From NCBI RefSeq assembly GCF_016901995.1, contig NZ_JACJLE010000018.1, positions 1 through 64,000 on the forward strand: DNA of 64,000 bases, given 5' to 3'. The translations under genes and the position numbers were made by a program. The DNA comes from Bacteroides caecigallinarum (GTDB lineage: Bacteria > Bacteroidota > Bacteroidia > Bacteroidales > Bacteroidaceae). Under the pieces are notes generated by a model that was not told the DNA's origin, did not search any database, and saw nothing but the letters and a program-made list of their open reading frames with translations. Shown piece by piece: positions 1-64,000 of the stretch; position 1 is the stretch's first letter; the number at the start of each line of letters is the position of its first letter.

Positions 1-140
1 ATTTAGAGAATAAACAATCTTCTAATTTTCAAGATATTACAAATACATTGCAATTTTATTCCAACAAAGCTTTATACGAATAAAAAGCAATTGACAATCA
101 AGCACTTATAGTATTTTTCAGAAAAGCAAGAAAAAGTTGA

Positions 141-172
141 TTTGTTTTTCTGAAATTTCATGCCGAAATTTG
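141..172 (+). promoter_or_regulatory. Putative dnaA promoter (Bacteroidetes type)
   Basis: TTTG at 141-144 is followed after 20 bases by GAAATTTG at 165-172, one base pair-step away from the Bacteroidetes consensus TAnnTTTG, and then by GCACC as in several other promoters in this window. It lies about 50 bases upstream of the dnaA start. The rest of 1-222 is AT-rich and I see no other feature there. Confidence 0.5.
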
Positions 173-222
173 CACCGTAGATAATTTGCTAAAAAAGAAA
201 TTAAGATATTAGATTAAGAAAT

Positions 223-1629
223 ATGATTGAAGGGAATCAAGCTATTGCATTATGGAACAAATGTCTCATGTTTATAAGAGATAACGTTAATGCAACTGCT
301 TATAAAACATGGTTTGAGCCTATTGTTCCACTTAAATACGACAATAAGGCATTGACTATAGGGGTACCAAGTCCTTTCTTCTATGAATATTTAGAAGAAA
401 AGTATGTAGGTTTACTCCGTGCCGCTATATATAAGGAAATAGGAGAAGGTACGGAACTGATGTACTCCATTCTTACAGACAAAACAAACCAAATAACAGT
501 AAATATAGAGGGAACAAAACGTTCACAGGCTGTACAGCAAAACAATGTGCAGAATGCAAACAAGACTCCAAACCCTCTACAAGCTCAAGTTGTACAGGAT
601 TTGGACCCACATTTAAATCCTAACTACAATTTTGACAATTTCATCAAAGGTACTAGCAATGAGTTTTCGAGAACTGTAGCTGAAACAGTTGCACAAAACC
701 CTGCCAGAACTTTTAACCCATTATTTATATATGGTCCTTCAGGAGTTGGCAAGACACATCTTGTCAATGCTATTGGTACGCGTATTAAAGAACTATACCC
801 GGAAAAAAGAGTTTTATATGTATCTGCACATTTGTTCCAGGTGCAATACACAGATTCTGTAAGAACCAATCATTTCAATGATTTTATTACTTTCTATCAA
901 ACTATTGACGTACTCATCATTGATGATATACAAGAGTTTGCCGGAGTAACAAAAACTCAGAATACCTTCTTTCATATATTCAATCATCTACACCAAAATG
1001 GTAAGCAGCTAATCCTGACATCTGACCGCGCTCCGGTAATGTTACAAGGAATGGAAGACCGATTGCTGACACGTTTCAAATGGGGTTTAGTAGCCGAATT
1101 AGAGAAGCCTGATACAGAACTGCGAAAAAATATATTACGTAATAAGATTCGTCGCGACGGTCTTACTATATCAGAATCTGTTATCAGCTACATTGCTGAA
1201 AACGTTAATGAAAGCGTTCGTGAACTAGAGGGTATTGTAAACTCATTGTTGGCACAGTCTATACTATTCAAACGTGAAATAGATATTGATTTGACTCAAA
1301 GAATAGTAAGAAAGGCTGTAAAATGCGCTGAAGTTAAACCTGTTACTGTTGAAGATATAATCGAAAAGGTATGTGAATACTACAAGGTAGATACTTCAAC
1401 AATACATACAAAGACAAGAAAAAGAGAAGTCGTTCAGGTTAGACAGGTTGCTATGTATCTTGCCAAGAAACATACAGAAACCTCTTCTTCAAAGATTGGA
1501 CAGCTTATAGGTAAGAAAGACCATGCAACAGTATTGCACGCATGCAAAATTGTTAAAGATCAGGTTGACGTAGATAAAGCATTCAAAAATGAAATTGACG
1601 AAATAGAGGCTAGTATAAGAATGAAATAA
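223..1629 (+). CDS. dnaA: Chromosomal replication initiator protein DnaA
   Basis: DnaA is the AAA+ ATPase that binds DnaA boxes and opens the chromosomal origin. The 468-residue protein has the usual length and order: N-terminal helicase-interaction domain (about 1-85), a variable Gln/Asn-rich linker (about 100-130), an AAA+ core with Walker A GPSGVGKT at 171-178, Walker B LIIDD around 231-235 and an arginine-finger region near RLLTRF at 280-285, and a C-terminal DNA-binding domain with the signature [10 protein letters not shown] at 433-442. The gene stands alone: dnaN and recF are not next to it and the downstream neighbour is convergent. An intrinsic terminator follows. Identity is clear from motifs; the ATG at 223 leaves a normal N-terminus. 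Confidence 0.97.
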
Positions 1630-1655
1630 ACTATTTCAATATAAACATAAAAAAT

Positions 1656-1690
1656 AAAAGACCACAGTAAATGTGGTCTTTATTTTTTAT
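1656..1690. terminator. Bidirectional terminator between dnaA and the nitroreductase gene
   Basis: The arms AAAGACCACA (about 1657-1666) and TGTGGTCTTT (1672-1681) pair around a 5-base GTAAA loop. The hairpin has an A-run on the left and a T-run on the right, so it can terminate both dnaA and the convergent gene at 1703. Confidence 0.8.
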
Positions 1691-1702
1691 ACTAATTCTA
1701 TG

Positions 1703-2443
1703 TTACTCAAAAAATCCCTGACGTTTTAACACATTAATCAAGCCTGCTGACATCATTTCATTATCAGCCTTTCGATATCTTATATCTGTAAATATCTGTG
1801 CCAAAGTCTCTTTTTTATTAATTTCAATAAAATGCTTGTTTTCTGGAAGTGATTCCTTATAAGCATATATCTCATCTATATCTTCTGGAGTGTACTGTGA
1901 ATAAACTTCATTATGAATAATACCGTTCAAAGGAAGTCTATCAGGCTGTGAAGGACATTCATCCGGATAACCCACCGTTATAGTTGCTACAGGAACGACC
2001 AGCTTAGGTAATTTCAGCAAATCTATTATAGGTTCAGGATTATAAATGGTTGTACCCAAATAACATATTCCCAATCCATTTTCCTCGGCTAGAGTACAAA
2101 AATTCTGAGTTACCAACAATGCATCTGAAAGAGCATTTATAAATGAAAGGAAATTGTCATATCCCGGCTCAGCATTCCGCTGCTTACACCACAGGCTAAA
2201 GCGATTAAAATCTGCACAGAAAGTCAGAACAACAGGAGCTCCCATCACCATAGGCTGGTTAAAATGCATAGGAGCAAGTTTAGATTTCATTTCATTACTA
2301 CGAGTTACAACTACACTGTACAACTGCATATTTCCCATTGTAGAGGCTCTGAAAGAATCCTCCAACAGCCCATTCAACAAATCCTCCGGAATATCCTGAG
2401 ATTTGTATTTACGTATCGTTCTTCTATTCTTTATTGAATCCAT
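1703..2443 (-). CDS. Nitroreductase family oxidoreductase (FMN, NAD(P)H-dependent)
   Basis: Enzymes of this family use FMN to reduce nitro-compounds, quinones or flavins with NAD(P)H in the cytoplasm. The 246-residue protein begins with the typical NRRTIRKYKSQDIPEDLL segment (about residues 6-23), continues with SFRASTMGN (about 31-39) where FMN is usually contacted, and has a long C-terminal extension, the length seen in NfsA/FRP-like members. The conserved LGTTIYNPEPIIDLLKLP region (about 129-146) follows the family pattern of a glycine-rich turn before the helix packing on FMN. It is a single gene transcribed toward dnaA. The physiological substrate cannot be read from sequence. Confidence 0.88.
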   Translation of the reverse strand: MDSIKNRRTIRKYKSQDIPEDLLNGLLEDSFRASTMGNMQLYSVVVTRSNEMKSKLAPMHFNQPMVMGAPVVLTFCADFNRFSLWCKQRNAEPGYDNFLSFINALSDALLVTQNFCTLAEENGLGICYLGTTIYNPEPIIDLLKLPKLVVPVATITVGYPDECPSQPDRLPLNGIIHNEVYSQYTPEDIDEIYAYKESLPENKHFIEINKKETLAQIFTDIRYRKADNEMMSAGLINVLKRQGFFE

Positions 2444-2652
2444 ATTTATATTTTTTCTTATTTCACAAAGATAATATAAAAAATAAACATTGTATATTTT
2501 TTCAAGACTAATATTCTACAAAATAGAAACAAGTTAATCAAAATGGAAAACTTTACAGATATATAAAACATACAACAAACTGAAAATCAACACTATAAGC
2601 AATAAAAATGGAAAACTTTCAAAAAGCTGTTGATAACTTTATATATTTTTTC

Positions 2653-2683
2653 TTTGTCGATTAAAAAAACATTGATAGCTTTG
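2653..2683 (+). promoter_or_regulatory. Promoter of nrdJ
   Basis: TTTG at 2653-2656, a 19-base spacer and TAGCTTTG at 2676-2683 match the Bacteroidetes sigma-ABfr pattern exactly. It lies about 60 bases before the nrdJ start. The remainder of 2444-2744 is AT-rich. I looked for, and did not see, a B12-box of a cobalamin riboswitch in it. Confidence 0.75.
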
Positions 2684-2744
2684 CACCATCAATCATTTCT
2701 CTAATATCTACATACAACTGATACAAACTTATTCTTATAATATC

Positions 2745-5297
2745 GTGGAAAAAAAGGTTTATAGCTACAATGAAGCATACGAAGCTTCATTAGAGTATTT
2801 TAATGGAGATGAACTTGCCGCGCGTGTTTGGGTAAACAAATATGCAGTGAAAGATTCATTTGGAAACATCTATGAAAAATCCCCAAGGGACATGCATTGG
2901 CGCCTTGCCAATGAAGTTGCCAGAATTGAGGCAAACTATCCTAACAGCATGACTTCACAGGAATTGTTTGACTTGTTCGATCACTTCAAATACATTGTTC
3001 CACAGGGTAGCCCGATGACCGGTATCGGTAACGAATATCAGGTCGCTTCCTTATCAAACTGTTTTGTAATCGGACTTGACGGAAAAGCTGACTCATACGG
3101 CGCTATTATCCGTATCGACGAAGAGCAGGTGCAGCTTATGAAACGTAGAGGCGGTGTAGGTCACGACTTGTCACATATCCGTCCTAAAGGATCACCTGTA
3201 AAGAACTCTGCACTTACATCTACAGGACTGGTTCCTTTCATGGAACGTTACTCAAACTCAACAAGAGAAGTAGCGCAGGACGGACGTAGAGGTGCCCTTA
3301 TGCTCAGTGTTTCAATCAAGCACCCGGACTCTGAATCTTTCATCGACGCAAAGATGACAGAAGGCAAGGTTACAGGAGCAAATGTTTCTGTAAAACTTGA
3401 CGACGAGTTCATGCAGGCAGCTGTTGACAACAAGCCATATATACAGAAATTCCCTATAGACTCGGAAAATCCACAGTTCGTAAAAGAAATCAATGCCAAT
3501 GAATTATGGAGAAAGATTGTACACAACGCATGGAAATCGGCTGAACCGGGCGTCTTGTTCTGGGATACAATTTTGAAAGAATCTGTGCCTGACTGCTATG
3601 CCGACCTCGGATTCAGAACCGTATCTACAAACCCTTGCGGTGAAATTCCATTGTGTCCATACGATTCATGCCGACTGCTGGCTATCAATCTTTACTCATA
3701 CGTTGTAAATCCATTTACAAAGGATGCATACTTTGATTTTGATTTGTTCAAGACACACGTAAGATATGCACAAAGAATAATGGACGATATCATCGACCTC
3801 GAACTGGAAAAGATTGGTCTCATCCTTGAAAAGATTGACTCTGACCCGGAAAACGATGAAGTTAAAAATACAGAACGTCATCTTTGGGAAAAGATATACA
3901 GAAAGTCTGGTCTTGGAAGACGTACAGGAGTAGGTATTACTGCTGAAGGAGATATGCTGGCTGCTATGGGACTAAGATACGGAACCGAAGAAGCTACAGA
4001 ATTCTCAGAAAAGGTACACAAGACCATTGCTATCGAAGCATACCGTTCGTCAGTTATTATGGCTAAAGAACGTGGCGCATTCGAAATCTATGACAGCGAA
4101 AGAGAAAAGAACAATCCTTTCGTAAACCGTATAAAGGAAGCAGACCCTGCTCTGTACGAAGATATGGTGAGATACGGACGTAGAAACATCGCCTGTCTTA
4201 CTATTGCTCCTACAGGTACAACAAGTCTTATGACACAGACTACTTCTGGTATAGAACCAGTATTCATGCCTGTGTATAAGAGACGCCGTAAGGTAAATCC
4301 TAACGACGAAAACGTAAGAATTGATTTCGTTGATGAGACAGGTGATGCTTTTGAAGAATATATCGTATTCCATCACAAGTTCCTCACTTGGATGAAAATC
4401 AACGGTCTGGACACAACAAAGAACTATACTCAAGAAGAAATAGACGAGCTTGTAGCCAAATCACCTTACTATAAAGCTACATCAAATGATGTTGACTGGC
4501 TTATGAAGGTTAAGATGCAGGGACGCATCCAGAAATGGGTTGACCACTCAATCAGTGTTACTATCAACCTGCCTAACACTGTTGACGAAGAACTCGTAAA
4601 CAATCTTTACGTAGAAGCTTGGCGTTCAGGATGCAAGGGATGTACAGTATATCGTGACGGCTCACGTGCCGGAGTCCTTGTTTCAACACAAAAGACAGAC
4701 AAGGAAGAAAAGCGCAAGGAAGAAGAATGCAGATGCAAACGTCCTGAGGTTGTAGAGGTAAGACCAAAAGTGCTTGAAGCAGACGTGGTACGCTTCCAGA
4801 ACAACAAAGAGAAATGGGTAGCATTTGTAGGCTTGCTCGACGGACATCCATACGAAATCTTCACCGGTCTTCAGGATGATGAAGAAGGTATAGTGCTTCC
4901 TAAATCTGTAACTTGCGGTAAAATCATCAAGAACATTGATGAGAATGGAAACAAGCGCTATGACTTCCAGTTCGAAAACAAACGTGGCTACAAAATGACA
5001 GTAGAAGGATTGTCTGAACGTTTCAACAAAGAATACTGGAACTATGCTAAACTTATTTCAGGAGTATTGCGCTGGAGAATGCCAATCGATCAGGTTATCA
5101 AACTTGTAGGTTCACTTCAGCTTGACAGCGAAAACATCAACACATGGAAGGTCGGTGTTGAACGTGCCCTGAAGAAATATGTACAGGACGGAACAGAAGC
5201 CAAAGGTATGAAATGCCCTAACTGCGGAAACGAAACATTGGTTTATCAGGAAGGCTGTCTTATCTGTACAACTTGCGGTTCTTCAAGATGCGGATAA
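2745..5297 (+). CDS. nrdJ: Adenosylcobalamin-dependent (class II) ribonucleoside-diphosphate reductase
   Basis: This enzyme makes deoxyribonucleotides using a cobalamin-derived radical and so works with or without oxygen. The protein is 850 residues. The N-terminal part carries the RNR substrate region (SNCFV around 104-108), the catalytic NPCGEI motif is at 296-301, and a later segment TIAPTGTTSLM contributes to the phosphate site of the barrel. The C-terminus ends in a zinc-ribbon-like CPNCGNE...CTTCGSSRCG (about 824-850) that carries the mobile redox cysteines. The start is GTG at 2745, directly before MEKKVYSYNEAYEASLEYF, with no better ATG nearby. The gene is monocistronic, with its own promoter and a terminator immediately downstream. 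Confidence 0.95.
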   Translation: MEKKVYSYNEAYEASLEYFNGDELAARVWVNKYAVKDSFGNIYEKSPRDMHWRLANEVARIEANYPNSMTSQELFDLFDHFKYIVPQGSPMTGIGNEYQVASLSNCFVIGLDGKADSYGAIIRIDEEQVQLMKRRGGVGHDLSHIRPKGSPVKNSALTSTGLVPFMERYSNSTREVAQDGRRGALMLSVSIKHPDSESFIDAKMTEGKVTGANVSVKLDDEFMQAAVDNKPYIQKFPIDSENPQFVKEINANELWRKIVHNAWKSAEPGVLFWDTILKESVPDCYADLGFRTVSTNPCGEIPLCPYDSCRLLAINLYSYVVNPFTKDAYFDFDLFKTHVRYAQRIMDDIIDLELEKIGLILEKIDSDPENDEVKNTERHLWEKIYRKSGLGRRTGVGITAEGDMLAAMGLRYGTEEATEFSEKVHKTIAIEAYRSSVIMAKERGAFEIYDSEREKNNPFVNRIKEADPALYEDMVRYGRRNIACLTIAPTGTTSLMTQTTSGIEPVFMPVYKRRRKVNPNDENVRIDFVDETGDAFEEYIVFHHKFLTWMKINGLDTTKNYTQEEIDELVAKSPYYKATSNDVDWLMKVKMQGRIQKWVDHSISVTINLPNTVDEELVNNLYVEAWRSGCKGCTVYRDGSRAGVLVSTQKTDKEEKRKEEECRCKRPEVVEVRPKVLEADVVRFQNNKEKWVAFVGLLDGHPYEIFTGLQDDEEGIVLPKSVTCGKIIKNIDENGNKRYDFQFENKRGYKMTVEGLSERFNKEYWNYAKLISGVLRWRMPIDQVIKLVGSLQLDSENINTWKVGVERALKKYVQDGTEAKGMKCPNCGNETLVYQEGCLICTTCGSSRCG

Positions 5298-5324
5298 TAT
5301 ACTTAAAACATAAATGACAAACCT

Positions 5325-5370
5325 AGGCGAAGAATACCTACACAATAACGGAATTCTTCGCCTTTTCTTT
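5325..5370 (+). terminator. Intrinsic terminator of nrdJ
   Basis: AGGCGAAGAAT (5325-5335) pairs perfectly with ATTCTTCGCCT (5353-5363) across a 17-base loop and is followed by TTTCTTT. It separates nrdJ from folB. Confidence 0.85.
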
Positions 5371-5385
5371 TAAACCATAGCATAT

Positions 5386-5754
5386 ATGAAAGCCCAATCA
5401 ATGAACATCATCCTGAATGAGATGAAATTCTACTCTTATCATGGCGTACTTCCACAAGAAAACACCGTTGGTGCAGAGTATAAAGTCAGTCTTGACATAG
5501 AAACAGATTTCAGCGAAGCTGCTGCTACAGACAATCTTGAAGGAACAATCAATTATGCAGAGATACATGAGGCTGTAAAGGAAGAAATGAATATACCGGC
5601 AAAACTCCTTGAACACCTGGCTTACAGGATATCCAAACGTCTGTTCACTGATTTCCCGACCATCAAAAGCATAGAGATAACCATATTCAAGGAAAATCCG
5701 CCAATGGGCGCCGACTGCAAGAATGTCGGAGTCAAAGTGAAATATTTTCAATAA
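5386..5754 (+). CDS. folB: Dihydroneopterin aldolase
   Basis: FolB converts 7,8-dihydroneopterin to 6-hydroxymethyl-dihydropterin and glycolaldehyde in folate synthesis. The 122-residue protein has the family length and hallmarks: the FYSYHGVLPQE segment (about 15-25), the INYAEIHE segment with the pterin-binding Tyr/Glu (about 55-62), LLEHLAYRI with the conserved Glu (about 74-82), and the C-terminal ITIFKENPP strand. It sits alone between the nrdJ terminator and the trp promoter. A second ATG at codon 6 (5401) is an equally possible start, since neither has a clear Shine-Dalgarno sequence. Confidence 0.95.
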   Translation: MKAQSMNIILNEMKFYSYHGVLPQENTVGAEYKVSLDIETDFSEAAATDNLEGTINYAEIHEAVKEEMNIPAKLLEHLAYRISKRLFTDFPTIKSIEITIFKENPPMGADCKNVGVKVKYFQ

Positions 5755-5769
5755 AAAATCAGCCAAATG

Positions 5770-5800
5770 TTTGGATTATAAAAAATAATACATACATTTG
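5770..5800 (+). promoter_or_regulatory. Promoter of the trp operon
   Basis: TTTG at 5770-5773, a 19-base spacer and TACATTTG at 5793-5800 are a consensus Bacteroidetes promoter. The predicted transcript would start a few bases later, just before the trp leader peptide. Confidence 0.8.
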
Positions 5801-5829
5801 CCGCAGAAACAACAAACAACATAACATTT

Positions 5830-5892
5830 ATGACAAACTCAATGGTAAATACATTCTTCTGGTGGCGCCACTTACAACTCCAAAAGTCGTAA
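5830..5892 (+). CDS. trpL: trp operon leader peptide with tandem Trp codons
   Basis: A 20-codon ORF begins about 25 bases after the predicted start site of the trp transcript. Codons 11 and 12 (5860-5865) are both TGG, preceded by two Phe codons, and the ORF ends in TAA at 5890-5892. A strong intrinsic terminator follows 50 bases later and then trpB. Two adjacent Trp codons in so short an ORF between promoter and terminator are the signature of ribosome-mediated attenuation: ribosome stalling at the Trp codons when charged tRNA-Trp is scarce would alter folding of the downstream RNA. The second Trp codon and following bases form a perfect 10-base palindrome (5862-5871), and CTTAC/GTAAG (5871-5875, 5889-5893) can pair. 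I could not identify the antiterminator pairing with confidence. Confidence 0.82.
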   Translation: MTNSMVNTFFWWRHLQLQKS

Positions 5893-5940
5893 GGGCATCA
5901 GTCGCGTGTATATACCAAATTTAAAGATATAAGTAATTTA

Positions 5941-5991
5941 AAAAAGCAGAGCGGGCTGTCGTACTTTACGGCAGCCCGTTCTGCTTTTTTG
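5941..5991 (+). terminator. trp attenuator terminator
   Basis: A 22-base arm (5941-5962, with core GCAGAGCGGGCTG) pairs with 5970-5991 (core CAGCCCGTTCTGC) across a 7-base loop with only G-U wobbles. The right arm ends in six T residues. Its place between the leader peptide and trpB argues that it controls operon readthrough; it does not end the upstream gene. Confidence 0.88.
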
Positions 5992-6025
5992 CATTTTCAG
6001 AAACAATTTAAAAAACAATAACGAT

Positions 6026-7210
6026 ATGAAATCTTACCAAGTAAACGAAAAAGGTTATTACGGAGAATTCGGTGGAGCATACATCCCCGAAATACTGCAC
6101 AGATGTGTAAGCGAACTTCAGGAAGCATATTCAAAGGTGCTTGAAGATGAAGGATTCAAGAAAGAATACGCGCAGTTATTGAAAGACTATGTGGGACGCC
6201 CTTCCCCACTCTACCTAGCCAAACGCCTGTCCGAAAAATACGGATGTAAGATTTATCTGAAAAGAGAAGATCTGAACCACACGGGAGCCCACAAAATCAA
6301 TAATGCCATAGGTCAGGTACTGCTTGCAAAACGTATGGGAAAAACCAGAATCATAGCAGAAACGGGAGCCGGTCAGCATGGTGTGGCTACAGCAACGGTC
6401 TGCGCACTGATGGGAATGGAATGTATAGTGTATATGGGAAAAACCGATGTGGAACGCCAGCACGTGAACGTGGAACGAATGAAGATGCTTGGAGCCACAG
6501 TCTGCCCGGTAACTTCCGGCAACATGACTCTGAAAGATGCCACAAACGAAGCCATACGCGACTGGTGCTGTCATCCTACTGATACCTATTATGTGATAGG
6601 CTCTACAGTAGGCCCTCACCCCTATCCTGATATGGTGGCAAGACTTCAGTCCGTCATCAGCGAAGAAATCAAGAAGCAGCTCATGGAACACGAAGGACGC
6701 GATTATCCTGATTATCTGATGGCTTGCATAGGCGGAGGAAGCAATGCAGCAGGGACGATATTCCACTATCTGGACGATGAGAGAGTAAAAATAGTACTTG
6801 CCGAAGCAGGCGGACTGGGATTGAACAGCGGTATGTCGGCTGCCACAATCCAACTGGGTAAAATCGGTATCATTCATGGTTTCAAGACTCTGGTAATGCA
6901 GGATACTAACGGACAGATTCTCGAACCTTATTCCATCTCTGCCGGTCTGGACTATCCGGGAATAGGTCCTATGCACGCCAATCTTGCCAAAGAACATCGC
7001 GCTACAGTATTGGCTATAAACGATGACGAAGCAATCAAGGCTGCTTACGAACTTACACTTCTAGAAGGGATAATACCTGCTCTTGAATCGGCACATGCTT
7101 TGGGAGCTTTAGAGAAAATGAACTTCAAGCCTACAGATATTGTTGTACTTACAGTGTCGGGAAGAGGCGACAAGGATATTGAGACTTATTTGAAATATAA
7201 GGGTTATTAG
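6026..7210 (+). CDS. trpB: Tryptophan synthase beta chain
   Basis: TrpB condenses indole with L-serine to give L-tryptophan, using PLP, in an alpha2-beta2 complex with TrpA. The 394-residue protein has the usual length. The Schiff-base lysine lies in HTGAHKINN (K90), followed by the [13 protein letters not shown] loop (about 112-124) with the catalytic Glu, and the phosphate-binding GGGSNAAG loop (about 236-243). It is the first gene of the trp operon, placed directly after the attenuator, an order (trpB first, trpA last) common in Bacteroidetes. It is followed by a 52-base AT-rich gap of short repeats before trpE. Confidence 0.97.
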
Positions 7211-7262
7211 TTGTTAGTTGTTAATTATTAATTTTTAATTTTTAATTTTTAATTATCCAAAG

Positions 7263-8669
7263 ATGAATACAAAATACCAATACACCACCATACATAAATC
7301 AATACTGGGCGACCTACATACGCCGGTAAGCACATACCTGAAAGTGCGCGACCTTTTCCCTCAGAGTGTACTGATGGAGAGTTCGGACTATCACGGAACA
7401 GAGAACAACAAGTCATTCATCGGCCTCAACCCGATAGCAAGCATAAGTGTCAACCATGGGAAAGCCATCGCCACTTACCCCGACGGAACTACAGAAGAAA
7501 CATCTGTAAAGAATAAGAGAAGCGTGGAAAATGCCATAAATACCTTCCTCGGACATTTCGGGATAGAAGGTGAATACTCGTCATACTGCGGAGTATATGG
7601 CTACACCACATTCAATGCCGTCCGCTATTTTGAAAACATAGACGTTCCAGACAGTATAGACGCGAAGAACGACGCACCGGAAATTCTATACATATTATAT
7701 AAATACCTCATCGTTTTCCACGGATTCAAGAGCGAAATGGTACTGCTAGAACTGCAGTCGCCAGGTGAACCTAGTCATATAGACAAGATAGAAAAAGCCA
7801 TAAACAACCGCAACTTCACTGCATACGAGTTCAGAACTGTAGGAGAAACCACCAGCACACTGACCGACGACGAACATCGCGATAACATACGCCGCGGAAT
7901 AAGCCACTGCATGAGAGGCGACGTATTTCAGATAGTCATGTCAAGACGGTTTATACAGAGATACGAAGGCGATGACTTCAAGCTTTACCGTGCCTTGAGA
8001 AGCATAAATCCGTCGCCATACCTGTTCTATTTCGATTTCGGCGGATTCAGAATTTTCGGTTCGTCTCCGGAAACTCACTGCAAGATTGAGGATGAAATCG
8101 CAAGCATCGACCCGATAGCAGGAACCACCAAAAGGACAGGCAGTAAGGAAGCCGACCGTAAAGCAGCAGAGGCCCTGCTTGCCGACCCAAAGGAGAATGC
8201 CGAGCACGTCATGCTGGTAGATCTGGCAAGAAACGACCTTAGCCGCAACTGCCACGATGTGAAAGTTGATTTCTACAAGGAGCCTCAATACTACAGCCAC
8301 GTGATACACCTCGTGAGCCGTGTGAGCGGAAAAGTAAACACCGGAGCCGACGCTGTAAGTACATTCATCGACACCTTTCCGGCAGGAACACTGAGCGGAG
8401 CCCCAAAAGTAATGGCTATGCAGCTTATCAGCAAATACGAACCACACAACCGTGGCGTTTACGGCGGATGCATAGGTTTCATCAGTTTAGATGGAAAAAA
8501 TATTAATCAGGCCATAACAATACGTACATTTGTAAGCCGCAACAACGAGCTATGGTTTCAGGCAGGAGGCGGCATAGTGGCAAAAAGTAATGTCGAAAAC
8601 GAACTGCAGGAAGTAAACAACAAACTCGGAGCACTGAGAAAAGCCATTGAACTGGCAGAGAAATTATAA
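7263..8669 (+). CDS. trpE: Anthranilate synthase component I
   Basis: TrpE converts chorismate to anthranilate with ammonia supplied by TrpG, the committed step of tryptophan synthesis and normally the feedback-inhibited one. The 468-residue protein has the N-terminal regulatory half, including the LMESSDYHG segment (about 37-45) which resembles the LLES-type tryptophan-binding motif, and the C-terminal chorismate-binding barrel with DVFQIVMSRR (about 220-229), SPSPYLFYF-type substrate strand (INPSPYLFYF, about 248-257), DPIAGTTKRTG (about 283-293), and FPAGTLSGAPKVMAM (about 375-389). It is followed by trpG, its partner, after an intergenic palindromic repeat. Confidence 0.96.
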   Translation: MNTKYQYTTIHKSILGDLHTPVSTYLKVRDLFPQSVLMESSDYHGTENNKSFIGLNPIASISVNHGKAIATYPDGTTEETSVKNKRSVENAINTFLGHFGIEGEYSSYCGVYGYTTFNAVRYFENIDVPDSIDAKNDAPEILYILYKYLIVFHGFKSEMVLLELQSPGEPSHIDKIEKAINNRNFTAYEFRTVGETTSTLTDDEHRDNIRRGISHCMRGDVFQIVMSRRFIQRYEGDDFKLYRALRSINPSPYLFYFDFGGFRIFGSSPETHCKIEDEIASIDPIAGTTKRTGSKEADRKAAEALLADPKENAEHVMLVDLARNDLSRNCHDVKVDFYKEPQYYSHVIHLVSRVSGKVNTGADAVSTFIDTFPAGTLSGAPKVMAMQLISKYEPHNRGVYGGCIGFISLDGKNINQAITIRTFVSRNNELWFQAGGGIVAKSNVENELQEVNNKLGALRKAIELAEKL

Positions 8670-8784
8670 TAAGTTGACAAGGCTTCAGTCAACAAGTTAA
8701 TAGAAAGGCTCTCCATCCGGATGGTAGAAAACCTTGTCAACTCGTCAACTTGTCAACTCGTCACCTTTTTAAATAACATCAAAT
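8670..8784. repeat. Palindromic intergenic repeat, copy 1 (trpE-trpG)
   Basis: The gap holds GTTGACAAGG on the left and CCTTGTCAAC on the right, around the perfect 12-base palindrome CCATCCGGATGG at 8713-8724, then CGTCAACTTGTCAACTCGTC-type short repeats. A related element occurs between trpG and trpD. Possible roles are RNA folding within the operon or a REP-like mobile repeat. Confidence 0.7.
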
Positions 8785-9348
8785 ATGAGAATAGTAATCA
8801 TAGACAACTACGACTCATTCACATACAACCTCAGCCACCTCGTGAAGGAGCTTGGCGCAGAAGTGACAGTACTCAGAAACGACTGTTTCAGTATGGAAGA
8901 ACTTGAGGATTTCGACAAGATACTCCTCTCTCCCGGCCCGGGAATACCCGAAGAGGCAGGACTCCTTCTCAACGTGATACGCACCTACTCCGGCCACAAG
9001 CCTATCCTCGGTGTATGCCTTGGCGAGCAGGCCATAGGCGAAGTGTTCGGAGGAAAACTGGTAAACCTGAAAGAAGTATATCACGGAATACAAAGTAAAA
9101 TCCGCATCACAGCCGATGACTATATCTTCAAAGGTCTTCCCGAAGAAATCCCCGTAGGAAGATATCACTCATGGGTTGTAGATAACGATTCTCTCCCCGA
9201 CTGTCTGGAAGTGACAGCCATCAGTGCGGAAGGCTACATAATGGCAATCCGGCATAAGGAATACGATGTCCGGGGCATTCAGTTCCACCCGGAATCAGTA
9301 CTTACCCCAGACGGAAAGAAAATGATTGAGAACTGGATTTCCATATAA
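8785..9348 (+). CDS. trpG: Anthranilate synthase component II (glutamine amidotransferase)
   Basis: TrpG hydrolyses glutamine and channels ammonia to TrpE. The 187-residue protein is a stand-alone class I glutamine amidotransferase. It starts with the NYDSFTYNL motif (about 8-16), carries the oxyanion region SPGPGIPEEAG (about 49-59), the nucleophile Cys78 in GVCLGEQAIGE (Glu where many family members have His after the glycine), and the catalytic His168/Glu170 in FHPESVLT. There is no fusion to trpD. It sits between two copies of a palindromic intergenic repeat in the trp operon. Confidence 0.96.
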   Translation: MRIVIIDNYDSFTYNLSHLVKELGAEVTVLRNDCFSMEELEDFDKILLSPGPGIPEEAGLLLNVIRTYSGHKPILGVCLGEQAIGEVFGGKLVNLKEVYHGIQSKIRITADDYIFKGLPEEIPVGRYHSWVVDNDSLPDCLEVTAISAEGYIMAIRHKEYDVRGIQFHPESVLTPDGKKMIENWISI

Positions 9349-9455
9349 TAAAGGTAACAAGGCTACAGTTACAAGTTGACAAGGTTCTCCATCCGGACGG
9401 TAACCTCGTCATCTTGTTAACTTGTCAACTCGTCAACTAAACAAAACATTCAACA
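9349..9455. repeat. Palindromic intergenic repeat, copy 2 (trpG-trpD)
   Basis: This gap shares CAAGGCT-CAGT, CTCCATCCGGA-GG (core CCATCCGGACGG at 9389-9400) and CTTGTCAACTCGTCAACT with the trpE-trpG gap. The order of the blocks is the same and the ends are again self-complementary, so the two gaps are diverged copies of one element. Confidence 0.7.
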
Positions 9456-10451
9456 ATGAAAGAAATACTCAAACGACTATTCAATCATGAGGAACTTACA
9501 CGCGATGAAGCATGTACGCTCATGAAAAACATAACGGGAGAGAAATACAACAATACCCAGATAGCATCACTCCTCACGGTCTTCCAGATGAGGGGAATAA
9601 CAGTAGAAGAACTGATAGGTTTCCGCGAAGCACTCCTCAGCACACGTGTCAATATCGATTTGAGCGAATACAGACCGATAGACATTGTAGGCACGGGAGG
9701 CGACGGCAAGAACACATTTAATATCTCCACATGTGCCTGCTTCGTAGTGGCAGGAGCCGGATATAAGGTAGCCAAACACGGCAACTACGGCAGTACCTCC
9801 GTGAGCGGAGCAAGCAACGTGATGGAGGAACACGGAGTGAAATTCACCAACGACAATTCCCGCCTGAGAAAGTCGATGGAAGAATGCGGAATGGCATATA
9901 TGCACGCGCCTCTCTTCAATCCGGCCATGAAGGCCGTGGCATCCGTAAGAAAGGAACTCGGAGTAAGAAGCATCTTTAACCTGCTCGGCCCTCTCGTAAA
10001 TCCCTGCATCCCGGCATACCAGTTGCTCGGAGTGGCCGACCTTACACTGATGCGCCTCTACACCAACACACTGCAACGTCTCGGCATCGGTTTCGCCGTA
10101 GTAAACAATCTTGACGGATACGACGAAATATCCCTCACCGACGAGTTCAAGGTTATGACCAACCGCTATGAAACCATCTGCAAACCTTCCGATATAGGTT
10201 TCACCATAGCACGCCGCGAAGAACTCTACGGAGGAAACACCATCGACGAGGCAGCAGAAATTTTCGACAATGTGCTGGACAACCGCGCCACAAAGGCACA
10301 GACCGAATGCGTACTCATCAACGCATCATTCGCCATACAGGCCATAGAACCGCAACTGCCGATAGAGGAATGTGTAGCCAAGGCACGCGAATCACTCGAA
10401 AGCGGACGTGCCATGCAGACTCTCAAAAAATTCATTGAAATAAACCAATAA
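9456..10451 (+). CDS. trpD: Anthranilate phosphoribosyltransferase
   Basis: TrpD transfers phosphoribose from PRPP to anthranilate. The 331-residue protein has the family length. The PRPP/pyrophosphate loop GTGGDG lies at 79-84, followed by NISTCACFVVAGAG (about 89-102), KHGNYGSTS (about 107-115) and later the metal-binding DE pair in LDGYDEISLTDE (about 219-230). It is fourth in the trp operon, 14 bases before trpC, so the two are probably translationally linked. Confidence 0.96.
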   Translation: MKEILKRLFNHEELTRDEACTLMKNITGEKYNNTQIASLLTVFQMRGITVEELIGFREALLSTRVNIDLSEYRPIDIVGTGGDGKNTFNISTCACFVVAGAGYKVAKHGNYGSTSVSGASNVMEEHGVKFTNDNSRLRKSMEECGMAYMHAPLFNPAMKAVASVRKELGVRSIFNLLGPLVNPCIPAYQLLGVADLTLMRLYTNTLQRLGIGFAVVNNLDGYDEISLTDEFKVMTNRYETICKPSDIGFTIARREELYGGNTIDEAAEIFDNVLDNRATKAQTECVLINASFAIQAIEPQLPIEECVAKARESLESGRAMQTLKKFIEINQ

Positions 10452-10464
10452 TAACTCCACAAAT

Positions 10465-11274
10465 ATGAAAGAAGATATTCTCACACAGATAATAGACAAC
10501 ACGCGCAAAACAATCAACCTGCAGAAGGAATATATAACCATGAAGATGCTCGAAAGAATAGTGTCCATTATCAAATCAAAAAAAAAGTTAAGCCTCAGCC
10601 GTTCGATAATGTCATCTTCCACCGGAATAATATCAGAATTCAAACGTCGTTCTCCCTCAAAGGGATGGATAAACCGCAAAGCCGATATCAAGCAGATAAC
10701 CAGAGAATATGCAAAAGCCGGAGCGGCAGGACTGTCAGTCCTTACAGACAGAAAATTCTTTGGAGGCAAAGAAGGAGACCTCTTCAAAGCCCGCCATGCA
10801 GCTCCAACCACCCCTATTCTGAGAAAAGATTTCATCATATCGGAATATCAGATATTGCAGTCCGTAGTCCTTCGGGCTGATGCCATACTGCTGATAGCCG
10901 CCGCACTTGAAAAGGACGAATGCAGACACCTCGCAGAAATGGCGCACAGCCTGGGACTCGAAGTTTTATTGGAAATACATTCGGAAGACGAACTGGAATA
11001 TGTGACGGACTGCATCGACCTCATAGGAGTGAACAACCGGGATCTCGGTAGTTTCCACACAGATGTGGAAAACTCATTCCGCCTTGCCGAAAAACTTCCG
11101 AAAGGAATACCGCACATATCGGAAAGCGGAATCTCAGGGGCAGAAACCATCATCAGACTCCGACAGGCAGGCTACAACGGATTCCTCATGGGAGAATCAT
11201 TCATGAAAACCGCAGAACCGTCCATCGCACTGAAAATACTCATCGAAGAACTGGAAACAGCCCTGAAGCAATAA
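10465..11274 (+). CDS. trpC: Indole-3-glycerol phosphate synthase
   Basis: TrpC closes the indole ring from CdRP with loss of CO2 and water. The 269-residue protein is a single-domain TIM barrel, not fused to TrpF. The substrate-binding motif EFKRRSPSKG (about 53-62) contains the catalytic lysine, LTDRKFFGG (about 93-101) and LRKDFIISEYQI (about 118-129) supply further active-site residues, IGVNNRDL lies about 187-194, and the phosphate-binding ESGISG near 218-223. It follows trpD closely and is separated from trpF by a 137-base gap full of palindromes. Confidence 0.96.
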   Translation: MKEDILTQIIDNTRKTINLQKEYITMKMLERIVSIIKSKKKLSLSRSIMSSSTGIISEFKRRSPSKGWINRKADIKQITREYAKAGAAGLSVLTDRKFFGGKEGDLFKARHAAPTTPILRKDFIISEYQILQSVVLRADAILLIAAALEKDECRHLAEMAHSLGLEVLLEIHSEDELEYVTDCIDLIGVNNRDLGSFHTDVENSFRLAEKLPKGIPHISESGISGAETIIRLRQAGYNGFLMGESFMKTAEPSIALKILIEELETALKQ

Positions 11275-11294
11275 AAAGCTTAGACGCAATTAGC

Positions 11295-11378
11295 GTTACA
11301 CGAACGTGTAACGGGCGGAACACAGACGTGTCACACGCGTAACACGTACGTGTAACGAGAGTGACACGAACGTGTAAC
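11295..11378. repeat. Cluster of short palindromes between trpC and trpF
   Basis: Four related inverted repeats built on ACACG-nn-CGTGT occur in about 85 bases. The first (11295-11312) has 8-base arms GTTACACG/CGTGTAAC; the third (11342-11353) is the perfect 12-base palindrome ACACGTACGTGT; the fourth (11361-11378) has ACACG-AA-CGTGT; a degenerate one lies near 11325-11340. They are separate from the other trp intergenic repeats. Confidence 0.75.
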
Positions 11379-11411
11379 ACTAAATAAATACTATCATTTA
11401 ACAATACAATA

Positions 11412-12023
11412 ATGATTATCAAAGTATGTGGCATGAAACATGCCGGAAATATAAGAGCATTGGACAAACTGAAACCGGACATGACAGGTTTCATCTTCCA
11501 TCCTTCCTCACCGCGTTTCGCAGATGCAGTTCCGGAGTACATGCCGGCTTCATCGCTCCGCGTTGGAGTATTCGTAAACAGCGAAACGGAGTATATATTA
11601 TATAAGGTAAGAGAGTTCGGTCTCAACCTAGTGCAGCTACACGGAAATGAATCGCCCGAGCAATGCAGAGCCATACGAAGCAAAGGTATAGACATAATAA
11701 AAGCCTTCTCTCTAAAAACTGACAATGCCGACACCATAACAGCACCATACGACGGGCTGTGCCGATACTATCTCTTCGATACCCCTTGCGCAGCCTACGG
11801 CGGATCGGGCAAGACATTCGACTGGACGCTCACACAAAGCTATCACGGAAATACACCATTCCTGCTCAGCGGTGGAATAAGACCGGAAAGCCTGGAGCAG
11901 ATTTCATCATTCCGCCATCCGTCGTTCGCCGGAATAGACATCAACAGCGGTTTCGAGACAGCTCCGGGAATAAAAGACATCGAAGCCATCGCCGAATTCA
12001 TAAAACGATTAAGGACAGAATAA
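11412..12023 (+). CDS. trpF: Phosphoribosylanthranilate isomerase
   Basis: TrpF isomerises phosphoribosylanthranilate to CdRP. The 203-residue protein starts with IIKVCGMKHAGNI (catalytic Cys about residue 6), has the GFIFHPSSPRF strand (about 30-40), VQLHGNESPEQC (about 75-86) with the conserved LHG, and FDTPCAAYGGSGKTFDW (about 118-134) with the catalytic Asp, and ends in the phosphate site LSGGIRPE / GIDINSG. All family motifs are in place. It ends 14 bases before trpA. Confidence 0.95.
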   Translation: MIIKVCGMKHAGNIRALDKLKPDMTGFIFHPSSPRFADAVPEYMPASSLRVGVFVNSETEYILYKVREFGLNLVQLHGNESPEQCRAIRSKGIDIIKAFSLKTDNADTITAPYDGLCRYYLFDTPCAAYGGSGKTFDWTLTQSYHGNTPFLLSGGIRPESLEQISSFRHPSFAGIDINSGFETAPGIKDIEAIAEFIKRLRTE

Positions 12024-12037
12024 AAACAGATACAACT

Positions 12038-12817
12038 ATGGACAGAATAAACGAACTCTTCAGCAATAAGAAACATGACATTCTTTCAATCTATTTCTGT
12101 GCAGGCGCACCTAAAGCCGACAATACAGCAGAAGTGATAACCTCACTCGAAAAGAACGGAGTGGATATGATTGAGATAGGAGTACCTTTCAGCGACCCTC
12201 TTGCCGACGGTCCTGTGATTCAGAACGCGTCATGTCAGGCACTACGCAACGGCATGACACTGACCGGACTGTTCGCACAACTTGAAGGCATCCGCAACAC
12301 AGTGAGCATACCGCTCGTCCTTATGGGCTATCTCAATCCGATAATGCAATACGGAATGGAACAGTTCTTCAGGAGTTGCAGCAGCACAGGCATCGACGGG
12401 GCAATCATCCCCGACCTGCCTTTCGATGAGTACATGCAATCAGTTAAGCCAATAGCCGAAAAGTACGGCATCAAAGTGATAATGCTCATCACCCCCGAAA
12501 CATCGGAAGAAAGAATACGCCTCATCGACGATAATACCGAAGGATTCATCTACATGGTATCGTCGGCAGCCGTAACCGGAGCACAGAAGGACTTTGACGC
12601 CCGGAAACAGGAATACTTCAAGAGGATAGAAGGCATGAACCTGCGCAACCCGCGCATGATAGGTTTCGGCATCTCAAACCGCCGTACATACGAGGCGGCG
12701 GCAGCACACGCCGCAGGGTGCATCATCGGAAGCCGGTTCGTGACCCTACTCAACGAAGAAAGCGGAAACGCTGAGCGGGCGATAGAACGGCTGAAAATGA
12801 ATCTGGAAATACAGTAA
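12038..12817 (+). CDS. trpA: Tryptophan synthase alpha chain
   Basis: TrpA cleaves indole-3-glycerol phosphate and passes indole to TrpB. Starting at the ATG at 12038 gives 259 residues, the normal length. Upstream in-frame starts would overlap trpF and add about 93 residues unlike any TrpA, so they are rejected. Catalytic Glu46 and Asp57 are in IEIGVPFSDPLADGP; phosphate-binding residues are in GFGISN near the C-terminus. This is the last gene of the trpBEGDCFA operon. No strong hairpin terminator is visible straight after it; the next promoter begins within 30 bases. Confidence 0.95.
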   Translation: MDRINELFSNKKHDILSIYFCAGAPKADNTAEVITSLEKNGVDMIEIGVPFSDPLADGPVIQNASCQALRNGMTLTGLFAQLEGIRNTVSIPLVLMGYLNPIMQYGMEQFFRSCSSTGIDGAIIPDLPFDEYMQSVKPIAEKYGIKVIMLITPETSEERIRLIDDNTEGFIYMVSSAAVTGAQKDFDARKQEYFKRIEGMNLRNPRMIGFGISNRRTYEAAAAHAAGCIIGSRFVTLLNEESGNAERAIERLKMNLEIQ

Positions 12818-12844
12818 AAAAATATTTATTTCCCTGATTTATAC

Positions 12845-12874
12845 TTTATTTATCGTCAAAATACGCTATCTTTG
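12845..12874 (+). promoter_or_regulatory. Promoter upstream of the fimbrial cluster
   Basis: TTTA at 12845-12848, an 18-base spacer and a perfect TATCTTTG at 12867-12874. The predicted start of transcription is about 20 bases before the ATG of the leader ORF at 12899. It is the only promoter-like site I see between trpA and the membrane protein at 13199. Confidence 0.6.
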
Positions 12875-12898
12875 CGGCAGTTAATAAATTGAATTAAA

Positions 12899-13177
12899 AT
12901 GTATTCCGGTTTGCGGCCCATTTTTGGAAATATAGTAATCTGTTCAGACAATGTTCTGTTGTCTGCCGCATCCTGCATATATTTTCCTTCAAAAAAGTGT
13001 GCTGATAATTTGGATATGTGTGAGATTTGTGTAAACACACACACACACACACACACACACATTGCGACCGGCGTATCTTCGCGCGTTAATATACTTATTA
13101 TCATCAATACATGCAAGGGTGGAAACTCCTTTTTACGGGAGCTTTCCGCCCTTTTCCGTATTCGTATGCCCCGTTAA
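12899..13177 (+). CDS. Possible leader ORF containing an (AC)n repeat
   Basis: This 92-codon ORF starts just after a good promoter and resembles nothing I recognise. Residues 47-54 are four Thr-His pairs encoded by (AC)13. It crosses a terminator-like hairpin at 13115-13153 and stops at 13175-13177. Reading frame depends on repeat number. One more AC unit, or two fewer, moves the ribosome into a frame that stays open to a TGA at 13200-13202, overlapping the ATG of the next gene (ATGA). One fewer leads to TAA at 13087-13089, before the hairpin. That it is translated is inferred only from its position and openness; it could be an untranslated leader. Confidence 0.35.
   Translation: MYSGLRPIFGNIVICSDNVLLSAASCIYFPSKKCADNLDMCEICVNTHTHTHTHIATGVSSRVNILIIINTCKGGNSFLRELSALFRIRMPR
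13035..13060. repeat. (AC)13 dinucleotide microsatellite
   Basis: Thirteen uninterrupted AC units. No other dinucleotide run of this length occurs in the window. Such tracts mutate by slipped-strand mispairing and are classic phase-variation switches when they lie in or before surface-structure genes, which is the situation here. Confidence 0.9.
13115..13156 (+). terminator. Terminator-like hairpin in the fimbrial leader
   Basis: AAGGGTGGAAACTCC (13115-13129) pairs with GGAGCTTTCCGCCCTT (13138-13153) with one G-U pair and one bulged C, around an 8-base loop, followed by a short T-run. It lies between the promoter and the gene at 13199 and inside the leader ORF, so it may act as an attenuator. 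Confidence 0.55.
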
Positions 13178-13198
13178 ATCCATTAAAACAAATGTCGT

Positions 13199-13825
13199 AT
13201 GAATACAGAAATGACTATCATAGCAAGTATATTCCTGTTGCTGGGCGGACTGGCAGCGTTTCCGTTTACGCTCGATTACAGCAATACTTCATGGATGCCC
13301 CGTTGGATGCGTCCTGATGTGGACTACCTGGAACGTCCGTTCCGCTACGACTATCCCGGACGCGGAATGCAAATAATCTTCTCCCTCCTTGTCCTGTTTG
13401 TGGGAGCAATGTCACTGCTTACCTTGCTGGACAAGAACCTGTCCCAAACGGTAACTCCCGGACAGTGGTTCGACAGTATGTCACTTGTGCTTCCTGCCTG
13501 TCAGGTATCCTGTATCCTGTTCATGCGTCAGGAATACAACGATCCGTTTGAATATGCCGACCGCCTTACCGGATTCAGCATGTGGAAAGTTACAGCGGCT
13601 CTATGCCTGATACCTCTTCTGTGGTTGCCATACGTTGCCGGTCTATTGGATTCTTCCATGTACCGTTTTACGGTACTTTCCTATAATTTGCTGGCATACG
13701 CCTTTCTCGTTTACGATTATATACGGGTTTATAGAAAACGTTTTGATTATGAATACTGGACACGTACTATAATAATTTTTTCCGTTACGAGTCGCGCGCC
13801 CGTTTGGATTTTGAAAGAGATTTGA
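13199..13825 (+). CDS. Multi-pass membrane protein, probably frame-disrupted at the C-terminus
   Basis: The 208-residue product has about five hydrophobic segments (around 6-25, 57-76, 92-108, 123-144 and 150-170) joined by short charged loops. I do not recognise the family. Position at the head of a fimbrial cluster suggests a membrane-anchored regulator or accessory protein, but this is inference. The last 15 codons look wrong. At a run of six T (13777-13782) the -1 frame reads on as YYNNFFRYESRARLDFERDL and stops at 13849-13851, giving a more natural charged tail. This suggests a frameshift or a slippage site and possibly a lost cytoplasmic domain. Its ATG overlaps a TGA of one frame of the leader ORF. 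Confidence 0.6.
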   Translation: MNTEMTIIASIFLLLGGLAAFPFTLDYSNTSWMPRWMRPDVDYLERPFRYDYPGRGMQIIFSLLVLFVGAMSLLTLLDKNLSQTVTPGQWFDSMSLVLPACQVSCILFMRQEYNDPFEYADRLTGFSMWKVTAALCLIPLLWLPYVAGLLDSSMYRFTVLSYNLLAYAFLVYDYIRVYRKRFDYEYWTRTIIIFSVTSRAPVWILKEI

Positions 13826-13905
13826 AAGTAAACATGAAGGACACAGACTGAATAACTGAACTTCAGTATTGTAGATTTAACTAGTAAATTAAACCAAATA
13901 AAAAT

Positions 13906-15018
13906 ATGAGATGCCTGAAAAAATGGATTTGGACAGTTTTCCTTTCTTTGTTCCTGCTTCCCGCCGGGGCACAGGAACAGGCGGACACGACCTATACTTT
14001 CCGTTTCAAGACAGGAAAAGACATGTTCTATGTACCCTGGAACGGTAATGACGGGGAACTTGCGAGGCTGGAAGCCTGTGTAGAGAAGTACAAGACAGAG
14101 ATACTCGGAGGCCGGATGCCGCTGCATGTGGACGGATACTGCTGTTCGCAACCCACGGAAACGGAAAATCTCGCCATGGCGAGAATCCGCTCGAATAGAG
14201 TGAAATCGGAACTTATCGTGCGCCGGGAACTGACGGAAGAATGCTTCGTCACCCGTAACCATGCGGCAGAAGGTGATTTCGTCACCGTGCGCCTGACGGT
14301 ACCGGTAAAAGAGACAGCCGTAACGGATACGGATGCGAAAGCCCGATGCAAAGCGGAAGCCGAACGATTAGAAGCAGAAAAACGTGCCGAACAGGAACGG
14401 CTTGCCGAAGAGCAGCGCAAGGCGGAAGAAGCCCGACTTGCCGCTGAAAAGGCAGAGGCAGAGAAAGCCGCTCAACAAAACACACTTGCCGACACGCCGT
14501 CGGAAACCAAAATCACAAATGATTATCATCTCTCCCTGCGTGCCAACCTGTTGCGCTGGGCTACCCTGACACCCGATTTAGGACTTGAATGGCGCATCTG
14601 CCCGTCGTGGGGCATTGCCGTAAACGGCTCGTGGACTTCTTGGACGTGGAGCGACAAGGACCGCCGCTATGCACTCTGGGAAGTGGCTCCGGAAGTGCGT
14701 TACTACATGGGCGAGAAGAAAGCCTGGTATCTGGGTGCGATGTTCAAGGCCGGACAGTTCAACTACAAGCTCTCCGAAACGGGCAAGCAGGGCGACCTGA
14801 TGGGTGGCGGCATCACTGCCGGCTATCAGCTGCGGCTGAACAAGGCACTGAATCTTGATTTCAACCTCGGCTTGGGCTACCTGAATGCCGACTATGAGAA
14901 ATATGAAGTCATCGACGGTGTGCGCGTGCGCCGTGGCAACGAGACAAAGGACTGGTGGGGCCCCATCAATGCCGGTGTGACATTGGTATGGAAAATTGGT
15001 GCAAGCCGAGCGCATTAA
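13906..15018 (+). CDS. DUF3575 domain-containing outer membrane protein of the fimbrial cluster
   Basis: The 370-residue protein has a cleavable signal peptide ending near AGAQ (residue 22). Residues about 30-140 form an OmpA-like module, in which NLAMARIRSNRVKSEL resembles the periplasmic peptidoglycan-binding fold. A strongly charged Ala/Glu/Lys/Arg coiled coil spans about 145-192. The C-terminal half (about 205-370), with alternating aromatic strands, matches the DUF3575 beta-barrel type. Such proteins commonly precede Mfa/FimA fimbrillin genes in Bacteroides. It would sit in the outer membrane or periplasm and may anchor or help assemble the fimbria. Base composition is much GC-richer than in the genes outside the cluster. 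Confidence 0.75.
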   Translation: MRCLKKWIWTVFLSLFLLPAGAQEQADTTYTFRFKTGKDMFYVPWNGNDGELARLEACVEKYKTEILGGRMPLHVDGYCCSQPTETENLAMARIRSNRVKSELIVRRELTEECFVTRNHAAEGDFVTVRLTVPVKETAVTDTDAKARCKAEAERLEAEKRAEQERLAEEQRKAEEARLAAEKAEAEKAAQQNTLADTPSETKITNDYHLSLRANLLRWATLTPDLGLEWRICPSWGIAVNGSWTSWTWSDKDRRYALWEVAPEVRYYMGEKKAWYLGAMFKAGQFNYKLSETGKQGDLMGGGITAGYQLRLNKALNLDFNLGLGYLNADYEKYEVIDGVRVRRGNETKDWWGPINAGVTLVWKIGASRAH

Positions 15019-15088
15019 AGTTTACTTTAGAATGCCGAGGCGCAGCCCGATTTATGTAAGTTGTTCTAAAAACGGAGAATAATCGAAT

Positions 15089-15976
15089 ATGAAAGCAAGA
15101 CAATATATAAATATGATGGGAATGGCAGCCGCCGTGCTGCTCTCTTCCTGCGTGAAGGACACGCTTTATGACACGCCGCATCCCGACTACGGGAAGATTG
15201 CGGTGACAGCCGACTGGTCGGCCCGCGGTGAGGGCATCGACATACCTGCCACATGGACGGTCAACATGGGCGACTATACGGGTACGGAGACTTCCGCCAC
15301 CCATGCCCCCGACCATCTGTTTGCTCCGGGAAGCTACACCCTTGCGGTGTGGAACCCGGCTGAAGGAATCACGGTAAGCGGCACCACCGCCACCGTTGCC
15401 GCAGCCACGGGAAACCGGGCAGGCACGGATGCCTTTGTGAACAATACTCCGGGATGGTTCTTCACCTATACGGAACAGTTGAGCATCGAGAAAGACAAGG
15501 ACTATCCGCTGACCGCCGCGATGAAGCAGCAGGTGCGCGAGCTGACGCTTGTCGTCGAGCCGACGGGTGATGCCGCCGGACGCATCACGGAGATTATTGC
15601 CCATCTGACGGGTGCAGCCGGAACACTCGACTTCGCAACCGATACCTACGGAGCCGCTTCGAGCGTCGTACTGCCCTTCACCAAGATAACCGAAGGTGAT
15701 GATGCCGGCAAGTGGAAAGCCACGGTGCGGCTGCTGGGTGTGACCGGCACGGAACAGTTGCTGACGGGCGAAATCCGCTATGCTGACGGCAACCCGACCC
15801 CCACCACGTTGAAAAGCGACCTTACGGAAGCTCTCAAGGAGTTCAACACCGGAAAGGGCGAATCGCTGACCCTCGGCGGAACGCTGGTTGAGACTCCCGA
15901 AGGCATGGAAGTGGACGGAGCCGGAATTACCGGCTGGGAAGAAGTGAAAGGTGATGATGTAAATGCCGATTTGTAA
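15089..15976 (+). CDS. Mfa2/FimB- or DUF5119-like fimbrial lipoprotein
   Basis: The 295-residue protein is a lipoprotein: a hydrophobic leader ends in LLSSC with Cys21. After it comes DTPHPDYGKIAVTADWS, a start typical of the DUF5119/Mfa2-like proteins that accompany fimbrillins, followed by two beta-rich domains (about 35-135 and 145-290). Family knowledge suggests an anchor or terminator subunit controlling fimbria length at the cell surface. Stop and next start are a few bases apart, so it is co-transcribed with the fimbrillin at 15997. The exact family is uncertain; the lipoprotein status is clear. Confidence 0.65.
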   Translation: MKARQYINMMGMAAAVLLSSCVKDTLYDTPHPDYGKIAVTADWSARGEGIDIPATWTVNMGDYTGTETSATHAPDHLFAPGSYTLAVWNPAEGITVSGTTATVAAATGNRAGTDAFVNNTPGWFFTYTEQLSIEKDKDYPLTAAMKQQVRELTLVVEPTGDAAGRITEIIAHLTGAAGTLDFATDTYGAASSVVLPFTKITEGDDAGKWKATVRLLGVTGTEQLLTGEIRYADGNPTPTTLKSDLTEALKEFNTGKGESLTLGGTLVETPEGMEVDGAGITGWEEVKGDDVNADL

Positions 15977-15996
15977 CTAATAAAATGACAGATATA

Positions 15997-16887
15997 ATGA
16001 AGACAAGATTTTTTGCACTTGCGGCGCTCGCCCTCGCACTGGCAGCCTGCAATAACGACAACGAGATTCTGAACAATGACGGTCCCGTGGCCGCCCGGTT
16101 TATCGCCGACATCGCCCCCGCCACCCGCGCCAGCGGAACCACATGGGATAACGGAGACCGCATCGGCGTCACCGACATCGGCAACGATACCCGGTACGGC
16201 AACGTGCCTTTCATCCTGAAGAACGGGAAATTTGAGGCAGAAGAAAAGGTCATCTATATCGAAGATGTAAAGACCCATACTTTCCGCGCCTACTATCCGT
16301 ACAACGCAGCGGGAGGCACCCTCGCAGCCACGACCGATGCCACGGCGCAGCAGAACCAGCCTGCCATCGACTTCCTCTTTGCTTCAGGAGCCACGGGAGA
16401 CAAAAACAGCCCGGAGGTGAGCTTCACCGACAAAACGGCTGAAGGCGGCGCAGACAACTCCTTCCACCACCGCATGAGCCGGATAACCCTTACCTTCGAG
16501 GCGGGCGACGACGTGGATTTCAGTGTGGTCAAGCCTGAACGTTACACGCTGGGCGGATTGATACTCACCGGTACGTTCAACACGGCCGACGGCATTGCCA
16601 CCGCAGACGACGGGGCACAGACCGGAGAACTGACCATGGAGCTGGCCGACGGCAACCTCACGTCATCGGTCATCCTCTTCCCGCAGACAGCTGCATCCCT
16701 GCCGTTGACTGTGAATTACAGAAGTCAGAATTATCGTGCCACGCTCACCGTGCCCGAAGGCGCACTGCAGGCGGGCAACAACTATACCTATACCGTCAAG
16801 GTACGCAACAAAAACCTTGAAGTCAGCGAAGCCACCATTGCAAAGTGGAACGACGTAGACGGCGGAGAAGTGGGCGCTGACCTGTAA
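15997..16887 (+). CDS. Fimbrillin family lipoprotein (Mfa1/FimA-like)
   Basis: A 296-residue lipoprotein with lipobox LALAAC (Cys18) when started at the ATG at 15997, whose leader is a better signal peptide than that from the ATG at 15985. The mature part has the fimbrillin-like pattern: PATRASGTTWDNGDRIGV (about 42-59), the AYYPYN strand (about 95-100), HHRMSRITLTFEAGDD (about 156-171) and the C-terminal YTYTVKVRNKNLEVSEATIAKWND. In type V pili the lipidated N-terminus is removed by an Arg-gingipain-like protease before donor-strand polymerisation; arginines at 44 and earlier could serve, but this is inference. It is probably a stalk or tip subunit. Confidence 0.8.
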   Translation: MKTRFFALAALALALAACNNDNEILNNDGPVAARFIADIAPATRASGTTWDNGDRIGVTDIGNDTRYGNVPFILKNGKFEAEEKVIYIEDVKTHTFRAYYPYNAAGGTLAATTDATAQQNQPAIDFLFASGATGDKNSPEVSFTDKTAEGGADNSFHHRMSRITLTFEAGDDVDFSVVKPERYTLGGLILTGTFNTADGIATADDGAQTGELTMELADGNLTSSVILFPQTAASLPLTVNYRSQNYRATLTVPEGALQAGNNYTYTVKVRNKNLEVSEATIAKWNDVDGGEVGADL

Positions 16888-16914
16888 GACATTATTAATT
16901 AAGAATGAAGAATT

Positions 16915-18486
16915 ATGAGACATAGATTATTTATCCCCGCAGCCACCGCGCTGCTGTTCGCCCTCGCCGCCTGCACGCAGGACGATCTCGGCGGCGGCAC
17001 GTTGCCCGAAGGCGAGTATCCATTGGTAATCCGCGCCACCGGCCTGCAAGCCGTGGCAACCCCTGCCTCACGCGCCACCGTGGACGGCGACTGGCAGGGC
17101 GTACAGACCGTAGCCCTCAGCGTGGGCGGCACGGTGAAGGAATACGATGTGACGGCATCCGATGCAGACGACTACCGCTCCGCCACCCTGAGCAGCGACA
17201 CCGACCCCTTCTGGTGGACAAGCCGTGAGGACATCACCGTTTCGGCATGGTGGCCATACGGCACCACGATGCCCGATGTGGTAGTAAAGGCCGACCAAAG
17301 CACGAAGGAAGGCTTCGAGGGCAGCGACTTCATCTCCGCCGAAGCCCAGGCAGTGCAGTTCGACAACCCGACGCTTGAGTTCAGCCACCGCACGGCGCGT
17401 ATAACGCTTCTTCTTAAGCCGGGAGACGGCATCACGAGCGTGACGGGAGCAGATGTTTCCGTGACCGGCCTGGGCACGGATAACGGCAATCCCGCCACTA
17501 TCAAAACATACGCGCCGGGCAGCGACACCTACGAAGCCCTCACAGCACCGCAGACCGTGAAGGCGAATACCCCGTTCATACAGGTGGATTTAGGCGGAGG
17601 CACTTACTATTTCCGTCCGCATAGCGATGTGGTGCTGGCAGCCGGCAGCCGCTACACCTACACCGTCAATGTGAACGCCACCGGCTTGACGCTGGAGGGC
17701 TGCACCATCGGCGGCTGGACTGACGGCGGCAGCGAGAGCGGCACGGCAGAGGATTTGGGCTATTTCATACAGGACGACGGCAGCTACACAGTCTACACCG
17801 CTAACGGCCTGAAGGAATGGGCAGAGGCTGTGCAGACCGACCCTACCATCAACTGCACCCTCACCGCCGACATTGACCTGACGGGCAAGACATGGACACC
17901 GATAGGCAGTGGTTTCAGTTCTAGTACCGGTTATCAAGGCACCTTCGACGGACAGGGACACCGCATCACGGGGCTGGCCATCACTACGGACAATCCGCAG
18001 GGTGAGAGTGCTGCGTTGTTCGGCGGTATCGGCGGCAACGGCGAGGTGAAGAACCTGCAACTGGTGGATGTGGACTACGATGTGCAGCAAAACGGTGCGG
18101 CCGGCGGCATAGCAAATGCCAACTACGGCACCATTACTGCCTGCTCCGTAAATGGAGATATTACTGCAAATAGCGGTGATGTCGGTGGCATTGCGTCTAT
18201 CAACCGCGGTAGCATTATTGGCTGTTGGTTCGATGGAAATTTAACAACGAATTATGCTAATGGCGGCATCGCTGCTTACAACTATAGCACCATCACCGCC
18301 TGCTTCTATGGCGGAAACGCCGGACATGGAGCAAATAATCAAGGAGGAACGGTAGGTGCCACGAAGGTGAAGGGTACGACCACTTGGCAGGACGCTGTTG
18401 GTGGCATGAACGCTGCCCTTACCGACAACGACTACCAGTGGGTACTCGGTACCGACGACCTGCCCGTACTGCAAAAGAAACAATAA
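16915..18486 (+). CDS. Fimbrillin-like lipoprotein with C-terminal GLUG repeats (paralog 1)
   Basis: 523 residues, lipobox FALAAC with Cys20. Residues about 35-270 are a fimbrillin-like region: SRATVDGDWQGV, WWTSREDITVSAWWPY, FSHRTARITLLL and the YTYTVNVNATGLTLEGCTIGGW strand. Residues about 285-480 carry a predicted right-handed beta-helix with GLUG-type units, for instance AAGGIANANYGTITACSVNGD (read as GG-IA-N-GTI-C) repeated three times. This architecture fits a fimbrial tip adhesin displayed on the cell surface. The following gene at 18509 has the same domain order and many shared strings, so the pair arose by tandem duplication. Strongly GC-rich. Confidence 0.78.
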   Translation: MRHRLFIPAATALLFALAACTQDDLGGGTLPEGEYPLVIRATGLQAVATPASRATVDGDWQGVQTVALSVGGTVKEYDVTASDADDYRSATLSSDTDPFWWTSREDITVSAWWPYGTTMPDVVVKADQSTKEGFEGSDFISAEAQAVQFDNPTLEFSHRTARITLLLKPGDGITSVTGADVSVTGLGTDNGNPATIKTYAPGSDTYEALTAPQTVKANTPFIQVDLGGGTYYFRPHSDVVLAAGSRYTYTVNVNATGLTLEGCTIGGWTDGGSESGTAEDLGYFIQDDGSYTVYTANGLKEWAEAVQTDPTINCTLTADIDLTGKTWTPIGSGFSSSTGYQGTFDGQGHRITGLAITTDNPQGESAALFGGIGGNGEVKNLQLVDVDYDVQQNGAAGGIANANYGTITACSVNGDITANSGDVGGIASINRGSIIGCWFDGNLTTNYANGGIAAYNYSTITACFYGGNAGHGANNQGGTVGATKVKGTTTWQDAVGGMNAALTDNDYQWVLGTDDLPVLQKKQ

Positions 18487-18508
18487 CGAACCCTAAACAA
18501 CACGCATC

Positions 18509-20278
18509 ATGAAACGAACAACCATCCATATATCCGCAGCCCTCGCCCTGCTGCTCGGCTTTACTGCCTGCACGCAGGACGAAGCGGGCTTCCTGCCGGA
18601 AGGGGCGGAAGGCACACCCGTCGTCTTCACCGCCACGGGGCTGAACCCCGACGCGACAGCCACCGCCGGTACCCGTGCCCCCGTGGACGGCAACTGGGAA
18701 GGGGTCTCTTTAGTGGGCGTCCTGATTGGCGGCACGGTGAAGGCATACAATGTGACGCCCTCCACCTCCGACAACACCGGCGCCACGCTGACCTCCGATG
18801 ACCCGCACTACTGGACCAACCACAATAACATCACCGTCACGGCGTGGTGGCCCTACACCGCTGGCGAGACAACCCCGCCTGCCGTGAAGGTAGCTGCCGA
18901 CCAAAGTGCCCGGAAAGACTTCGAGGGCAGCGACTTCATCGTAGCCGAGGAACAGACGGTGAGCTACGGCAACCCCACGCTCCGCTTCACCCACCGCACG
19001 GCACGGGTGACCGTCGTTCTGACGGACTACACCGAGGGGCTGAAGTCCGTGTCGCTGACGGGCCTCTCCACCGAGAATGGCAACCCGGCTGTAATCGCCC
19101 CGCATGACAAGGGCGGCGACACCTACACCGCCCTCGTCGCCCCGCAAAGTGTGGCAACGGGCACGACATTCATTACCTGCAAATTCACCAACGGCAAGGT
19201 CTTCGTCTATAAGATGAAGAACGATACCGACTGGCAGGCGGGCGAGGAATATACCTACACCGTCTCCCTCGCTGCGGCAAAAGACCCGGGATACACCATA
19301 GAGGGCGACGGCAGCTACACCGTCACCACCGACGACGGGCTGAGAAATGTAGCCAAGCTGGTGAACGAAGAGGGGAAGACCGACATCGACATCACCCTGA
19401 CCGGCGACATCACCCTGACCGGGGAGTGGACGCCGATAGGAACTGAAAGCCGACCATACACCGGCAACTTCGACGGCGGCGGCCATACCATCACGGGGCT
19501 GAAGATTGACCAATCGGGAACGGACAATGTAGGACTGATTGGCTGTCTCGACAGTGGAGGTAAGGTGCAGAACGTGACGCTGACAAATATAAGCGTATCC
19601 GGTGCAAACTGCGTCGGCGGCATTGCGGGACAGAACTATGGCACTGTAGAGAATTGCTCGGTCAATGGCACGGTGACAGGTAAGGGGTTCACCGATACCG
19701 GCGGCATTGCGGGATCAAACTATGGCACCATCTCCGGCTGCTCGGCGGAAGGGACTGTGATGGGTAGTGTCAATGTCGGCGGAATAGCCGGAGGCAGCTA
19801 TCTCGGGGTAATCATCGATGGCTGCCATTCTACAGCGGCTGTATCGGGCAGTTTATGTGTCGGCGGCGTGCTGGGCAACCTGGGAAACAATAGCTTCCTC
19901 ATGGCCTGCTACTCCACGGGCAACGTGACTGTCACGAGTACGGATGGTTCCTTTGTCGGCGGTGTGGTGGGAATTAACTCCCAAGGTACCGTAACCGGCT
20001 GCTACCACGCCACGGGCGAAATTACCAGCTTAGGAGGAGGTAGAATCGGCGGCATCGTGGGTGAAAATTACATCGGAACTGTCGCTGCCTGCTACTGGGA
20101 CAGCAATCTCAGCAGCGGCACCGGTTCTAATAACGGCAAGGATGACACTCATAAGGTGGACGGCACTGACGTTACCTGGCAGACGGCAGTTGTCGCCATG
20201 AACACCGCCTTGCAGAGCGCAGGCTCAGGTTGGCACTACGTACTCAACGGAGCGCTGCCGACATTGAAGAAACAGTAA
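18509..20278 (+). CDS. Fimbrillin-like lipoprotein with C-terminal GLUG repeats (paralog 2)
   Basis: 589 residues, lipobox LGFTAC with Cys21, tandem paralog of the gene before it (shared TQDE-type start, PVDGNWEGVSLVGVLIGGTVKAY, EGSDFI, FTHRTARVTVVL). The N-terminal fimbrillin-like part runs to about residue 262; the C-terminal part (about 270-560) holds an additional number of GLUG units, seen as GGIAGQNYGTVENCSVNG, GGIAGSNYGTISGCSAEG and later variants at intervals of about 24-30 residues. It ends with a WQTAVVAMNTAL...LPTLKKQ tail like that of paralog 1. More repeats than paralog 1 suggests repeat-number evolution of a surface adhesin. Confidence 0.78.
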   Translation: MKRTTIHISAALALLLGFTACTQDEAGFLPEGAEGTPVVFTATGLNPDATATAGTRAPVDGNWEGVSLVGVLIGGTVKAYNVTPSTSDNTGATLTSDDPHYWTNHNNITVTAWWPYTAGETTPPAVKVAADQSARKDFEGSDFIVAEEQTVSYGNPTLRFTHRTARVTVVLTDYTEGLKSVSLTGLSTENGNPAVIAPHDKGGDTYTALVAPQSVATGTTFITCKFTNGKVFVYKMKNDTDWQAGEEYTYTVSLAAAKDPGYTIEGDGSYTVTTDDGLRNVAKLVNEEGKTDIDITLTGDITLTGEWTPIGTESRPYTGNFDGGGHTITGLKIDQSGTDNVGLIGCLDSGGKVQNVTLTNISVSGANCVGGIAGQNYGTVENCSVNGTVTGKGFTDTGGIAGSNYGTISGCSAEGTVMGSVNVGGIAGGSYLGVIIDGCHSTAAVSGSLCVGGVLGNLGNNSFLMACYSTGNVTVTSTDGSFVGGVVGINSQGTVTGCYHATGEITSLGGGRIGGIVGENYIGTVAACYWDSNLSSGTGSNNGKDDTHKVDGTDVTWQTAVVAMNTALQSAGSGWHYVLNGALPTLKKQ

Positions 20279-20346
20279 ACTGTCGGGCGAGAAAAGTTCC
20301 GCCCGTAACGGAAGATAACTGAAGTATAACCCCAATAAAGAAAGGA

Positions 20347-20431
20347 ACTCCCATTCCGGGCGGGAGTATTGTGCCCGGTAACATCATACAGACACCGCAG
20401 CCCGCTACCGTAAGGTCAGTGGGCTGCATTT
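20347..20431 (+). terminator. Candidate hairpins after the fimbrial cluster
   Basis: ACTCCC/GGGAGT (20347-20352, 20362-20367) and CCGGGC/GCCCGG (20356-20361, 20373-20378) are mutually exclusive pairings, and GCAGCCC/GGGCTGC (20397-20403, 20421-20427) is followed by ATTTTAAT. At least the last could terminate transcription from the GLUG genes. The rest of 20279-20473 shows no gene. Confidence 0.4.
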
Positions 20432-20473
20432 TAATAAGGAGAAAAGAATAATATAAAAAATGAGGTAACCCGC

Positions 20474-21352
20474 ATGAAACAGAAAACAATAGCAACCAGA
20501 CACCTGCGCACCAAGATAGCGGCAGGATATGTGCTGATACTATTCGTCATTTTCGGCATCGTCTATATTTGGCTCAACGAACAGCACAGACGACAGGAAT
20601 TAGAGATTACAAGCCAAAAGATAAGATGTTTACGCAAGGACATACACGAGGTATATGTTAAAATGGTGGATTTATCCCTTATTGGTGAGACCGTGCTGGA
20701 CTGGAATGAGGAAGATATGAATATATACCATAAGAAGCGTCTGGAGGTGGACAGTCTGCTCAGCCTGTTCAAGTCCAGCTATCGCAGCGAACGTATAGAC
20801 AGCGTCTGCCGGCTGCTGGCTGAAAAGGAAAATCTGCTGAATAAAATCATGCTGGTACTCAACGAACAGGAAGAAATAAAAGACAAAATAGCCCGACGGG
20901 TTCCAGTAATAGCCCGCAAGAGTTCGCAGGAAGAGCCCCCAAAAAGAAAACGGACAGGTTTCTTAGGACTGTTCGGAAAAAAGGAAGAAGCGAAACCGAC
21001 TGTTACGACTTCCATGCTCAATACGCTGAACAGTGACGTGATTACCCTCATAGAAACCGATTTTGAAGCCGGCAAGCCGCTGTTCTATCGAACATCCGGT
21101 ACAGGCAGCATCACCTTCAGCGCCGAAAGTGCCGCAGGCGTGGAACTGGTAACCACCCCTGCGACAGACAGCTTCATGGTAGGTACGATGAGTGTGGATA
21201 CACCCACCGCGGGCTACTTCCTAAAGAACGGCAACATCTATCCGATAGCCAATGGAGACAAAGTAAAGGTGAAGTCTTTCCGTGCGTATGTGAAGGGGCA
21301 GAATGATGCTTCGCAAGCAAGCGTCATGTCTGTCAATGTGGCAAGACCGTAA
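20474..21352 (+). CDS. Chimeric ORF: RteA-like sensor N-terminus joined to a secreted-protein C-terminus
   Basis: 292 residues made of two unrelated parts. Residues 1 to about 190 match my memory of the input region of the RteA-type sensor kinase of Bacteroides conjugative transposons: HLRTKIAAGYVLILF, a membrane helix at about 15-33, a periplasmic segment with VLDWNEEDMNIYHKKR, then EPPKRKRTGFLGLFGKKEE and the SMLNTLNSDVI end of the linker. From about 191 (base 21044) the reading frame continues in the kind of beta-rich C-terminal domain found on secreted Bacteroides proteins (GTGSITFS, YFLKNGNIYPIANGDKV, VKSFRAYV). Kinase domains are absent, so it cannot signal as a histidine kinase. Most simply it is a recombination scar left by a mobile element; the ORF may or may not be expressed. 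Confidence 0.65.
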   Translation: MKQKTIATRHLRTKIAAGYVLILFVIFGIVYIWLNEQHRRQELEITSQKIRCLRKDIHEVYVKMVDLSLIGETVLDWNEEDMNIYHKKRLEVDSLLSLFKSSYRSERIDSVCRLLAEKENLLNKIMLVLNEQEEIKDKIARRVPVIARKSSQEEPPKRKRTGFLGLFGKKEEAKPTVTTSMLNTLNSDVITLIETDFEAGKPLFYRTSGTGSITFSAESAAGVELVTTPATDSFMVGTMSVDTPTAGYFLKNGNIYPIANGDKVKVKSFRAYVKGQNDASQASVMSVNVARP

Positions 21353-21366
21353 CAAATCAAACAATG

Positions 21367-21416
21367 CTTAACCGGCGTTTAAACGGTATTTAAATACTGT
21401 TTAAACGCCGGTTAAG
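21367..21416. terminator. 50-base near-perfect palindrome, bidirectional terminator
   Basis: CTTAACCGGCGTTTAAAC-GGTATTT (21367-21391) is the reverse complement of 21392-21416 except for one G-T wobble, leaving no loop. It lies between the end of the chimeric ORF and the end of the convergent HigA-like gene, a normal place for a shared terminator, but the length and perfection of the palindrome are unusual. Confidence 0.7.
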
Positions 21417-21438
21417 TTTATTTAGGCATAATATAGAA

Positions 21439-21801
21439 CTATAATCCTAACATCGCAGATGGCTTGATATTAAGAATCTGGCACAATAATCTGGCAATTC
21501 TCAAAGTTGGCTCCGAACGACCGGACACGTAATCGCTGACTCTTGAAGGACTTACTCCTAACTCCGCCGCAAGCTGCTTTTGCGTCATGCCTTTCTCTTC
21601 CAGCGAAAGTTCTATCAACTCCGATACCGTAGGTTTATCAATAGGGAAATGTTCTTTCTCGTAAGCAATCACTATATCAGACATCATCGTGAGTTCTATA
21701 GCCTTATTATCATTGGCCGGAGTATCATCACCTACCAGAGGAAGAAGTTCCTCGATACGTTCTAACGCAAATTCATATTGTTCCTTAGTAATATTACTCA
21801 T
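21439..21801 (-). CDS. HigA-like antitoxin / XRE-family DNA-binding protein
   Basis: The protein carries a C-terminal helix-turn-helix (KGMTQKQLAAELGVSPSRVSDYVSGRSEPTLRIARLLC) and an N-terminal acidic segment ITKEQYEFALERIEELLPLV, as in HigA-type antitoxins of Bacteroidetes, where it would repress its own operon and neutralise an mRNA-cleaving HigB partner. The start at 21801 (MSNITKEQ) gives 120 residues; in-frame starts at 21810 and 21852 add residues with no family resemblance. No toxin gene is found beside it. Only a 24-codon ORF lies upstream on the same strand, so it is an orphan antitoxin or a remnant. Confidence 0.75.
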   Translation of the reverse strand: MSNITKEQYEFALERIEELLPLVGDDTPANDNKAIELTMMSDIVIAYEKEHFPIDKPTVSELIELSLEEKGMTQKQLAAELGVSPSRVSDYVSGRSEPTLRIARLLCQILNIKPSAMLGL

Positions 21802-21914
21802 ATTATCCATAAAATTCGTTTTTGTAAAGTTATCAATTATTCTGAAATTCAAAACTATTATACTAAAATATTTTCAAATCCAATATCAGTATTATCGCTT
21901 AAATATTACAATAC

Positions 21915-21989
21915 TTACGCGCCAAATACATATTTCAGTTTTTTTATCACATCATCAAGCGTAAAACATATACCCGATTTACCTGTCAT
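21915..21989 (-). other. 24-codon ORF upstream of the HigA-like gene
   Basis: An ATG-started small ORF with the product ending DDVIKKLKYVFGA, in the position where a toxin gene would be expected. It is preceded by an in-frame stop 9 bases upstream. I do not recognise it; it may be a toxin remnant or chance. The rest of 21853-22112 is AT-rich and shows no other feature. Confidence 0.2.
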
Positions 21990-22112
21990 TATAAATCAAG
22001 GCACAAGTATTTACTTTACAAATAGTAAGAAAACAAGCATGAATACAATCACTCCATACGACTTCCGATTGACAATAGACACAATCCATACACAAATTAA
22101 ATTGATTAACAT

Positions 22113-22143
22113 TTTTAAATAAGGCATAAAATTCCTACCTTTG
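22113..22143 (+). promoter_or_regulatory. Promoter of the asparaginase gene
   Basis: TTTA at 22113-22116, a 19-base spacer and a perfect TACCTTTG at 22136-22143 followed by GCACC, about 30 bases before the start codon. Confidence 0.65.
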
Positions 22144-22173
22144 CACCATTAATTAAGATACAAAAACCGCATT

Positions 22174-23223
22174 ATGATTAAACCGGATTACCCGTCAGTA
22201 CTGCTTATATACACAGGAGGTACCATAGGTATGATAGAAAACCCTGAGACAGGGGCACTGGAAGCATTCAATTTTGACCAACTGCAGGAAAACGTTCCTG
22301 AACTGAAAAGATTTAACTACCGAATATCATCATATCAGTTTAACCCGCCTATCGACTCATCGGATATGGAGCCTGCATTATGGGCTAAAATGGTGAAAAT
22401 AATCGACTACAATTATGACAATTTCGACGGCTTCGTGATACTTCACGGAACTGACACCATGGCATATACAGCGTCGGCACTCAGTTTCATGCTTGAAAAC
22501 CTGAGCAAGCCTGTCATTCTTACCGGTAGCCAGTTGCCTATCGGAGTTCTGCGCACCGACGGTAAGGAAAATCTCATAACATCAATAGAAATTGCCGCCG
22601 CAAAACATCCGGACGGAACAGCCGTGGTACCCGAAGTATGTATCTTTTTCGAGAACCATCTGCTGAGGGGTAACCGCACAACAAAAATCAACGCAGAAAA
22701 TTTCAATGCCTTCCGTTCATACAACTATCCAGCACTTGCCACTGCCGGAATACACATAAAATATGAGTATGACAAGATAAAGAAGGTACAGCCGGGAGTG
22801 CCGATGCACCCTCACTATGTGTTCGACACCAACGTTCTGGTATTGACCATATTCCCTGGAATTCAGGAGAAACTGGTACGCACAGTACTCAACACTCCGG
22901 GCTTGAAAGCTGTTGTACTGAAAACATACGGTTCTGGAAACGCACCGCAGAAAGAATGGTTCATAAAACTACTGGCAGAAGCGACACGTAACGGAATTGT
23001 AATAGTTAATATAACGCAATGTCAGACAGGAATGGTGGAAATGGGACGCTACGAAACCGGACTTCATCTGCTTGATGCCGGAGTAATAAGCGGCTATGAC
23101 GCTACTGTAGAGAGTGTTTTGACAAAACTCATGTTCCTGCTCGGACACGGACTGACACCGCGTGAAGTAAGAAACGAGATGAGCCGCTCAATAGCCGGAG
23201 AATTCACAAAACCGGTGTTGTAA
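22174..23223 (+). CDS. ansA: Type I L-asparaginase
   Basis: The enzyme hydrolyses L-asparagine to aspartate and ammonia. The 349-residue protein has the first catalytic threonine in YTGGTIGM (about residues 13-20) and the second catalytic motif in GFVILHGTDTMAYTASALSF (about 87-106). A C-terminal half of about 130 residues (from about 215) forms the smaller domain. Lack of a signal peptide points to the cytoplasmic type I enzyme. It is a single gene with its own promoter and is followed by the rprY-rprX pair in the same direction after about 100 bases. Confidence 0.93.
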   Translation: MIKPDYPSVLLIYTGGTIGMIENPETGALEAFNFDQLQENVPELKRFNYRISSYQFNPPIDSSDMEPALWAKMVKIIDYNYDNFDGFVILHGTDTMAYTASALSFMLENLSKPVILTGSQLPIGVLRTDGKENLITSIEIAAAKHPDGTAVVPEVCIFFENHLLRGNRTTKINAENFNAFRSYNYPALATAGIHIKYEYDKIKKVQPGVPMHPHYVFDTNVLVLTIFPGIQEKLVRTVLNTPGLKAVVLKTYGSGNAPQKEWFIKLLAEATRNGIVIVNITQCQTGMVEMGRYETGLHLLDAGVISGYDATVESVLTKLMFLLGHGLTPREVRNEMSRSIAGEFTKPVL

Positions 23224-23325
23224 CACAATTGTAATATTTATTTCACACATCAGTAATAAAATCGCATCATCTTTGCACCAGAAAATAATATTGAATACAT
23301 TTGTGAAACAATAAATAAAGGCATT

Positions 23326-24012
23326 ATGAACGATTACAGAATTTTAGTCGTAGATGATGAAGAAGATTTGTGTGAAATCTTGAAATTCAACTTAGAAACC
23401 GAAGGCTATCTGGTGGATACGGCCAATTCGGCAGAGGAAGCTTTGAAACTGGACCTGACCCAATATAATGTCCTGCTGCTGGATGTGATGATGGGCGAAA
23501 TTTCAGGTTTCAGAATGGCAAGTATGATGAAAAAGAACAAGGATACGGCAAATATCCCTATCATTTTCATCACTGCAAAGGACACAGAAAACGACACACT
23601 CACAGGATTTAACCTGGGAGCGGACGACTACATATCCAAACCTTTCTCACTGCGAGAAGTACTGGCCAGGGTAAAAGCAGTAATCCGACGTACAGCAAGC
23701 GTACAGAACAAGAGTAACGACCAGCTGGTATTCAAGGATCTGGTAGTTGACTCCGGTAAAAAGAAAGTAGTCATACGAGGGGAAGAAATATCACTGACAA
23801 AAAAAGAATTTGAAATACTCCTGCTCCTACTGCAAAATCAGGGAAGAGTATTTTCGCGCGAGGACATACTGGCAAAAGTATGGCATGACGAGGTATATGT
23901 ACTGGACCGCACTATCGACGTAAACATCACACGACTAAGAAAGAAAATAGGAGAATACGGAAAATACATTGTAACACGTCTGGGATATGGATATTGTTTC
24001 GAATGTGAATAA
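23326..24012 (+). CDS. rprY: Response regulator RprY, OmpR/PhoB type
   Basis: A 228-residue two-component regulator. The receiver domain (about 4-120) has the acidic pocket VVDDEED (about 8-14), phosphorylated Asp53 in LLLDVMMG, Thr in FITAKD (about 83) and Lys in YISKPFS (about 105). The C-terminal OmpR-type winged helix (about 130-225) ends in TRLGYGYCFECE. It is 18 bases ahead of its kinase gene rprX. In Bacteroides fragilis RprXY is described as a stress-responsive pair, and RprY in Porphyromonas gingivalis is linked to oxidative stress; its targets here are unknown. Confidence 0.9.
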   Translation: MNDYRILVVDDEEDLCEILKFNLETEGYLVDTANSAEEALKLDLTQYNVLLLDVMMGEISGFRMASMMKKNKDTANIPIIFITAKDTENDTLTGFNLGADDYISKPFSLREVLARVKAVIRRTASVQNKSNDQLVFKDLVVDSGKKKVVIRGEEISLTKKEFEILLLLLQNQGRVFSREDILAKVWHDEVYVLDRTIDVNITRLRKKIGEYGKYIVTRLGYGYCFECE

Positions 24013-24030
24013 TTAATTGAAAACGAAGAA

Positions 24031-25800
24031 ATGACAAAGTTTAACATACGTCTCCTCACTTTCAGCCGTAAGTTGTTCTTGTCTGTCATAACTCTGTTCG
24101 TAGCATTTGCAGCTTGCTTCATGCTGTTCCAATATCAACGCGAAAAATCATACAAGACAGAACTTCTGAACACCCAATTACAGAACTACAACGAACAGCT
24201 GTACAGCTATATGGCTGATGCCGGTTCACTAGACTCGCTGAAAAACTATATCATGACACACATGATTCCGAATCTGCGTGTCACTATAATCACTCCCGAA
24301 GGTAAAGTCATATTCGACTCTACAGACAAGAACCTGGAAGAATTCCAGAACCATTCTTCCAGAAAGGAAGTACAGGACGCACTCATGTACGGCAGCGGAT
24401 ATGCCATAAACAGGTTCTCTGAAAGTATTGACGGAGAAGAATTCTTCTACTCTGCAAAATACTTTCCTAAACATCGTATAATCTTACGCTCGGCACTGCC
24501 ATACAATCTAAGCCTCACCGAACATCTGGAGGCCGACATGGGATATGTGTGGTTTACAATACTCATCTGCATAGTTCTGATGATAATATTCTACAGGTTC
24601 ACTTGCAAACTGGGAAAATCAATTACAAACCTGCAGCAATTCGCATTGAAAGCCGACAAGAACGAACCTATAGACATGGATATACTGCGTACATTCCCCA
24701 AAAATGAGCTGGGAGAAATTTCGCAGCACATAATTACCATCTACAAAAGACTGCACAGAGCCAAAGAAGCACTCTACATAGAAAGAGAAAAGCTTATTTC
24801 GCACTTGCAGACATCGCACGAAGGGCTTGGTGTATTTACTAAAGAAAGAAAGGAAATCCTGGTGAACAGCCTGTTCACACAATATATCAATAATATTTCG
24901 GACCGTAACCTGAGTTCTACCGACGAGATTTTTACAATACCGGAACTCAAACCGATAATAGAGTTCCTCAACAAAAACGAAGGTAACTACAGTAAGGAAG
25001 AGAAAAGAACAGCACTACACCTCAACAAAAATGCGCGAACATTCACCATAGAATGTATAATTTTCCAGGATCTGTCGTTCGAAATATCAATAAACGACAT
25101 AACACAGGAAGAAGAGCAAGCACGCCTGAAGAGACAGCTCACCCAGAACATCGCACACGAACTGAAAACACCGGTAAGCAGCATACAGGGATATCTGGAA
25201 ACGATTCTAAGCAATCCGAACATTCCGAAAGAAACAGTCAAGACATTCCTGGAAAGAAGCTATGCACAAAGCAACCGACTTACCACACTGCTGCGCGACA
25301 TATCCGTACTGACAAGAATGGACGAAGCACCGGAAATGATGGAAAGAGAAGCCGTGAACCTGAGCTTGGTAGTAGAAAACATAATCAATGAGGTTAATCT
25401 GGGACTGGAAGAAAAGCATATAAAGGTTATAAATCTGATGCCACAGGCATTGATGATAAATGGTAATCACTCATTGCTATACTCCATATTCAGAAACCTG
25501 ATGGACAACGCAATAGCATATGCCGGAACAAACATACAGATAACCATCAACTGTTTCCGCCAAGACGATACGTTCTATTATTTCAGTTTCTCTGATTCCG
25601 GAGTCGGTGTAGAAGAAGAACATCTTACACGCTTGTTCGAACGTTTCTACAGAGTCGATAAAGGACGTTCAAGAAAACTTGGAGGTACAGGTTTGGGACT
25701 TGCGATAGTCAAAAACGCCGTACTCTTCCACGGAGGAACGATATTTGCAAAGAATGCTCCAAACGGGGGACTCGAATTTGTATTTACACTACAAAAATAG
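24031..25800 (+). CDS. rprX: Sensor histidine kinase RprX
   Basis: 589 residues, inner-membrane sensor partner of RprY. It has a membrane helix at about 13-33, a periplasmic domain (about 34-170), a second helix at about 172-193 and a HAMP-like linker. A PAS-like segment (about 255-360) precedes the HisKA domain with His376 in IAHELKTPVSS. The catalytic domain shows the N box RNLMDNAIAYA, then SDSGVGV, the FERFYRVDKGRSR F box and the GGTGLGLAIV G box (about 550-575). Gene order rprY-rprX with tight spacing supports one operon, terminated right after. Confidence 0.9.
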   Translation: MTKFNIRLLTFSRKLFLSVITLFVAFAACFMLFQYQREKSYKTELLNTQLQNYNEQLYSYMADAGSLDSLKNYIMTHMIPNLRVTIITPEGKVIFDSTDKNLEEFQNHSSRKEVQDALMYGSGYAINRFSESIDGEEFFYSAKYFPKHRIILRSALPYNLSLTEHLEADMGYVWFTILICIVLMIIFYRFTCKLGKSITNLQQFALKADKNEPIDMDILRTFPKNELGEISQHIITIYKRLHRAKEALYIEREKLISHLQTSHEGLGVFTKERKEILVNSLFTQYINNISDRNLSSTDEIFTIPELKPIIEFLNKNEGNYSKEEKRTALHLNKNARTFTIECIIFQDLSFEISINDITQEEEQARLKRQLTQNIAHELKTPVSSIQGYLETILSNPNIPKETVKTFLERSYAQSNRLTTLLRDISVLTRMDEAPEMMEREAVNLSLVVENIINEVNLGLEEKHIKVINLMPQALMINGNHSLLYSIFRNLMDNAIAYAGTNIQITINCFRQDDTFYYFSFSDSGVGVEEEHLTRLFERFYRVDKGRSRKLGGTGLGLAIVKNAVLFHGGTIFAKNAPNGGLEFVFTLQK

Positions 25801-25810
25801 GAACTATCAA

Positions 25811-25848
25811 CGGGACTGCCCTGCAAGAAACGGCAGCCCCGTTTCTTT
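25811..25848 (+). terminator. Terminator of rprYX
   Basis: CGGGACTGCC (25811-25820) pairs with GGCAGCCCCG (25832-25841) with one wobble/mismatch, followed by TTTCTTTA. Confidence 0.8.
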
Positions 25849-25973
25849 ATATATATAATAAGGTAAACATACTATATAGAAATATAAAAAAACATTTTGA
25901 CAAGTGGAGTTTGCAAAATGACAGAAGCACATGAAAATAATTATAAAATGCAAGAAAAAGTTTGCATCCTAGG

Positions 25974-26004
25974 GTTGCAAAAAAGAATAAAAGAAGTAAA
26001 TTTG
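25974..26004 (+). promoter_or_regulatory. Promoter of the NifU-like/GGGtGRT pair
   Basis: GTTG at 25974-25977, 19 bases, then TAAATTTG at 25997-26004. A leader of about 70 bases precedes the start codon at 26085. Longer in-frame starts (25962 onward) would overlap the promoter and are rejected. Confidence 0.65.
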
Positions 26005-26084
26005 CGTTCGGAAAAGGCAAGTGTGCCTATCCAAACTTTTACGAAATAACTTATTTTTTTATTATCAATAAAAACGTAAAGAAT

Positions 26085-26786
26085 ATGACTTATTCACACG
26101 AAGTTGAACACATGTGTGTTGTAAAAAAAGGACCTAATCATGGTCCGGCTCCAATTCCTGAAGAAGGAAAATGGGTTAAATCAAAAGAAATCAAAGACAT
26201 TTCAGGTTTGACTCACGGTATCGGTTGGTGTGCTCCTCAGCAGGGTGCTTGTAAACTGACTCTTAACGTGAAAGAAGGTATCATCCAGGAAGCATTGGTT
26301 GAAACAATCGGTTGCTCTGGTATGACTCACTCTGCAGCTATGGCTTCAGAAATCCTTCCAGGTAAGACAGTTCTTGAAGCATTGAACACTGACTTGGTTT
26401 GTGACGCTATCAACACTGCAATGCGCGAATTGTTCTTGCAGATTGTTTACGGACGTACTCAGTCAGCTTTCTCTGAAGGCGGTTTGATGATCGGTGCAGG
26501 TCTTGAAGACTTGGGTAAAGGTCTCCGTAGCCAGGTAGGTACATTGTACGGAACATTAGCTAAAGGTCCTCGTTACCTTGAAATGGCTGAAGGATATATC
26601 AAGACTATCGCTTTGGATGAAAACGATGAAATCTGCGGATACGAATTCGTTCACCTTGGCAAGTTCATGGATGAAATCAAGAAAGGTACAGACGCTAACG
26701 AAGCATTGAAGAAAGTAACAGGTACTTACGGACGCTTCACAGCAGAACAGGGTGCAGTTAAACACATTGATCCACGTCACGAATAA
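26085..26786 (+). CDS. NifU/IscU-like iron-sulfur scaffold family protein
   Basis: A 233-residue protein with NifU/SufU-type regions: HGIGWCAPQQGACKLTLNV (about 43-61) with two cysteines, and VETIGCSGMTHSAAMASEIL (about 73-92) with the third, positions that in scaffold proteins bind a nascent Fe-S cluster. The product is longer than classic IscU, with an extra C-terminal region (about 150-233). It is followed after 19 bases, with a strong AAGGAGG ribosome site, by the GGGtGRT gene, a pairing conserved in Bacteroidetes and clostridia. Codon use (GCT, GGT, CGT-rich) is that of a highly expressed gene. Function inferred from family only. Confidence 0.8.
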   Translation: MTYSHEVEHMCVVKKGPNHGPAPIPEEGKWVKSKEIKDISGLTHGIGWCAPQQGACKLTLNVKEGIIQEALVETIGCSGMTHSAAMASEILPGKTVLEALNTDLVCDAINTAMRELFLQIVYGRTQSAFSEGGLMIGAGLEDLGKGLRSQVGTLYGTLAKGPRYLEMAEGYIKTIALDENDEICGYEFVHLGKFMDEIKKGTDANEALKKVTGTYGRFTAEQGAVKHIDPRHE

Positions 26787-26805
26787 TATAAGGAGGAAAG
26801 AACAT

Positions 26806-27816
26806 ATGATAAGAGAAGTAAAATTTGAAAGCCAGGACCGTCGTATCAAACAGATTCTTGCTGCTTTGAACGCTAACGGTATCAAAGACATCGAAGAAGC
26901 TAACGCTATCTGCGAACAGTATGGTCTTGATCCTTATAAAACTTGTGAAGAAACTCAGCCTATCTGCTTCGAAAATGCTAAATGGGCATACGTTGTAGGT
27001 TGTGCTATCGCTTTGAAGAAAGGTTGCAAAAACGCCGCTGAAGCTGCTGAAGCTATCGGTATCGGTTTGCAGTCATTCTGTATCCCAGGTTCAGTAGCTG
27101 ACGACCGTAAAGTAGGTCTTGGCCACGGTAACTTGGCTGCTATGTTGCTTCGCGAAGAAACTAAATGTTTCGCATTCTTGGCAGGTCACGAATCATTCGC
27201 CGCTGCTGAAGGTGCTATCAAAATCGCAGCAAAAGCAGACAAAGTACGTAAAGAACCTCTCCGTTGTATCTTGAACGGTCTTGGAAAAGACGCTGCTCAG
27301 ATCATCTCTCGTATCAACGGATTTACATACGTTCAGACTCAGTTCGACTACTACACTGGCGAATTGAAAGTAGTTCGTGAAATCGCTTACTCAAACGGTC
27401 CTCGTGCAAAAGTAAAATGCTACGGAGCTGACGATGTTCGCGAAGGTGTAGCTATCATGTGGAAAGAAGGCGTAGATGTATCAATCACTGGTAACTCTAC
27501 TAACCCTACTCGTTTCCAGCACCCAGTTGCAGGTACTTACAAGAAAGAACGTGTTCTTGCTGGTAAGCCATACTTCTCAGTAGCTTCAGGTGGTGGTACA
27601 GGTCGTACACTTCACCCAGATAACATGGCTGCTGGTCCTGCTTCTTACGGTATGACTGACACTATGGGCCGTATGCACTCAGATGCTCAGTTCGCTGGAT
27701 CTTCATCAGTTCCTGCTCACGTAGAAATGATGGGATTCTTGGGTATCGGTAACAACCCTATGGTAGGATGTACAGTTGCATGTGCAGTTGACGTTGCTAC
27801 TGCTTTGAATAAGTAA
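26806..27816 (+). CDS. GGGtGRT family protein
   Basis: A 336-residue protein of the uncharacterised GGGtGRT family, named after the signature GGGTGRT seen here in FSVASGGGTGRTLHP. Other conserved parts are PYKTCEETQPICFENAKWAYVVGCA near the N-terminus and the cysteine-containing PMVGCTVACAVDVATALNK end. The start at 26806 is chosen because AAGGAGG lies 10-16 bases upstream; longer in-frame starts overlap the scaffold gene. Its neighbour suggests work in Fe-S cluster or iron metabolism. The codon use is strongly adapted. The last 179 coding bases and the terminator are duplicated at 29308-29546. Confidence 0.85.
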   Translation: MIREVKFESQDRRIKQILAALNANGIKDIEEANAICEQYGLDPYKTCEETQPICFENAKWAYVVGCAIALKKGCKNAAEAAEAIGIGLQSFCIPGSVADDRKVGLGHGNLAAMLLREETKCFAFLAGHESFAAAEGAIKIAAKADKVRKEPLRCILNGLGKDAAQIISRINGFTYVQTQFDYYTGELKVVREIAYSNGPRAKVKCYGADDVREGVAIMWKEGVDVSITGNSTNPTRFQHPVAGTYKKERVLAGKPYFSVASGGGTGRTLHPDNMAAGPASYGMTDTMGRMHSDAQFAGSSSVPAHVEMMGFLGIGNNPMVGCTVACAVDVATALNK

Positions 27817-27876
27817 TCTATACTTAATCAAATATATAAACTCCTGTAATCTAAATGGTTGCAGGAGTTTTTTTGT
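27638..27876 (+). repeat. Direct repeat, left copy (3' end of GGGtGRT gene plus terminator)
   Basis: 239 bases identical to 29308-29546 except for five substitutions, three of them silent third-position changes in the first 30 bases. The repeat offset is exactly 1,670 bases with no indel. Confidence 0.95.
27838..27876 (+). terminator. Terminator of the GGGtGRT gene
   Basis: AAACTCCTG (27838-27846) pairs with CAGGAGTTT (27862-27870) and is followed by a T-run. The identical structure recurs at 29508-29546 in the duplicate. Confidence 0.85.
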
Positions 27877-27974
27877 TTGCCGTAATTCATTGTTTAGGGA
27901 TATTCCAATAGCCTTTTCTTTGGTTATCTTGTCTTATCAAGTAAGAAGAAACAATTTAAAAAGATCCAAAGAAA

Positions 27975-28331
27975 ATGACCTTATTTATGGTCTTAATTGT
28001 AACCTTCTCATCTTGTAGTAAAGATGAAGACAAAGCATCTATCGTAGGAACTTGGAAATATTCAAGTGAAGTTCCATTCATCGCAACTCATGTTACTTAC
28101 AATGAAAATGGTAAATTTGAATTATTCAGTACAGATGATGATGATTACTCTGAATACGGAGAATATAAAGTGGAGAATGATATTTTAATGGAAAAATATA
28201 GCGATGAAGATGAATGGTACAAAAGTAAAATAATAGGATTAACTGAAACTACATTAACATTGCAAGAAATGGAAGATGATGGAAGTCTTAGCAATGACAT
28301 ATACACTTTAACCAGAATATCAAACAATTAA
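27975..28331 (+). CDS. Small lipocalin-like lipoprotein
   Basis: A 118-residue protein with a short hydrophobic leader and lipobox TFSSC (Cys14), acidic after the Cys (SKDED), so probably exported to the cell surface. The mature part begins with IVGTWKYSSE, the GTW turn typical of lipocalin-like Bacteroidetes proteins, and has alternating beta strands (YNENGKFELFS, GEYKVENDILM, LTETTLTLQEM, IYTLTRI). The leader lacks the usual basic N-terminal residues after Met; an in-frame stop lies just upstream. It sits inside the segment flanked by the GGGtGRT 3'-end duplication and is more AT-rich than its neighbours. Confidence 0.65.
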   Translation: MTLFMVLIVTFSSCSKDEDKASIVGTWKYSSEVPFIATHVTYNENGKFELFSTDDDDYSEYGEYKVENDILMEKYSDEDEWYKSKIIGLTETTLTLQEMEDDGSLSNDIYTLTRISNN

Positions 28332-28521
28332 TAATACTATAAAACCAGAAGATAGAACAGCATTTGAGCCTAAAACTCTTATGCTGTTTTTCTTTTATGT
28401 AGATACTACATCTTAAGAAAATATCCAGATTATAAGCCCAAAGAAATAAAATGTTGTACAGAAACATGAAAGTTAAAAAAAGAATAACTATCTTTGTTTT
28501 GAACTCATAAACATAAGATTT

Positions 28522-29144
28522 ATGGAATATATAAATGAATTTCACAAAGAATGGATAGAACGAACTCGCCAATCAATAGCATTCTGGAGCAAGCATCCTA
28601 TATCGTTAGAAGAAAAAAGGAGACAACAGGAACGCTTGAACCAACAGAGAGCTATAAGAGAGGGCAAACAAAAGAGTTGATAGACTTTGCCAATTCCAAC
28701 AATTTATGGATTTCTCTTTCTAACTTAAATGTTGAATTTCTTAGCAAAGGTGGAGAAAACGAGGTCTATACAGGAAATAAAGATAATATCGTTATTAAAC
28801 TGAATAATTTTGAATACGCAGGTGATGATTTGGAGAATTTCTTCATCCGCATAAATGCACACAACAAGTTATTTGGTAACGTACCTTATCAGATGATAGG
28901 TTTCGCCTATAATGGTAAAAAAGAGTTCTGTGCAGTTCTTATACAACCTTACATTTTAGCTGAGCGAGAAGCTACAGAAGATGAAATAGCTACCTACATG
29001 AAAGCATTAGGCTTTGAAATGGACTATTACGACGGATATCATAATTCAGAATATGAAGTGTTTGATGTAGTTCCTAACAATGTACTTTATGGCATTGACG
29101 GTGATTTATACTTTATCGACACTCAAATCAGAATACGGTCTTAA
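28522..29144 (+). pseudogene. Frameshifted polyvalent-protein-kinase-like gene
   Basis: From the ATG at 28522 the first 50 codons (MEYINEFHKEWIERTRQS...) run into TGA at 28678-28680. The -1 frame continues without break from an A-rich stretch (about 28664-28673) as QTKELIDFANSNNLWISLSN to the stop at 29144. Together they give about 207 residues with FLSKGGENEVYTGN, a glycine-loop-like start, NIVIKLNN with a possible ATP-binding lysine, and the VPNNVLYGIDGDLYFIDTQIR end with a kinase-like D-x-D pattern. This resembles the polyvalent protein kinase domain of mobile elements. A one-base deletion in the A-run would explain the break. It is inside the duplication-flanked insert. Confidence 0.65.
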
Positions 29145-29307
29145 TCCAAACATGGATTTCTCTTACAAACGGAATTGCAAATGGAATTTGACCATAATGC
29201 AGCCTATTTTTATAATTAGTTCTTTTATTTATTTACACGGAGTTTATCTATTGCCACTATAGATTTGATTTATAGTCAATTAAGCTGGTTACAGGGATGC
29301 TCGGTCG

Positions 29308-29546
29308 CTGCTTCTTACGGTATGACAGATACTATGGGTCGTATGCACTCAGATGCTCAGTTCGCTGGATCTTCATCAGTTCCTGCTCACGTAGAAATGA
29401 TGGGATTCCTGGGTATCGGTAACAACCCTATGGTAGGATGTACAGTTGCATGTGCAGTTGACGTTGCTACTGCTTTGAATAAGTAATCTATACTTAATCG
29501 AATATATAAACTCCTGTAATCTAAATGGTTGCAGGAGTTTTTTTGT
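29308..29546 (+). repeat. Direct repeat, right copy of the GGGtGRT 3' end plus terminator
   Basis: Encodes the last 58 or so residues of the GGGtGRT protein without a start of its own (stop at 29484-29486) and the same terminator. Protein sequence is identical to the end of the complete gene; five nucleotide differences. It is a non-functional gene fragment, and 29145-29307 between the kinase-like gene and the repeat shows no other feature. Confidence 0.93.
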
Positions 29547-29611
29547 CATTTGCCTTAACGTAAATGGAATGCAAATAAATACGCAAATTAGTCTAAAACC
29601 ATAATTTATAC

Positions 29612-29619
29612 TATCTTTG
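29612..29619 (+). promoter_or_regulatory. Possible promoter upstream of the TPR/AraC regulator
   Basis: A perfect TATCTTTG -7 element followed by GCAGC, with no convincing TTTG upstream, 221 bases ahead of the regulator. The rest of 29547-29840 is AT-rich and I see no gene or clear structure in it. Confidence 0.4.
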
Positions 29620-29840
29620 CAGCATAAATCATTGATAATCATGTGTGAATACGCTGAAATAGAAAAAATCAGCAAAACATGAAGTAACAAATCACAGCAT
29701 TAAGTGGTTTAATATGTTCTTTGCGGAAGCTTTTAAAGAATTGAAATAGTAGTAATTCAGTTCATTTATGACTAATTCACGACCATTTTACAATACATCT
29801 ATTGCACTTCCAATGCAATAAATAAATTTTTAAGAATATC

Positions 29841-31646
29841 ATGCCGAAATCAAGCCCTATACAGATAAGCATAAAATTAAGACTTAAAATAATTATATTT
29901 TCCACTATTTGTATCCTGTTGACATGTCAGGCACAAGAAAACATTCTTCCAGCCATACAGCAGCAGGAACAGATATTAAAACGCAATCCAAAAGATGTAC
30001 GAGTATTAAAAGAACTTTGTTTTTTATATTTACACAAAGCAGATTATCATAAAGTAATAGAATACGGAGAAGAATTATTTCGTATAGGATATGAAAAACA
30101 AGATTATGAATATAGCTTGCTGTATGCACATATCGCATTAGGGCAAGCACACGTCATGTTAGGTGATTCGAGCGCAATAAATCATCTCGGGCAAGCATCT
30201 TTACTGGGAAAAAGCACCAATAACTATTCGGCTTTATGTTCCGTTTATAACGGAATGGGGTTATATGCCAGTAACATTAACAAAGACTATTATTCTGCCC
30301 TGCATTATTTCTTTAAAGGAATAGAAGCGGCCCACAAAAGTGAAAACAGTGAACTTGAAGCTATTCTGCTGGGAAATATCTCCAGTATTTATTTTTTACA
30401 AAACAATCCTGAGGGCCTGACTTATGCACTGCAAACTTACGAAATGGGGCATAAACAAAATTCAGCCTATCTTATATTTATCGGTTCATTAAACACTTCA
30501 TATATGTATTATCTGCGTAAGGAATATGATAAAGCTTTACCGTATATAAAGGAAGCCGAATTTATCATGAACCAGAACGAGTATTACAATCAAGGGAATG
30601 TGTACGCAATATACGGCATGATAGAATTTGCTAAAGGGAATAAAAAACAGGCGATTGAATATTACAGGAAAGGATTATCGCTGAATACTATGAACCAGAC
30701 ATCCTACAAAGTTATTTTACTGAATGAATATGCGATAGCATTAAAAGAAGATGGATACAATAAGCATGCTATAGATTTACTACTAAAAGCCTTATCACTC
30801 ACTAAAGAAGAGAATTGTGCGATATATAGAAACCAAGTAATCAATACATTGTCCGTCTGTTATGAAAACATGGGACAGTATGCCGAAGCACTTGCCTGGC
30901 AACGAAAGTTACAGCAGGAAACAGACAGTATTTTCAATATTGATAAAGAAAAAATGCTGAGTGAACTTCGCATAAAGTACGATACAGAACGTCAGGCAAA
31001 TGAAATACGGGAAGGGAAACTTGTTTTGCTACAGAAAGAAAAAAAGGAACAAGCCCTTCTTTGCGTCCTCTTAGTGATTCTGATTGTCACCTTTACGTTA
31101 TGGCTTTTGTATAGGAGACAAAACATTTTATATACCAGTATCGTACGACAACATCAGGAATCAATCCGCAAGGAAGAACATCTCAAAGCCATAATTAATT
31201 CCTTACAGCAGGAACATATAAATACTGCAGCAAGTATAACTTCTTCTACCAATGAAAAGTATGCTGCCTCTTCATTGAGTAATGAAAAGAAAACTTTCCT
31301 GTTTCAACGACTGGAAAAACTAATGCAGGAACAAAAGGTATATAAAGAAAACTTATTGACAAAAGAGCGTGTTGCCGACTTACTTGAAACAAACCGCACT
31401 TATCTGTCGCAAATAATCAATGAGCAAACACAACAGAATTTTACGCAATACGTCAACAGTTATCGAATTCAGGAGGCTATCCGTTTGCTTAGCGATCCTA
31501 AAAATGATATACCATTAAAGGCCGTAGCTTCTGAAGTGGGATTTAATTCCATGAGCACATTCTATAAAATTTTTCAGGATATTGTAGGGATTCCACCAAA
31601 ACAATATCGCAATAAGGTTATTACCATGCATAAAAAAGAAGGATAA
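29841..31646 (+). CDS. TPR-containing membrane regulator with AraC-type DNA-binding domain
   Basis: 601 residues. A signal/anchor sequence lies at about 13-31, then tetratricopeptide repeats fill about 40-375 (for example YNGMGLYASNINKDYYSALHYFFKGI and YAIYGMIEFAKGNKKQAIEYYRKGL). A membrane helix at about 408-428 (ALLCVLLVILIVTFTLWLLYRR) is followed by a coiled coil and an AraC-type domain with LLETNRTYLSQIINEQ and VASEVGFNSMSTFYKIFQDIVGIPPKQYR at about 510-595. The TPR part should be periplasmic and the DNA-binding part cytoplasmic. It lies just ahead of a SusC/SusD operon on the same strand and is the likely regulator of that operon; the signal sensed is unknown. Confidence 0.85.
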   Translation: MPKSSPIQISIKLRLKIIIFSTICILLTCQAQENILPAIQQQEQILKRNPKDVRVLKELCFLYLHKADYHKVIEYGEELFRIGYEKQDYEYSLLYAHIALGQAHVMLGDSSAINHLGQASLLGKSTNNYSALCSVYNGMGLYASNINKDYYSALHYFFKGIEAAHKSENSELEAILLGNISSIYFLQNNPEGLTYALQTYEMGHKQNSAYLIFIGSLNTSYMYYLRKEYDKALPYIKEAEFIMNQNEYYNQGNVYAIYGMIEFAKGNKKQAIEYYRKGLSLNTMNQTSYKVILLNEYAIALKEDGYNKHAIDLLLKALSLTKEENCAIYRNQVINTLSVCYENMGQYAEALAWQRKLQQETDSIFNIDKEKMLSELRIKYDTERQANEIREGKLVLLQKEKKEQALLCVLLVILIVTFTLWLLYRRQNILYTSIVRQHQESIRKEEHLKAIINSLQQEHINTAASITSSTNEKYAASSLSNEKKTFLFQRLEKLMQEQKVYKENLLTKERVADLLETNRTYLSQIINEQTQQNFTQYVNSYRIQEAIRLLSDPKNDIPLKAVASEVGFNSMSTFYKIFQDIVGIPPKQYRNKVITMHKKEG

Positions 31647-31794
31647 AAAACGTTTTAACAAAAAATCTTCTCCTAAAGTAACAATTGTCGAATTTGAACG
31701 CGTATTTAGTATCAATATTATATCTTTTTTTTACATTTTTGCACATGAGCAAAATTCAAGTTTAAATCTATAACCTTAAAAAAAAGATATAAGT

Positions 31795-34700
31795 ATGGAG
31801 AAAGTAGCATTACATGAAACTCGTTTCAGAATCCTCTTCCTGCTTTGGCTATGTACGTTTATTATGTTTGTCTGCGAAACTCATGCGCAGGGCAACCGCA
31901 CAATTCATGGCATTGTAGTGGATGAAAACAACGAGCCGCTGCCTGCAGCCCACGTAAAACAGGTAAATGATGACGCCAAAGGATCTGTTGCAGCTGTCAT
32001 TACGGATGTTCAGGGACACTTTACACTGACATTTCCATCTGATACAAAAGAGATTGAAGCTTCCTATCTGGGATATAAAACACATCGGGTGAAACTGAAT
32101 GCCGATAATGATTATTTTATCGTTTTACAGCCTTCATCAGAACTTCTTGATGAGGTAGTCGTAACAGGTTATCAAACCATTTCTAAAGAACGTGCAACAG
32201 GAGCATTTTCAAAAGTTGACTCCAAAAAGTTGGAGACACAACGCCTTAGCAATATGGGAGCAATACTCGAAGGCCGTGTTGCAGGATACAGTGATGGAAA
32301 AATCCGAGGAGTTACCTCAATGAACGGACTTACTACCCCATTGTACGTAATCGACGGCTTCCCCGTAGAGAAAACGACCAACGATGGTTATGGTAACTGG
32401 ATAGAAAGTGTACCAGATCTTAATATGGAAGACATTGAGAGCATCACTGTACTAAAAGACGCTGCCGCTACTTCTATTTACGGAGCTCGCGCTGCAAATG
32501 GAGTCGTTGTAATCACAACAAAAAGAGCAAAAAAAGACGAACTTAATGTGTCATTTTCCGCTACACTGACAGTTAATCCTTATGACACGTATGCTGATAA
32601 ATATCTGGCAGGATCGGCCACGATGATTGAGCTGGAACGTGAATGGGCTGCACAGAACCCCCAACTACATGAAGGTGATGTAAGAAGCTACGCTAACACA
32701 GTTTTGGATAACATGTCATATTCAACTCAGGGAATACGTAATATACTAAACTATTATGCCGGGAATATCACTCAAGACCAACTTGAAAGCAATCTGAAAG
32801 GACTGGCTTCACAAGGTTACCGTTATTACAAGGATATAGAAAAATACGGCAAACGTAATCCGTTTTCTCAACAATATAACCTGAACATCGGAAAAGGAAC
32901 AGAGAAAAACACTTTCAACGCATCCGTATCATATCGCCAAAACCAGCTGGAGGATAAGTTCTCAGAAAATAACACTATCGGTATTAATTTGCAGAACTCA
33001 ACACAAATGACTTCGTGGCTTACTCTGGATGTAGGAACTTACCTGAATTATGGAAAAGGAACCACACAATCATTTAATCTCTTTTCGCCGGGCTATACTT
33101 ATATGCCTTATGACGGACTGATGAACAGTGACGGTACGTATTATACAAATACAGAAGAAGACCGTTACAGTCTGTACAATCTGAATCTGTTGCACAACAA
33201 CGGCTTATATAATCTGGACATAACACCGCTGGATGAAATCGGAATGAATCTGACGAAAAGCCGTGATTTCAGCAACCGTACATTCGCCAGACTCACTTTC
33301 AAGTTTACCGACTGGCTAAAATACACAGCGTCCTTCCAGTATGAATATGCAGAATATAAAACTGAGCAATTGAAAGGAAAAGACTCTTTTGAGGTGAGAA
33401 ACATGGTAAATACATTTTCTACATCAAATAATGACGGTACTTCCACATTTGCCTTACCTTATGGCAATGTATTTTTTACATCAGCAAATACGACACATGC
33501 TTATAATTTCCGTCAACAGTTGGATTTTAACAAAACAATTGCCGGGAAACATGATATAACCATGATTCTGGGTACGGAAACCCGAGAAAACAAAATGGAA
33601 TATAACGACCGTACACTCTACAATTATGATCCACAACTGCTGACTTACAGCATGATTAATGCCGGACAACTAAGCAACTTCAATGGGCAATGGGGATATG
33701 CGTCCTTTAGCCAACAAAAATTTGCTTACATTCGTGAACTTGTAAACCGTTATGTATCGGTCTATAGCAATGCAGCCTATACTTATGACGGAAAGTACAT
33801 GGTAAGTGGAAGTATTCGTTGGGACAAAACGAATCTGTTCTCAACTGGTTCCAAATATCAGAAAAGACCTATTTGGTCGGTAGGAGCTGGCTGGAATATT
33901 GATCGTGAAGCTTTCTTCAATGTTGCATGGATCAACATGCTAAAACTTCGTGCAAGTTATGGTATCGGCGGTAACATTGCAAAGAACTCAGCTCCTTACA
34001 TGATAGCATATTATAACAATAATAACCAGGTAGGAGGTATTCAGGGTACTATTTCAAGTCGTCCGAATCCCAATTTACGTTGGGAAAAGACTACAACTCT
34101 CAATGTAGGAATAGATTTTGCATTGTTAGGTAATCGCCTCAACGGTTCTATTGAATATTACAATAAAAAAGGAACTGACCTTCTTGCCAATACCAATGGC
34201 GTACCGACTGAAGGATGGGGATATAGCACATATTCCATCAATAACGGAAAAATGACAAATAAAGGTTTTGAATTGACGCTGTCGGGAGATGTTATTCGCC
34301 ACAACGACTGGAACTGGAATGTAAGCGGTGTATTAGGTTATAACAAAAATAAAGTAACGTATGTAAATGTGAAAGCTCCGGTAGCATATCTGGTAATTGA
34401 TTACCCTACCGCATATCCACGTGTAGGAAATCCATACAATGCCATTTATGGCTATCAATGGGCAGGATTGAGTGAGACCGGAACTCCGCAAGTATATGAC
34501 GCAGAAGGAAAATTATATACAGATATGACTCCTTCGGAAATTGAGGACCTCGTTTACCTGGGAACTACCGTACCAATATATAATGGTTCTGTCAGTACAA
34601 ATCTACGCTGGAAGAACTGGGAACTGGCTGCTCAGTTTCTGTTTGAAGGCGGACATAAAATGCGTAACACAAACACAGCATTTATTTCGTCGGATATGGG

Positions 34701-35049
34701 AGTAGTCAGCAAAGACATAGAAAATCGCTGGCGTGAACCTGGTGACGAAGCTCATACTGATATACCACGCTATATATCTACGGAAAGCCCACTCTACAAC
34801 TATAACTACCAAAGTATGTATGCCAACTCCTCTATAAACGTAATTGATGCAACAAACTGGCGTTTAAGAAACCTTTCATTGACCTACCGCATTCCTTCAA
34901 AATGGTGTCATAAACTATATCTGAAGAATGCACGTATCATGCTGGGCATGGAGAATGTGTTTACAATGGCCAAAAGCAGCAATGCCAAGTATTTGCTTGG
35001 CGGATATACCAAGCCTAACTACCTGTGTGGCGTTTACCTGAATTTCTAA
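31795..35049 (+). CDS. SusC/RagA-type TonB-linked outer membrane transporter
   Basis: 1,084 residues with a signal peptide to about residue 33, a carboxypeptidase-D-like regulatory domain (about 36-105, IHGIVVDENNEPLPAAHV), a TonB-box-like LLDEVVVTGYQ (about 115-125), a plug domain (about 130-240, VLKDAAATSIYGARAANGVVVITTK) and a beta-barrel ending in a C-terminal Phe. There is no STN domain, so no sign of anti-sigma signalling. It forms a nutrient importer with the SusD-like lipoprotein 13 bases downstream. The substrate is not evident: no glycoside hydrolase lies nearby, so this is not a standard polysaccharide utilisation locus. Confidence 0.94.
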   Translation: MEKVALHETRFRILFLLWLCTFIMFVCETHAQGNRTIHGIVVDENNEPLPAAHVKQVNDDAKGSVAAVITDVQGHFTLTFPSDTKEIEASYLGYKTHRVKLNADNDYFIVLQPSSELLDEVVVTGYQTISKERATGAFSKVDSKKLETQRLSNMGAILEGRVAGYSDGKIRGVTSMNGLTTPLYVIDGFPVEKTTNDGYGNWIESVPDLNMEDIESITVLKDAAATSIYGARAANGVVVITTKRAKKDELNVSFSATLTVNPYDTYADKYLAGSATMIELEREWAAQNPQLHEGDVRSYANTVLDNMSYSTQGIRNILNYYAGNITQDQLESNLKGLASQGYRYYKDIEKYGKRNPFSQQYNLNIGKGTEKNTFNASVSYRQNQLEDKFSENNTIGINLQNSTQMTSWLTLDVGTYLNYGKGTTQSFNLFSPGYTYMPYDGLMNSDGTYYTNTEEDRYSLYNLNLLHNNGLYNLDITPLDEIGMNLTKSRDFSNRTFARLTFKFTDWLKYTASFQYEYAEYKTEQLKGKDSFEVRNMVNTFSTSNNDGTSTFALPYGNVFFTSANTTHAYNFRQQLDFNKTIAGKHDITMILGTETRENKMEYNDRTLYNYDPQLLTYSMINAGQLSNFNGQWGYASFSQQKFAYIRELVNRYVSVYSNAAYTYDGKYMVSGSIRWDKTNLFSTGSKYQKRPIWSVGAGWNIDREAFFNVAWINMLKLRASYGIGGNIAKNSAPYMIAYYNNNNQVGGIQGTISSRPNPNLRWEKTTTLNVGIDFALLGNRLNGSIEYYNKKGTDLLANTNGVPTEGWGYSTYSINNGKMTNKGFELTLSGDVIRHNDWNWNVSGVLGYNKNKVTYVNVKAPVAYLVIDYPTAYPRVGNPYNAIYGYQWAGLSETGTPQVYDAEGKLYTDMTPSEIEDLVYLGTTVPIYNGSVSTNLRWKNWELAAQFLFEGGHKMRNTNTAFISSDMGVVSKDIENRWREPGDEAHTDIPRYISTESPLYNYNYQSMYANSSINVIDATNWRLRNLSLTYRIPSKWCHKLYLKNARIMLGMENVFTMAKSSNAKYLLGGYTKPNYLCGVYLNF

Positions 35050-35071
35050 CCATTTATATTGCATGACATTT

Positions 35072-36487
35072 ATGACTAAATTTATAAATCTTTTGATTGT
35101 ACTCACATGCATTATATGCAGTGCATGCAACGATTACTTGAACATACCGCCGAAAGGCTCCAAAATACCAACTACACTGGCTGACTTCGAAGCACTGTTA
35201 CGAGACCAGTACACAAATGGCCGTACACCTATTTTGAACGCTTTGTATCTGCTGAACGACGTTTACCTGAAAAATGCACAAGTCAACTCACCAAGCCTCA
35301 ATCGGGCCAACTACATGTGGGATGAGTCTGCCGACCGTATCATGCTGAACAATTCAGATGAAGATACTTATTATGCACTATATGCGACAATATCCAACTG
35401 TAACCTGATTGTAGAAAATGCTCCGACAGCCACTGAAGCTACAGACGCAGAACGGAACGAGGTGATAGCATACGCCAAAGTGATACGGTCGCTTTGCTAT
35501 GATGTCCTGACTAACTATTATGCAGATACCTACGATGCCTCTACTGCCGAAGAAAAGCTAAGTGTACCCCTTATTACAAGTGCCAATATTGATGCACCCT
35601 ATAAACAGGTTTCTATTCAATATTTGTATGACTTCATGTTGAATGATATTAAAGAAGCCATTGAAATGGGATTACCAGCTCAATCAATGACAGCAATTCA
35701 TCCTAATTTAGGGGCTGGTTATGCTTTACTTGCCAGGATATATCTGCAAATGCAGAATTATGAAGAAGCATTACGCTATTCCAATTTGGCCTTGGAACAG
35801 AACAATCAGCTATATGACTGGAATTCTTTTTACGAAGAACATCATATCGCTATTGAAGACCCCGATAACTACGACAAGCTCGCCACCCCTATGCAATATG
35901 ATTACGTGGAAAACTATTATTTACGCTACGGTGGACAGTCAAACTACGATAGCTATGAATATAACATTCCTGTAGAAAGAGCCGCACGCTTTGAAGATGG
36001 AGATGCCAGATTCCTTTCACGCTGGAAACTTAAGGTAGATAATAACGACACATATTATGCGGCTTTGACTTCCGGTTTCTTCAATCATGGAGGACTAACC
36101 ACATGCGAGGCATATCTCATCAAAGCCGAATGTCAGGCAAGACTAACAACGCAAAATGATTTTACAGAAGCGATGAATACGCTCAATGCAGTACGCGCTA
36201 CACGCATCCGCCCCGAGATGTATCGTCCTGCAACTGCAAGTACACTTGAGGAAGCTCTTTCTTTAATTCGGGACACTAAAGACAATGAGTTGATATTCTC
36301 CATAGTTCCTTTTGCAGATGCCCGTCGTTTTAACAGCGAAGGAAAATACTTACGTAGAATGACAAAAAATTACAATGGAACAGAATATACTCTAAGCCCG
36401 ACTTCACATTTGTGGACTATGCCTTTCCCAGCCGGCGCTTTGAATAATCCTGGAAACGGAACTATTGAACAGAATGTATCTAAATAA
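35072..36487 (+). CDS. SusD/RagB-like nutrient-binding outer membrane lipoprotein
   Basis: 471 residues when started at ATG 35072 (an alternative ATG at 35063 adds three). The lipobox IICSAC places the modified cysteine at residue 19, followed by NDYLNIPPKG as usual in this family. TPR-like helices in the middle (YALLARIYLQMQNYEEALRYSNLAL, about 215-240) and the C-terminal RagB/SusD domain with the LNAVRATR motif (about 375-382) and ELIFSIVPFADARRFN (about 410-425) confirm the type. It would lid the SusC barrel at 31795. The gene downstream is a secreted thioredoxin, 9 bases later, in the same operon. Confidence 0.92.
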   Translation: MTKFINLLIVLTCIICSACNDYLNIPPKGSKIPTTLADFEALLRDQYTNGRTPILNALYLLNDVYLKNAQVNSPSLNRANYMWDESADRIMLNNSDEDTYYALYATISNCNLIVENAPTATEATDAERNEVIAYAKVIRSLCYDVLTNYYADTYDASTAEEKLSVPLITSANIDAPYKQVSIQYLYDFMLNDIKEAIEMGLPAQSMTAIHPNLGAGYALLARIYLQMQNYEEALRYSNLALEQNNQLYDWNSFYEEHHIAIEDPDNYDKLATPMQYDYVENYYLRYGGQSNYDSYEYNIPVERAARFEDGDARFLSRWKLKVDNNDTYYAALTSGFFNHGGLTTCEAYLIKAECQARLTTQNDFTEAMNTLNAVRATRIRPEMYRPATASTLEEALSLIRDTKDNELIFSIVPFADARRFNSEGKYLRRMTKNYNGTEYTLSPTSHLWTMPFPAGALNNPGNGTIEQNVSK

Positions 36488-36496
36488 AACCACGTT

Positions 36497-37669
36497 ATGA
36501 AAAAGAAAAATCTCTCTTGGATGGCCTTTTTAAGTTTGGCCATGATGGCATGTACAGGTCAGCCTGTAACCGATGGATATGTATTAAAAGGAAGTATTGA
36601 AGGATTACCTGATGGAACACATGTACAACTGGTACCAGTGAGCCACGACAACGAAGCCCCAATGGCAGACACAACAGTAACCAATGGACAGTTTATATTT
36701 CAAGGAAAAGTGGAAGAACCAAGGGCTGTGCGCCTGATAGTGAAAGATGCCTACGGATGGCGTAGCCTTATTTTGGAAAACACACCAATAGAAATAAGTG
36801 GAGCTGTAACTGAACGAGGAACAAACGGTAACCTATCTTACAATCTTTCCGGTTTATCAGTTAGCGGTTCGCCACTCAGCACAAAGTATGATTCGTTATT
36901 GTCTGCCCGTACTTATTTGGATTCACTGTATGCTGATAATGCACGCAAGTTTGCAGATTACGATAGCATGATGATGAAAGCATACCAGCAGAAGGACCAG
37001 AACAGAATTAAGGAGCTACAACAAAGCGAAAGAGGAAAAGCCAGAATGACAGCTGACAAGAAATTCTTTAACATAGTAGATTCTATATATTATCAGACTG
37101 TAATGGCTAATAAAGACTCATTCTGGGGACCTTTAATGATGATATCATTTACGAGATATCTAAGCGAAGACATGAAACCATGGTATGAAGCACTTTCTCC
37201 ATCAGCCAAGCAATCTTACTACGGACAGAAGGTAAAGGAAGAACTCTATCCTGCCGGAAAAGAAGGAACCAAAGTCCCTGAATTTACCGTTAAAGACAAA
37301 AACGGAAACGATGTTACTCTTTCTACTTTGCGTCAAGGAAAGAAATATTTACTAATTGATTTTTGGGCATCCTGGTGCAATCCTTGTCGAAAGGAAATAC
37401 CTAATCTAAAAAAACTATATGCTCAATATAGCGAAAAAGGATTCGAAATTGTCAGTATTTCCATCGACAAGAAAAAAGAAGAATGGGAAAAGGCTTTAAA
37501 AGAAGAACAACTTGCTTGGCCTAACTTTTTAGACGAAACAGGTGTAGCCAGCCTTTATAAGGTAAGATTTGTACCGACTACATACTTGATTGATTCAGAA
37601 GGTGTAATGATAGGAGAAAACATTTTAGGAGAAGAACTCACCAATAGGTTAAAAGAACTTCTTCAATAA
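36497..37669 (+). CDS. TlpA/ResA-like thiol-disulfide oxidoreductase with DUF4369-type N-terminal domain
   Basis: A 390-residue exported protein. Residues 1-19 form a lipoprotein-type leader (MMAC), residues about 28-130 a beta-rich domain (GYVLKGSIEGLPDGTHVQLVP) of the DUF4369 kind, then a helical region with DSLYADN...KFADYDSMMMKAY. The C-terminal thioredoxin fold (about 258-390) has the catalytic WASWCNPCRKE, Cys294 and Cys297, and the cis-proline VRFVPTTYLID near 365. It would face the periplasm or cell surface. The arrangement SusC-SusD-TlpA suggests that the imported substrate contains thiol or disulfide groups or that the proteins need redox repair. Confidence 0.88.
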   Translation: MKKKNLSWMAFLSLAMMACTGQPVTDGYVLKGSIEGLPDGTHVQLVPVSHDNEAPMADTTVTNGQFIFQGKVEEPRAVRLIVKDAYGWRSLILENTPIEISGAVTERGTNGNLSYNLSGLSVSGSPLSTKYDSLLSARTYLDSLYADNARKFADYDSMMMKAYQQKDQNRIKELQQSERGKARMTADKKFFNIVDSIYYQTVMANKDSFWGPLMMISFTRYLSEDMKPWYEALSPSAKQSYYGQKVKEELYPAGKEGTKVPEFTVKDKNGNDVTLSTLRQGKKYLLIDFWASWCNPCRKEIPNLKKLYAQYSEKGFEIVSISIDKKKEEWEKALKEEQLAWPNFLDETGVASLYKVRFVPTTYLIDSEGVMIGENILGEELTNRLKELLQ

Positions 37670-37878
37670 AATTTAGAAGGAAACCTTTTTGAATAAGACA
37701 AATTAAACAATCTTAATTCTGGAACAATATCATCACATTTTAATTATAATTCACTGTTTCTAGTTGGGTAACTTACTATACAAAAAAATAGTTACCCAAC
37801 AATGGCAGAAATGTGCGTTTTCTATTTTTTTATTTGATATGACTATCTCAATAAATAAGTATAGCATATACAAAAAAA

Positions 37879-37907
37879 ATCCGTCAAGCAATAGCTTAAC
37901 GGATTTT
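37879..37907 (-). terminator. Terminator of tRNA-Ser
   Basis: Arms AATCCGTCAAGC and GCTTAACGGATT pair with one wobble around AATA and, on the minus strand, lead into a run of T. It lies a few bases beyond the 3' end of the tRNA. The rest of 37670-37911 has nothing else visible. Confidence 0.75.
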
Positions 37908-37911
37908 CATG

Positions 37912-37996
37912 CGGAGAGACAGGGATTCGAACCCCGGGTACCTCGCAGTACAACGGTTTTCAAGACCGCCGCAATCGACCACTCTGCCACCTCTCC
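37912..37996 (-). tRNA. tRNA-Ser (anticodon TGA)
   Basis: The minus strand reads GGAGAGGTGGCAGAGTGGTC at the 5' end, has the anticodon loop CTTGAAA with TGA, a long variable arm (TTGTACTGCGAGGTAC region) and the T-arm CGGGGTTCGAATCCC. The 7-base acceptor stem pairs with TCTCTCC before discriminator G. About 85 bases long, as for a class II tRNA; the 3' CCA is not encoded. Confidence 0.92.
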
Positions 37997-38179
37997 AAAA
38001 CTCCTTTCGAAGTACTTTATCTCTCAAAAGCGATGCAAAGGTAGGGATTTTTTTTGAATCTGCAAACTTTTACAGAAAAAATCATTCATTTTTTCTCAAA
38101 AAAGGTCTAAACCACCAGTAAAACACATAAAAAATCATATAAGAGAATTAGCAGAATTATAAATCATATAAAAAATACG

Positions 38180-38187
38180 TATCTTTG
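38180..38187 (+). promoter_or_regulatory. Promoter element of dsbD
   Basis: Perfect TATCTTTG followed by GCAG, about 38 bases before the start codon. No clear TTTG is found at the expected upstream distance. Confidence 0.45.
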
Positions 38188-38224
38188 CAGAAAAATTATC
38201 AACTCTTAATTTTATTGTAAAAAA

Positions 38225-40216
38225 ATGACGAAAAGACTATTGTTCTACTGGCTATTGTCAGTCCTCTTAGCCTTACCGGCTCTAGCTCAAATACAAGAGC
38301 CAATAAAATTCAAAACTGAATGGAAACAAAATTCAGACAGTGAGGCTGAAATTATTTTCAATGCCACAATTGATAAAGGATGGCATGTCTATTCAACAGA
38401 ATTAGAAGAAGGTGGTCCGATTTCCGCATCTTTCAACATTGATCAAATCCAAGGAGCTGAAACTATAGGCAAACTGACTCCAGTTGGAAATGAAATAAAC
38501 GAAATGGATCCTATTTTCGGTATGAAAGTAAGATATTTCAAAGATAAGGCTACATTCATACAGAAAATAAAAATAACAGATAAGAATTATAGTATTAAGG
38601 GTTATCTGGAATACGGTGCGTGCAACAATGAAAATTGCCTCCCTCCTACCAGCGTGGATTTCAACTTTAACGGAACAAGTACAAGTCCTGCCACAGCAAG
38701 TGAAAGTAAAGAAGATATTACAAATAATGCGGGTGGCAGCTCTGAAATAAGCATGACTCCTCTAAAAATTGCTTCGTCTGAAAAAACTGACTATTGGAAA
38801 CCTGTAATCAATGAACTTAACAGCTTCGGCGAGCATGCTGGAGAAGAATCAATGTCGTGGATATATATATTCCTGACAGGTTTGGCCGGAGGTCTTCTTG
38901 CACTGTTCACTCCTTGTGTATGGCCTATAATACCTATGACAGTAAGTTTCTTCCTCAAACGTACTAAGGACAAGAAGAAAGGAATACGCGACGCATGGAC
39001 ATACGGTGCTTCAATAGTAGTTATATATCTTACCCTTGGACTTGCCATCACACTTATTTTCGGCGCTAGTGCCCTTAACGCATTATCAACTAATGCTGTA
39101 TTCAATATACTTTTCTGTCTGATGCTTCTTGTTTTTGCCGCATCATTCTTCGGAGCTTTCGAAATAACACTTCCTTCAAAATGGAGCAATGCAGTTGACA
39201 GCAAGGCAGAACAGACAACAGGTCTGTTAAGCATATTCCTCATGGCATTCACATTGTCACTTGTATCATTCTCTTGTACAGGTCCTATAATCGGTTTCTT
39301 GCTGGTAGAAGTTTCTACTACTGGCAGCGTTATTGCACCTGCCATAGGTATGCTTGGTTTCGCCATAGCTCTTGCCTTACCGTTCACACTCTTCGCCCTA
39401 TTCCCGTCATGGCTTAAATCAATGCCTAAATCAGGTGGATGGATGAATGTCATCAAAGTGACATTAGGTTTCCTTGAACTGGCTTTCGCACTGAAATTCC
39501 TTTCTGTAGCCGATCTTGCATATGGATGGAGAATACTTGACCGCGAGACATTCCTTGCATTGTGGATTGTTATATTCGGTCTGCTTGGTATGTATCTGTT
39601 GGGTAAAATCAAATTCCCGCACGACGATGATGACCAGAAAGTAAGTGTACCGAGATTTTTCATGGCGCTTATATCACTATCATTTGCCATATATATGATT
39701 CCTGGTCTTTGGGGTGCACCTCTAAAGGCTGTCAGTGCTTTTGCTCCACCTATGCAGACACAGGATTTCAACTTATATAAAAATGAAGTACATGCAAAAT
39801 TCACAGATTATGAAGCAGGTATGGAATACGCACGTATGAATAATAAACCTGTAATGCTAGACTTCACAGGATATGGATGCGTAAACTGCAGAAAGATGGA
39901 ACTGGCAGTTTGGACAGACCAGAATGTAAGCAAACTGTTGACAGAAGATTATGTGCTTATCACACTATACGTTGACGACAAGACTAAATTGGCCGAGCCT
40001 ATTACTGTAACAGAAAACGGTAAGGAACGTACATTGCGTACTGTAGGTGACAAGTGGAGCTATCTGCAACGTTCTAAGTTCGGAGCAAACGCTCAACCTT
40101 TCTACGTATTGGTTGACAATGAAGGTATGCCTCTGAACAAATCATATTCTTACGATGAGGATATTAAACTTTATATAGATTTCCTCGAAACAGGATTAAA
40201 GAACTACAAAAAATAA
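38225..40216 (+). CDS. dsbD: Protein-disulfide reductase DsbD family
   Basis: DsbD carries electrons from cytoplasmic thioredoxin across the inner membrane to periplasmic thiol proteins. The 663-residue protein has a signal peptide to about residue 21, an N-terminal beta domain with Cys133/Cys138 in GACNNENCLPP, about eight membrane helices (about 210-510) with the paired cysteines in FTPCVWPIIPM (about 231) and SFSCTGPIIGF, and a C-terminal thioredoxin-like domain with CVNC at about 551-554. It could supply reducing power to the TlpA-like protein at 36497 and to cytochrome c maturation at the end of this window. The next gene begins 10 bases downstream. Confidence 0.93.
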   Translation: MTKRLLFYWLLSVLLALPALAQIQEPIKFKTEWKQNSDSEAEIIFNATIDKGWHVYSTELEEGGPISASFNIDQIQGAETIGKLTPVGNEINEMDPIFGMKVRYFKDKATFIQKIKITDKNYSIKGYLEYGACNNENCLPPTSVDFNFNGTSTSPATASESKEDITNNAGGSSEISMTPLKIASSEKTDYWKPVINELNSFGEHAGEESMSWIYIFLTGLAGGLLALFTPCVWPIIPMTVSFFLKRTKDKKKGIRDAWTYGASIVVIYLTLGLAITLIFGASALNALSTNAVFNILFCLMLLVFAASFFGAFEITLPSKWSNAVDSKAEQTTGLLSIFLMAFTLSLVSFSCTGPIIGFLLVEVSTTGSVIAPAIGMLGFAIALALPFTLFALFPSWLKSMPKSGGWMNVIKVTLGFLELAFALKFLSVADLAYGWRILDRETFLALWIVIFGLLGMYLLGKIKFPHDDDDQKVSVPRFFMALISLSFAIYMIPGLWGAPLKAVSAFAPPMQTQDFNLYKNEVHAKFTDYEAGMEYARMNNKPVMLDFTGYGCVNCRKMELAVWTDQNVSKLLTEDYVLITLYVDDKTKLAEPITVTENGKERTLRTVGDKWSYLQRSKFGANAQPFYVLVDNEGMPLNKSYSYDEDIKLYIDFLETGLKNYKK

Positions 40217-40226
40217 AAATCAGAAA

Positions 40227-41525
40227 ATGATTTCAAAATCAGAAAGAGAGCAAATAATAGCACTCATAAAAAAAGAAGTAGTCCCGGCAATAGGTTGTAC
40301 AGAACCTATTGCTGTGGCTCTTTGTGTAGCAAAAGCCACTGAGACACTAGGTGAAAGACCTAAAAAGATTTCTGTACTTCTAAGTGCTAACATACTAAAA
40401 AATGCCATGGGGGTAGGAATACCCGGCACCGGTATGATAGGTCTTCCGATAGCCATAGCACTGGGGGCAATCATAGGAAAATCGGAATACCAGCTTGAAG
40501 TCTTGAAAGACTGTACTCCAGAGGCTGTGGAAGAAGGTAAAAAAATGATTGAATCGCAGACTATAGACATTAGTCTGAAGTATGGAATAGAAGAAAAGCT
40601 TTATATTGAAGTGAAATGTTCATCTGATAAAGGCGAAGCAACAGCAATAATAAGCGGCGGACACACACACTTCATATATGTAAGCAAGAACGATGAAATA
40701 CTTCTGAATGAAAAAGTTTCAGAAAACAATGAAACAAACGAGGAAGAACTAAACCTCAACCTATACAAGGTTTACGAATTTGCCACAACTGCTCCTCTTG
40801 ATGAAATACGATTCATACTTGAGTCAAAACGACTGAACAAGCAGGCAGCTGAACGCTCTCTTAACGGACATTACGGACATGAATTAGGTAAAACCCTGAT
40901 GGAATGCAAAAACGAGAGAGAGATAATGGGTAACAATACATTCACTCATATCTTGTCTTATACATCGGCCGCTTGCGACGCCAGAATGGCAGGAGCTATG
41001 ATTCCAGTAATGAGTAATTCAGGCAGTGGCAACCAGGGTATAGCAGCCACTCTACCTGTTGTAGTTTATGCGGAAGACAACAACAAGTCTGAAGAGGAAC
41101 TTATACGTGCACTTGTCCTGAGTCATCTTTCTGTTATATATATAAAACAAAGCCTTGGTCGCCTTTCAGCATTGTGCGGATGTGTAGTCGCAGCCACAGG
41201 AAGCAGTTGCGGAATAACATATCTGATGGGGGGAAAATACAAACAGATAGTATATGCTGTACAGAACATGATTGCAAACCTCACAGGAATGATTTGCGAC
41301 GGTGCAAAGCCTAGTTGCGCACTGAAAGTAACAAGTGGAGTATCAACTGCGGTATTCTCTGCCATAATGGCTATGGAAGAAAAGTGTGTGACATCTGTAG
41401 AAGGTATCATTGAAGACAACGTAGATCTAAGTATAAGAAACCTCACAAGAATAGGCTCTGTAGGTATGAACGAGACAGATAAGGTTGTACTCGACATAAT
41501 GACACATAAAACATGTGAATACTAA
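40227..41525 (+). CDS. UPF0597/YhaM-type L-cysteine desulfidase family protein
   Basis: Members of this family use an Fe-S cluster to break down L-cysteine to pyruvate, sulfide and ammonia; they resemble the alpha chain of Fe-S L-serine dehydratase. The 432-residue protein shows the family start VVPAIGCTEPIAVAL (Cys about 24), a GIPGTGMIGLPIAIALGAI segment (about 64-82), and the cysteine-rich C-terminal half with ALCGCVVAATGSSCG and MICDGAKPSCALKV, whose cysteines would ligate the cluster. It lies 10 bases after dsbD and 47 before the next gene, so probably in one operon. Exact substrate not provable here. Confidence 0.85.
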   Translation: MISKSEREQIIALIKKEVVPAIGCTEPIAVALCVAKATETLGERPKKISVLLSANILKNAMGVGIPGTGMIGLPIAIALGAIIGKSEYQLEVLKDCTPEAVEEGKKMIESQTIDISLKYGIEEKLYIEVKCSSDKGEATAIISGGHTHFIYVSKNDEILLNEKVSENNETNEEELNLNLYKVYEFATTAPLDEIRFILESKRLNKQAAERSLNGHYGHELGKTLMECKNEREIMGNNTFTHILSYTSAACDARMAGAMIPVMSNSGSGNQGIAATLPVVVYAEDNNKSEEELIRALVLSHLSVIYIKQSLGRLSALCGCVVAATGSSCGITYLMGGKYKQIVYAVQNMIANLTGMICDGAKPSCALKVTSGVSTAVFSAIMAMEEKCVTSVEGIIEDNVDLSIRNLTRIGSVGMNETDKVVLDIMTHKTCEY

Positions 41526-41572
41526 AAATACATTAATACACCACACACAAGCGCAAGACTAAACGAAATATT

Positions 41573-42226
41573 ATGCTCCCTACTGACGAATACTATATCC
41601 AAAAACTGATAGACGAAGGAGAACATGTCCATCAGGATTTTAAATTCGCTATTTCGGATGCAAGAAAAATAGCCAAAAGCATATCCGCCTTCTCGAATAC
41701 GGAAGGCGGAAGGCTGTTGGTTGGAGTAAAAGACAACGGCAAAATAGCCGGTGTACGCTCAGAAGAAGAAATATACATGATAGAGGCTGCAGCCAAAATG
41801 TACTGCACCCCTGAAATCAACATATCAAACAAAATATTCAGAGTCCAAGGTAAAGATGTTCTGGAAGTCAGCATAGAAGAAAGCAAAAACAAGCCTGTTT
41901 GTGCAATTGATGAGAACAATAAGCCATGGGCATACGTTAGAATAAATGACGAGAATATTCTTGCCGACACTGTTTTCCTAAACAGATGGAAACACAACAA
42001 ACAGGAAGAAAAGGTAATTGTAACATACTCTGAAAGGGAAAAATATCTTCTTGATATCCTGTCAAAAAACAAGGAACTTACATTAAACCAATGCAGCAGA
42101 CTCTCAAGAATTCCACGTATAACAACAAGCAGATTACTGGCCGATTTCATACGCTTTGATTTAGTGGAACAAATCTTCAGAGAGCACACATTCTATTTCA
42201 GACTTAAAGAAGAAAATACAAAATAA
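41573..42226 (+). CDS. AlbA_2/Schlafen-like ATP-binding domain protein with C-terminal winged helix
   Basis: A 217-residue protein. The N-terminal half (about 1-130) carries the AlbA_2 pattern EGEHVHQDFKFAISDARKIAKSISAFSNTEGGRLLVGVKDNG, with the conserved acidic residue, the SAFSNTEGG motif and the LLVGVKDNG strand, then DVLEVSIEESKNKPV and AYVRINDENILA. The C-terminal part (about 150-215) looks like a winged helix with QCSRLSRIPRITTSRLLADFIRFDLVE. Such proteins are usually taken as nucleic-acid-binding regulators. It is 28 bases before the alanine-type symporter gene and may regulate it, but this is a guess from position. Confidence 0.8.
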   Translation: MLPTDEYYIQKLIDEGEHVHQDFKFAISDARKIAKSISAFSNTEGGRLLVGVKDNGKIAGVRSEEEIYMIEAAAKMYCTPEINISNKIFRVQGKDVLEVSIEESKNKPVCAIDENNKPWAYVRINDENILADTVFLNRWKHNKQEEKVIVTYSEREKYLLDILSKNKELTLNQCSRLSRIPRITTSRLLADFIRFDLVEQIFREHTFYFRLKEENTK

Positions 42227-42254
42227 TATGCATTTTTAAATTCAAGGAACAAAC

Positions 42255-43655
42255 ATGAATTTCATTACAGAATTAATAAACCAGGCTAATTATATACTTT
42301 GGACATACATACTTGTGGCTATGTTGCTAGGATGTGCCCTATGGTTCAGTTTCAAGACCAGGTTTGTACAGTTCAGAATGATATCTGAAATGGTAAGACT
42401 CCTAGGAGACTCAACAGCAAAAATTGACGGTCACGAGAAACATATATCTTCCTTTCAGGCATTTACAATATCTTTGGCAAGCCGAGTCGGAACCGGAAAT
42501 CTGGCAGGAGTTGCAACTGCTATAACCGTAGGAGGCCCTGGAGCTATATTCTGGATGTGGGTAATAGCATTGCTTGGTGCAAGCAGCGCTTTCGTTGAAT
42601 CTACTTTAGCACAACTTTTTAAGGTGAGAAGCAAACATTCATACATTGGCGGACCTGCCTATTATATGGAAAAAGGTCTTAAAAAAAGATGGATGGGAGT
42701 AATTTTCGCCATACTGATAACCATCACATTCGGTTTCGCATTCAACTCCGTACAGAGTAACACTATATGCGCGGCTTTCGACAGTGCATTCAACATACCT
42801 CCTATATATATGGGAATAGGAATTACGATACTTACTATCATTATTATATTCGGGGGCGTACATTGGATAGCCAATGTCAGCAGTATCCTTGTTCCTATAA
42901 TGGCTCTTGGATATATAATTCTTGCATTATATATAGTTATAAGCAATATTACCCATCTTCCTGACATCTTCGGTATAATAATAAAGAACGCTTTTGGCTT
43001 TGAGCAAGCCTTAGGAGGAGGTATAGGCGCGGCATTAATGCAAGGCATTAAACGAGGATTGTTCAGCAACGAAGCCGGAATGGGTTCTGCGCCTAATGCA
43101 GCAGCTACAGCACACGTCACCCACCCTGCCAAACAAGGTTTCATTCAAGCTCTCGGGGTTTTCACAGACACACTGCTCATCTGCACATGCACTGCATTTA
43201 TAATTCTTTTCAGTGGGAAACATTACAACACTGACCTTGACGGAATACAGCTCACACAAGCTGCACTGAACAGCCAGATAGGTAACATTGGAAGCACATA
43301 TATAGCAATAGCGATACTGTTCTTTGCATACAGCAGCATTCTAGGCAACTATTATTACGGTGAGGCCAACATAAGGTTCATCACCAAAAGAAAAGAAGTT
43401 ATACATATATATAGAATACTTGTAGGCGGAATGGTGTTTTTCGGTTCTATAGCAAGTCTAAAATTTGTATGGAGCCTTGCAGACGTCACAATGGCACTGA
43501 TGGCTATATGTAATCTGATAGCAATCATTATGCTTGGCAAATATGCATTCAGACTACTTGATGACTATCTGACACAAAAGAAAAACGGAATAAAAAGCCC
43601 AGTCTTTTCTAAAGATAAGATGAAAGACATTGAGGAAGATATCACTTGTTGGTGA
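42255..43655 (+). CDS. Sodium:alanine/amino acid symporter, AGCS family
   Basis: A 466-residue inner-membrane transporter with about 11 helices that imports alanine, glycine or a related amino acid with Na+. Family motifs include SRVGTGNLAGVATAITVGGPGAIFWMW (about 77-103), the conserved FSNEAGMGSAPNAAATAH (about 274-291) and GNYYYGEANIRF (about 367-378). It follows the cysteine desulfidase and AlbA_2-type genes; together they suggest amino acid (perhaps cysteine or serine/alanine) uptake and breakdown. Length and motifs are complete. Confidence 0.92.
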   Translation: MNFITELINQANYILWTYILVAMLLGCALWFSFKTRFVQFRMISEMVRLLGDSTAKIDGHEKHISSFQAFTISLASRVGTGNLAGVATAITVGGPGAIFWMWVIALLGASSAFVESTLAQLFKVRSKHSYIGGPAYYMEKGLKKRWMGVIFAILITITFGFAFNSVQSNTICAAFDSAFNIPPIYMGIGITILTIIIIFGGVHWIANVSSILVPIMALGYIILALYIVISNITHLPDIFGIIIKNAFGFEQALGGGIGAALMQGIKRGLFSNEAGMGSAPNAAATAHVTHPAKQGFIQALGVFTDTLLICTCTAFIILFSGKHYNTDLDGIQLTQAALNSQIGNIGSTYIAIAILFFAYSSILGNYYYGEANIRFITKRKEVIHIYRILVGGMVFFGSIASLKFVWSLADVTMALMAICNLIAIIMLGKYAFRLLDDYLTQKKNGIKSPVFSKDKMKDIEEDITCW

Positions 43656-43748
43656 TATTCTGTTGCAATTTCAACGAAACAATATAATTAGAATACACAG
43701 TTAACAGATACATTGGAAACAATAGTGTTCAAAATCAATTTATTTCCG

Positions 43749-43756
43749 TATATTTG
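43749..43756 (+). promoter_or_regulatory. Promoter element of the gene at 43788
   Basis: Perfect TATATTTG followed by GCACC, 31 bases before the start codon. The upstream half of the promoter is not clear. Confidence 0.5.
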
Positions 43757-43787
43757 CACCCGTAAAAAATAAATAACATTTAAATAT

Positions 43788-44417
43788 ATGAGCATATTTT
43801 CAAAACTATTCGGGAAAAAAAATGCCGAAAATGCAGAAGAACCTGTAAGAGTAGGTGGAATGGAAGATTTTATGACCCTTATACGTGTGTATTACCAAGC
43901 CGTAATGGCATCACAGATGGGCATAAGCAATATAAACTTTTTGCCTGACTTGGCAGTATTCAAACGTACACTTAAAGTATCTACTCAAAACAACAAGCTT
44001 GGTATTGCAGAAAAATCACGCTGCAAAAAAATGCTTATTGATATTTACGGGTTGAATGACGGTTTCTTTAAGGAAATAGATGCATCAGTAAAGAAAAACT
44101 GTAAAAACGTAAACGACATCAAATCATACCTGTTCATGTTCCAAGGTTTCAGCCAAGACCTGATGATGGTTATCGGCAATTTGATGCAATGGAAATTCCG
44201 TATGCCTAGCCTTCTGAAAAAGATGCTTCGCAACATGACAGAAAAAGCCATAAACGATATACTTACGAAAACAGACTGGAAAGACGATGGAGTACGTAAG
44301 ACTTGTAATAATATCCGTCAATACAAACACGCATTAGGATATTCACAAGAATGGATGAATGATTATGTATATAACATTGTCCTTCTGGCTAAGAAAGAGC
44401 CAAAACCAAAAGCATAA
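43788..44417 (+). CDS. Conserved hypothetical protein
   Basis: A 209-residue protein that I do not recognise. It begins MSIFSKLFGKKN with an Asn/Glu-rich stretch, then a mostly alpha-helical, Lys- and Met-rich body (DFMTLIRVYYQAVMASQMG, FKEIDASVKKNCKN, MFQGFSQDLMMVIGNLMQWKF) and ends with KKEPKPKA. No signal peptide, no transmembrane helix and no catalytic motif can be seen, so it is probably cytoplasmic. It has its own promoter, and a hairpin follows. Similar sequences are common in Bacteroidetes in my memory, but no function is known to me. Confidence 0.6.
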   Translation: MSIFSKLFGKKNAENAEEPVRVGGMEDFMTLIRVYYQAVMASQMGISNINFLPDLAVFKRTLKVSTQNNKLGIAEKSRCKKMLIDIYGLNDGFFKEIDASVKKNCKNVNDIKSYLFMFQGFSQDLMMVIGNLMQWKFRMPSLLKKMLRNMTEKAINDILTKTDWKDDGVRKTCNNIRQYKHALGYSQEWMNDYVYNIVLLAKKEPKPKA

Positions 44418-44439
44418 GATTAAATATAGAACGAACTGT

Positions 44440-44477
44440 AGGCGGAGTTGGTAAATCATAAGCAATCAACCCCGCCT
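44440..44477 (+). terminator. Probable terminator after the hypothetical gene
   Basis: AGGCGGAGTTG (44440-44450) pairs with CAACCCCGCCT (44467-44477) with one mismatch and is followed by TAATATTAT. The T-run is weak. Confidence 0.55.
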
Positions 44478-44490
44478 TAATATTATAGGT

Positions 44491-45078
44491 ATGATGACAA
44501 ACCCTAAAGACATTGAACAACATCCGTTGGAACCATTCCTTCCGGCCAATGCCTCAATACTTATGTTAGGAAGTTTTCCACCTCAACGTAAAAGATGGAG
44601 TATGGATTTCTTCTACCCTAACCTCCAGAACGATATGTGGAGAATATTCGGTTACATTTTCTTCAACGATAAAGAACATTTTCTTACTGAAGACAAAAAA
44701 GCATTCAACAAAGAGCAACTTGAATCATTCCTAACAGAAAAAGGTATTGCATTATATGATACAGCTACAGCAGTAATAAGACTTCAGGACAATGCTTCTG
44801 ACAAATTTCTGGAAGTTGTAGAAGCAACAGATATCGAACTACTGTTAAGACAGCTGCCGAAATGCAAAGCCATAATCACAACAGGACAAAAGGCTACAGA
44901 TATTATATGCGAATATTTTTCTGTCAAACAACCATCCATAGGCAACAAAACAGAAATATTATTCCACGACAGAAAGCTTCTGCTGTATAGAATGCCATCA
45001 TCCAGTAGAGCATATCCATTAAAGCTGGAAAAAAAATCAGAACTATATCGTCAGGCTTTCAATGACTTAGATATTTAG
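44491..45078 (+). CDS. Uracil-DNA glycosylase family protein (Mug-like)
   Basis: A 195-residue protein of the uracil-DNA glycosylase superfamily, small cytoplasmic enzymes that remove uracil or mismatched bases from DNA. It shows the sequence MLGSFPPQRKRWSMDFFYPNLQNDMWRIFGYIF (about 24-56), where the G-S-F-P-P turn and the NDMWR segment match the active-site and DNA-contact regions of the family, LYDTATAVIRLQDNASDKF (about 90-108), and a later GQKAT and RMPSSSRAYPL (about 168-178) corresponding to the minor-groove loop. There is a second ATG at 44494, one codon downstream. Its base specificity cannot be determined here. Confidence 0.8.
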   Translation: MMTNPKDIEQHPLEPFLPANASILMLGSFPPQRKRWSMDFFYPNLQNDMWRIFGYIFFNDKEHFLTEDKKAFNKEQLESFLTEKGIALYDTATAVIRLQDNASDKFLEVVEATDIELLLRQLPKCKAIITTGQKATDIICEYFSVKQPSIGNKTEILFHDRKLLLYRMPSSSRAYPLKLEKKSELYRQAFNDLDI

Positions 45079-45112
45079 AACAAAATATTTTCATTTTTTA
45101 TTTCATTAAAGG

Positions 45113-45143
45113 CTTGCCAATATAAAAAAAAGTACTACCTTTG
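45113..45143 (+). promoter_or_regulatory. Promoter of tRNA-Trp
   Basis: CTTG at 45113-45116, a 19-base spacer and a perfect TACCTTTG at 45136-45143 directly before the tRNA. Confidence 0.7.
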
Positions 45144-45153
45144 CACACGCAAA

Positions 45154-45228
45154 CACGGGAATAGCTCAGTTGGTAGAGCATCGGTCTCCAAAACCGAGTG
45201 TCGGGAGTTCGAGCCTCTCTTTCCGTGC
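45154..45228 (+). tRNA. tRNA-Trp (anticodon CCA)
   Basis: Acceptor CACGGGA pairs with TTCCGTG (one G-U), the D-arm is GCTCAGTTGGTAGAGC, the anticodon loop CTCCAAA contains CCA, and the T-arm is GGGAG-TTCGAGC-CTCTC. The 3' CCA is not encoded. It lies directly ahead of a terminator. Confidence 0.9.
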
Positions 45229-45235
45229 GAAAGTA

Positions 45236-45268
45236 AAAAGCTGTAACTCAATAAGTTGCGGCTTTTGC
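45236..45268 (+). terminator. Terminator of tRNA-Trp
   Basis: AAAAGCTGTAACT (45236-45248) pairs with AGTTGCGGCTTTT (45254-45266) with two G-U pairs around CAATA. Beyond it, 45269-45569 contains no gene; on the minus strand the bases just after read as a short open segment ending CPTSKTAKAATY that could be an integrase remnant. Confidence 0.75.
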
Positions 45269-45569
45269 TGTTTTAGAGGTCGGACAAATGTCGGACACAA
45301 TTTTGGATCAACGTAAAAACCTGAGAGATTCTGAAATTAAGCATAAACTTTCAATAGTCTGAACAGAAAGAAAGCCTCATCTCTCCGTATATCAAACCAT
45401 ATCTAGATATCCAATACAGAAAAACTATCATAGCTTACTATAATTCTACTTTTATTTTCCTTAAAAATCAGCAATTCATACGTTTTAAAAAAACGACCTG
45501 TCATTTTTTAACAGATATTCACATCGCTGATAGGAAGAAAATACGATAAAACATCAACCTTAAATCGAT

Positions 45570-45588
45570 AAGTGTAAAAACAACACTT
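45570..45588. promoter_or_regulatory. Operator-like inverted repeat 1 upstream of the arabinose operon
   Basis: AAGTGT-N7-ACACTT, a perfect 6-base inverted repeat, overlapping the likely upstream promoter half (TTTA at 45587-45590) of the operon. A second site of the same design lies 62 bases downstream. Candidate for AraR binding by position and shared design; not proved. Confidence 0.6.
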
Positions 45589-45631
45589 TAATGCTGTATA
45601 ACATATATTTTTTTGAACAATGGAATAAAAT

Positions 45632-45648
45632 AAGTGTTACTTTTACAC
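45632..45648. promoter_or_regulatory. Operator-like inverted repeat 2 upstream of the arabinose operon
   Basis: AAGTGT-N7-ACACC has the same left half and the same GTGT-N7-ACAC spacing as site 1, with a mismatch at the outer two bases. It lies between the probable transcription start and the galM-like gene. Confidence 0.55.
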
Positions 45649-45688
45649 CGTGAAAAAACATTTACCATTTAATATATTAATGAGAAAC

Positions 45689-46834
45689 ATGAAAAAGTCA
45701 TTTTTAAGTATGGGAGCTGCAATCATACTATTGAGTGGATGCGCCTCACAAGAGAAGAAAACTGAGTTGACACTTTCAGGACTTGACCCAGCTAAATTTG
45801 AAACTATTATTGACGGAAACAAGAAAACGGGTCTATACAGACTTACCAACAATAACGGAATGGAGGTCTGTGTAACAAACTTCGGAGGTAGAATAGTTTC
45901 CATCATGGTACCTGACAAGAACGGAAAAATGACTGACGTGGTACTTGGATTCGATAATATAAATGACTATCAGAATATACCAAGTGACTTCGGAGCAAGC
46001 ATAGGCAGATATGCAAACAGAATAAACAAGGGGAAAATAAATATTGACGGACAGGAAATACAACTTCCTACAAACAACTTCGGACATTGCCTGCATGGCG
46101 GACCTACCGGATGGCAATATCAGGTATATGAGGCAAATCAAACAAACGACAGCACTATCGTACTTACAATGAAATCGGCTGATGGAGACAACAATTTCCC
46201 TGGCAATGTTACAGCTAACGTAACATATACTCTGACATCAGACAATGCAATAGACATTAAATATGATGCTACAACAGATAAGACGACTGTCATAAACATG
46301 ACTAATCACTCTTATTTCAACTTAAGCGGAGATATGTCGAAACCTGCAACTGACCATATACTATATGTAGCATCCGACAGTATAACTCCAGTTGACAGTA
46401 CATACATGACCACAGGTGAAATGACGGCAGTAAAAGATACTCCTTTCGACTTCAATACACCAAAAACAATTGCTCCTGACGTAACTGCATTCGACAACGA
46501 ACAGGTGAAATTCGGAAATGGCTTCGATCACAACTGGGTACTGAACACAAAAGGTGATGATACAAAAGTGGCAGCCAGACTTACAAGTCCTATAAGCGGC
46601 ATAACACTGGAAGTTTATACTAACGAACCGGGGATACAGGTTTATACAGGAAATTTCCTTACAGGAGAAGTTAAAGGAAAACAAGGTATAGCATACCCAC
46701 AGCGTGCTTCAGTATGTCTTGAAACACAACATTATCCTGACAGCCCAAACAAACCACAATGGCCTTCTGTAATACTGAAACCTGGTGAAACATATTACAG
46801 CCATTGCATTTTCAAATTCGGAACTGAGAAATAA
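45689..46834 (+). CDS. Aldose 1-epimerase, lipoprotein
   Basis: The enzyme interconverts alpha and beta anomers of aldoses such as galactose or L-arabinose before transport. Started at 45689 the protein is 381 residues with a lipobox ILLSGC (Cys about 17), so it should act in the periplasm or at the cell surface. Two in-frame starts upstream, 45650 (GTG) and 45680, would overlap the operator at 45632-45648 or lengthen the leader, and are less likely. Family features: GGRIVSIMVPDKNGK, GRYANRI, HCLHGGPTGW (catalytic His) and TNHSYFNLSGD (second His), with the catalytic Glu late in EPGIQVYTGN. First gene of the arabinose operon. Confidence 0.87.
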   Translation: MKKSFLSMGAAIILLSGCASQEKKTELTLSGLDPAKFETIIDGNKKTGLYRLTNNNGMEVCVTNFGGRIVSIMVPDKNGKMTDVVLGFDNINDYQNIPSDFGASIGRYANRINKGKINIDGQEIQLPTNNFGHCLHGGPTGWQYQVYEANQTNDSTIVLTMKSADGDNNFPGNVTANVTYTLTSDNAIDIKYDATTDKTTVINMTNHSYFNLSGDMSKPATDHILYVASDSITPVDSTYMTTGEMTAVKDTPFDFNTPKTIAPDVTAFDNEQVKFGNGFDHNWVLNTKGDDTKVAARLTSPISGITLEVYTNEPGIQVYTGNFLTGEVKGKQGIAYPQRASVCLETQHYPDSPNKPQWPSVILKPGETYYSHCIFKFGTEK

Positions 46835-46870
46835 ATAAAAGTATAATATCATAAAAAACACATTTTCATT

Positions 46871-48616
46871 ATGAATTGGAGTTCAAAAGAATTTATATGG
46901 TTAGACTGGGTTGTTCTGATCATAGGTATATTTGGAGTAGCATGGGCTGTATGGCGAGCAGTGCGTAAAGATAAACTTGCTATGCAAGGTGCCGACAGCC
47001 AGGACTATCTGTTTGGCAAAGGTGAACCATGGTATGTGATAGGTGCTGCAATATTTGCTGCAAATATCGGTTCTGAACATCTTGTGGGTCTTGCCGGAAC
47101 AGGAGCAAAAGACGGTGTAGGCATGGCACACTGGGAAATGCAGGGCTGGATGATTCTTATTTTGGGATGGTTATTCGTTCCTTTCTATCAGTTACTTAAC
47201 AACAAGATGGGTAAAATCATCACTATGCCTGATTTCCTGAAATACCGTTACACACAGAGAACAGGTTCATGGTTGAGTATAATTACACTTATCGCATATA
47301 TCCTTACAAAAGTTAGTGTTACAGCTTTCACCGGCGGTATTTTCTTCGAATATCTTCTAGGACTTCCATTCTGGTGGGGAGCTTTGGGACTGATTGCAGT
47401 AACAGCCGTATTTACAGTATTGGGTGGTATGAAAGGTGTGATGACAATGTCAGCGATACAGACCCCTATTCTGATTATCGGTTCATTCCTTGTTCTCTTC
47501 CTCGGATTGTCTGCACTTGGACAAGGAAGCATAGCCGACGGATGGAGCAACATGATGGATTACGCACGTTCCGCTCACGACGGATATGGAATAAACCATA
47601 TGTTCCACTGGGATGAAGGCGATCCTATGTATCCTAAATTCCCTGGATTTGCAGTATTTATCGGAGCATCTATCATCGGTTTCTGGTACTGGTGTACAGA
47701 CCAGCACATAGTTCAGCGTGTACTCGGACAGCAGAAAGGCGAATCGGACGACGTAGTAATGAAACGTGCCCGCAGAGGTAGTATAGCTGCTGGTTATTTC
47801 AAACTTCTTCCTGTATTCATGTTCCTTATCCCAGGTATGGTAGCTGTTGCTTTGGCACAAGATCCAAACAGCGGTATTGTAATGGATCTTACAAACCAGC
47901 ACGACACTGACGGAGCATTTGCAATGATGGTGAAAAATATTCTTCCTGCAGGCGTGAAAGGATTGGTAACAATCGGTTTCATATGTGCCTTGGTTACATC
48001 TTTGGCAGCGTTCTTCAACAGTTGTGCAACTCTGTTTACAGAAGACTTCTACAAACCAATGCGTCAGGGCAAGAGCGAAGCACACTATGTATTCGTAGGA
48101 CGCGTAGCTACAGTAGTGGTTGTTATCCTCGGATTGCTATGGTTACCTATTATGATGAACATGGACAATCTGTACAGCTACTTGCAGGACATCCAGTCAC
48201 TGTTGGCACCTGCAATGGTAGCAGTGTTCACTCTCGGTATATTCTCTAAGAAAATCACTCCTAAAGCGGGTGAATGGGGACTTATCGGCGGTTTCATCAT
48301 AGGTATGATAAGACTCATTACAAACGTAATAACAAAGAGTGGTACAGCAGCCATGGAAGGCTCTTTCTGGGATGCTACAGCTTGGTTCTGGCAGACCAAC
48401 TGGTTGATTTTCGAAATATGGTTACTGGTATTCCTGATTGTATTTATGATTGTTGTGTCTTGCTTCACTCCTAAACCATCAGCACAACAGATAGAAGCAA
48501 TAACATTTACAGACAGCTATAAAGAACTTATCAGAAAGAGCTGGAACAAGTGGGACGTAATAGCAACACTTGGAGTTATAGTCCTTTGCGGATTATTCTA
48601 TGCATATTTCTGGTAA
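46871..48616 (+). CDS. Sodium/solute symporter, SGLT family (likely L-arabinose)
   Basis: A 581-residue inner-membrane protein with about 14 helices, Na+-coupled. Motifs include the FAANIGSEHLVGLAGTGAKDG start (about 56-76), ILTKVSVTAFTGGIFFE (about 145-161), WWGALGLIAVTAVFTVLGGMKGVMTMSAIQTPIL (about 169-201), and GFWYWCTDQHIVQRVLG (about 267-283). Its place between a periplasmic aldose epimerase and araR/araD/araA/araB suggests that the sugar carried is L-arabinose, which is inference from context. No SusCD pair is near to cross the outer membrane. Confidence 0.9.
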   Translation: MNWSSKEFIWLDWVVLIIGIFGVAWAVWRAVRKDKLAMQGADSQDYLFGKGEPWYVIGAAIFAANIGSEHLVGLAGTGAKDGVGMAHWEMQGWMILILGWLFVPFYQLLNNKMGKIITMPDFLKYRYTQRTGSWLSIITLIAYILTKVSVTAFTGGIFFEYLLGLPFWWGALGLIAVTAVFTVLGGMKGVMTMSAIQTPILIIGSFLVLFLGLSALGQGSIADGWSNMMDYARSAHDGYGINHMFHWDEGDPMYPKFPGFAVFIGASIIGFWYWCTDQHIVQRVLGQQKGESDDVVMKRARRGSIAAGYFKLLPVFMFLIPGMVAVALAQDPNSGIVMDLTNQHDTDGAFAMMVKNILPAGVKGLVTIGFICALVTSLAAFFNSCATLFTEDFYKPMRQGKSEAHYVFVGRVATVVVVILGLLWLPIMMNMDNLYSYLQDIQSLLAPAMVAVFTLGIFSKKITPKAGEWGLIGGFIIGMIRLITNVITKSGTAAMEGSFWDATAWFWQTNWLIFEIWLLVFLIVFMIVVSCFTPKPSAQQIEAITFTDSYKELIRKSWNKWDVIATLGVIVLCGLFYAYFW

Positions 48617-48625
48617 TAAAAATAA

Positions 48626-48664
48626 ATATTGTTCTACATTTGCATATTCAATGTAGAACAATAT
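48626..48664. promoter_or_regulatory. Perfect 15-base inverted repeat containing a -7-like element, upstream of araR
   Basis: ATATTGTTCTACATT (48626-48640) and AATGTAGAACAATAT (48650-48664) pair exactly around a 9-base centre. TACATTTG, a perfect -7 element, lies at 48635-48642. No T-run follows, so it is not an ordinary terminator. It may be an operator over an internal promoter, or an RNA-processing or stabilising hairpin. Confidence 0.55.
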
Positions 48665-48679
48665 AAAATCTGTATTTAC

Positions 48680-49357
48680 ATGACAGCTTATTACAAACAA
48701 AATCCAAAATTCTACGTCGGCATTGACTGTATAATATTCGGTTTCGACAAAGGCGAACTGAACCTCCTACTGTTAAAGAGAAATTTTGAGCCGGCTAAAG
48801 GGAAATGGTCTCTTATGGGAGGGTTTATACAGGAAAATGAAAGCGCCGATGATGCCGCAAAACGTGTGTTGAGCGAACTTACAGGACTGGAAAACGTCTA
48901 TATGGAACAAATCGGTGCTTTTGGAGATGTTGACAGAGATCCGGGAGAAAGAGTTATATCGTTGGCCTATTACGCACTTATAAACATTAACGAATACGAC
49001 TGCGAACTGGTTCAGCAGCACAATGCACACTGGGTAAACATTAACGAAGTTCCCGAATTGATTTTCGACCACTCGGAAATGGTAAGGAAAGCCAGGAAGA
49101 TAATGAAGGAAAAGGCATCGCATAAGCCTATAGGCTTCAACCTGCTTCCTGAACTGTTCACCCTGACACAACTGCAAAATCTTTATGAAGCCATTTACGG
49201 TGAAACCATGGACAAGAGAAACTTCCGCAAGCGCATAGCCGAAATGGACTTTATAGAACAGACAGACAAAATAGACAAAACCGGATCGAAAAGAGGTGCA
49301 CGCCTGTTCAAATTTAATGACAAGGCATACGAAAAGGATCCGAAATTCAAAATTTGA
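48680..49357 (+). CDS. araR: AraR-type transcriptional regulator (Nudix-like sensor plus winged helix)
   Basis: The start at 48680 gives 225 residues; an earlier in-frame start would begin inside the palindrome before it. The N-terminal domain (about 1-150) is Nudix-like: [31 protein letters not shown] has the fold but lacks a proper REUXEE catalytic box, so hydrolysis is unlikely. The C-terminal winged helix (about 160-225) contains [18 protein letters not shown]. This matches the NrtR-family AraR described in Bacteroides thetaiotaomicron, which represses arabinose genes and is released by L-arabinose. It sits inside the operon it should control. Confidence 0.88.
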
Positions 49358-49377
49358 CTAAAAAAAACGACTCAAAT

Positions 49378-50067
49378 ATGTTAGAAGCATTAAAAGAAAA
49401 AGTATTCCATGCCAATCTTGATTTGGTGAAACATGGACTTGTTATTTTCACCTGGGGAAACGTTTCTGCCATTGACCGCGAAACAGGACTTGTAGTAATC
49501 AAGCCTAGTGGCGTTTCATACGACGAGATGAAAGCAGAAGACATGGTAGTAGTTGATCTGGAAGGCAAAGTAGTAGAAGGCAATCTTCGTCCGTCAAGCG
49601 ACACTCCTACTCACCTTGTACTTTATAAGGCATTCCCTGAAATTGGCGGTGTGGTACATACACACTCCACTTATGCCACTGCCTGGGCACAGGCCGGACT
49701 TGACATTCCAAACATAGGAACGACTCATGCCGACTATTTCCACGAAGCTATTCCTTGCACTGCCGATATGACAGAAGAAGAAGTGAAAGGTGAATACGAA
49801 AAGGAAACAGGAAATGTGATAGTAAAACGTTTCGAAGGAATGAATCCGGTACACACTCCGGGAGTATTGGTGAAAAACCACGGTCCTTTCTCATGGGGTA
49901 AGGATGCCAACGATGCAGTTCACAATGCCGTAGTTATGGAACAGGTAGCCAAAATGGCAAGCATTGCATATGCAGCTAACCCAAACCTTACGATGAATCC
50001 TCTGCTGGTGGAAAAACACTTTAACCGCAAGCATGGTCCTAACGCTTATTACGGACAGAAAAAGTAA
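49378..50067 (+). CDS. araD: L-ribulose-5-phosphate 4-epimerase
   Basis: AraD epimerises L-ribulose 5-phosphate to D-xylulose 5-phosphate, linking arabinose to the pentose phosphate pathway. Start at ATG 49378 gives 229 residues; the TTG at 49354 overlaps the araR stop and adds a Lys/Asn run, so it is not used. Class II aldolase motifs are complete: [52 protein letters not shown] with two of the zinc-binding histidines (about 95-97), and [16 protein letters not shown] (third His about 171). It is 20 bases after araR in the operon. Confidence 0.94.
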
Positions 50068-50131
50068 AAACATCTGAAATTAATAAATACTGAAATAAAC
50101 AAATTATTACCTATTAATAAAATAAAAAATT

Positions 50132-51658
50132 ATGAACGCATTCAGTCAGTATGAAGTATGGTTCGTAACCGGAGCACAGCTCCTTTACGGAGGCGACGCA
50201 GTAATAGCAGTCGATGCACACAGTAATGAAATGGTAGCATGTCTTAACGAAAGTGGAAAACTTCCTGTTAAGGTTGTATATAAAGGCACTGCAAATTCTT
50301 CAAAAGAAGTAGAAGCAGTATTCAAGGCAGCAAACAATGATGAAAAATGTATCGGTGTAATCACATGGATGCACACATTCTCTCCAGCCAAGATGTGGAT
50401 TCACGGCCTTCAGCAGTTGAAGAAACCTTTGCTGCACCTGCACACCCAGTTCAACAAGGAAATTCCTTGGGACACTATGGACATGGACTTCATGAACCTT
50501 AACCAGAGCGCACATGGCGACCGTGAATTTGGTCATATCTGCACACGTATGCGTGTTCGCCGCAAGGTGGTTGTAGGCTACTGGAAAGATGAAGAAACAC
50601 TCAGCAAGATTGCTGTTTGGATGAGAGTATGTGCTGCTTGGGCTGATTCTCAGGATATGCTTATCTTGCGTTTCGGCGACCAGATGAACAATGTAGCCGT
50701 AACAGACGGTGACAAAGTTGAAGCCGAACAGCGCATGGGTTACCACGTTGACTATTGCCCAGTAAGCGAACTGATGGAATATCACAAGAATATCAAGGAC
50801 GAAGAAGTTGAAGCTTTGGTTAAAACTTACTTCAGCGAATATGACCATGATGCAGAACTTGAAGACAAGTCAACTGAAGCATATCAGAAAGTATGGAATG
50901 CAGCTAAGGCAGAACTTGCTCTTCGTGCTATCCTGAAAGCTAAAGGTGCCAAAGGTTTCACTACAAACTTCGATGACCTTGGACAGACAGACGGCAGCCA
51001 TTTCGACCAGATTCCGGGTCTTGCTTCACAGCGTCTTATGGCAGAAGGCTACGGCTTCGGTGCTGAAGGTGACTGGAAATCAGCAGCTCTCTACCGCACT
51101 GTATGGGTAATGAATCAGGGACTTGCAAACGGTTGCTCATTCCTTGAAGACTATACTCTGAACTTCGATGGCAAAAACAGCTCAATCCTTCAGGCACATA
51201 TGCTGGAAGTTTGTCCGTTAATAGCAGCCAAGAAACCTCGTCTGGAAGTTCACTTCCTCGGCATTGGTATCCGCAAGAGTCAGACTGCACGCCTTGTGTT
51301 TACATCTAAAGTTGGAACAGGATGTACAGCTACAGTTGTTGACCTAGGAAACCGTTTCCGTCTCATCGTAAACGATGTAGAATGTATCGAACCAAAACCA
51401 TTGCCAAAACTTCCTGTTGCTTCCGCTCTTTGGAAACCAATGCCTGACTTCGAAACAGGTGCTGGTGCATGGATTCTTGCAGGTGGTACTCACCACTCTT
51501 GCTTCTCATACGATCTGACAGCAGAATACTGGGAAGACTATGCAGAAATCGCAGGTATCGAAATGGTTCATATCAACAAAGATACTACTATCAGTGAGTT
51601 CAAGAAAGAGCTTCGCATGAATGAAGTTTACTACATGCTGAACAAAGCTCTTTGCTAA
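50132..51658 (+). CDS. araA: L-arabinose isomerase
   Basis: AraA isomerises L-arabinose to L-ribulose, using Mn2+. The 508-residue protein has family length and sequence: EVWFVTGAQLLYG at the start, VITWMHTFSPAKMWIHGLQQL (about 72-92), HLHTQFNKEIPWDTMDMDFMNLNQSAHGDREFG (about 98-130), FTTNFDDLGQ, and the metal ligands (Glu about 306 in AEGYGFGAEGDWKSAAL, Glu about 331 in FLEDYT, and histidines near 448 in GGTHHSCF and in the region of 348). Codon use is that of a highly expressed gene. It is 64 bases after araD. Confidence 0.96.
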   Translation: MNAFSQYEVWFVTGAQLLYGGDAVIAVDAHSNEMVACLNESGKLPVKVVYKGTANSSKEVEAVFKAANNDEKCIGVITWMHTFSPAKMWIHGLQQLKKPLLHLHTQFNKEIPWDTMDMDFMNLNQSAHGDREFGHICTRMRVRRKVVVGYWKDEETLSKIAVWMRVCAAWADSQDMLILRFGDQMNNVAVTDGDKVEAEQRMGYHVDYCPVSELMEYHKNIKDEEVEALVKTYFSEYDHDAELEDKSTEAYQKVWNAAKAELALRAILKAKGAKGFTTNFDDLGQTDGSHFDQIPGLASQRLMAEGYGFGAEGDWKSAALYRTVWVMNQGLANGCSFLEDYTLNFDGKNSSILQAHMLEVCPLIAAKKPRLEVHFLGIGIRKSQTARLVFTSKVGTGCTATVVDLGNRFRLIVNDVECIEPKPLPKLPVASALWKPMPDFETGAGAWILAGGTHHSCFSYDLTAEYWEDYAEIAGIEMVHINKDTTISEFKKELRMNEVYYMLNKALC

Positions 51659-51682
51659 TAAATTGATTATATTGCCTTAATT

Positions 51683-51725
51683 AAAAGTGCTCGGCGAGCA
51701 ATCGTTTGTAGCACTTTTATTTTTT
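51683..51725 (+). terminator. Hairpin between araA and araB
   Basis: AAAAGTGCT (51683-51691) pairs with AGCACTTTT (51710-51718) and is followed by ATTTTTTTAG. An inner TGCTC-GGC-GAGCA stem can form in its place, so two foldings compete. It may be a partial terminator lowering araB expression relative to araA. Confidence 0.55.
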
Positions 51726-51748
51726 TAGAACTTAAAAACTTAAAATCT

Positions 51749-53347
51749 ATGAGTCTTAATGCTAAATCAACAATAGAAAGCGGGAAAGCCATTTTGGGTA
51801 TTGAATTTGGTTCTACAAGAATCAAAGCTGTATTAATAGACGAAGAAAACAAGCCTATCGCCCAAGGAAGCCACACATGGGAAAACCAACTTGAAAACGG
51901 TTTGTGGACATACAGTATTGATGCTATATGGAACGGAGTGCAGGACTGTTATGCAGACCTCCGCGCAAACGTAAACAAGGAATACGGAATTGAAATTGAA
52001 ACCCTGGCTGCAATCGGCGTAAGCGCAATGATGCATGGCTATATGGCTTTCAACGACAAAGAAGAAATCCTCGTACCTTTCCGCACATGGAGAAACACCA
52101 ACACAGGCAAGGCTGCCGCAGAATTGTCTGAGCTGTTCGTATATAACATTCCTTTAAGATGGAGTATATCACATCTCTATCAGGCTATCCTCAACAAGGA
52201 AGAACACGTAAAAGACATAACATTCCTGACAACATTGGCAGGATATGTACACTGGCAGATAACAGGGGAAAAAGTTCTTGGAATAGGTGATGCATCCGGC
52301 ATGCTGCCTATCAATCCAGAAACAAAGAACTATTCTGCCGAAATGGTAAAGAAATTCAACAATCTCATAGCTCCATACGGATTTAACTGGACTCTTGAAG
52401 ATATTCTTCCTAAAGTACTTCTGGCTGGCGAAAATGCAGGTTGCCTTACAGAAAAAGGTGCAAAAATGCTCGACGTGTCAGGACATCTGAAAGCAGGTAT
52501 CCCTGTTTGCCCTCCTGAAGGCGATGCCGGAACAGGTATGGCAGCTACAAATGCTGTTAAACAGCGCACAGGTAACGTATCTGCAGGTACTTCTTCTTTC
52601 TCAATGATTGTATTGGAAAAAGACTTGTCGAAACCATACGAAATGATTGATATGGTCACTACTCCTGACGGAAGCCTTGTGGCAATGGTTCACTGCAACA
52701 ACTGTACTTCCGACCTAAACGCATGGGTAAACATCTTCAAGGAATATCAGGAGCTGATGGGTATTCCTGTAGATATGGACGAGATATTCGGAAAACTTTA
52801 CAACAACGCCCTGAAAGGTGATGCCGACTGCGGCGGACTTATCTCATACAACTACTTCTCAGGCGAACCTGTAACAGGACTTGAAGAAGGCCGCCCTCTG
52901 TTCGTTCGTAATGCAAGTGATAAATTCAATCTTGCCAACTTCATGCGCGCACATCTGTATGCCTCTGTAGGAGTGTTGAAAATAGGTAACGACATTCTGT
53001 TCAATGAAGAGAAAATCAAGGTTGACAGAATCACAGGCCATGGTGGTCTGTTCAGAACTAAAGGTGTAGGACAAAGAGTTCTTGCCGCAGCCATCAACTC
53101 TCCTATATCGGTAATGGAAACAGCAGGCGAAGGCGGTGCATGGGGAATAGCACTACTTGGTTCTTATTTAGTGAACAATGACAAAAAACAATCACTTGCC
53201 GACTTCCTGGATGAAAAGGTATTTGCCGGAAATACAGGTACAGAAGTATCTCCTACTGCAGAAGATGTAGCAGGATTCAACAAATACATAGAAAACTACA
53301 AGGCTTGCATACCTGTTGAAGAGGCCGCTGTGAAATACAAAAAGTAA
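51749..53347 (+). CDS. araB: Ribulokinase, FGGY family (Bacteroides-type AraB)
   Basis: This kinase phosphorylates L-ribulose between AraA and AraD. The 532-residue FGGY-family protein has the N-terminal ATP-binding fold GIEFGSTRIKAVLIDEENKPIAQG (about 17-40), PFRTWRNTNTGKAAAEL (about 108-124), the phosphate-binding GTSSFSMIV (about 278-286) and the GHGGLFRTKGVGQRVLAAAINSPISV segment (about 430-455) of the second domain. It is not close to the enterobacterial AraB in sequence and belongs to the Bacteroides-type ribulokinases that are found between araA and tkt in the arabinose operon. Substrate is inferred from the operon. Confidence 0.85.
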   Translation: MSLNAKSTIESGKAILGIEFGSTRIKAVLIDEENKPIAQGSHTWENQLENGLWTYSIDAIWNGVQDCYADLRANVNKEYGIEIETLAAIGVSAMMHGYMAFNDKEEILVPFRTWRNTNTGKAAAELSELFVYNIPLRWSISHLYQAILNKEEHVKDITFLTTLAGYVHWQITGEKVLGIGDASGMLPINPETKNYSAEMVKKFNNLIAPYGFNWTLEDILPKVLLAGENAGCLTEKGAKMLDVSGHLKAGIPVCPPEGDAGTGMAATNAVKQRTGNVSAGTSSFSMIVLEKDLSKPYEMIDMVTTPDGSLVAMVHCNNCTSDLNAWVNIFKEYQELMGIPVDMDEIFGKLYNNALKGDADCGGLISYNYFSGEPVTGLEEGRPLFVRNASDKFNLANFMRAHLYASVGVLKIGNDILFNEEKIKVDRITGHGGLFRTKGVGQRVLAAAINSPISVMETAGEGGAWGIALLGSYLVNNDKKQSLADFLDEKVFAGNTGTEVSPTAEDVAGFNKYIENYKACIPVEEAAVKYKK

Positions 53348-53434
53348 AGAGTATTTTTGACAATAAGTAGGCATGAAACAGCCTGAATATCTGATATTTC
53401 TATTCAATTAATGATAAAAAAAGCTTTTGTTCAG

Positions 53435-53466
53435 GTTGTTATTTACATATAAATGTTATATTTTTG
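53435..53466 (+). promoter_or_regulatory. Possible promoter of tkt-rpiB
   Basis: GTTG at 53435-53438, 20 bases, then TATTTTTG at 53459-53466, about 60 bases before the tkt start. It would let tkt be transcribed independently of the arabinose genes. Confidence 0.5.
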
Positions 53467-53527
53467 CTCAAAAATTCAGAGAACATAAGAAAACTGATAG
53501 AAACATTCAACAAAATAATCAATTAAT

Positions 53528-55543
53528 ATGAACAGCAAACAAGTAATGAACCATGCTGCCGACAACATCCGTATTCTGGCAGCTTCAATGGTAGAAAAAG
53601 CTAAGTCAGGACACCCAGGTGGTGCTATGGGTGGTGCAGACTTTATCAACGTTCTGTATTCAGAATATCTGCAGTACGACCCTAAAAATCCTAAATGGGA
53701 AGGAAGAGACCGTTTCTTCCTCGATCCGGGACACATGTCTCCTATGCTGTATTCTCAATTGGCTTTGGCCGGAAAATTCACTATCGACGAACTTAAACAA
53801 CTCCGTCAGTGGGGCTCACCTACTCCTGGACATCCAGAAGTTGACGTAGAACGTGGTATTGAAAATACATCCGGACCACTTGGACAAGGACATACTTTTG
53901 CTGTGGGTGCTGCTATCGCTGCAAAATTCCTTGCTGCTCGTACAGGTAACCCTACTTTCGCTAAAGAAACTATCTACGCATATATCTCTGACGGTGGTAT
54001 CCAGGAAGAAATCTCTCAGGGTAGCGGACGTATAGCAGGTCACCTTGGACTTGATAACCTTATCATGTTCTACGACTCTAACGACATCCAGCTTTCTACT
54101 GAAACTAAAGATGTAATGACTGAAGATACTGCCATGAAATACCGTGCATGGGGATGGTACGTTATTGAAATCAACGGTAATGACTGCGACGAAATCCGTA
54201 GGGCTCTTGACGCAGCTAAAGCTGAGACAAAACGCCCAACTCTTATCATAGGTAAATGTATCATGGGTAAGGGCGCACGTAAAGACGACAACTCTTCTTA
54301 TGAACACAATTGCAAGACTCACGGTGCTCCTCTTGGTGGCGATGCATACAAGAATACAATGATAAATCTTGGTGCTGACCCTGAAAACCCATTCGTAATC
54401 TTCGACGACGTAAAAGAACTTTACGCAAAACGTGCACAGGAACTTGAAACTATTGTAGCTGCAAGATACGAAGAAGAAAAAGCATGGGCTGCTGCAAATC
54501 CTGAAAAAGCTGCTCAGCTGAAAGAATGGTTCAGCGGTGCTGCTCCTAAAGTTGATTGGGCCGGAATACAGCAGAAAGCTAATGATGCTACACGTAACGC
54601 ATCTGCAACTGTTCTTGGCGCTCTTGCTGAACAGGTTCCTAACATGATCTGTTCTTCTGCCGACCTTTCTAACTCTGACAAGACTGACGGTTTCTTGAAG
54701 AAAACTCACGCATTCCAGTCAGGCGATTTCAGTGGAGCATTCTTCCAGGCTGGTGTTGCAGAACTTACTATGGCATGCTGCTGCCTTGGTATGGCTCTTC
54801 ACGGTGGTGTAATCGCTGCTTGCGGTACATTCTTTGTATTCTCGGACTATATGAAACCTGCAGTGCGTATGGCTGCTTTGATGCAGTTGCCTGTCAAGTT
54901 CATCTGGACTCACGACGCATTCCGTGTAGGTGAAGACGGTCCTACTCACGAACCTGTAGAACAGGAAGCACAGATCCGTCTGATGGAAAAACTGAAAAAC
55001 CACCACGGAAAGAACTCTATGCTTGTTCTTCGTCCTGCTGATGCTAAGGAAACTACTGAGGCTTGGAAACTTGCAATGGAAAACATCGACACTCCATCTG
55101 CATTGATCCTTTCTCGTCAGAACATCAACGACCTTCCTGAAGGTACAAATTATGCTGAAGCTGCCAAAGGTGGTTACATTGTAACTGATGCTGAAGGTAC
55201 TCCTGACGTTATCATGGTTGCTTCAGGTTCTGAAGTTTCTACACTTGTTGCCGGTGCTGAACTGTTGCACAAAGACGGTATCAAGACACGTATTGTTTCT
55301 GTTCCTTCTGAAGGTCTGTTCCGCAGCCAGAGCAAGGAATATCAGGAAAGCGTTATCCCGACTGGAGCTAAAGTATTCGGACTCACAGCAGGTCTTCCTG
55401 TAAACCTTGAAGGACTTGTAGGTCCTAACGGAAAGGTTTGGGGTCTTGAATCATTCGGTTTCTCTGCACCATACAAAGTATTGGACGAAAAACTGGGATT
55501 CACAGCAGAAAATGTATATAACCAAGTAAAAGCAATGTTATAA
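53528..55543 (+). CDS. tkt: Transketolase
   Basis: Transketolase moves two-carbon units between ketoses and aldoses with thiamine diphosphate in the pentose phosphate pathway. The 671-residue protein contains VEKAKSGHPGGAMGGADF (about 21-38) at the start, the ThDP motif GDGGIQEEISQG-like SDGGIQEEISQGSGR (about 155-169) with N of the metal site nearby, and THDAFRVGEDGPTHEPVEQ (about 459-477) in the Pyr domain. The single polypeptide has the full three-domain length. Here it takes up the xylulose 5-phosphate made by AraD. Its TAA overlaps the ATG of rpiB by one base. Codon use signals high expression. Confidence 0.96.
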   Translation: MNSKQVMNHAADNIRILAASMVEKAKSGHPGGAMGGADFINVLYSEYLQYDPKNPKWEGRDRFFLDPGHMSPMLYSQLALAGKFTIDELKQLRQWGSPTPGHPEVDVERGIENTSGPLGQGHTFAVGAAIAAKFLAARTGNPTFAKETIYAYISDGGIQEEISQGSGRIAGHLGLDNLIMFYDSNDIQLSTETKDVMTEDTAMKYRAWGWYVIEINGNDCDEIRRALDAAKAETKRPTLIIGKCIMGKGARKDDNSSYEHNCKTHGAPLGGDAYKNTMINLGADPENPFVIFDDVKELYAKRAQELETIVAARYEEEKAWAAANPEKAAQLKEWFSGAAPKVDWAGIQQKANDATRNASATVLGALAEQVPNMICSSADLSNSDKTDGFLKKTHAFQSGDFSGAFFQAGVAELTMACCCLGMALHGGVIAACGTFFVFSDYMKPAVRMAALMQLPVKFIWTHDAFRVGEDGPTHEPVEQEAQIRLMEKLKNHHGKNSMLVLRPADAKETTEAWKLAMENIDTPSALILSRQNINDLPEGTNYAEAAKGGYIVTDAEGTPDVIMVASGSEVSTLVAGAELLHKDGIKTRIVSVPSEGLFRSQSKEYQESVIPTGAKVFGLTAGLPVNLEGLVGPNGKVWGLESFGFSAPYKVLDEKLGFTAENVYNQVKAML

Positions 55544-55977
55544 TGAAAATAGTAGGACTAGCATCCGATCATGCAGGATTTGAACTGAAACAGTATGTTA
55601 AGCAGTGGTTGGAAGCAAAAGGATTAGAATACAAAGATTTTGGAACTTACTCTACTGAAAGTTGCGATTATCCTGACTTCGCACACCCATTGGCAGAAGC
55701 TGTAGAGGCTGGCGAATGTTATCCTGGAATTGCAATATGCGGTAGTGGCGAAGGAATTGGCATCACACTAAACAAGCATCAGGGAATACGTGCAGCACTT
55801 TGCTGGATTCCTGAAATAGCTAAACTGTCACGCCAGCATAATAATGCAAACGTTCTTGTTATGCCTGGAAGATTTATTGACACTGAAATGGCAGACAAGA
55901 TTATGACAGAATTCTTCAATACTGAATTTGAAGGCGGACGTCATCAGAAAAGAATAGATAAGATTCCAGTAAAATAA
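55543..55977 (+). CDS. rpiB: Ribose 5-phosphate isomerase B
   Basis: RpiB interconverts ribose 5-phosphate and ribulose 5-phosphate. The 144-residue protein has the LacAB/RpiB start GLASDHAGFELKQ (about 4-16), the catalytic Cys and substrate loop AICGSGEGIGITLNKHQGIRAALC (about 65-88), and the LVMPGRFID segment (about 105-113). Its ATG overlaps the stop of tkt (TAATG), indicating coupled translation. It is the last gene of the pentose locus, followed by a terminator. Confidence 0.95.
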   Translation: MKIVGLASDHAGFELKQYVKQWLEAKGLEYKDFGTYSTESCDYPDFAHPLAEAVEAGECYPGIAICGSGEGIGITLNKHQGIRAALCWIPEIAKLSRQHNNANVLVMPGRFIDTEMADKIMTEFFNTEFEGGRHQKRIDKIPVK

Positions 55978-56000
55978 TCCTTGTCTTATAACAATATAAA

Positions 56001-56041
56001 AAATAGGAAGATAGCTGATATGGCTTTCTTCCTATTTTTTT
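56001..56041 (+). terminator. Terminator of tkt-rpiB
   Basis: AAATAGGAAG (56001-56010) pairs with CTTCCTATTT (56028-56037), followed by TTTT. Confidence 0.8.
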
Positions 56042-56084
56042 TCATATTTAGTTTTTAGATAAATCACAATAAATAGGAAAATCT

Positions 56085-56092
56085 TATCTTTG
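56085..56092 (+). promoter_or_regulatory. Promoter element of dnaB
   Basis: Perfect TATCTTTG followed by GCAA, 22 bases before the ATG of dnaB. The upstream half is not evident. Confidence 0.5.
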
Positions 56093-56114
56093 CAAAAAAA
56101 TTATACCATAGATA

Positions 56115-57677
56115 ATGGCTACTACACAGAAAAGACCCGCACGAACAACAAAGGTAAGTAAAGAAAAACTTACGGATGAATATGGACACCTTCAGCCTCA
56201 GGCTCCGGAGTTGGAGAAGGCTGTACTTGGTGCACTGATGATTGAAAAGGATGCCTACTCGCTTGTGAGTGAGATTCTTAAACCGGAATCTTTCTACGAG
56301 CACAGACATCAGCTGATTTATGCTGCCATAACAGACTTGGCTATACAGCAGAAACCTATAGACCTGCTCACAGTGACAGAACACCTGCGATTCATGGGAC
56401 ACCTTGACGAAGTTGGAGGTCCGTTCTATATCACACAGTTGAGCGGTATGATGGCATCATCTGCACATATCGAATATCACGCACGAATCATCGCACAGAA
56501 ATACCTTGCCAGAGAGCTTATAACTTTCACAAGCAACATTCAGAAAAAGGCTTTCGACGAGACAGAAGACGTGGACGACATTATGCAGGAAGCAGAAGGA
56601 CGTCTGTTTGAAATCTCACAGCAGAACATGAAGAAGGACTATACGCAAATTAACCCTGTGATACAGGAAGCGTATGAGATGCTTCGTACTGCAGCCGCAC
56701 GTACCGACGGTTTGAGTGGTCTGGCAAGCGGTTTCCACAAGCTCGACAAGATGACTTCGGGATGGCAGAACTCCGACCTTATCATCATTGCCGCACGTCC
56801 TGCGATGGGTAAAACTGCGTTCGTGCTTTCTATGGCCAAGAACATAGCCGTAAACAACAAGGTGCCAGTAGCATTATTCTCGCTTGAAATGAGTAACGTC
56901 CAGTTGGTTAACCGTTTGATTGTAAACGTATGCGAGATACCGGGCGAGAAAATAAAGAGCGGACAGCTAGCTCCATACGAATGGGGACAGCTGGACTATA
57001 AGATTAAGGAGCTGTATGATGCTCCTCTATATGTTGATGATACTCCTTCATTGTCAGTATTTGAGCTAAGAACAAAAGCGCGCCGTCTGGTTAGGGAACA
57101 TGATGTGAAAATCATCATCATCGACTACCTACAACTGATGAATGCCAGCGGTATGTCGTTCGGCAGCCGTCAGGAAGAAGTCAGCACCATATCACGTTCG
57201 CTCAAAGGTCTTGCCAAGGAATTGAACATACCTATCATAGCCCTGAGTCAGTTGAACCGTGGTGTGGAAAACCGTGAGGGAGTGGATGGTAAGCGTCCAC
57301 AGTTGAGTGACCTTCGTGAATCGGGAGCCATCGAGCAGGATGCCGATATGGTTTGCTTCATCCACCGTCCTGAATACTACAAGATATATACCGACGAAAA
57401 GGGTAACGACCTTCACGGTATGGCAGAAATAATCATAGCCAAGCACCGTAACGGTGCCGTAGGCGATGTTCTGTTACGTTTCCGTGGAGAGTTTGCAAGA
57501 TTCCAGAATCCTGAGGATGAAATGATTGTGCCACTGCCTACAGAAGAAAACGCGACACCTGTCATCCGCTCAAAAATGAATAAAGGAGGAAGTTCAGTAC
57601 CTCCCCCACCGGCAGACATGGCTCCGGCACAAGAAGGAAATCCATTTGGTGCACCGCTACCAGATGTACCTTTCTGA
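56115..57677 (+). CDS. dnaB: Replicative DNA helicase DnaB
   Basis: DnaB is the hexameric helicase of the replication fork. The 520-residue protein has the N-terminal collar domain (about 28-130, PELEKAVLGALMIEKDAY) and the RecA-type core: Walker A in AARPAMGKTAFVL (about 227-239), Walker B IIIIDYLQLM (about 331-340), EVSTISRSLKGLAKELNIPIIALSQLNRGVE (about 351-381), and HRNGAVGDVLLRF (about 440-452). The basic N-terminal tail and the Pro-rich C-terminus (after about 480) are variable. No intein is present. Single gene. Confidence 0.96.
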   Translation: MATTQKRPARTTKVSKEKLTDEYGHLQPQAPELEKAVLGALMIEKDAYSLVSEILKPESFYEHRHQLIYAAITDLAIQQKPIDLLTVTEHLRFMGHLDEVGGPFYITQLSGMMASSAHIEYHARIIAQKYLARELITFTSNIQKKAFDETEDVDDIMQEAEGRLFEISQQNMKKDYTQINPVIQEAYEMLRTAAARTDGLSGLASGFHKLDKMTSGWQNSDLIIIAARPAMGKTAFVLSMAKNIAVNNKVPVALFSLEMSNVQLVNRLIVNVCEIPGEKIKSGQLAPYEWGQLDYKIKELYDAPLYVDDTPSLSVFELRTKARRLVREHDVKIIIIDYLQLMNASGMSFGSRQEEVSTISRSLKGLAKELNIPIIALSQLNRGVENREGVDGKRPQLSDLRESGAIEQDADMVCFIHRPEYYKIYTDEKGNDLHGMAEIIIAKHRNGAVGDVLLRFRGEFARFQNPEDEMIVPLPTEENATPVIRSKMNKGGSSVPPPPADMAPAQEGNPFGAPLPDVPF

Positions 57678-57702
57678 TTTCATAAAAAAACTTTTATGCA
57701 GT

Positions 57703-57732
57703 CTTGTAAACCAAATATTTATATTAACTTTG
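57703..57732 (+). promoter_or_regulatory. Promoter of pheT
   Basis: CTTG at 57703-57706, an 18-base spacer and TAACTTTG at 57725-57732 followed by GCGC, about 38 bases before the start codon. Confidence 0.6.
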
Positions 57733-57769
57733 CGCATCATTCATAAAAATACATAAAAACATTATATAT

Positions 57770-60232
57770 ATGAATATTTCTTATAACTGGCTGAAAGAAT
57801 ATGTCAATTTCGATTTGACTCCAGATGAAGTAGCAGCCGCACTTACCTCAATCGGTCTCGAAACCGGAGGCGTAGAGGAAGTTCAGACTATAAAAGGAGG
57901 CCTCGAAGGACTTGTAGTAGGTGAAGTCCTGACTTGCGAGCCTCATCCAAACTCAGACCATATGCACGTAACTACAGTAAACTTGGGACAGGGAGAACCT
58001 GTACAGATAGTTTGTGGTGCAGCCAACGTTGCGGCAGGTCAGAAAGTAATAGTAGCAACTCTTGGAACAAAACTTTACGATGGCGACGAATGTTTCACCA
58101 TCAAGAAATCAAAACTCCGTGGCGTAGAGTCTAACGGTATGATATGTGCAGAAGATGAAATCGGAGTGGGAACAAGTCATGACGGTATCATAGTCCTTCC
58201 TGCAGACACTGTTCCGGGAACTCCTGCAAAAGAATATTACAATATAAAGAGCGAATATGTACTTGAAGTTGATATCACTCCAAACCGTTCGGATGCATGC
58301 TCACACTATGGTGTGGCTCGCGACCTTTATGCGTGGTTAATCCAAAACGGATACAAAGCAGAGTTGAAACGTCCTTCTATAGACTCTTTCAAAGTAGATA
58401 GCAACAATCTGAATATCGACATTGAGGTGGAAAACACTGAAGCATGTCCAAGATATGCAGGTGTCGCAATAAAGAATGTCACTGTAAAGGAAAGTCCTGA
58501 ATGGCTTCAGAACAAGCTTCGCCTTATCGGTGTCCGCCCTATCAACAATATCGTCGATATTACAAACTACATACTTCACGCTTACGGACAGCCAATGCAC
58601 TGTTTCGATGCAAACAAGATTAAAGGTGGCAAAATTGTAGTAAGAACTTGTGCTGAAGGTACAAAATTCGTAACTCTTGACGAAGTGGAACGTACTTTGT
58701 CTGAACGCGACCTTATGATTTGCAACGCAGAAGAACCTATGTGTATTGCCGGAGTATTCGGTGGCCTTGATTCAGGTACTACTGAGGCTACTACAGATGT
58801 ATTCCTTGAAAGTGCATACTTTAACCCTACTTGGGTTCGTAAGACTGCGCGCCGTCACGGACTTAGCACAGACTCTTCATTCCGTTTTGAACGTGGTATC
58901 GACCCTAATATCACTATCTATGCACTGAAGGAAGCTGCAATATTGGTGAAAGAACTTGCCGGCGGTGAAATAGCATCTGAAATCAAGGACAACTACCCTG
59001 CTCCTATCGCTGATTTCGCTATCGAACTTTCATACGATTATGTAAATACACTTATCGGAAAAGTTATCCCTGCAGAAACAATCAAGAGCATAGTAAGCAG
59101 TCTTGAAATGAAGATTGTGAACGAGACAGCTGAAGGTCTTTCTCTTCTTGTTCCTCCTTACCGTGTTGACGTACAGCGTCCATGCGACGTAGTGGAAGAT
59201 ATTCTCCGTATCTATGGATACAACAATGTAGAGATCCCTACCAGCCTGAAATCAAGCATCAACGTTAAAGGCGCTGAAGACAAGTCTGTTAAACTTCAGA
59301 ACATTGTTTCTGAACAGCTTGTAGGATGCGGATTTAACGAAATAATGAACAACTCGCTTACTGCAGCTGCTTATTACGAAGGACTTGAAACTTACAAGCC
59401 TGAAAACTTGGTTCGCCTGATGAACCCGTTGAGCAACGACTTGAACGTAATGCGTGCAACCCTGCTTTTCGGTGGTCTTGAAAGCATCCAGCACAATGCA
59501 AACCGCAAGAATGCAGATTTGAAATTCTTCGAATTCGGTAAATGCTACCACTTCAATGCTGAAAAGAAGAACCCTGAAAAGATTCTTGCCGCATATTCTG
59601 AAGAACTTCACCTCGGTATGTGGGTTACTGGTAAGCGCGTAAGCAATTCATGGGCACACGCAGACGAAAACTCATCTGTTTACGAACTTAAGGCATACGT
59701 TCTCAATATTTTCCGTCGTCTTGGTGTAAACTTCGGTGGCCTTGTATTCGGAAATCTTACAGACGATATCTACTCTGTAGCGATATCAGTACATACTCGT
59801 GGAGGAAAACTGTTGGCTACATTCGGAGTAGTAAGCAAGAAGATTCAGAAGGCATTCGATATAGACAATGAAGTTTATTTTGCCGACATCTGCTGGAACG
59901 AACTTATGAAATCAATCAAGGGCAACAGAGTAACTTACAAGGAAATATCTAAATTCCCTGCTGTTAAACGTGACCTTGCATTGCTTATCGACAAGAAAGT
60001 ACAGTTCGCTGAAATCGAAAAGATAGCTTACGAAACAGACAAGAAACTCCTGAAATCTGTTGAACTGTTCGACGTTTACGAAGGCAAGAACCTCGAAGCA
60101 GGCAAGAAGAGCTACGCAGTAAGCTTCATGCTTCAGGACGAGAATGCCACTCTGAACGATAAGCAGATTGACAAGTTCATGCAGAAACTTATCACTAACC
60201 TGCAGAATAAGCTTGATGCCAAATTGAGATAA
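57770..60232 (+). CDS. pheT: Phenylalanyl-tRNA synthetase beta chain
   Basis: PheT is the large subunit of the alpha2-beta2 enzyme that charges tRNA-Phe. The 820-residue protein has the N-terminal helix-loop start MNISYNWLKEYVNFDLTPDEVA, a tRNA-binding (EMAP-like) domain (about 40-155), the B3/4 editing domain (about 205-380, with QPMHCFDANKI near 278), B5 (about 410-480) and the C-terminal ferredoxin-like anticodon-binding domain (about 725-818, ISKFPAVKRDLALLIDK). pheS is not adjacent, as is usual in Bacteroidetes. Translation signals are normal, and the following small gene begins 19 bases on. Confidence 0.96.
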   Translation: MNISYNWLKEYVNFDLTPDEVAAALTSIGLETGGVEEVQTIKGGLEGLVVGEVLTCEPHPNSDHMHVTTVNLGQGEPVQIVCGAANVAAGQKVIVATLGTKLYDGDECFTIKKSKLRGVESNGMICAEDEIGVGTSHDGIIVLPADTVPGTPAKEYYNIKSEYVLEVDITPNRSDACSHYGVARDLYAWLIQNGYKAELKRPSIDSFKVDSNNLNIDIEVENTEACPRYAGVAIKNVTVKESPEWLQNKLRLIGVRPINNIVDITNYILHAYGQPMHCFDANKIKGGKIVVRTCAEGTKFVTLDEVERTLSERDLMICNAEEPMCIAGVFGGLDSGTTEATTDVFLESAYFNPTWVRKTARRHGLSTDSSFRFERGIDPNITIYALKEAAILVKELAGGEIASEIKDNYPAPIADFAIELSYDYVNTLIGKVIPAETIKSIVSSLEMKIVNETAEGLSLLVPPYRVDVQRPCDVVEDILRIYGYNNVEIPTSLKSSINVKGAEDKSVKLQNIVSEQLVGCGFNEIMNNSLTAAAYYEGLETYKPENLVRLMNPLSNDLNVMRATLLFGGLESIQHNANRKNADLKFFEFGKCYHFNAEKKNPEKILAAYSEELHLGMWVTGKRVSNSWAHADENSSVYELKAYVLNIFRRLGVNFGGLVFGNLTDDIYSVAISVHTRGGKLLATFGVVSKKIQKAFDIDNEVYFADICWNELMKSIKGNRVTYKEISKFPAVKRDLALLIDKKVQFAEIEKIAYETDKKLLKSVELFDVYEGKNLEAGKKSYAVSFMLQDENATLNDKQIDKFMQKLITNLQNKLDAKLR

Positions 60233-60250
60233 TATAAAACATATCATATT

Positions 60251-60472
60251 ATGAAAAATAAAAATGCCATACTGACAGTTGCACTTTATATTGAACTATT
60301 GTTCATCGGTATATCTTTAAATACACTGTTTCAAGAAGGAAATCCTTCATGGAAAATAATTTGTGCATCTATAGGCGGAGGTATTTTCCTGATATTGCTT
60401 ATCATTACGGCATACAGATTATTTAGAATAATCAGAAATAAAAACAACAAGAAACAAATAACAACAATATAA
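60251..60472 (+). CDS. Small two-helix membrane protein
   Basis: A 73-residue protein with two hydrophobic helices (about 6-25, AILTVALYIELLFIGISLNTL, and about 37-57, ICASIGGGIFLILLIITAYRLF), a short loop and a basic C-terminal tail RIIRNKNNKKQ. It lies between pheT and yebC in the same direction with gaps of 18 and 12 bases, so it is likely co-transcribed. I do not recognise it; the size, helices and spacing support a real gene. Confidence 0.65.
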   Translation: MKNKNAILTVALYIELLFIGISLNTLFQEGNPSWKIICASIGGGIFLILLIITAYRLFRIIRNKNNKKQITTI

Positions 60473-60484
60473 AATTATAAACCA

Positions 60485-61216
60485 ATGGGAAGAGCGTTTG
60501 AATATAGAAAAGCTGCCAAATTGAAAAGATGGGGTCACATGGCTAAGACCTTTACACGTCTGGGTAAACAAATCGCAATTGCTGTAAAAGCAGGTGGTCC
60601 TGAACCTGAAAACAACCCTACACTACGTTCTATCATCGCTGTCTGCAAGCGTGAAAACATGCCGAAGGACAACATCGAACGTGCTATCAAAAACGCACAG
60701 GGTAAAGACCAGAGCGACTACAAGAGCATGACTTACGAAGGATATGGTCCTCACGGAGTTGCTGTATTTGTTGATACTCTTACTGACAACACTACTCGTA
60801 CAGTAGCAGACGTTCGTTCAGTATTCAACAAATTTGCCGGTAACCTTGGAACTACAGGTTCACTTGCTTTCTTGTTCGATCACAAGTGTGTATTCACTTT
60901 CAAGAAGAAAGATGGTCTTGACATGGAAGAACTTATCCTCGATCTTATCGACTACAACGTAGAAGATGAATACGACGAAGATCCGGAAGAAGGAACAATC
61001 ACTATCTACGGTGATCCTAAGAGCTACTCTCTTATCCAGAAACACCTTGAAGAATGTGGTTTCGAGGATGTCGGTGGTGAGTTCACATACGTACCAAACG
61101 ATTTGAAAGAAGTTACTCCTGAACAGCGCGAAACTATCGACAAGATGGTAGAACGTCTTGAAGAATTCGACGATGTGCAGAATGTTTACACTAACATGAA
61201 GCCGGAAGAAGAGTAA
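60485..61216 (+). CDS. YebC/PmpR family DNA-binding or translation-associated regulator
   Basis: A 243-residue protein of the YebC/TACO1 family, studied as a transcription regulator and, more recently, as an aid for ribosomes at proline stretches. The conserved N-terminus GRAFEYRKAAKLKRWGHMAKTFTRLGKQIAIAVKAGG (about 2-38), the CKRENMPKDNIERAIKNA segment (about 58-75) and the three-domain length are typical, as are the acidic DEYDEDPEEG stretch and the EFTYVPNDLKEV end. It is probably in one operon with pheT. Which of the two roles holds here is not known. Confidence 0.93.
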   Translation: MGRAFEYRKAAKLKRWGHMAKTFTRLGKQIAIAVKAGGPEPENNPTLRSIIAVCKRENMPKDNIERAIKNAQGKDQSDYKSMTYEGYGPHGVAVFVDTLTDNTTRTVADVRSVFNKFAGNLGTTGSLAFLFDHKCVFTFKKKDGLDMEELILDLIDYNVEDEYDEDPEEGTITIYGDPKSYSLIQKHLEECGFEDVGGEFTYVPNDLKEVTPEQRETIDKMVERLEEFDDVQNVYTNMKPEEE

Positions 61217-61235
61217 TCATTCTTAATGATAATTA

Positions 61236-61284
61236 CAAAAACAGATTTCGCATAAAGTTTTCTTCGTGTGAAATCTGTTTTTTT
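61236..61284 (+). terminator. Terminator after yebC
   Basis: AAAACAGATTTCGCA (about 61237-61251) pairs with TGTGAAATCTGTTTT (about 61267-61281), with a T-run after it. Confidence 0.8.
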
Positions 61285-61308
61285 ATAATAAGATAAAAAG
61301 CAAAAACG

Positions 61309-61548
61309 ATGAAAATAAACTACAGAACACAAGGAACATGCAGTTCATTTATCGAAGTTGAAGTAGAAAACAACAAGATTAAGGAAGTAAGCTTCACTGG
61401 CGGATGTAACGGAAATCTTAAAGGCATCTGCTCGCTCGTAAAAGGAATGGAAGTAAATGAAGTTATCTCTCGCCTTGAAGGTATCCGTTGCGGAAACAAG
61501 AACACTTCATGTCCAGACCAGCTTTGCAAGGCTTTGAAAAGCATGTAA
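61309..61548 (+). CDS. TSCPD domain-containing protein
   Basis: A 79-residue protein equal to a single TSCPD domain, the module also found at the end of some vitamin B12-dependent ribonucleotide reductases. Cys at about 9 (QGTCSSF), 28 (GGCNGNL), 36 (GICSLV) and the terminal NTSCPDQLCKAL segment (about 64-75) could bind a metal. The function of stand-alone TSCPD proteins is unclear. Its presence alongside nrdJ (2745), whose C-terminus here has a different zinc-ribbon, is worth noting, but the two genes are far apart. It has its own terminator downstream. Confidence 0.85.
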   Translation: MKINYRTQGTCSSFIEVEVENNKIKEVSFTGGCNGNLKGICSLVKGMEVNEVISRLEGIRCGNKNTSCPDQLCKALKSM

Positions 61549-61572
61549 TACAACTAAAACTATATAAAAAAT

Positions 61573-61620
61573 AAAGCAATGACTCTTATACACAACAATA
61601 GGTGTCATTGCTTTTCGTTT
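61573..61620 (+). terminator. Terminator of the TSCPD gene
   Basis: AAAGCAATGAC (61573-61583) pairs with GTCATTGCTTT (61604-61614) across a long loop and is followed by TCGTTT. Confidence 0.7.
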
Positions 61621-61701
61621 TATATATCCATTCTCATTATCTGTTTTCAGCAGTATCACTATTACCTTTTTGTAACAAATACAATTTTCACATAATAATA
61701 T

Positions 61702-61731
61702 ATTGAAAATAGATTGTTTTTACTATTTTTG
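61702..61731 (+). promoter_or_regulatory. Promoter of the cytochrome c maturation genes
   Basis: ATTG at 61702-61705, 18 bases, then TATTTTTG at 61724-61731 followed by GCAC, 50 bases before the start at 61781. An in-frame start at 61703 would lie inside this promoter and is rejected. Confidence 0.55.
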
Positions 61732-61780
61732 CACTCAAATACACAGAAACAACTTTCTTAAGACTTATAACGACACAAAA

Positions 61781-62686
61781 ATGGCGAAAAATATCTACCT
61801 GATATTATTATATCCTATAATGGCAGCTGTCATTATACAATATTTTGCAGGAAATTTCCCGTTCCATTTCTTTGAATTCCCACTGAATATTATTCTTGGG
61901 GCAATATGGATTTATTCCGTTTATATGCTCTTACGCAAAAATAACTGTACCAATAATATAACAAGAGTTCTTGTATCTCCCGAAACTACAGCATTCAGCC
62001 TTTTCTTGTTTGTTTGCGGAACACTCGTCATTGGAATGTTTCCACAACTGTCAGCTATAGAAGCAGAACAAAAAGAAGGAATTTTGGGACAACTTGGATT
62101 CTACAATTTCATGTCCTCATGGATTTTTGTATCGATACTGTTTATTTTGCTCTCACATCTTGCAGCCATAACCATAAGAGGATTTAAATCAAGGAAAAAG
62201 AAAAGATGGAGATTTCTGCTCAACCATGCCGGAGTATGGCTTGCACTCTTTGGCGGTTTCATGGGTAGCAGCGACATTATCACAGCAAGAATTCCCGTAT
62301 TTTTCGATAAAGAGAACAATGAAGCTCTGACTATGGAAGGCAAGCATTTTTACCTTGACTACGACCTGCAGCTGACAGGTTTCGATGCGGATTACTATCA
62401 GAACGGAATGCCCAAAAGCTACGTAGCGGAGGTAAAAGTTTCTGACAGACATTCCGGGAATTCATCACAAATAAGTCTTGAAGTAAACCACCCTTACGAA
62501 TATAAATTTGGTGAAGACATATATCTGGTTAGCTACGATACACGCAGCGACAAGCCACAATACTGTGTCCTGCAGATAGTACGTCAGCCATGGAAGTATA
62601 TCCAGCTCATAGGTATAATAATGACAATAGCCGGAGCTGTAGGAATGTTTATCGGAGGGCCACAAAAACAGACTTCAAAGCAGTAA
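61781..62686 (+). CDS. ResB-like cytochrome c biogenesis protein
   Basis: 301 residues, with about four membrane helices (around 5-24, 33-52, 70-88 and 110-135), a periplasmic domain (about 175-265) and a final helix at about 271-291 (IQLIGIIMTIAGAVGMFIGG). The two-part layout and the segment with NHAGVWLALFGGFMGSSD, LDYDLQLTGFDADYYQNGMPKSYVAEV resemble ResB-type proteins, in which the periplasmic part interacts with apocytochrome. The next gene is ccsA; ResB and CcsA together move heme across the membrane and attach it to CxxCH motifs (system II). The protein is smaller than Gram-positive ResB, as is usual in Bacteroidetes. Confidence 0.8.
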   Translation: MAKNIYLILLYPIMAAVIIQYFAGNFPFHFFEFPLNIILGAIWIYSVYMLLRKNNCTNNITRVLVSPETTAFSLFLFVCGTLVIGMFPQLSAIEAEQKEGILGQLGFYNFMSSWIFVSILFILLSHLAAITIRGFKSRKKKRWRFLLNHAGVWLALFGGFMGSSDIITARIPVFFDKENNEALTMEGKHFYLDYDLQLTGFDADYYQNGMPKSYVAEVKVSDRHSGNSSQISLEVNHPYEYKFGEDIYLVSYDTRSDKPQYCVLQIVRQPWKYIQLIGIIMTIAGAVGMFIGGPQKQTSKQ

Positions 62687-62711
62687 CAATAACCCTTATA
62701 ACTATAAAAAA

Positions 62712-63500
62712 ATGACAATCAACTGGGATGTTTTCTATATATTCACCATCGTTTCTGTAATCCTATGGATTATAAGTGCGGTTGCCTCTGCAGCTAAAGA
62801 CGGAATCTCAAAAACAGCCGTTGCAGCAAGCCTGTCAGGCAGCATCGTTTTCATGGCATTTATCATAGGACTGTGGATTTATCTGCAAAGGCCTCCGCTC
62901 AGAACAATGGGAGAAACACGATTATGGTATTCGCTATTCATGGGAATATCAGGACTTATCACCTACTGGAGATGGAAATACAGATGGATACTATCCTTCT
63001 CTACTATGGTATCTGCAGTGTTCTGCATCATCAACATACTCAAGCCAGAGATACACGACCAGTCGCTTATGCCTGCCCTGCAAAGCGCATGGTTCATCCC
63101 TCATGTGACTGTATATATGTTTTCATACTCAGTACTTGGATGCGCATTCATCATTGGATGTATAGGAATGAAAAAGCATAAAGAGATATATACCACTACT
63201 GCAGACGAGCTGGTATATACAGGAACTGCTTTCCTCACCATAGGTATGCTGACGGGAGCTATATGGGCAAAGGATGCATGGGGCAACTACTGGAGCTGGG
63301 ACCCGAAGGAAACATGGGCAGCCATAACATGGACTATTTACCTGCTATACATACATATACGACTGCAAAGAACATACAAGAGTAAAAGACTACTGTACGG
63401 ACTTCTCATAGCAGGATTCGTATCACTGCAGATGTGCTGGTATGGAGTAAACTATCTTCCGGCGGCACAGAAGAGTGTACATTTATATAATAGACAATAA
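62712..63500 (+). CDS. ccsA: Cytochrome c biogenesis protein CcsA
   Basis: 262 residues with about eight membrane helices. It carries the tryptophan-rich heme-handling signature WGNYWSWDPKETWAAITW (about 195-212), flanked by histidines for heme binding (HVTVYMFSY region near 137 and the HIRLQ region near 220). It works with the ResB-like protein 25 bases upstream as the heme exporter and cytochrome c lyase of system II. The next gene (63546) encodes a protein with a CMECH heme site, a plausible client. Confidence 0.92.
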   Translation: MTINWDVFYIFTIVSVILWIISAVASAAKDGISKTAVAASLSGSIVFMAFIIGLWIYLQRPPLRTMGETRLWYSLFMGISGLITYWRWKYRWILSFSTMVSAVFCIINILKPEIHDQSLMPALQSAWFIPHVTVYMFSYSVLGCAFIIGCIGMKKHKEIYTTTADELVYTGTAFLTIGMLTGAIWAKDAWGNYWSWDPKETWAAITWTIYLLYIHIRLQRTYKSKRLLYGLLIAGFVSLQMCWYGVNYLPAAQKSVHLYNRQ

Positions 63501-63545
63501 TCCCAAAAGGAAACTACTAATACTAACATTTAAAAAAGTGAGATT

Positions 63546-64000
63546 ATGAAGAAAAAGATTATCTTGGCAGCATTACTGATTGCAGCGGGAGCTGTGGTAG
63601 TTTACCGCCTTGTGAATCAAGCTCCATCAGAATCGCTTGCAGCAAACGAAAGAATGCTTGCAATACTTACTGACGGAGGATGTATGGAATGCCACTCGGC
63701 AAATCCTAAACTTCCTTTCTATGCCAACTTCCCTATTGCAGGAAAAGTGGTGAAAGAGGATATCGAGAAAGGATACAGAGAGTTTGACGTAGAGCCTATG
63801 ATGACAGCTCTCAAGAATGGTGAGAAAGTGGGCGAAGTCGATTTGGCTAAAGTAGAAAAGGTAATAAAGGACGGTACAATGCCATTGGCTAAATATTACC
63901 TTGTACACTGGGGTTCGTCTATGACTGGCAAGAAAACAGAAATTGCTCTTGACTGGGTAAAGAATTACAGAGCTCAGGCATATCCAAATACTCTGGCTGC
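63546..64000 (+). CDS. Heme-binding protein with CxxCH motif, cytochrome c peroxidase-like (partial)
   Basis: The gene runs off the window edge; 151 codons are visible. A signal anchor (KKIILAALLIAAGAVVVYRL, about 4-23) leads into a periplasmic domain with GGCMECHSANPKLPFYANFP, where CMECH is a c-type heme site (Cys about 41 and 44, His 45). The segment GYREFDVEPMM and GTMPLAKYYLVHWGSSMT follow, as in the N-terminal heme-binding domain found on Bacteroides cytochrome c peroxidases. The full protein type cannot be settled without the rest. It is placed right after the cytochrome c maturation pair. Confidence 0.7.
   Translation, partial: MKKKIILAALLIAAGAVVVYRLVNQAPSESLAANERMLAILTDGGCMECHSANPKLPFYANFPIAGKVVKEDIEKGYREFDVEPMMTALKNGEKVGEVDLAKVEKVIKDGTMPLAKYYLVHWGSSMTGKKTEIALDWVKNYRAQAYPNTLA

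Follow-up and report, generated by a model that had tools for sequence, protein, structure and literature searches.

A fimbrial gene cluster headed by a short leader ORF lies on the forward strand of the window, the 64,000-nt stretch of Bacteroides caecigallinarum DNA (contig NZ_JACJLE010000018.1, positions 1 to 64,000) that we analysed. Genes of a trp operon, named by reading their translations, precede a -7 promoter box of the Bacteroides type TAnnTTTG at 12867-12875 (TATCTTTGC; core TATCTTTG at 12867-12874). The box fits the Bacteroides consensus TANNTTTGY given in the passages of PMC12632263 used here, and its activity is predicted from this match. The leader ORF, taken from the ORF list, starts with the ATG at 12899 and ends with the stop codon at 13175-13177 (12899-13177, 92 aa). 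Inside it, the repeat listing places an AC tract of 27 nt, (AC)13.5, at 13035-13061, which is read as Thr-His codons and is the longest dinucleotide tract of the window among those listed. Directly 5' of the tract, at 13008-13034, is a conserved motif, ATTTGG...TTTGTGTAA, which codes for (D)NLDMCEICV(N) and was recognised from alignments and a table of 57 motifs. Short tandem repeats are also present between the trp operon genes, at 11292-11380, 8733-8767 and 9408-9438.

The frames past the tract end at three different places, as given by the three-frame stop list. The present frame crosses a terminator-like hairpin at 13115-13153 and stops at 13177, +116 past the tract. With one AC unit more, the leader would end at a TGA at 13200-13202 (+141), which overlaps the ATG at 13199; with one unit fewer, it would end early, at a TAA at 13087-13089 (+28) within GCGCGTTAA, 25 nt 5' of the hairpin. 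The region 13100-13175 folds with -27.1 kcal/mol (z -4.5), and none of 200 shuffles folded equally well. The hairpin is absent from the output of a simple terminator scan, perhaps on account of its short T tail. No competing anti-terminator was seen in the minimum-energy fold of the leader, the one fold considered, and an Rfam scan returned no leader family, its five weak matches being of eukaryotic miRNA or snoRNA type and all below gathering scores. The preliminary description had listed the promoter, the 92-codon ORF, the AC tract, the hairpin and the three stops; all of its coordinates and its unit arithmetic proved correct, the tract being precisely 13.5 units. A CGCGCGTTAA-like stretch, at 13080-13089 in the window, recurs 3' of the tract in many related leaders, often with an early stop, as judged by eye.

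The first gene behind the leader (13199-13825, from the ORF list) encodes a membrane protein of 208 aa. Its B. mediterraneensis relative (locus L034) has 379 aa and a longer C-terminus. About 480 nt of L034 have no counterpart there in the alignment, so that a deletion has probably removed the C-terminus of the window's product. Domain scans identify the genes that follow as a DUF3575 protein gene (13906-15018), a gene for an Mfa2-type fimbrial anchor (15089-15976) and three Mfa_like_1 fimbrillin genes (15985-16887, 16915-18486 and 18509-20278, spanning 15985-20278), in agreement with the earlier view that the downstream cluster is fimbrial.

Distribution of the leader family

A pattern-limited protein search with the first gene among named GTDB contigs found two loci, both on one Bacteroides mediterraneensis chromosome. 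A DNA search of 61 genomes of the genus found relatives of the leader, some of them ahead of different genes. AC tracts of at least 9 units are present in 16 of these 61 genomes, and in 12 of the 16 a leader-family tract could be placed, 11 through the motif and one (G041) through downstream similarity only; two genomes, G001 and G021, have AC tracts without the motif. Since the alignment revealed a conserved stretch 5' of the tract, we built two sequence-only models, R1 and R2. At E 0.01, R1 matched 32 genomes among 399 from the family, in 11 of 30 genera, and the weakest of these matches are not all real. At E 0.001, R2 matched 14 of 393 genomes in a sample of the order (12 of 206 genera), spread over nine further families according to tool labels, as well as 16 of 119 genomes in the genus of G201; at E 0.01 it matched 15 of 61 genomes in the window's own genus, some of these being chance matches. 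Across the phylum, R2 matched 3 of 296 genomes, two of them in the window's family; the third match (L148), outside the family, has no AC tract and was rejected. The genome samples of the two models overlap, and weak members are lost under strict filters. Seven matches lie in one genome (G907) and three in each of G201, G266 and G840. A distant search of plasmids with the leader gave no match, and four viral contigs that carry the motif core were rejected by eye as unrelated.

In most members the leader peptide reads ...NLxMCxxC(V/I/L)NTH(TH)n or a close variant. Judged from sequence, this leader, NLxMCxxCVNTH followed by an AC tract, is a family that stands ahead of operons for fimbriae and other surface proteins in some of the sampled Bacteroidaceae genomes and, more thinly, in the Bacteroidales. 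For counting, 80 sites that were distinct in the 160 nt around the motif were reduced to 74 that were kept, 61 with at least 120 nt downstream and 45 non-redundant loci. Five weak matches (L040, L050, L103, L104 and L112) and a minus-strand match in L086 were left out before the counts. Four further sites were never in the list of 80: L099 and L078, whose motif contains an indel and which both show the frame pattern described below, and L077 and L110, which are chance matches in or beside other sequence.

Among the proteins encoded downstream in the relatives (41 scanned of 45 listed; first 25 of 37 families shown), we found DUF3575 in nine, OmpA in six, LRR_4 in four, ankyrin repeats in three, and BspA-type LRR and Mfa_like_1 in two each, the remaining proteins having single-family matches or none. 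NCBIfam gave no clear equivalog for the scanned proteins. The N-termini of the first genes mostly resemble a signal peptide or a lipoprotein start, as judged by eye. Three loci (L002, L030 and L031) share a leader and have a first gene cut to 45 codons, after which come a protein of 49 aa and an Mfa-like lipoprotein (with LRR in L002). These are different cassettes behind one leader. In place of fimbrial genes, four other loci (L090, L121, L129 and L135) have behind the leader a gene for a small protein and, where scanned, one with ankyrin repeats.

Stop codons in the three frames

We defined the stop pattern without hairpin calls: one or more frames stop no further than 45 nt from the tract, and one or more remain open past 95 nt. 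This pattern is kept in 43 of the 45 non-redundant loci, compared with 21.0 (sd 3.1) in dinucleotide shuffles, none of 1000 of which reached as high a count. The frame pattern in homologous loci was a check put forward in the preliminary description, and the result favours its proposal. The prediction that an early-stop frame and a hairpin-crossing frame should be found everywhere was recorded after about 23 loci and before further fetching; loci found before it keep the pattern in 20 of 21 cases (10.5 expected) and loci found after it in 23 of 24 (10.6 expected). Control windows placed 200 nt and 400 nt further gave 22/42 (17.4 expected) and 20/41 (19.6 expected). Open frames alone also exceed chance in the shifted windows, which lie partly within genes (48 vs 27.3 and 64 vs 36.9), but the early stop is absent from 12/42 and 17/41 of these windows as against 0/45 at the leader. 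The first stops of the three frames in the 45 loci are bimodal, with 66 closer than 50 nt, 5 at 50-70 nt, none at 70-90 nt and 64 beyond 90 nt.

A version of the pattern that uses called hairpins is kept in 40 of 45 loci (20.1 expected), and in 18 of 20 (9.8 expected) where the hairpin is strong. By tract length, the pattern is present in all 40 loci with tracts of at least 15 nt and in 19 of the 21 with shorter ones (61 loci). Two of the five weak loci dropped beforehand pass (L103 and L112) and three fail, and counting all five would give 45/50. As raw counts, a stop lies 0-5 nt from the following ATG in 10 of 55 loci, and an open frame continues in frame into a downstream ORF of at least 100 aa in 14 of 55.

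Folding, promoter and coding constraint

The RNA between 40 and 125 nt past the tract folds with a mean z of -2.43, and 21 of 45 loci lie below -2; the control stretches reach this value in 2/45 (0-50), 1/42 (250-335) and 3/41 (400-485) cases. This excess over the control windows indicates that the hairpin is a feature of the family, strong in about half of the loci. Covariation in the stem showed no excess over shuffles in an alignment whose 3' arm is off by one in some rows. Of 61 leaders that differ in their upstream DNA, 49 have a -7 box there, compared with 10.5 expected.

Leader dN/dS values, all point estimates computed without the motif, show signs of coding constraint. The window's leader gave 0.36 against the L007/L034 group and 0.74 against L074, and values of 0.40 (L109/L122), 0.44 (L070/L071) and 0 to 0.42 (copies within G907) were obtained elsewhere. 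Other pairs lie near or above 1, namely L057/L120 (0.86), L122/L132 (1.04), L075/L132 (about 1) and L075/L137 (1.2), and L072/L085 reaches 3.7 on 7 changes only. The dN/dS values below 1 in most pairs, together with the promoter box, support expression of the leader, and on balance the leader ORF looks translated. Within the motif, third codon positions are nearly fixed: Leu is TTG in 56/57, the V/I/L codon is xTA in 57/57 and Asn is AAC in 54/57, in a codon table that omits L013, L068 and L086 (ORF in another frame) and sites scoring below 30. The motif, 13008-13034 in the window, thus appears to be under constraint at the nucleotide level beyond the demands of coding.

Variation of tract length

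Tracts at related sites range from 7 to 63 nt. When near-identical leaders (>90% alike on both sides, counted by place) are compared, the tract differs in length in 22 of 25 pairs and in frame in 16 of 25; the pairs share members and come from species-level genomes, so that the differences are those between loci or genomes. With identical copies collapsed beforehand, 16 of 18 pairs differ, 10 of them in frame. The repeat-length variation that the preliminary description had called for is therefore present at this level. One pair lies on a single B. mediterraneensis chromosome, where two copies are 98.3% alike over 4,150 columns and have tracts of 39 and 43 nt, which implies opposite predicted states, one read-through and one early-stop. 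Two loci from different genomes, L090 and L121, differ by a single unit and likewise have opposite predicted states. As assembled, 27 of the 40 long-tract loci are in the early-stop frame and 13 in a read-through frame.

Tracts of 11 nt or less, found at 23 of 74 sites, should not slip fast; short-tract loci still keep the frame pattern, and such sites may be locked alleles. At 12 of the 74 sites (L013, L059, L066, L068, L072, L073, L096, L098, L100, L101, L102 and L138), the end of the contig coincides with the tract, except in L096, where 6 nt more follow. This fits a mixture of lengths as well as assembly repeats and is proof of neither.

Discussion

We consider it probable that the locus is a phase-variable transcription attenuator in which slippage of the AC tract sets the frame of the leader. 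RNA polymerase would start near 12880 and the ribosome at the leader ATG at 12899. In the frame ending at 13089, the ribosome would come off 25 nt before the hairpin, which would then form and end most transcripts, leaving the fimbrial cluster at a low level. In the other two frames, the ribosome would translate across the hairpin region as far as 13177 or 13202, so that hairpin formation would come too late and polymerase would reach the fimbrial genes at a high level. Slippage during replication would shift a cell from one frame to another, so that a growing population would be expected to switch. The genome as assembled would be in the high, read-through state. The earlier proposal of slippage-set attenuation gains support for its core idea from the kept frame pattern (43/45 vs 21.0) and the varying tract length; the novelty claimed for it does not hold, given the Streptococcus precedent discussed below. 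The third expression level that it proposed, by translational coupling at the TGA/ATG overlap, stays conjectural, with a comparable overlap counted in 10 of 55 loci.

The near-fixed third positions of the motif are what a regulated, non-stochastic leader would lead one to expect. The motif, AATTTG...TTTGTRTAAACACAC, would then be a site for stalling, frameshifting or protein binding, and the AC tract a by-product of its ACAC end. Members with short tracts, which keep both the motif and the frame pattern, also point this way. However, slippage is needed anyway to account for tracts that reach 63 nt and vary among near-identical copies, and the frame pattern holds in every locus with a tract of at least 15 nt (40/40). 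We therefore regard such a leader as unlikely, and slippage-set attenuation as the better account of the locus.

Repeated Thr and His codons in a leader peptide 5' of a terminator-like hairpin also recall a classical amino-acid attenuator, in which a shortage of charged tRNA-His or tRNA-Thr would make the ribosome stall at the Thr-His run, and the stall would set the fate of the hairpin. The his leader attenuator follows the same principle as the trp one. The identified downstream genes, however, are mostly for surface proteins: the window's cluster is fimbrial, and no His or Thr synthesis genes were found in it or among the families listed for the first genes of the 41 relatives. A tract range of 7 to 63 nt gives no fixed codon dose, no anti-terminator competes with the hairpin in the one minimum-energy fold considered, and this kind of attenuator gives no reason to expect the kept pattern of stops in three frames. 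It is improbable here.

Plain translational phase variation would make the hairpin incidental, the tract only fusing an N-terminal extension to the downstream gene or unfusing it. The 14 of 55 loci with an in-frame run into a downstream ORF of at least 100 aa would suit it. No fusion frame was found in the window or in the other 41 of the 55 loci, however; the first genes mostly have a signal-peptide-like or lipoprotein-like start of their own (by eye), and hairpins are enriched between tract and gene. We give this explanation very little weight. A neutral microsatellite within an untranslated leader is scarcely credible, as the frame pattern and the promoter box are above chance, dN/dS is mostly below 1 and, by tool labels, nine further families of the order also have the motif.

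DNA inversion may add a further layer at the locus. We considered it because Bacteroides surface loci are known to switch by inversion, and the window does contain two imperfect inverted pairs, one of 18 nt (89%) with arms at 12598-12615 and 13230-13247 and one of 14 nt (93%) with arms at 12760-12773 and 13254-13267. Both span the promoter and the leader, with one arm at the end of the trp operon and the other in the first gene of the fimbrial cluster. Two genomes with the same upstream trp DNA (G003 and G013), however, show the stretch in one orientation, that of the window.

Slippage-set attenuation itself has a close precedent. In Streptococcus gallolyticus, according to the passages of Danne et al. 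(2014, PMC3894217) used here, the short leader of pil1 ends 39 bp before a terminator and gives low pili, while changes in repeat number that shift the frame lengthen the leader and lead to high pili; mutants of the hairpin and of the start codon agree, and a mutant with stops in all frames shows one peak that lies a little higher than the low state. The preliminary description had taken the combination of a repeat with leader-ORF attenuation to be new, a claim that this work anticipates. From the same passages, the pil1 and pil3 loci and the window have in common a promoter, a leader ORF with a slippery repeat, a terminator hairpin (terminator-like here) and a pilus or fimbrial operon. In both cases the short frame stops before the hairpin (by 39 bp in S. 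gallolyticus, by 25 nt in the window) and the other frames extend to it or past it; a genome can have several such loci, as pilus loci there and as leader copies here; and most cells of S. gallolyticus are low, as 27 of the 40 long-tract loci here are early-stop. The repeat unit differs, with GCAGA pentamers in S. gallolyticus and an AC dinucleotide here, as do the fibres, which are sortase-built streptococcal pili in the former and Bacteroidales fimbriae in the latter. A conserved peptide and nucleotide motif and a family in several genera are features of the Bacteroidales leader. The S. gallolyticus mechanism is proven by mutation in the passages used, whereas that of the Bacteroidales leader is predicted from sequence. 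Since repeat unit, genes and phylum differ, we take the Bacteroidales leader to be convergent.

Other systems share part of this logic. In the passages used of PMC12632263 and PMC11868660, phase variation of gut Bacteroidales is described as DNA inversion. The invertible promoters of Bacteroides described there control surface genes stochastically in the same order, as proposed here, but through inversion between inverted repeats at the promoter, while the repeat here lies within the leader ORF. In the trp leader attenuator, as discussed in the passages of PMC3894217, translation of the leader peptide decides whether the terminator forms. Amino-acid attenuators thus resemble the present proposal in that leader translation decides termination; they sense charged tRNA, whereas the likely input here is the frame set by the repeat. 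Among the matches listed in a search of open-licence PMC papers, with subscription papers and preprints outside its scope, we found the S. gallolyticus case and no Bacteroidota case, and a look-up of terms found no such case in the parts covered of PMC3711429, PMC11868660 and PMC12632263. As far as open-licence searches reach, what is new relative to S. gallolyticus is the other phylum, the dinucleotide tract, the conserved leader motif and the multi-copy family.

Since relatives in gut Bacteroidales keep the frame pattern, the leader probably switches surface fibres on and off, as the proven one in S. gallolyticus does. More speculatively, and with considerable doubt, such leaders could be movable switches of an old class in Bacteroidales, standing in up to seven copies per genome before different surface operons and generating through slippage a combinatorial code of the surface that does not depend on inversion. 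The motif would then be a second layer, for example by letting the ribosome hop two bases on ACAC (an off-genotype leak) or as a stall or binding site that tunes the switch. If slippage-set attenuation is correct, the reason for the conservation of the leader motif becomes a directly testable question, and the mechanism, for which our searches met a single published Streptococcus species, would have a second and distant case, here in the form of a family. Fimbrial and adhesin-like operons of these bacteria would be preceded by a second, repeat-based switch, and its on/off state would be predictable from genomes or metagenome reads.
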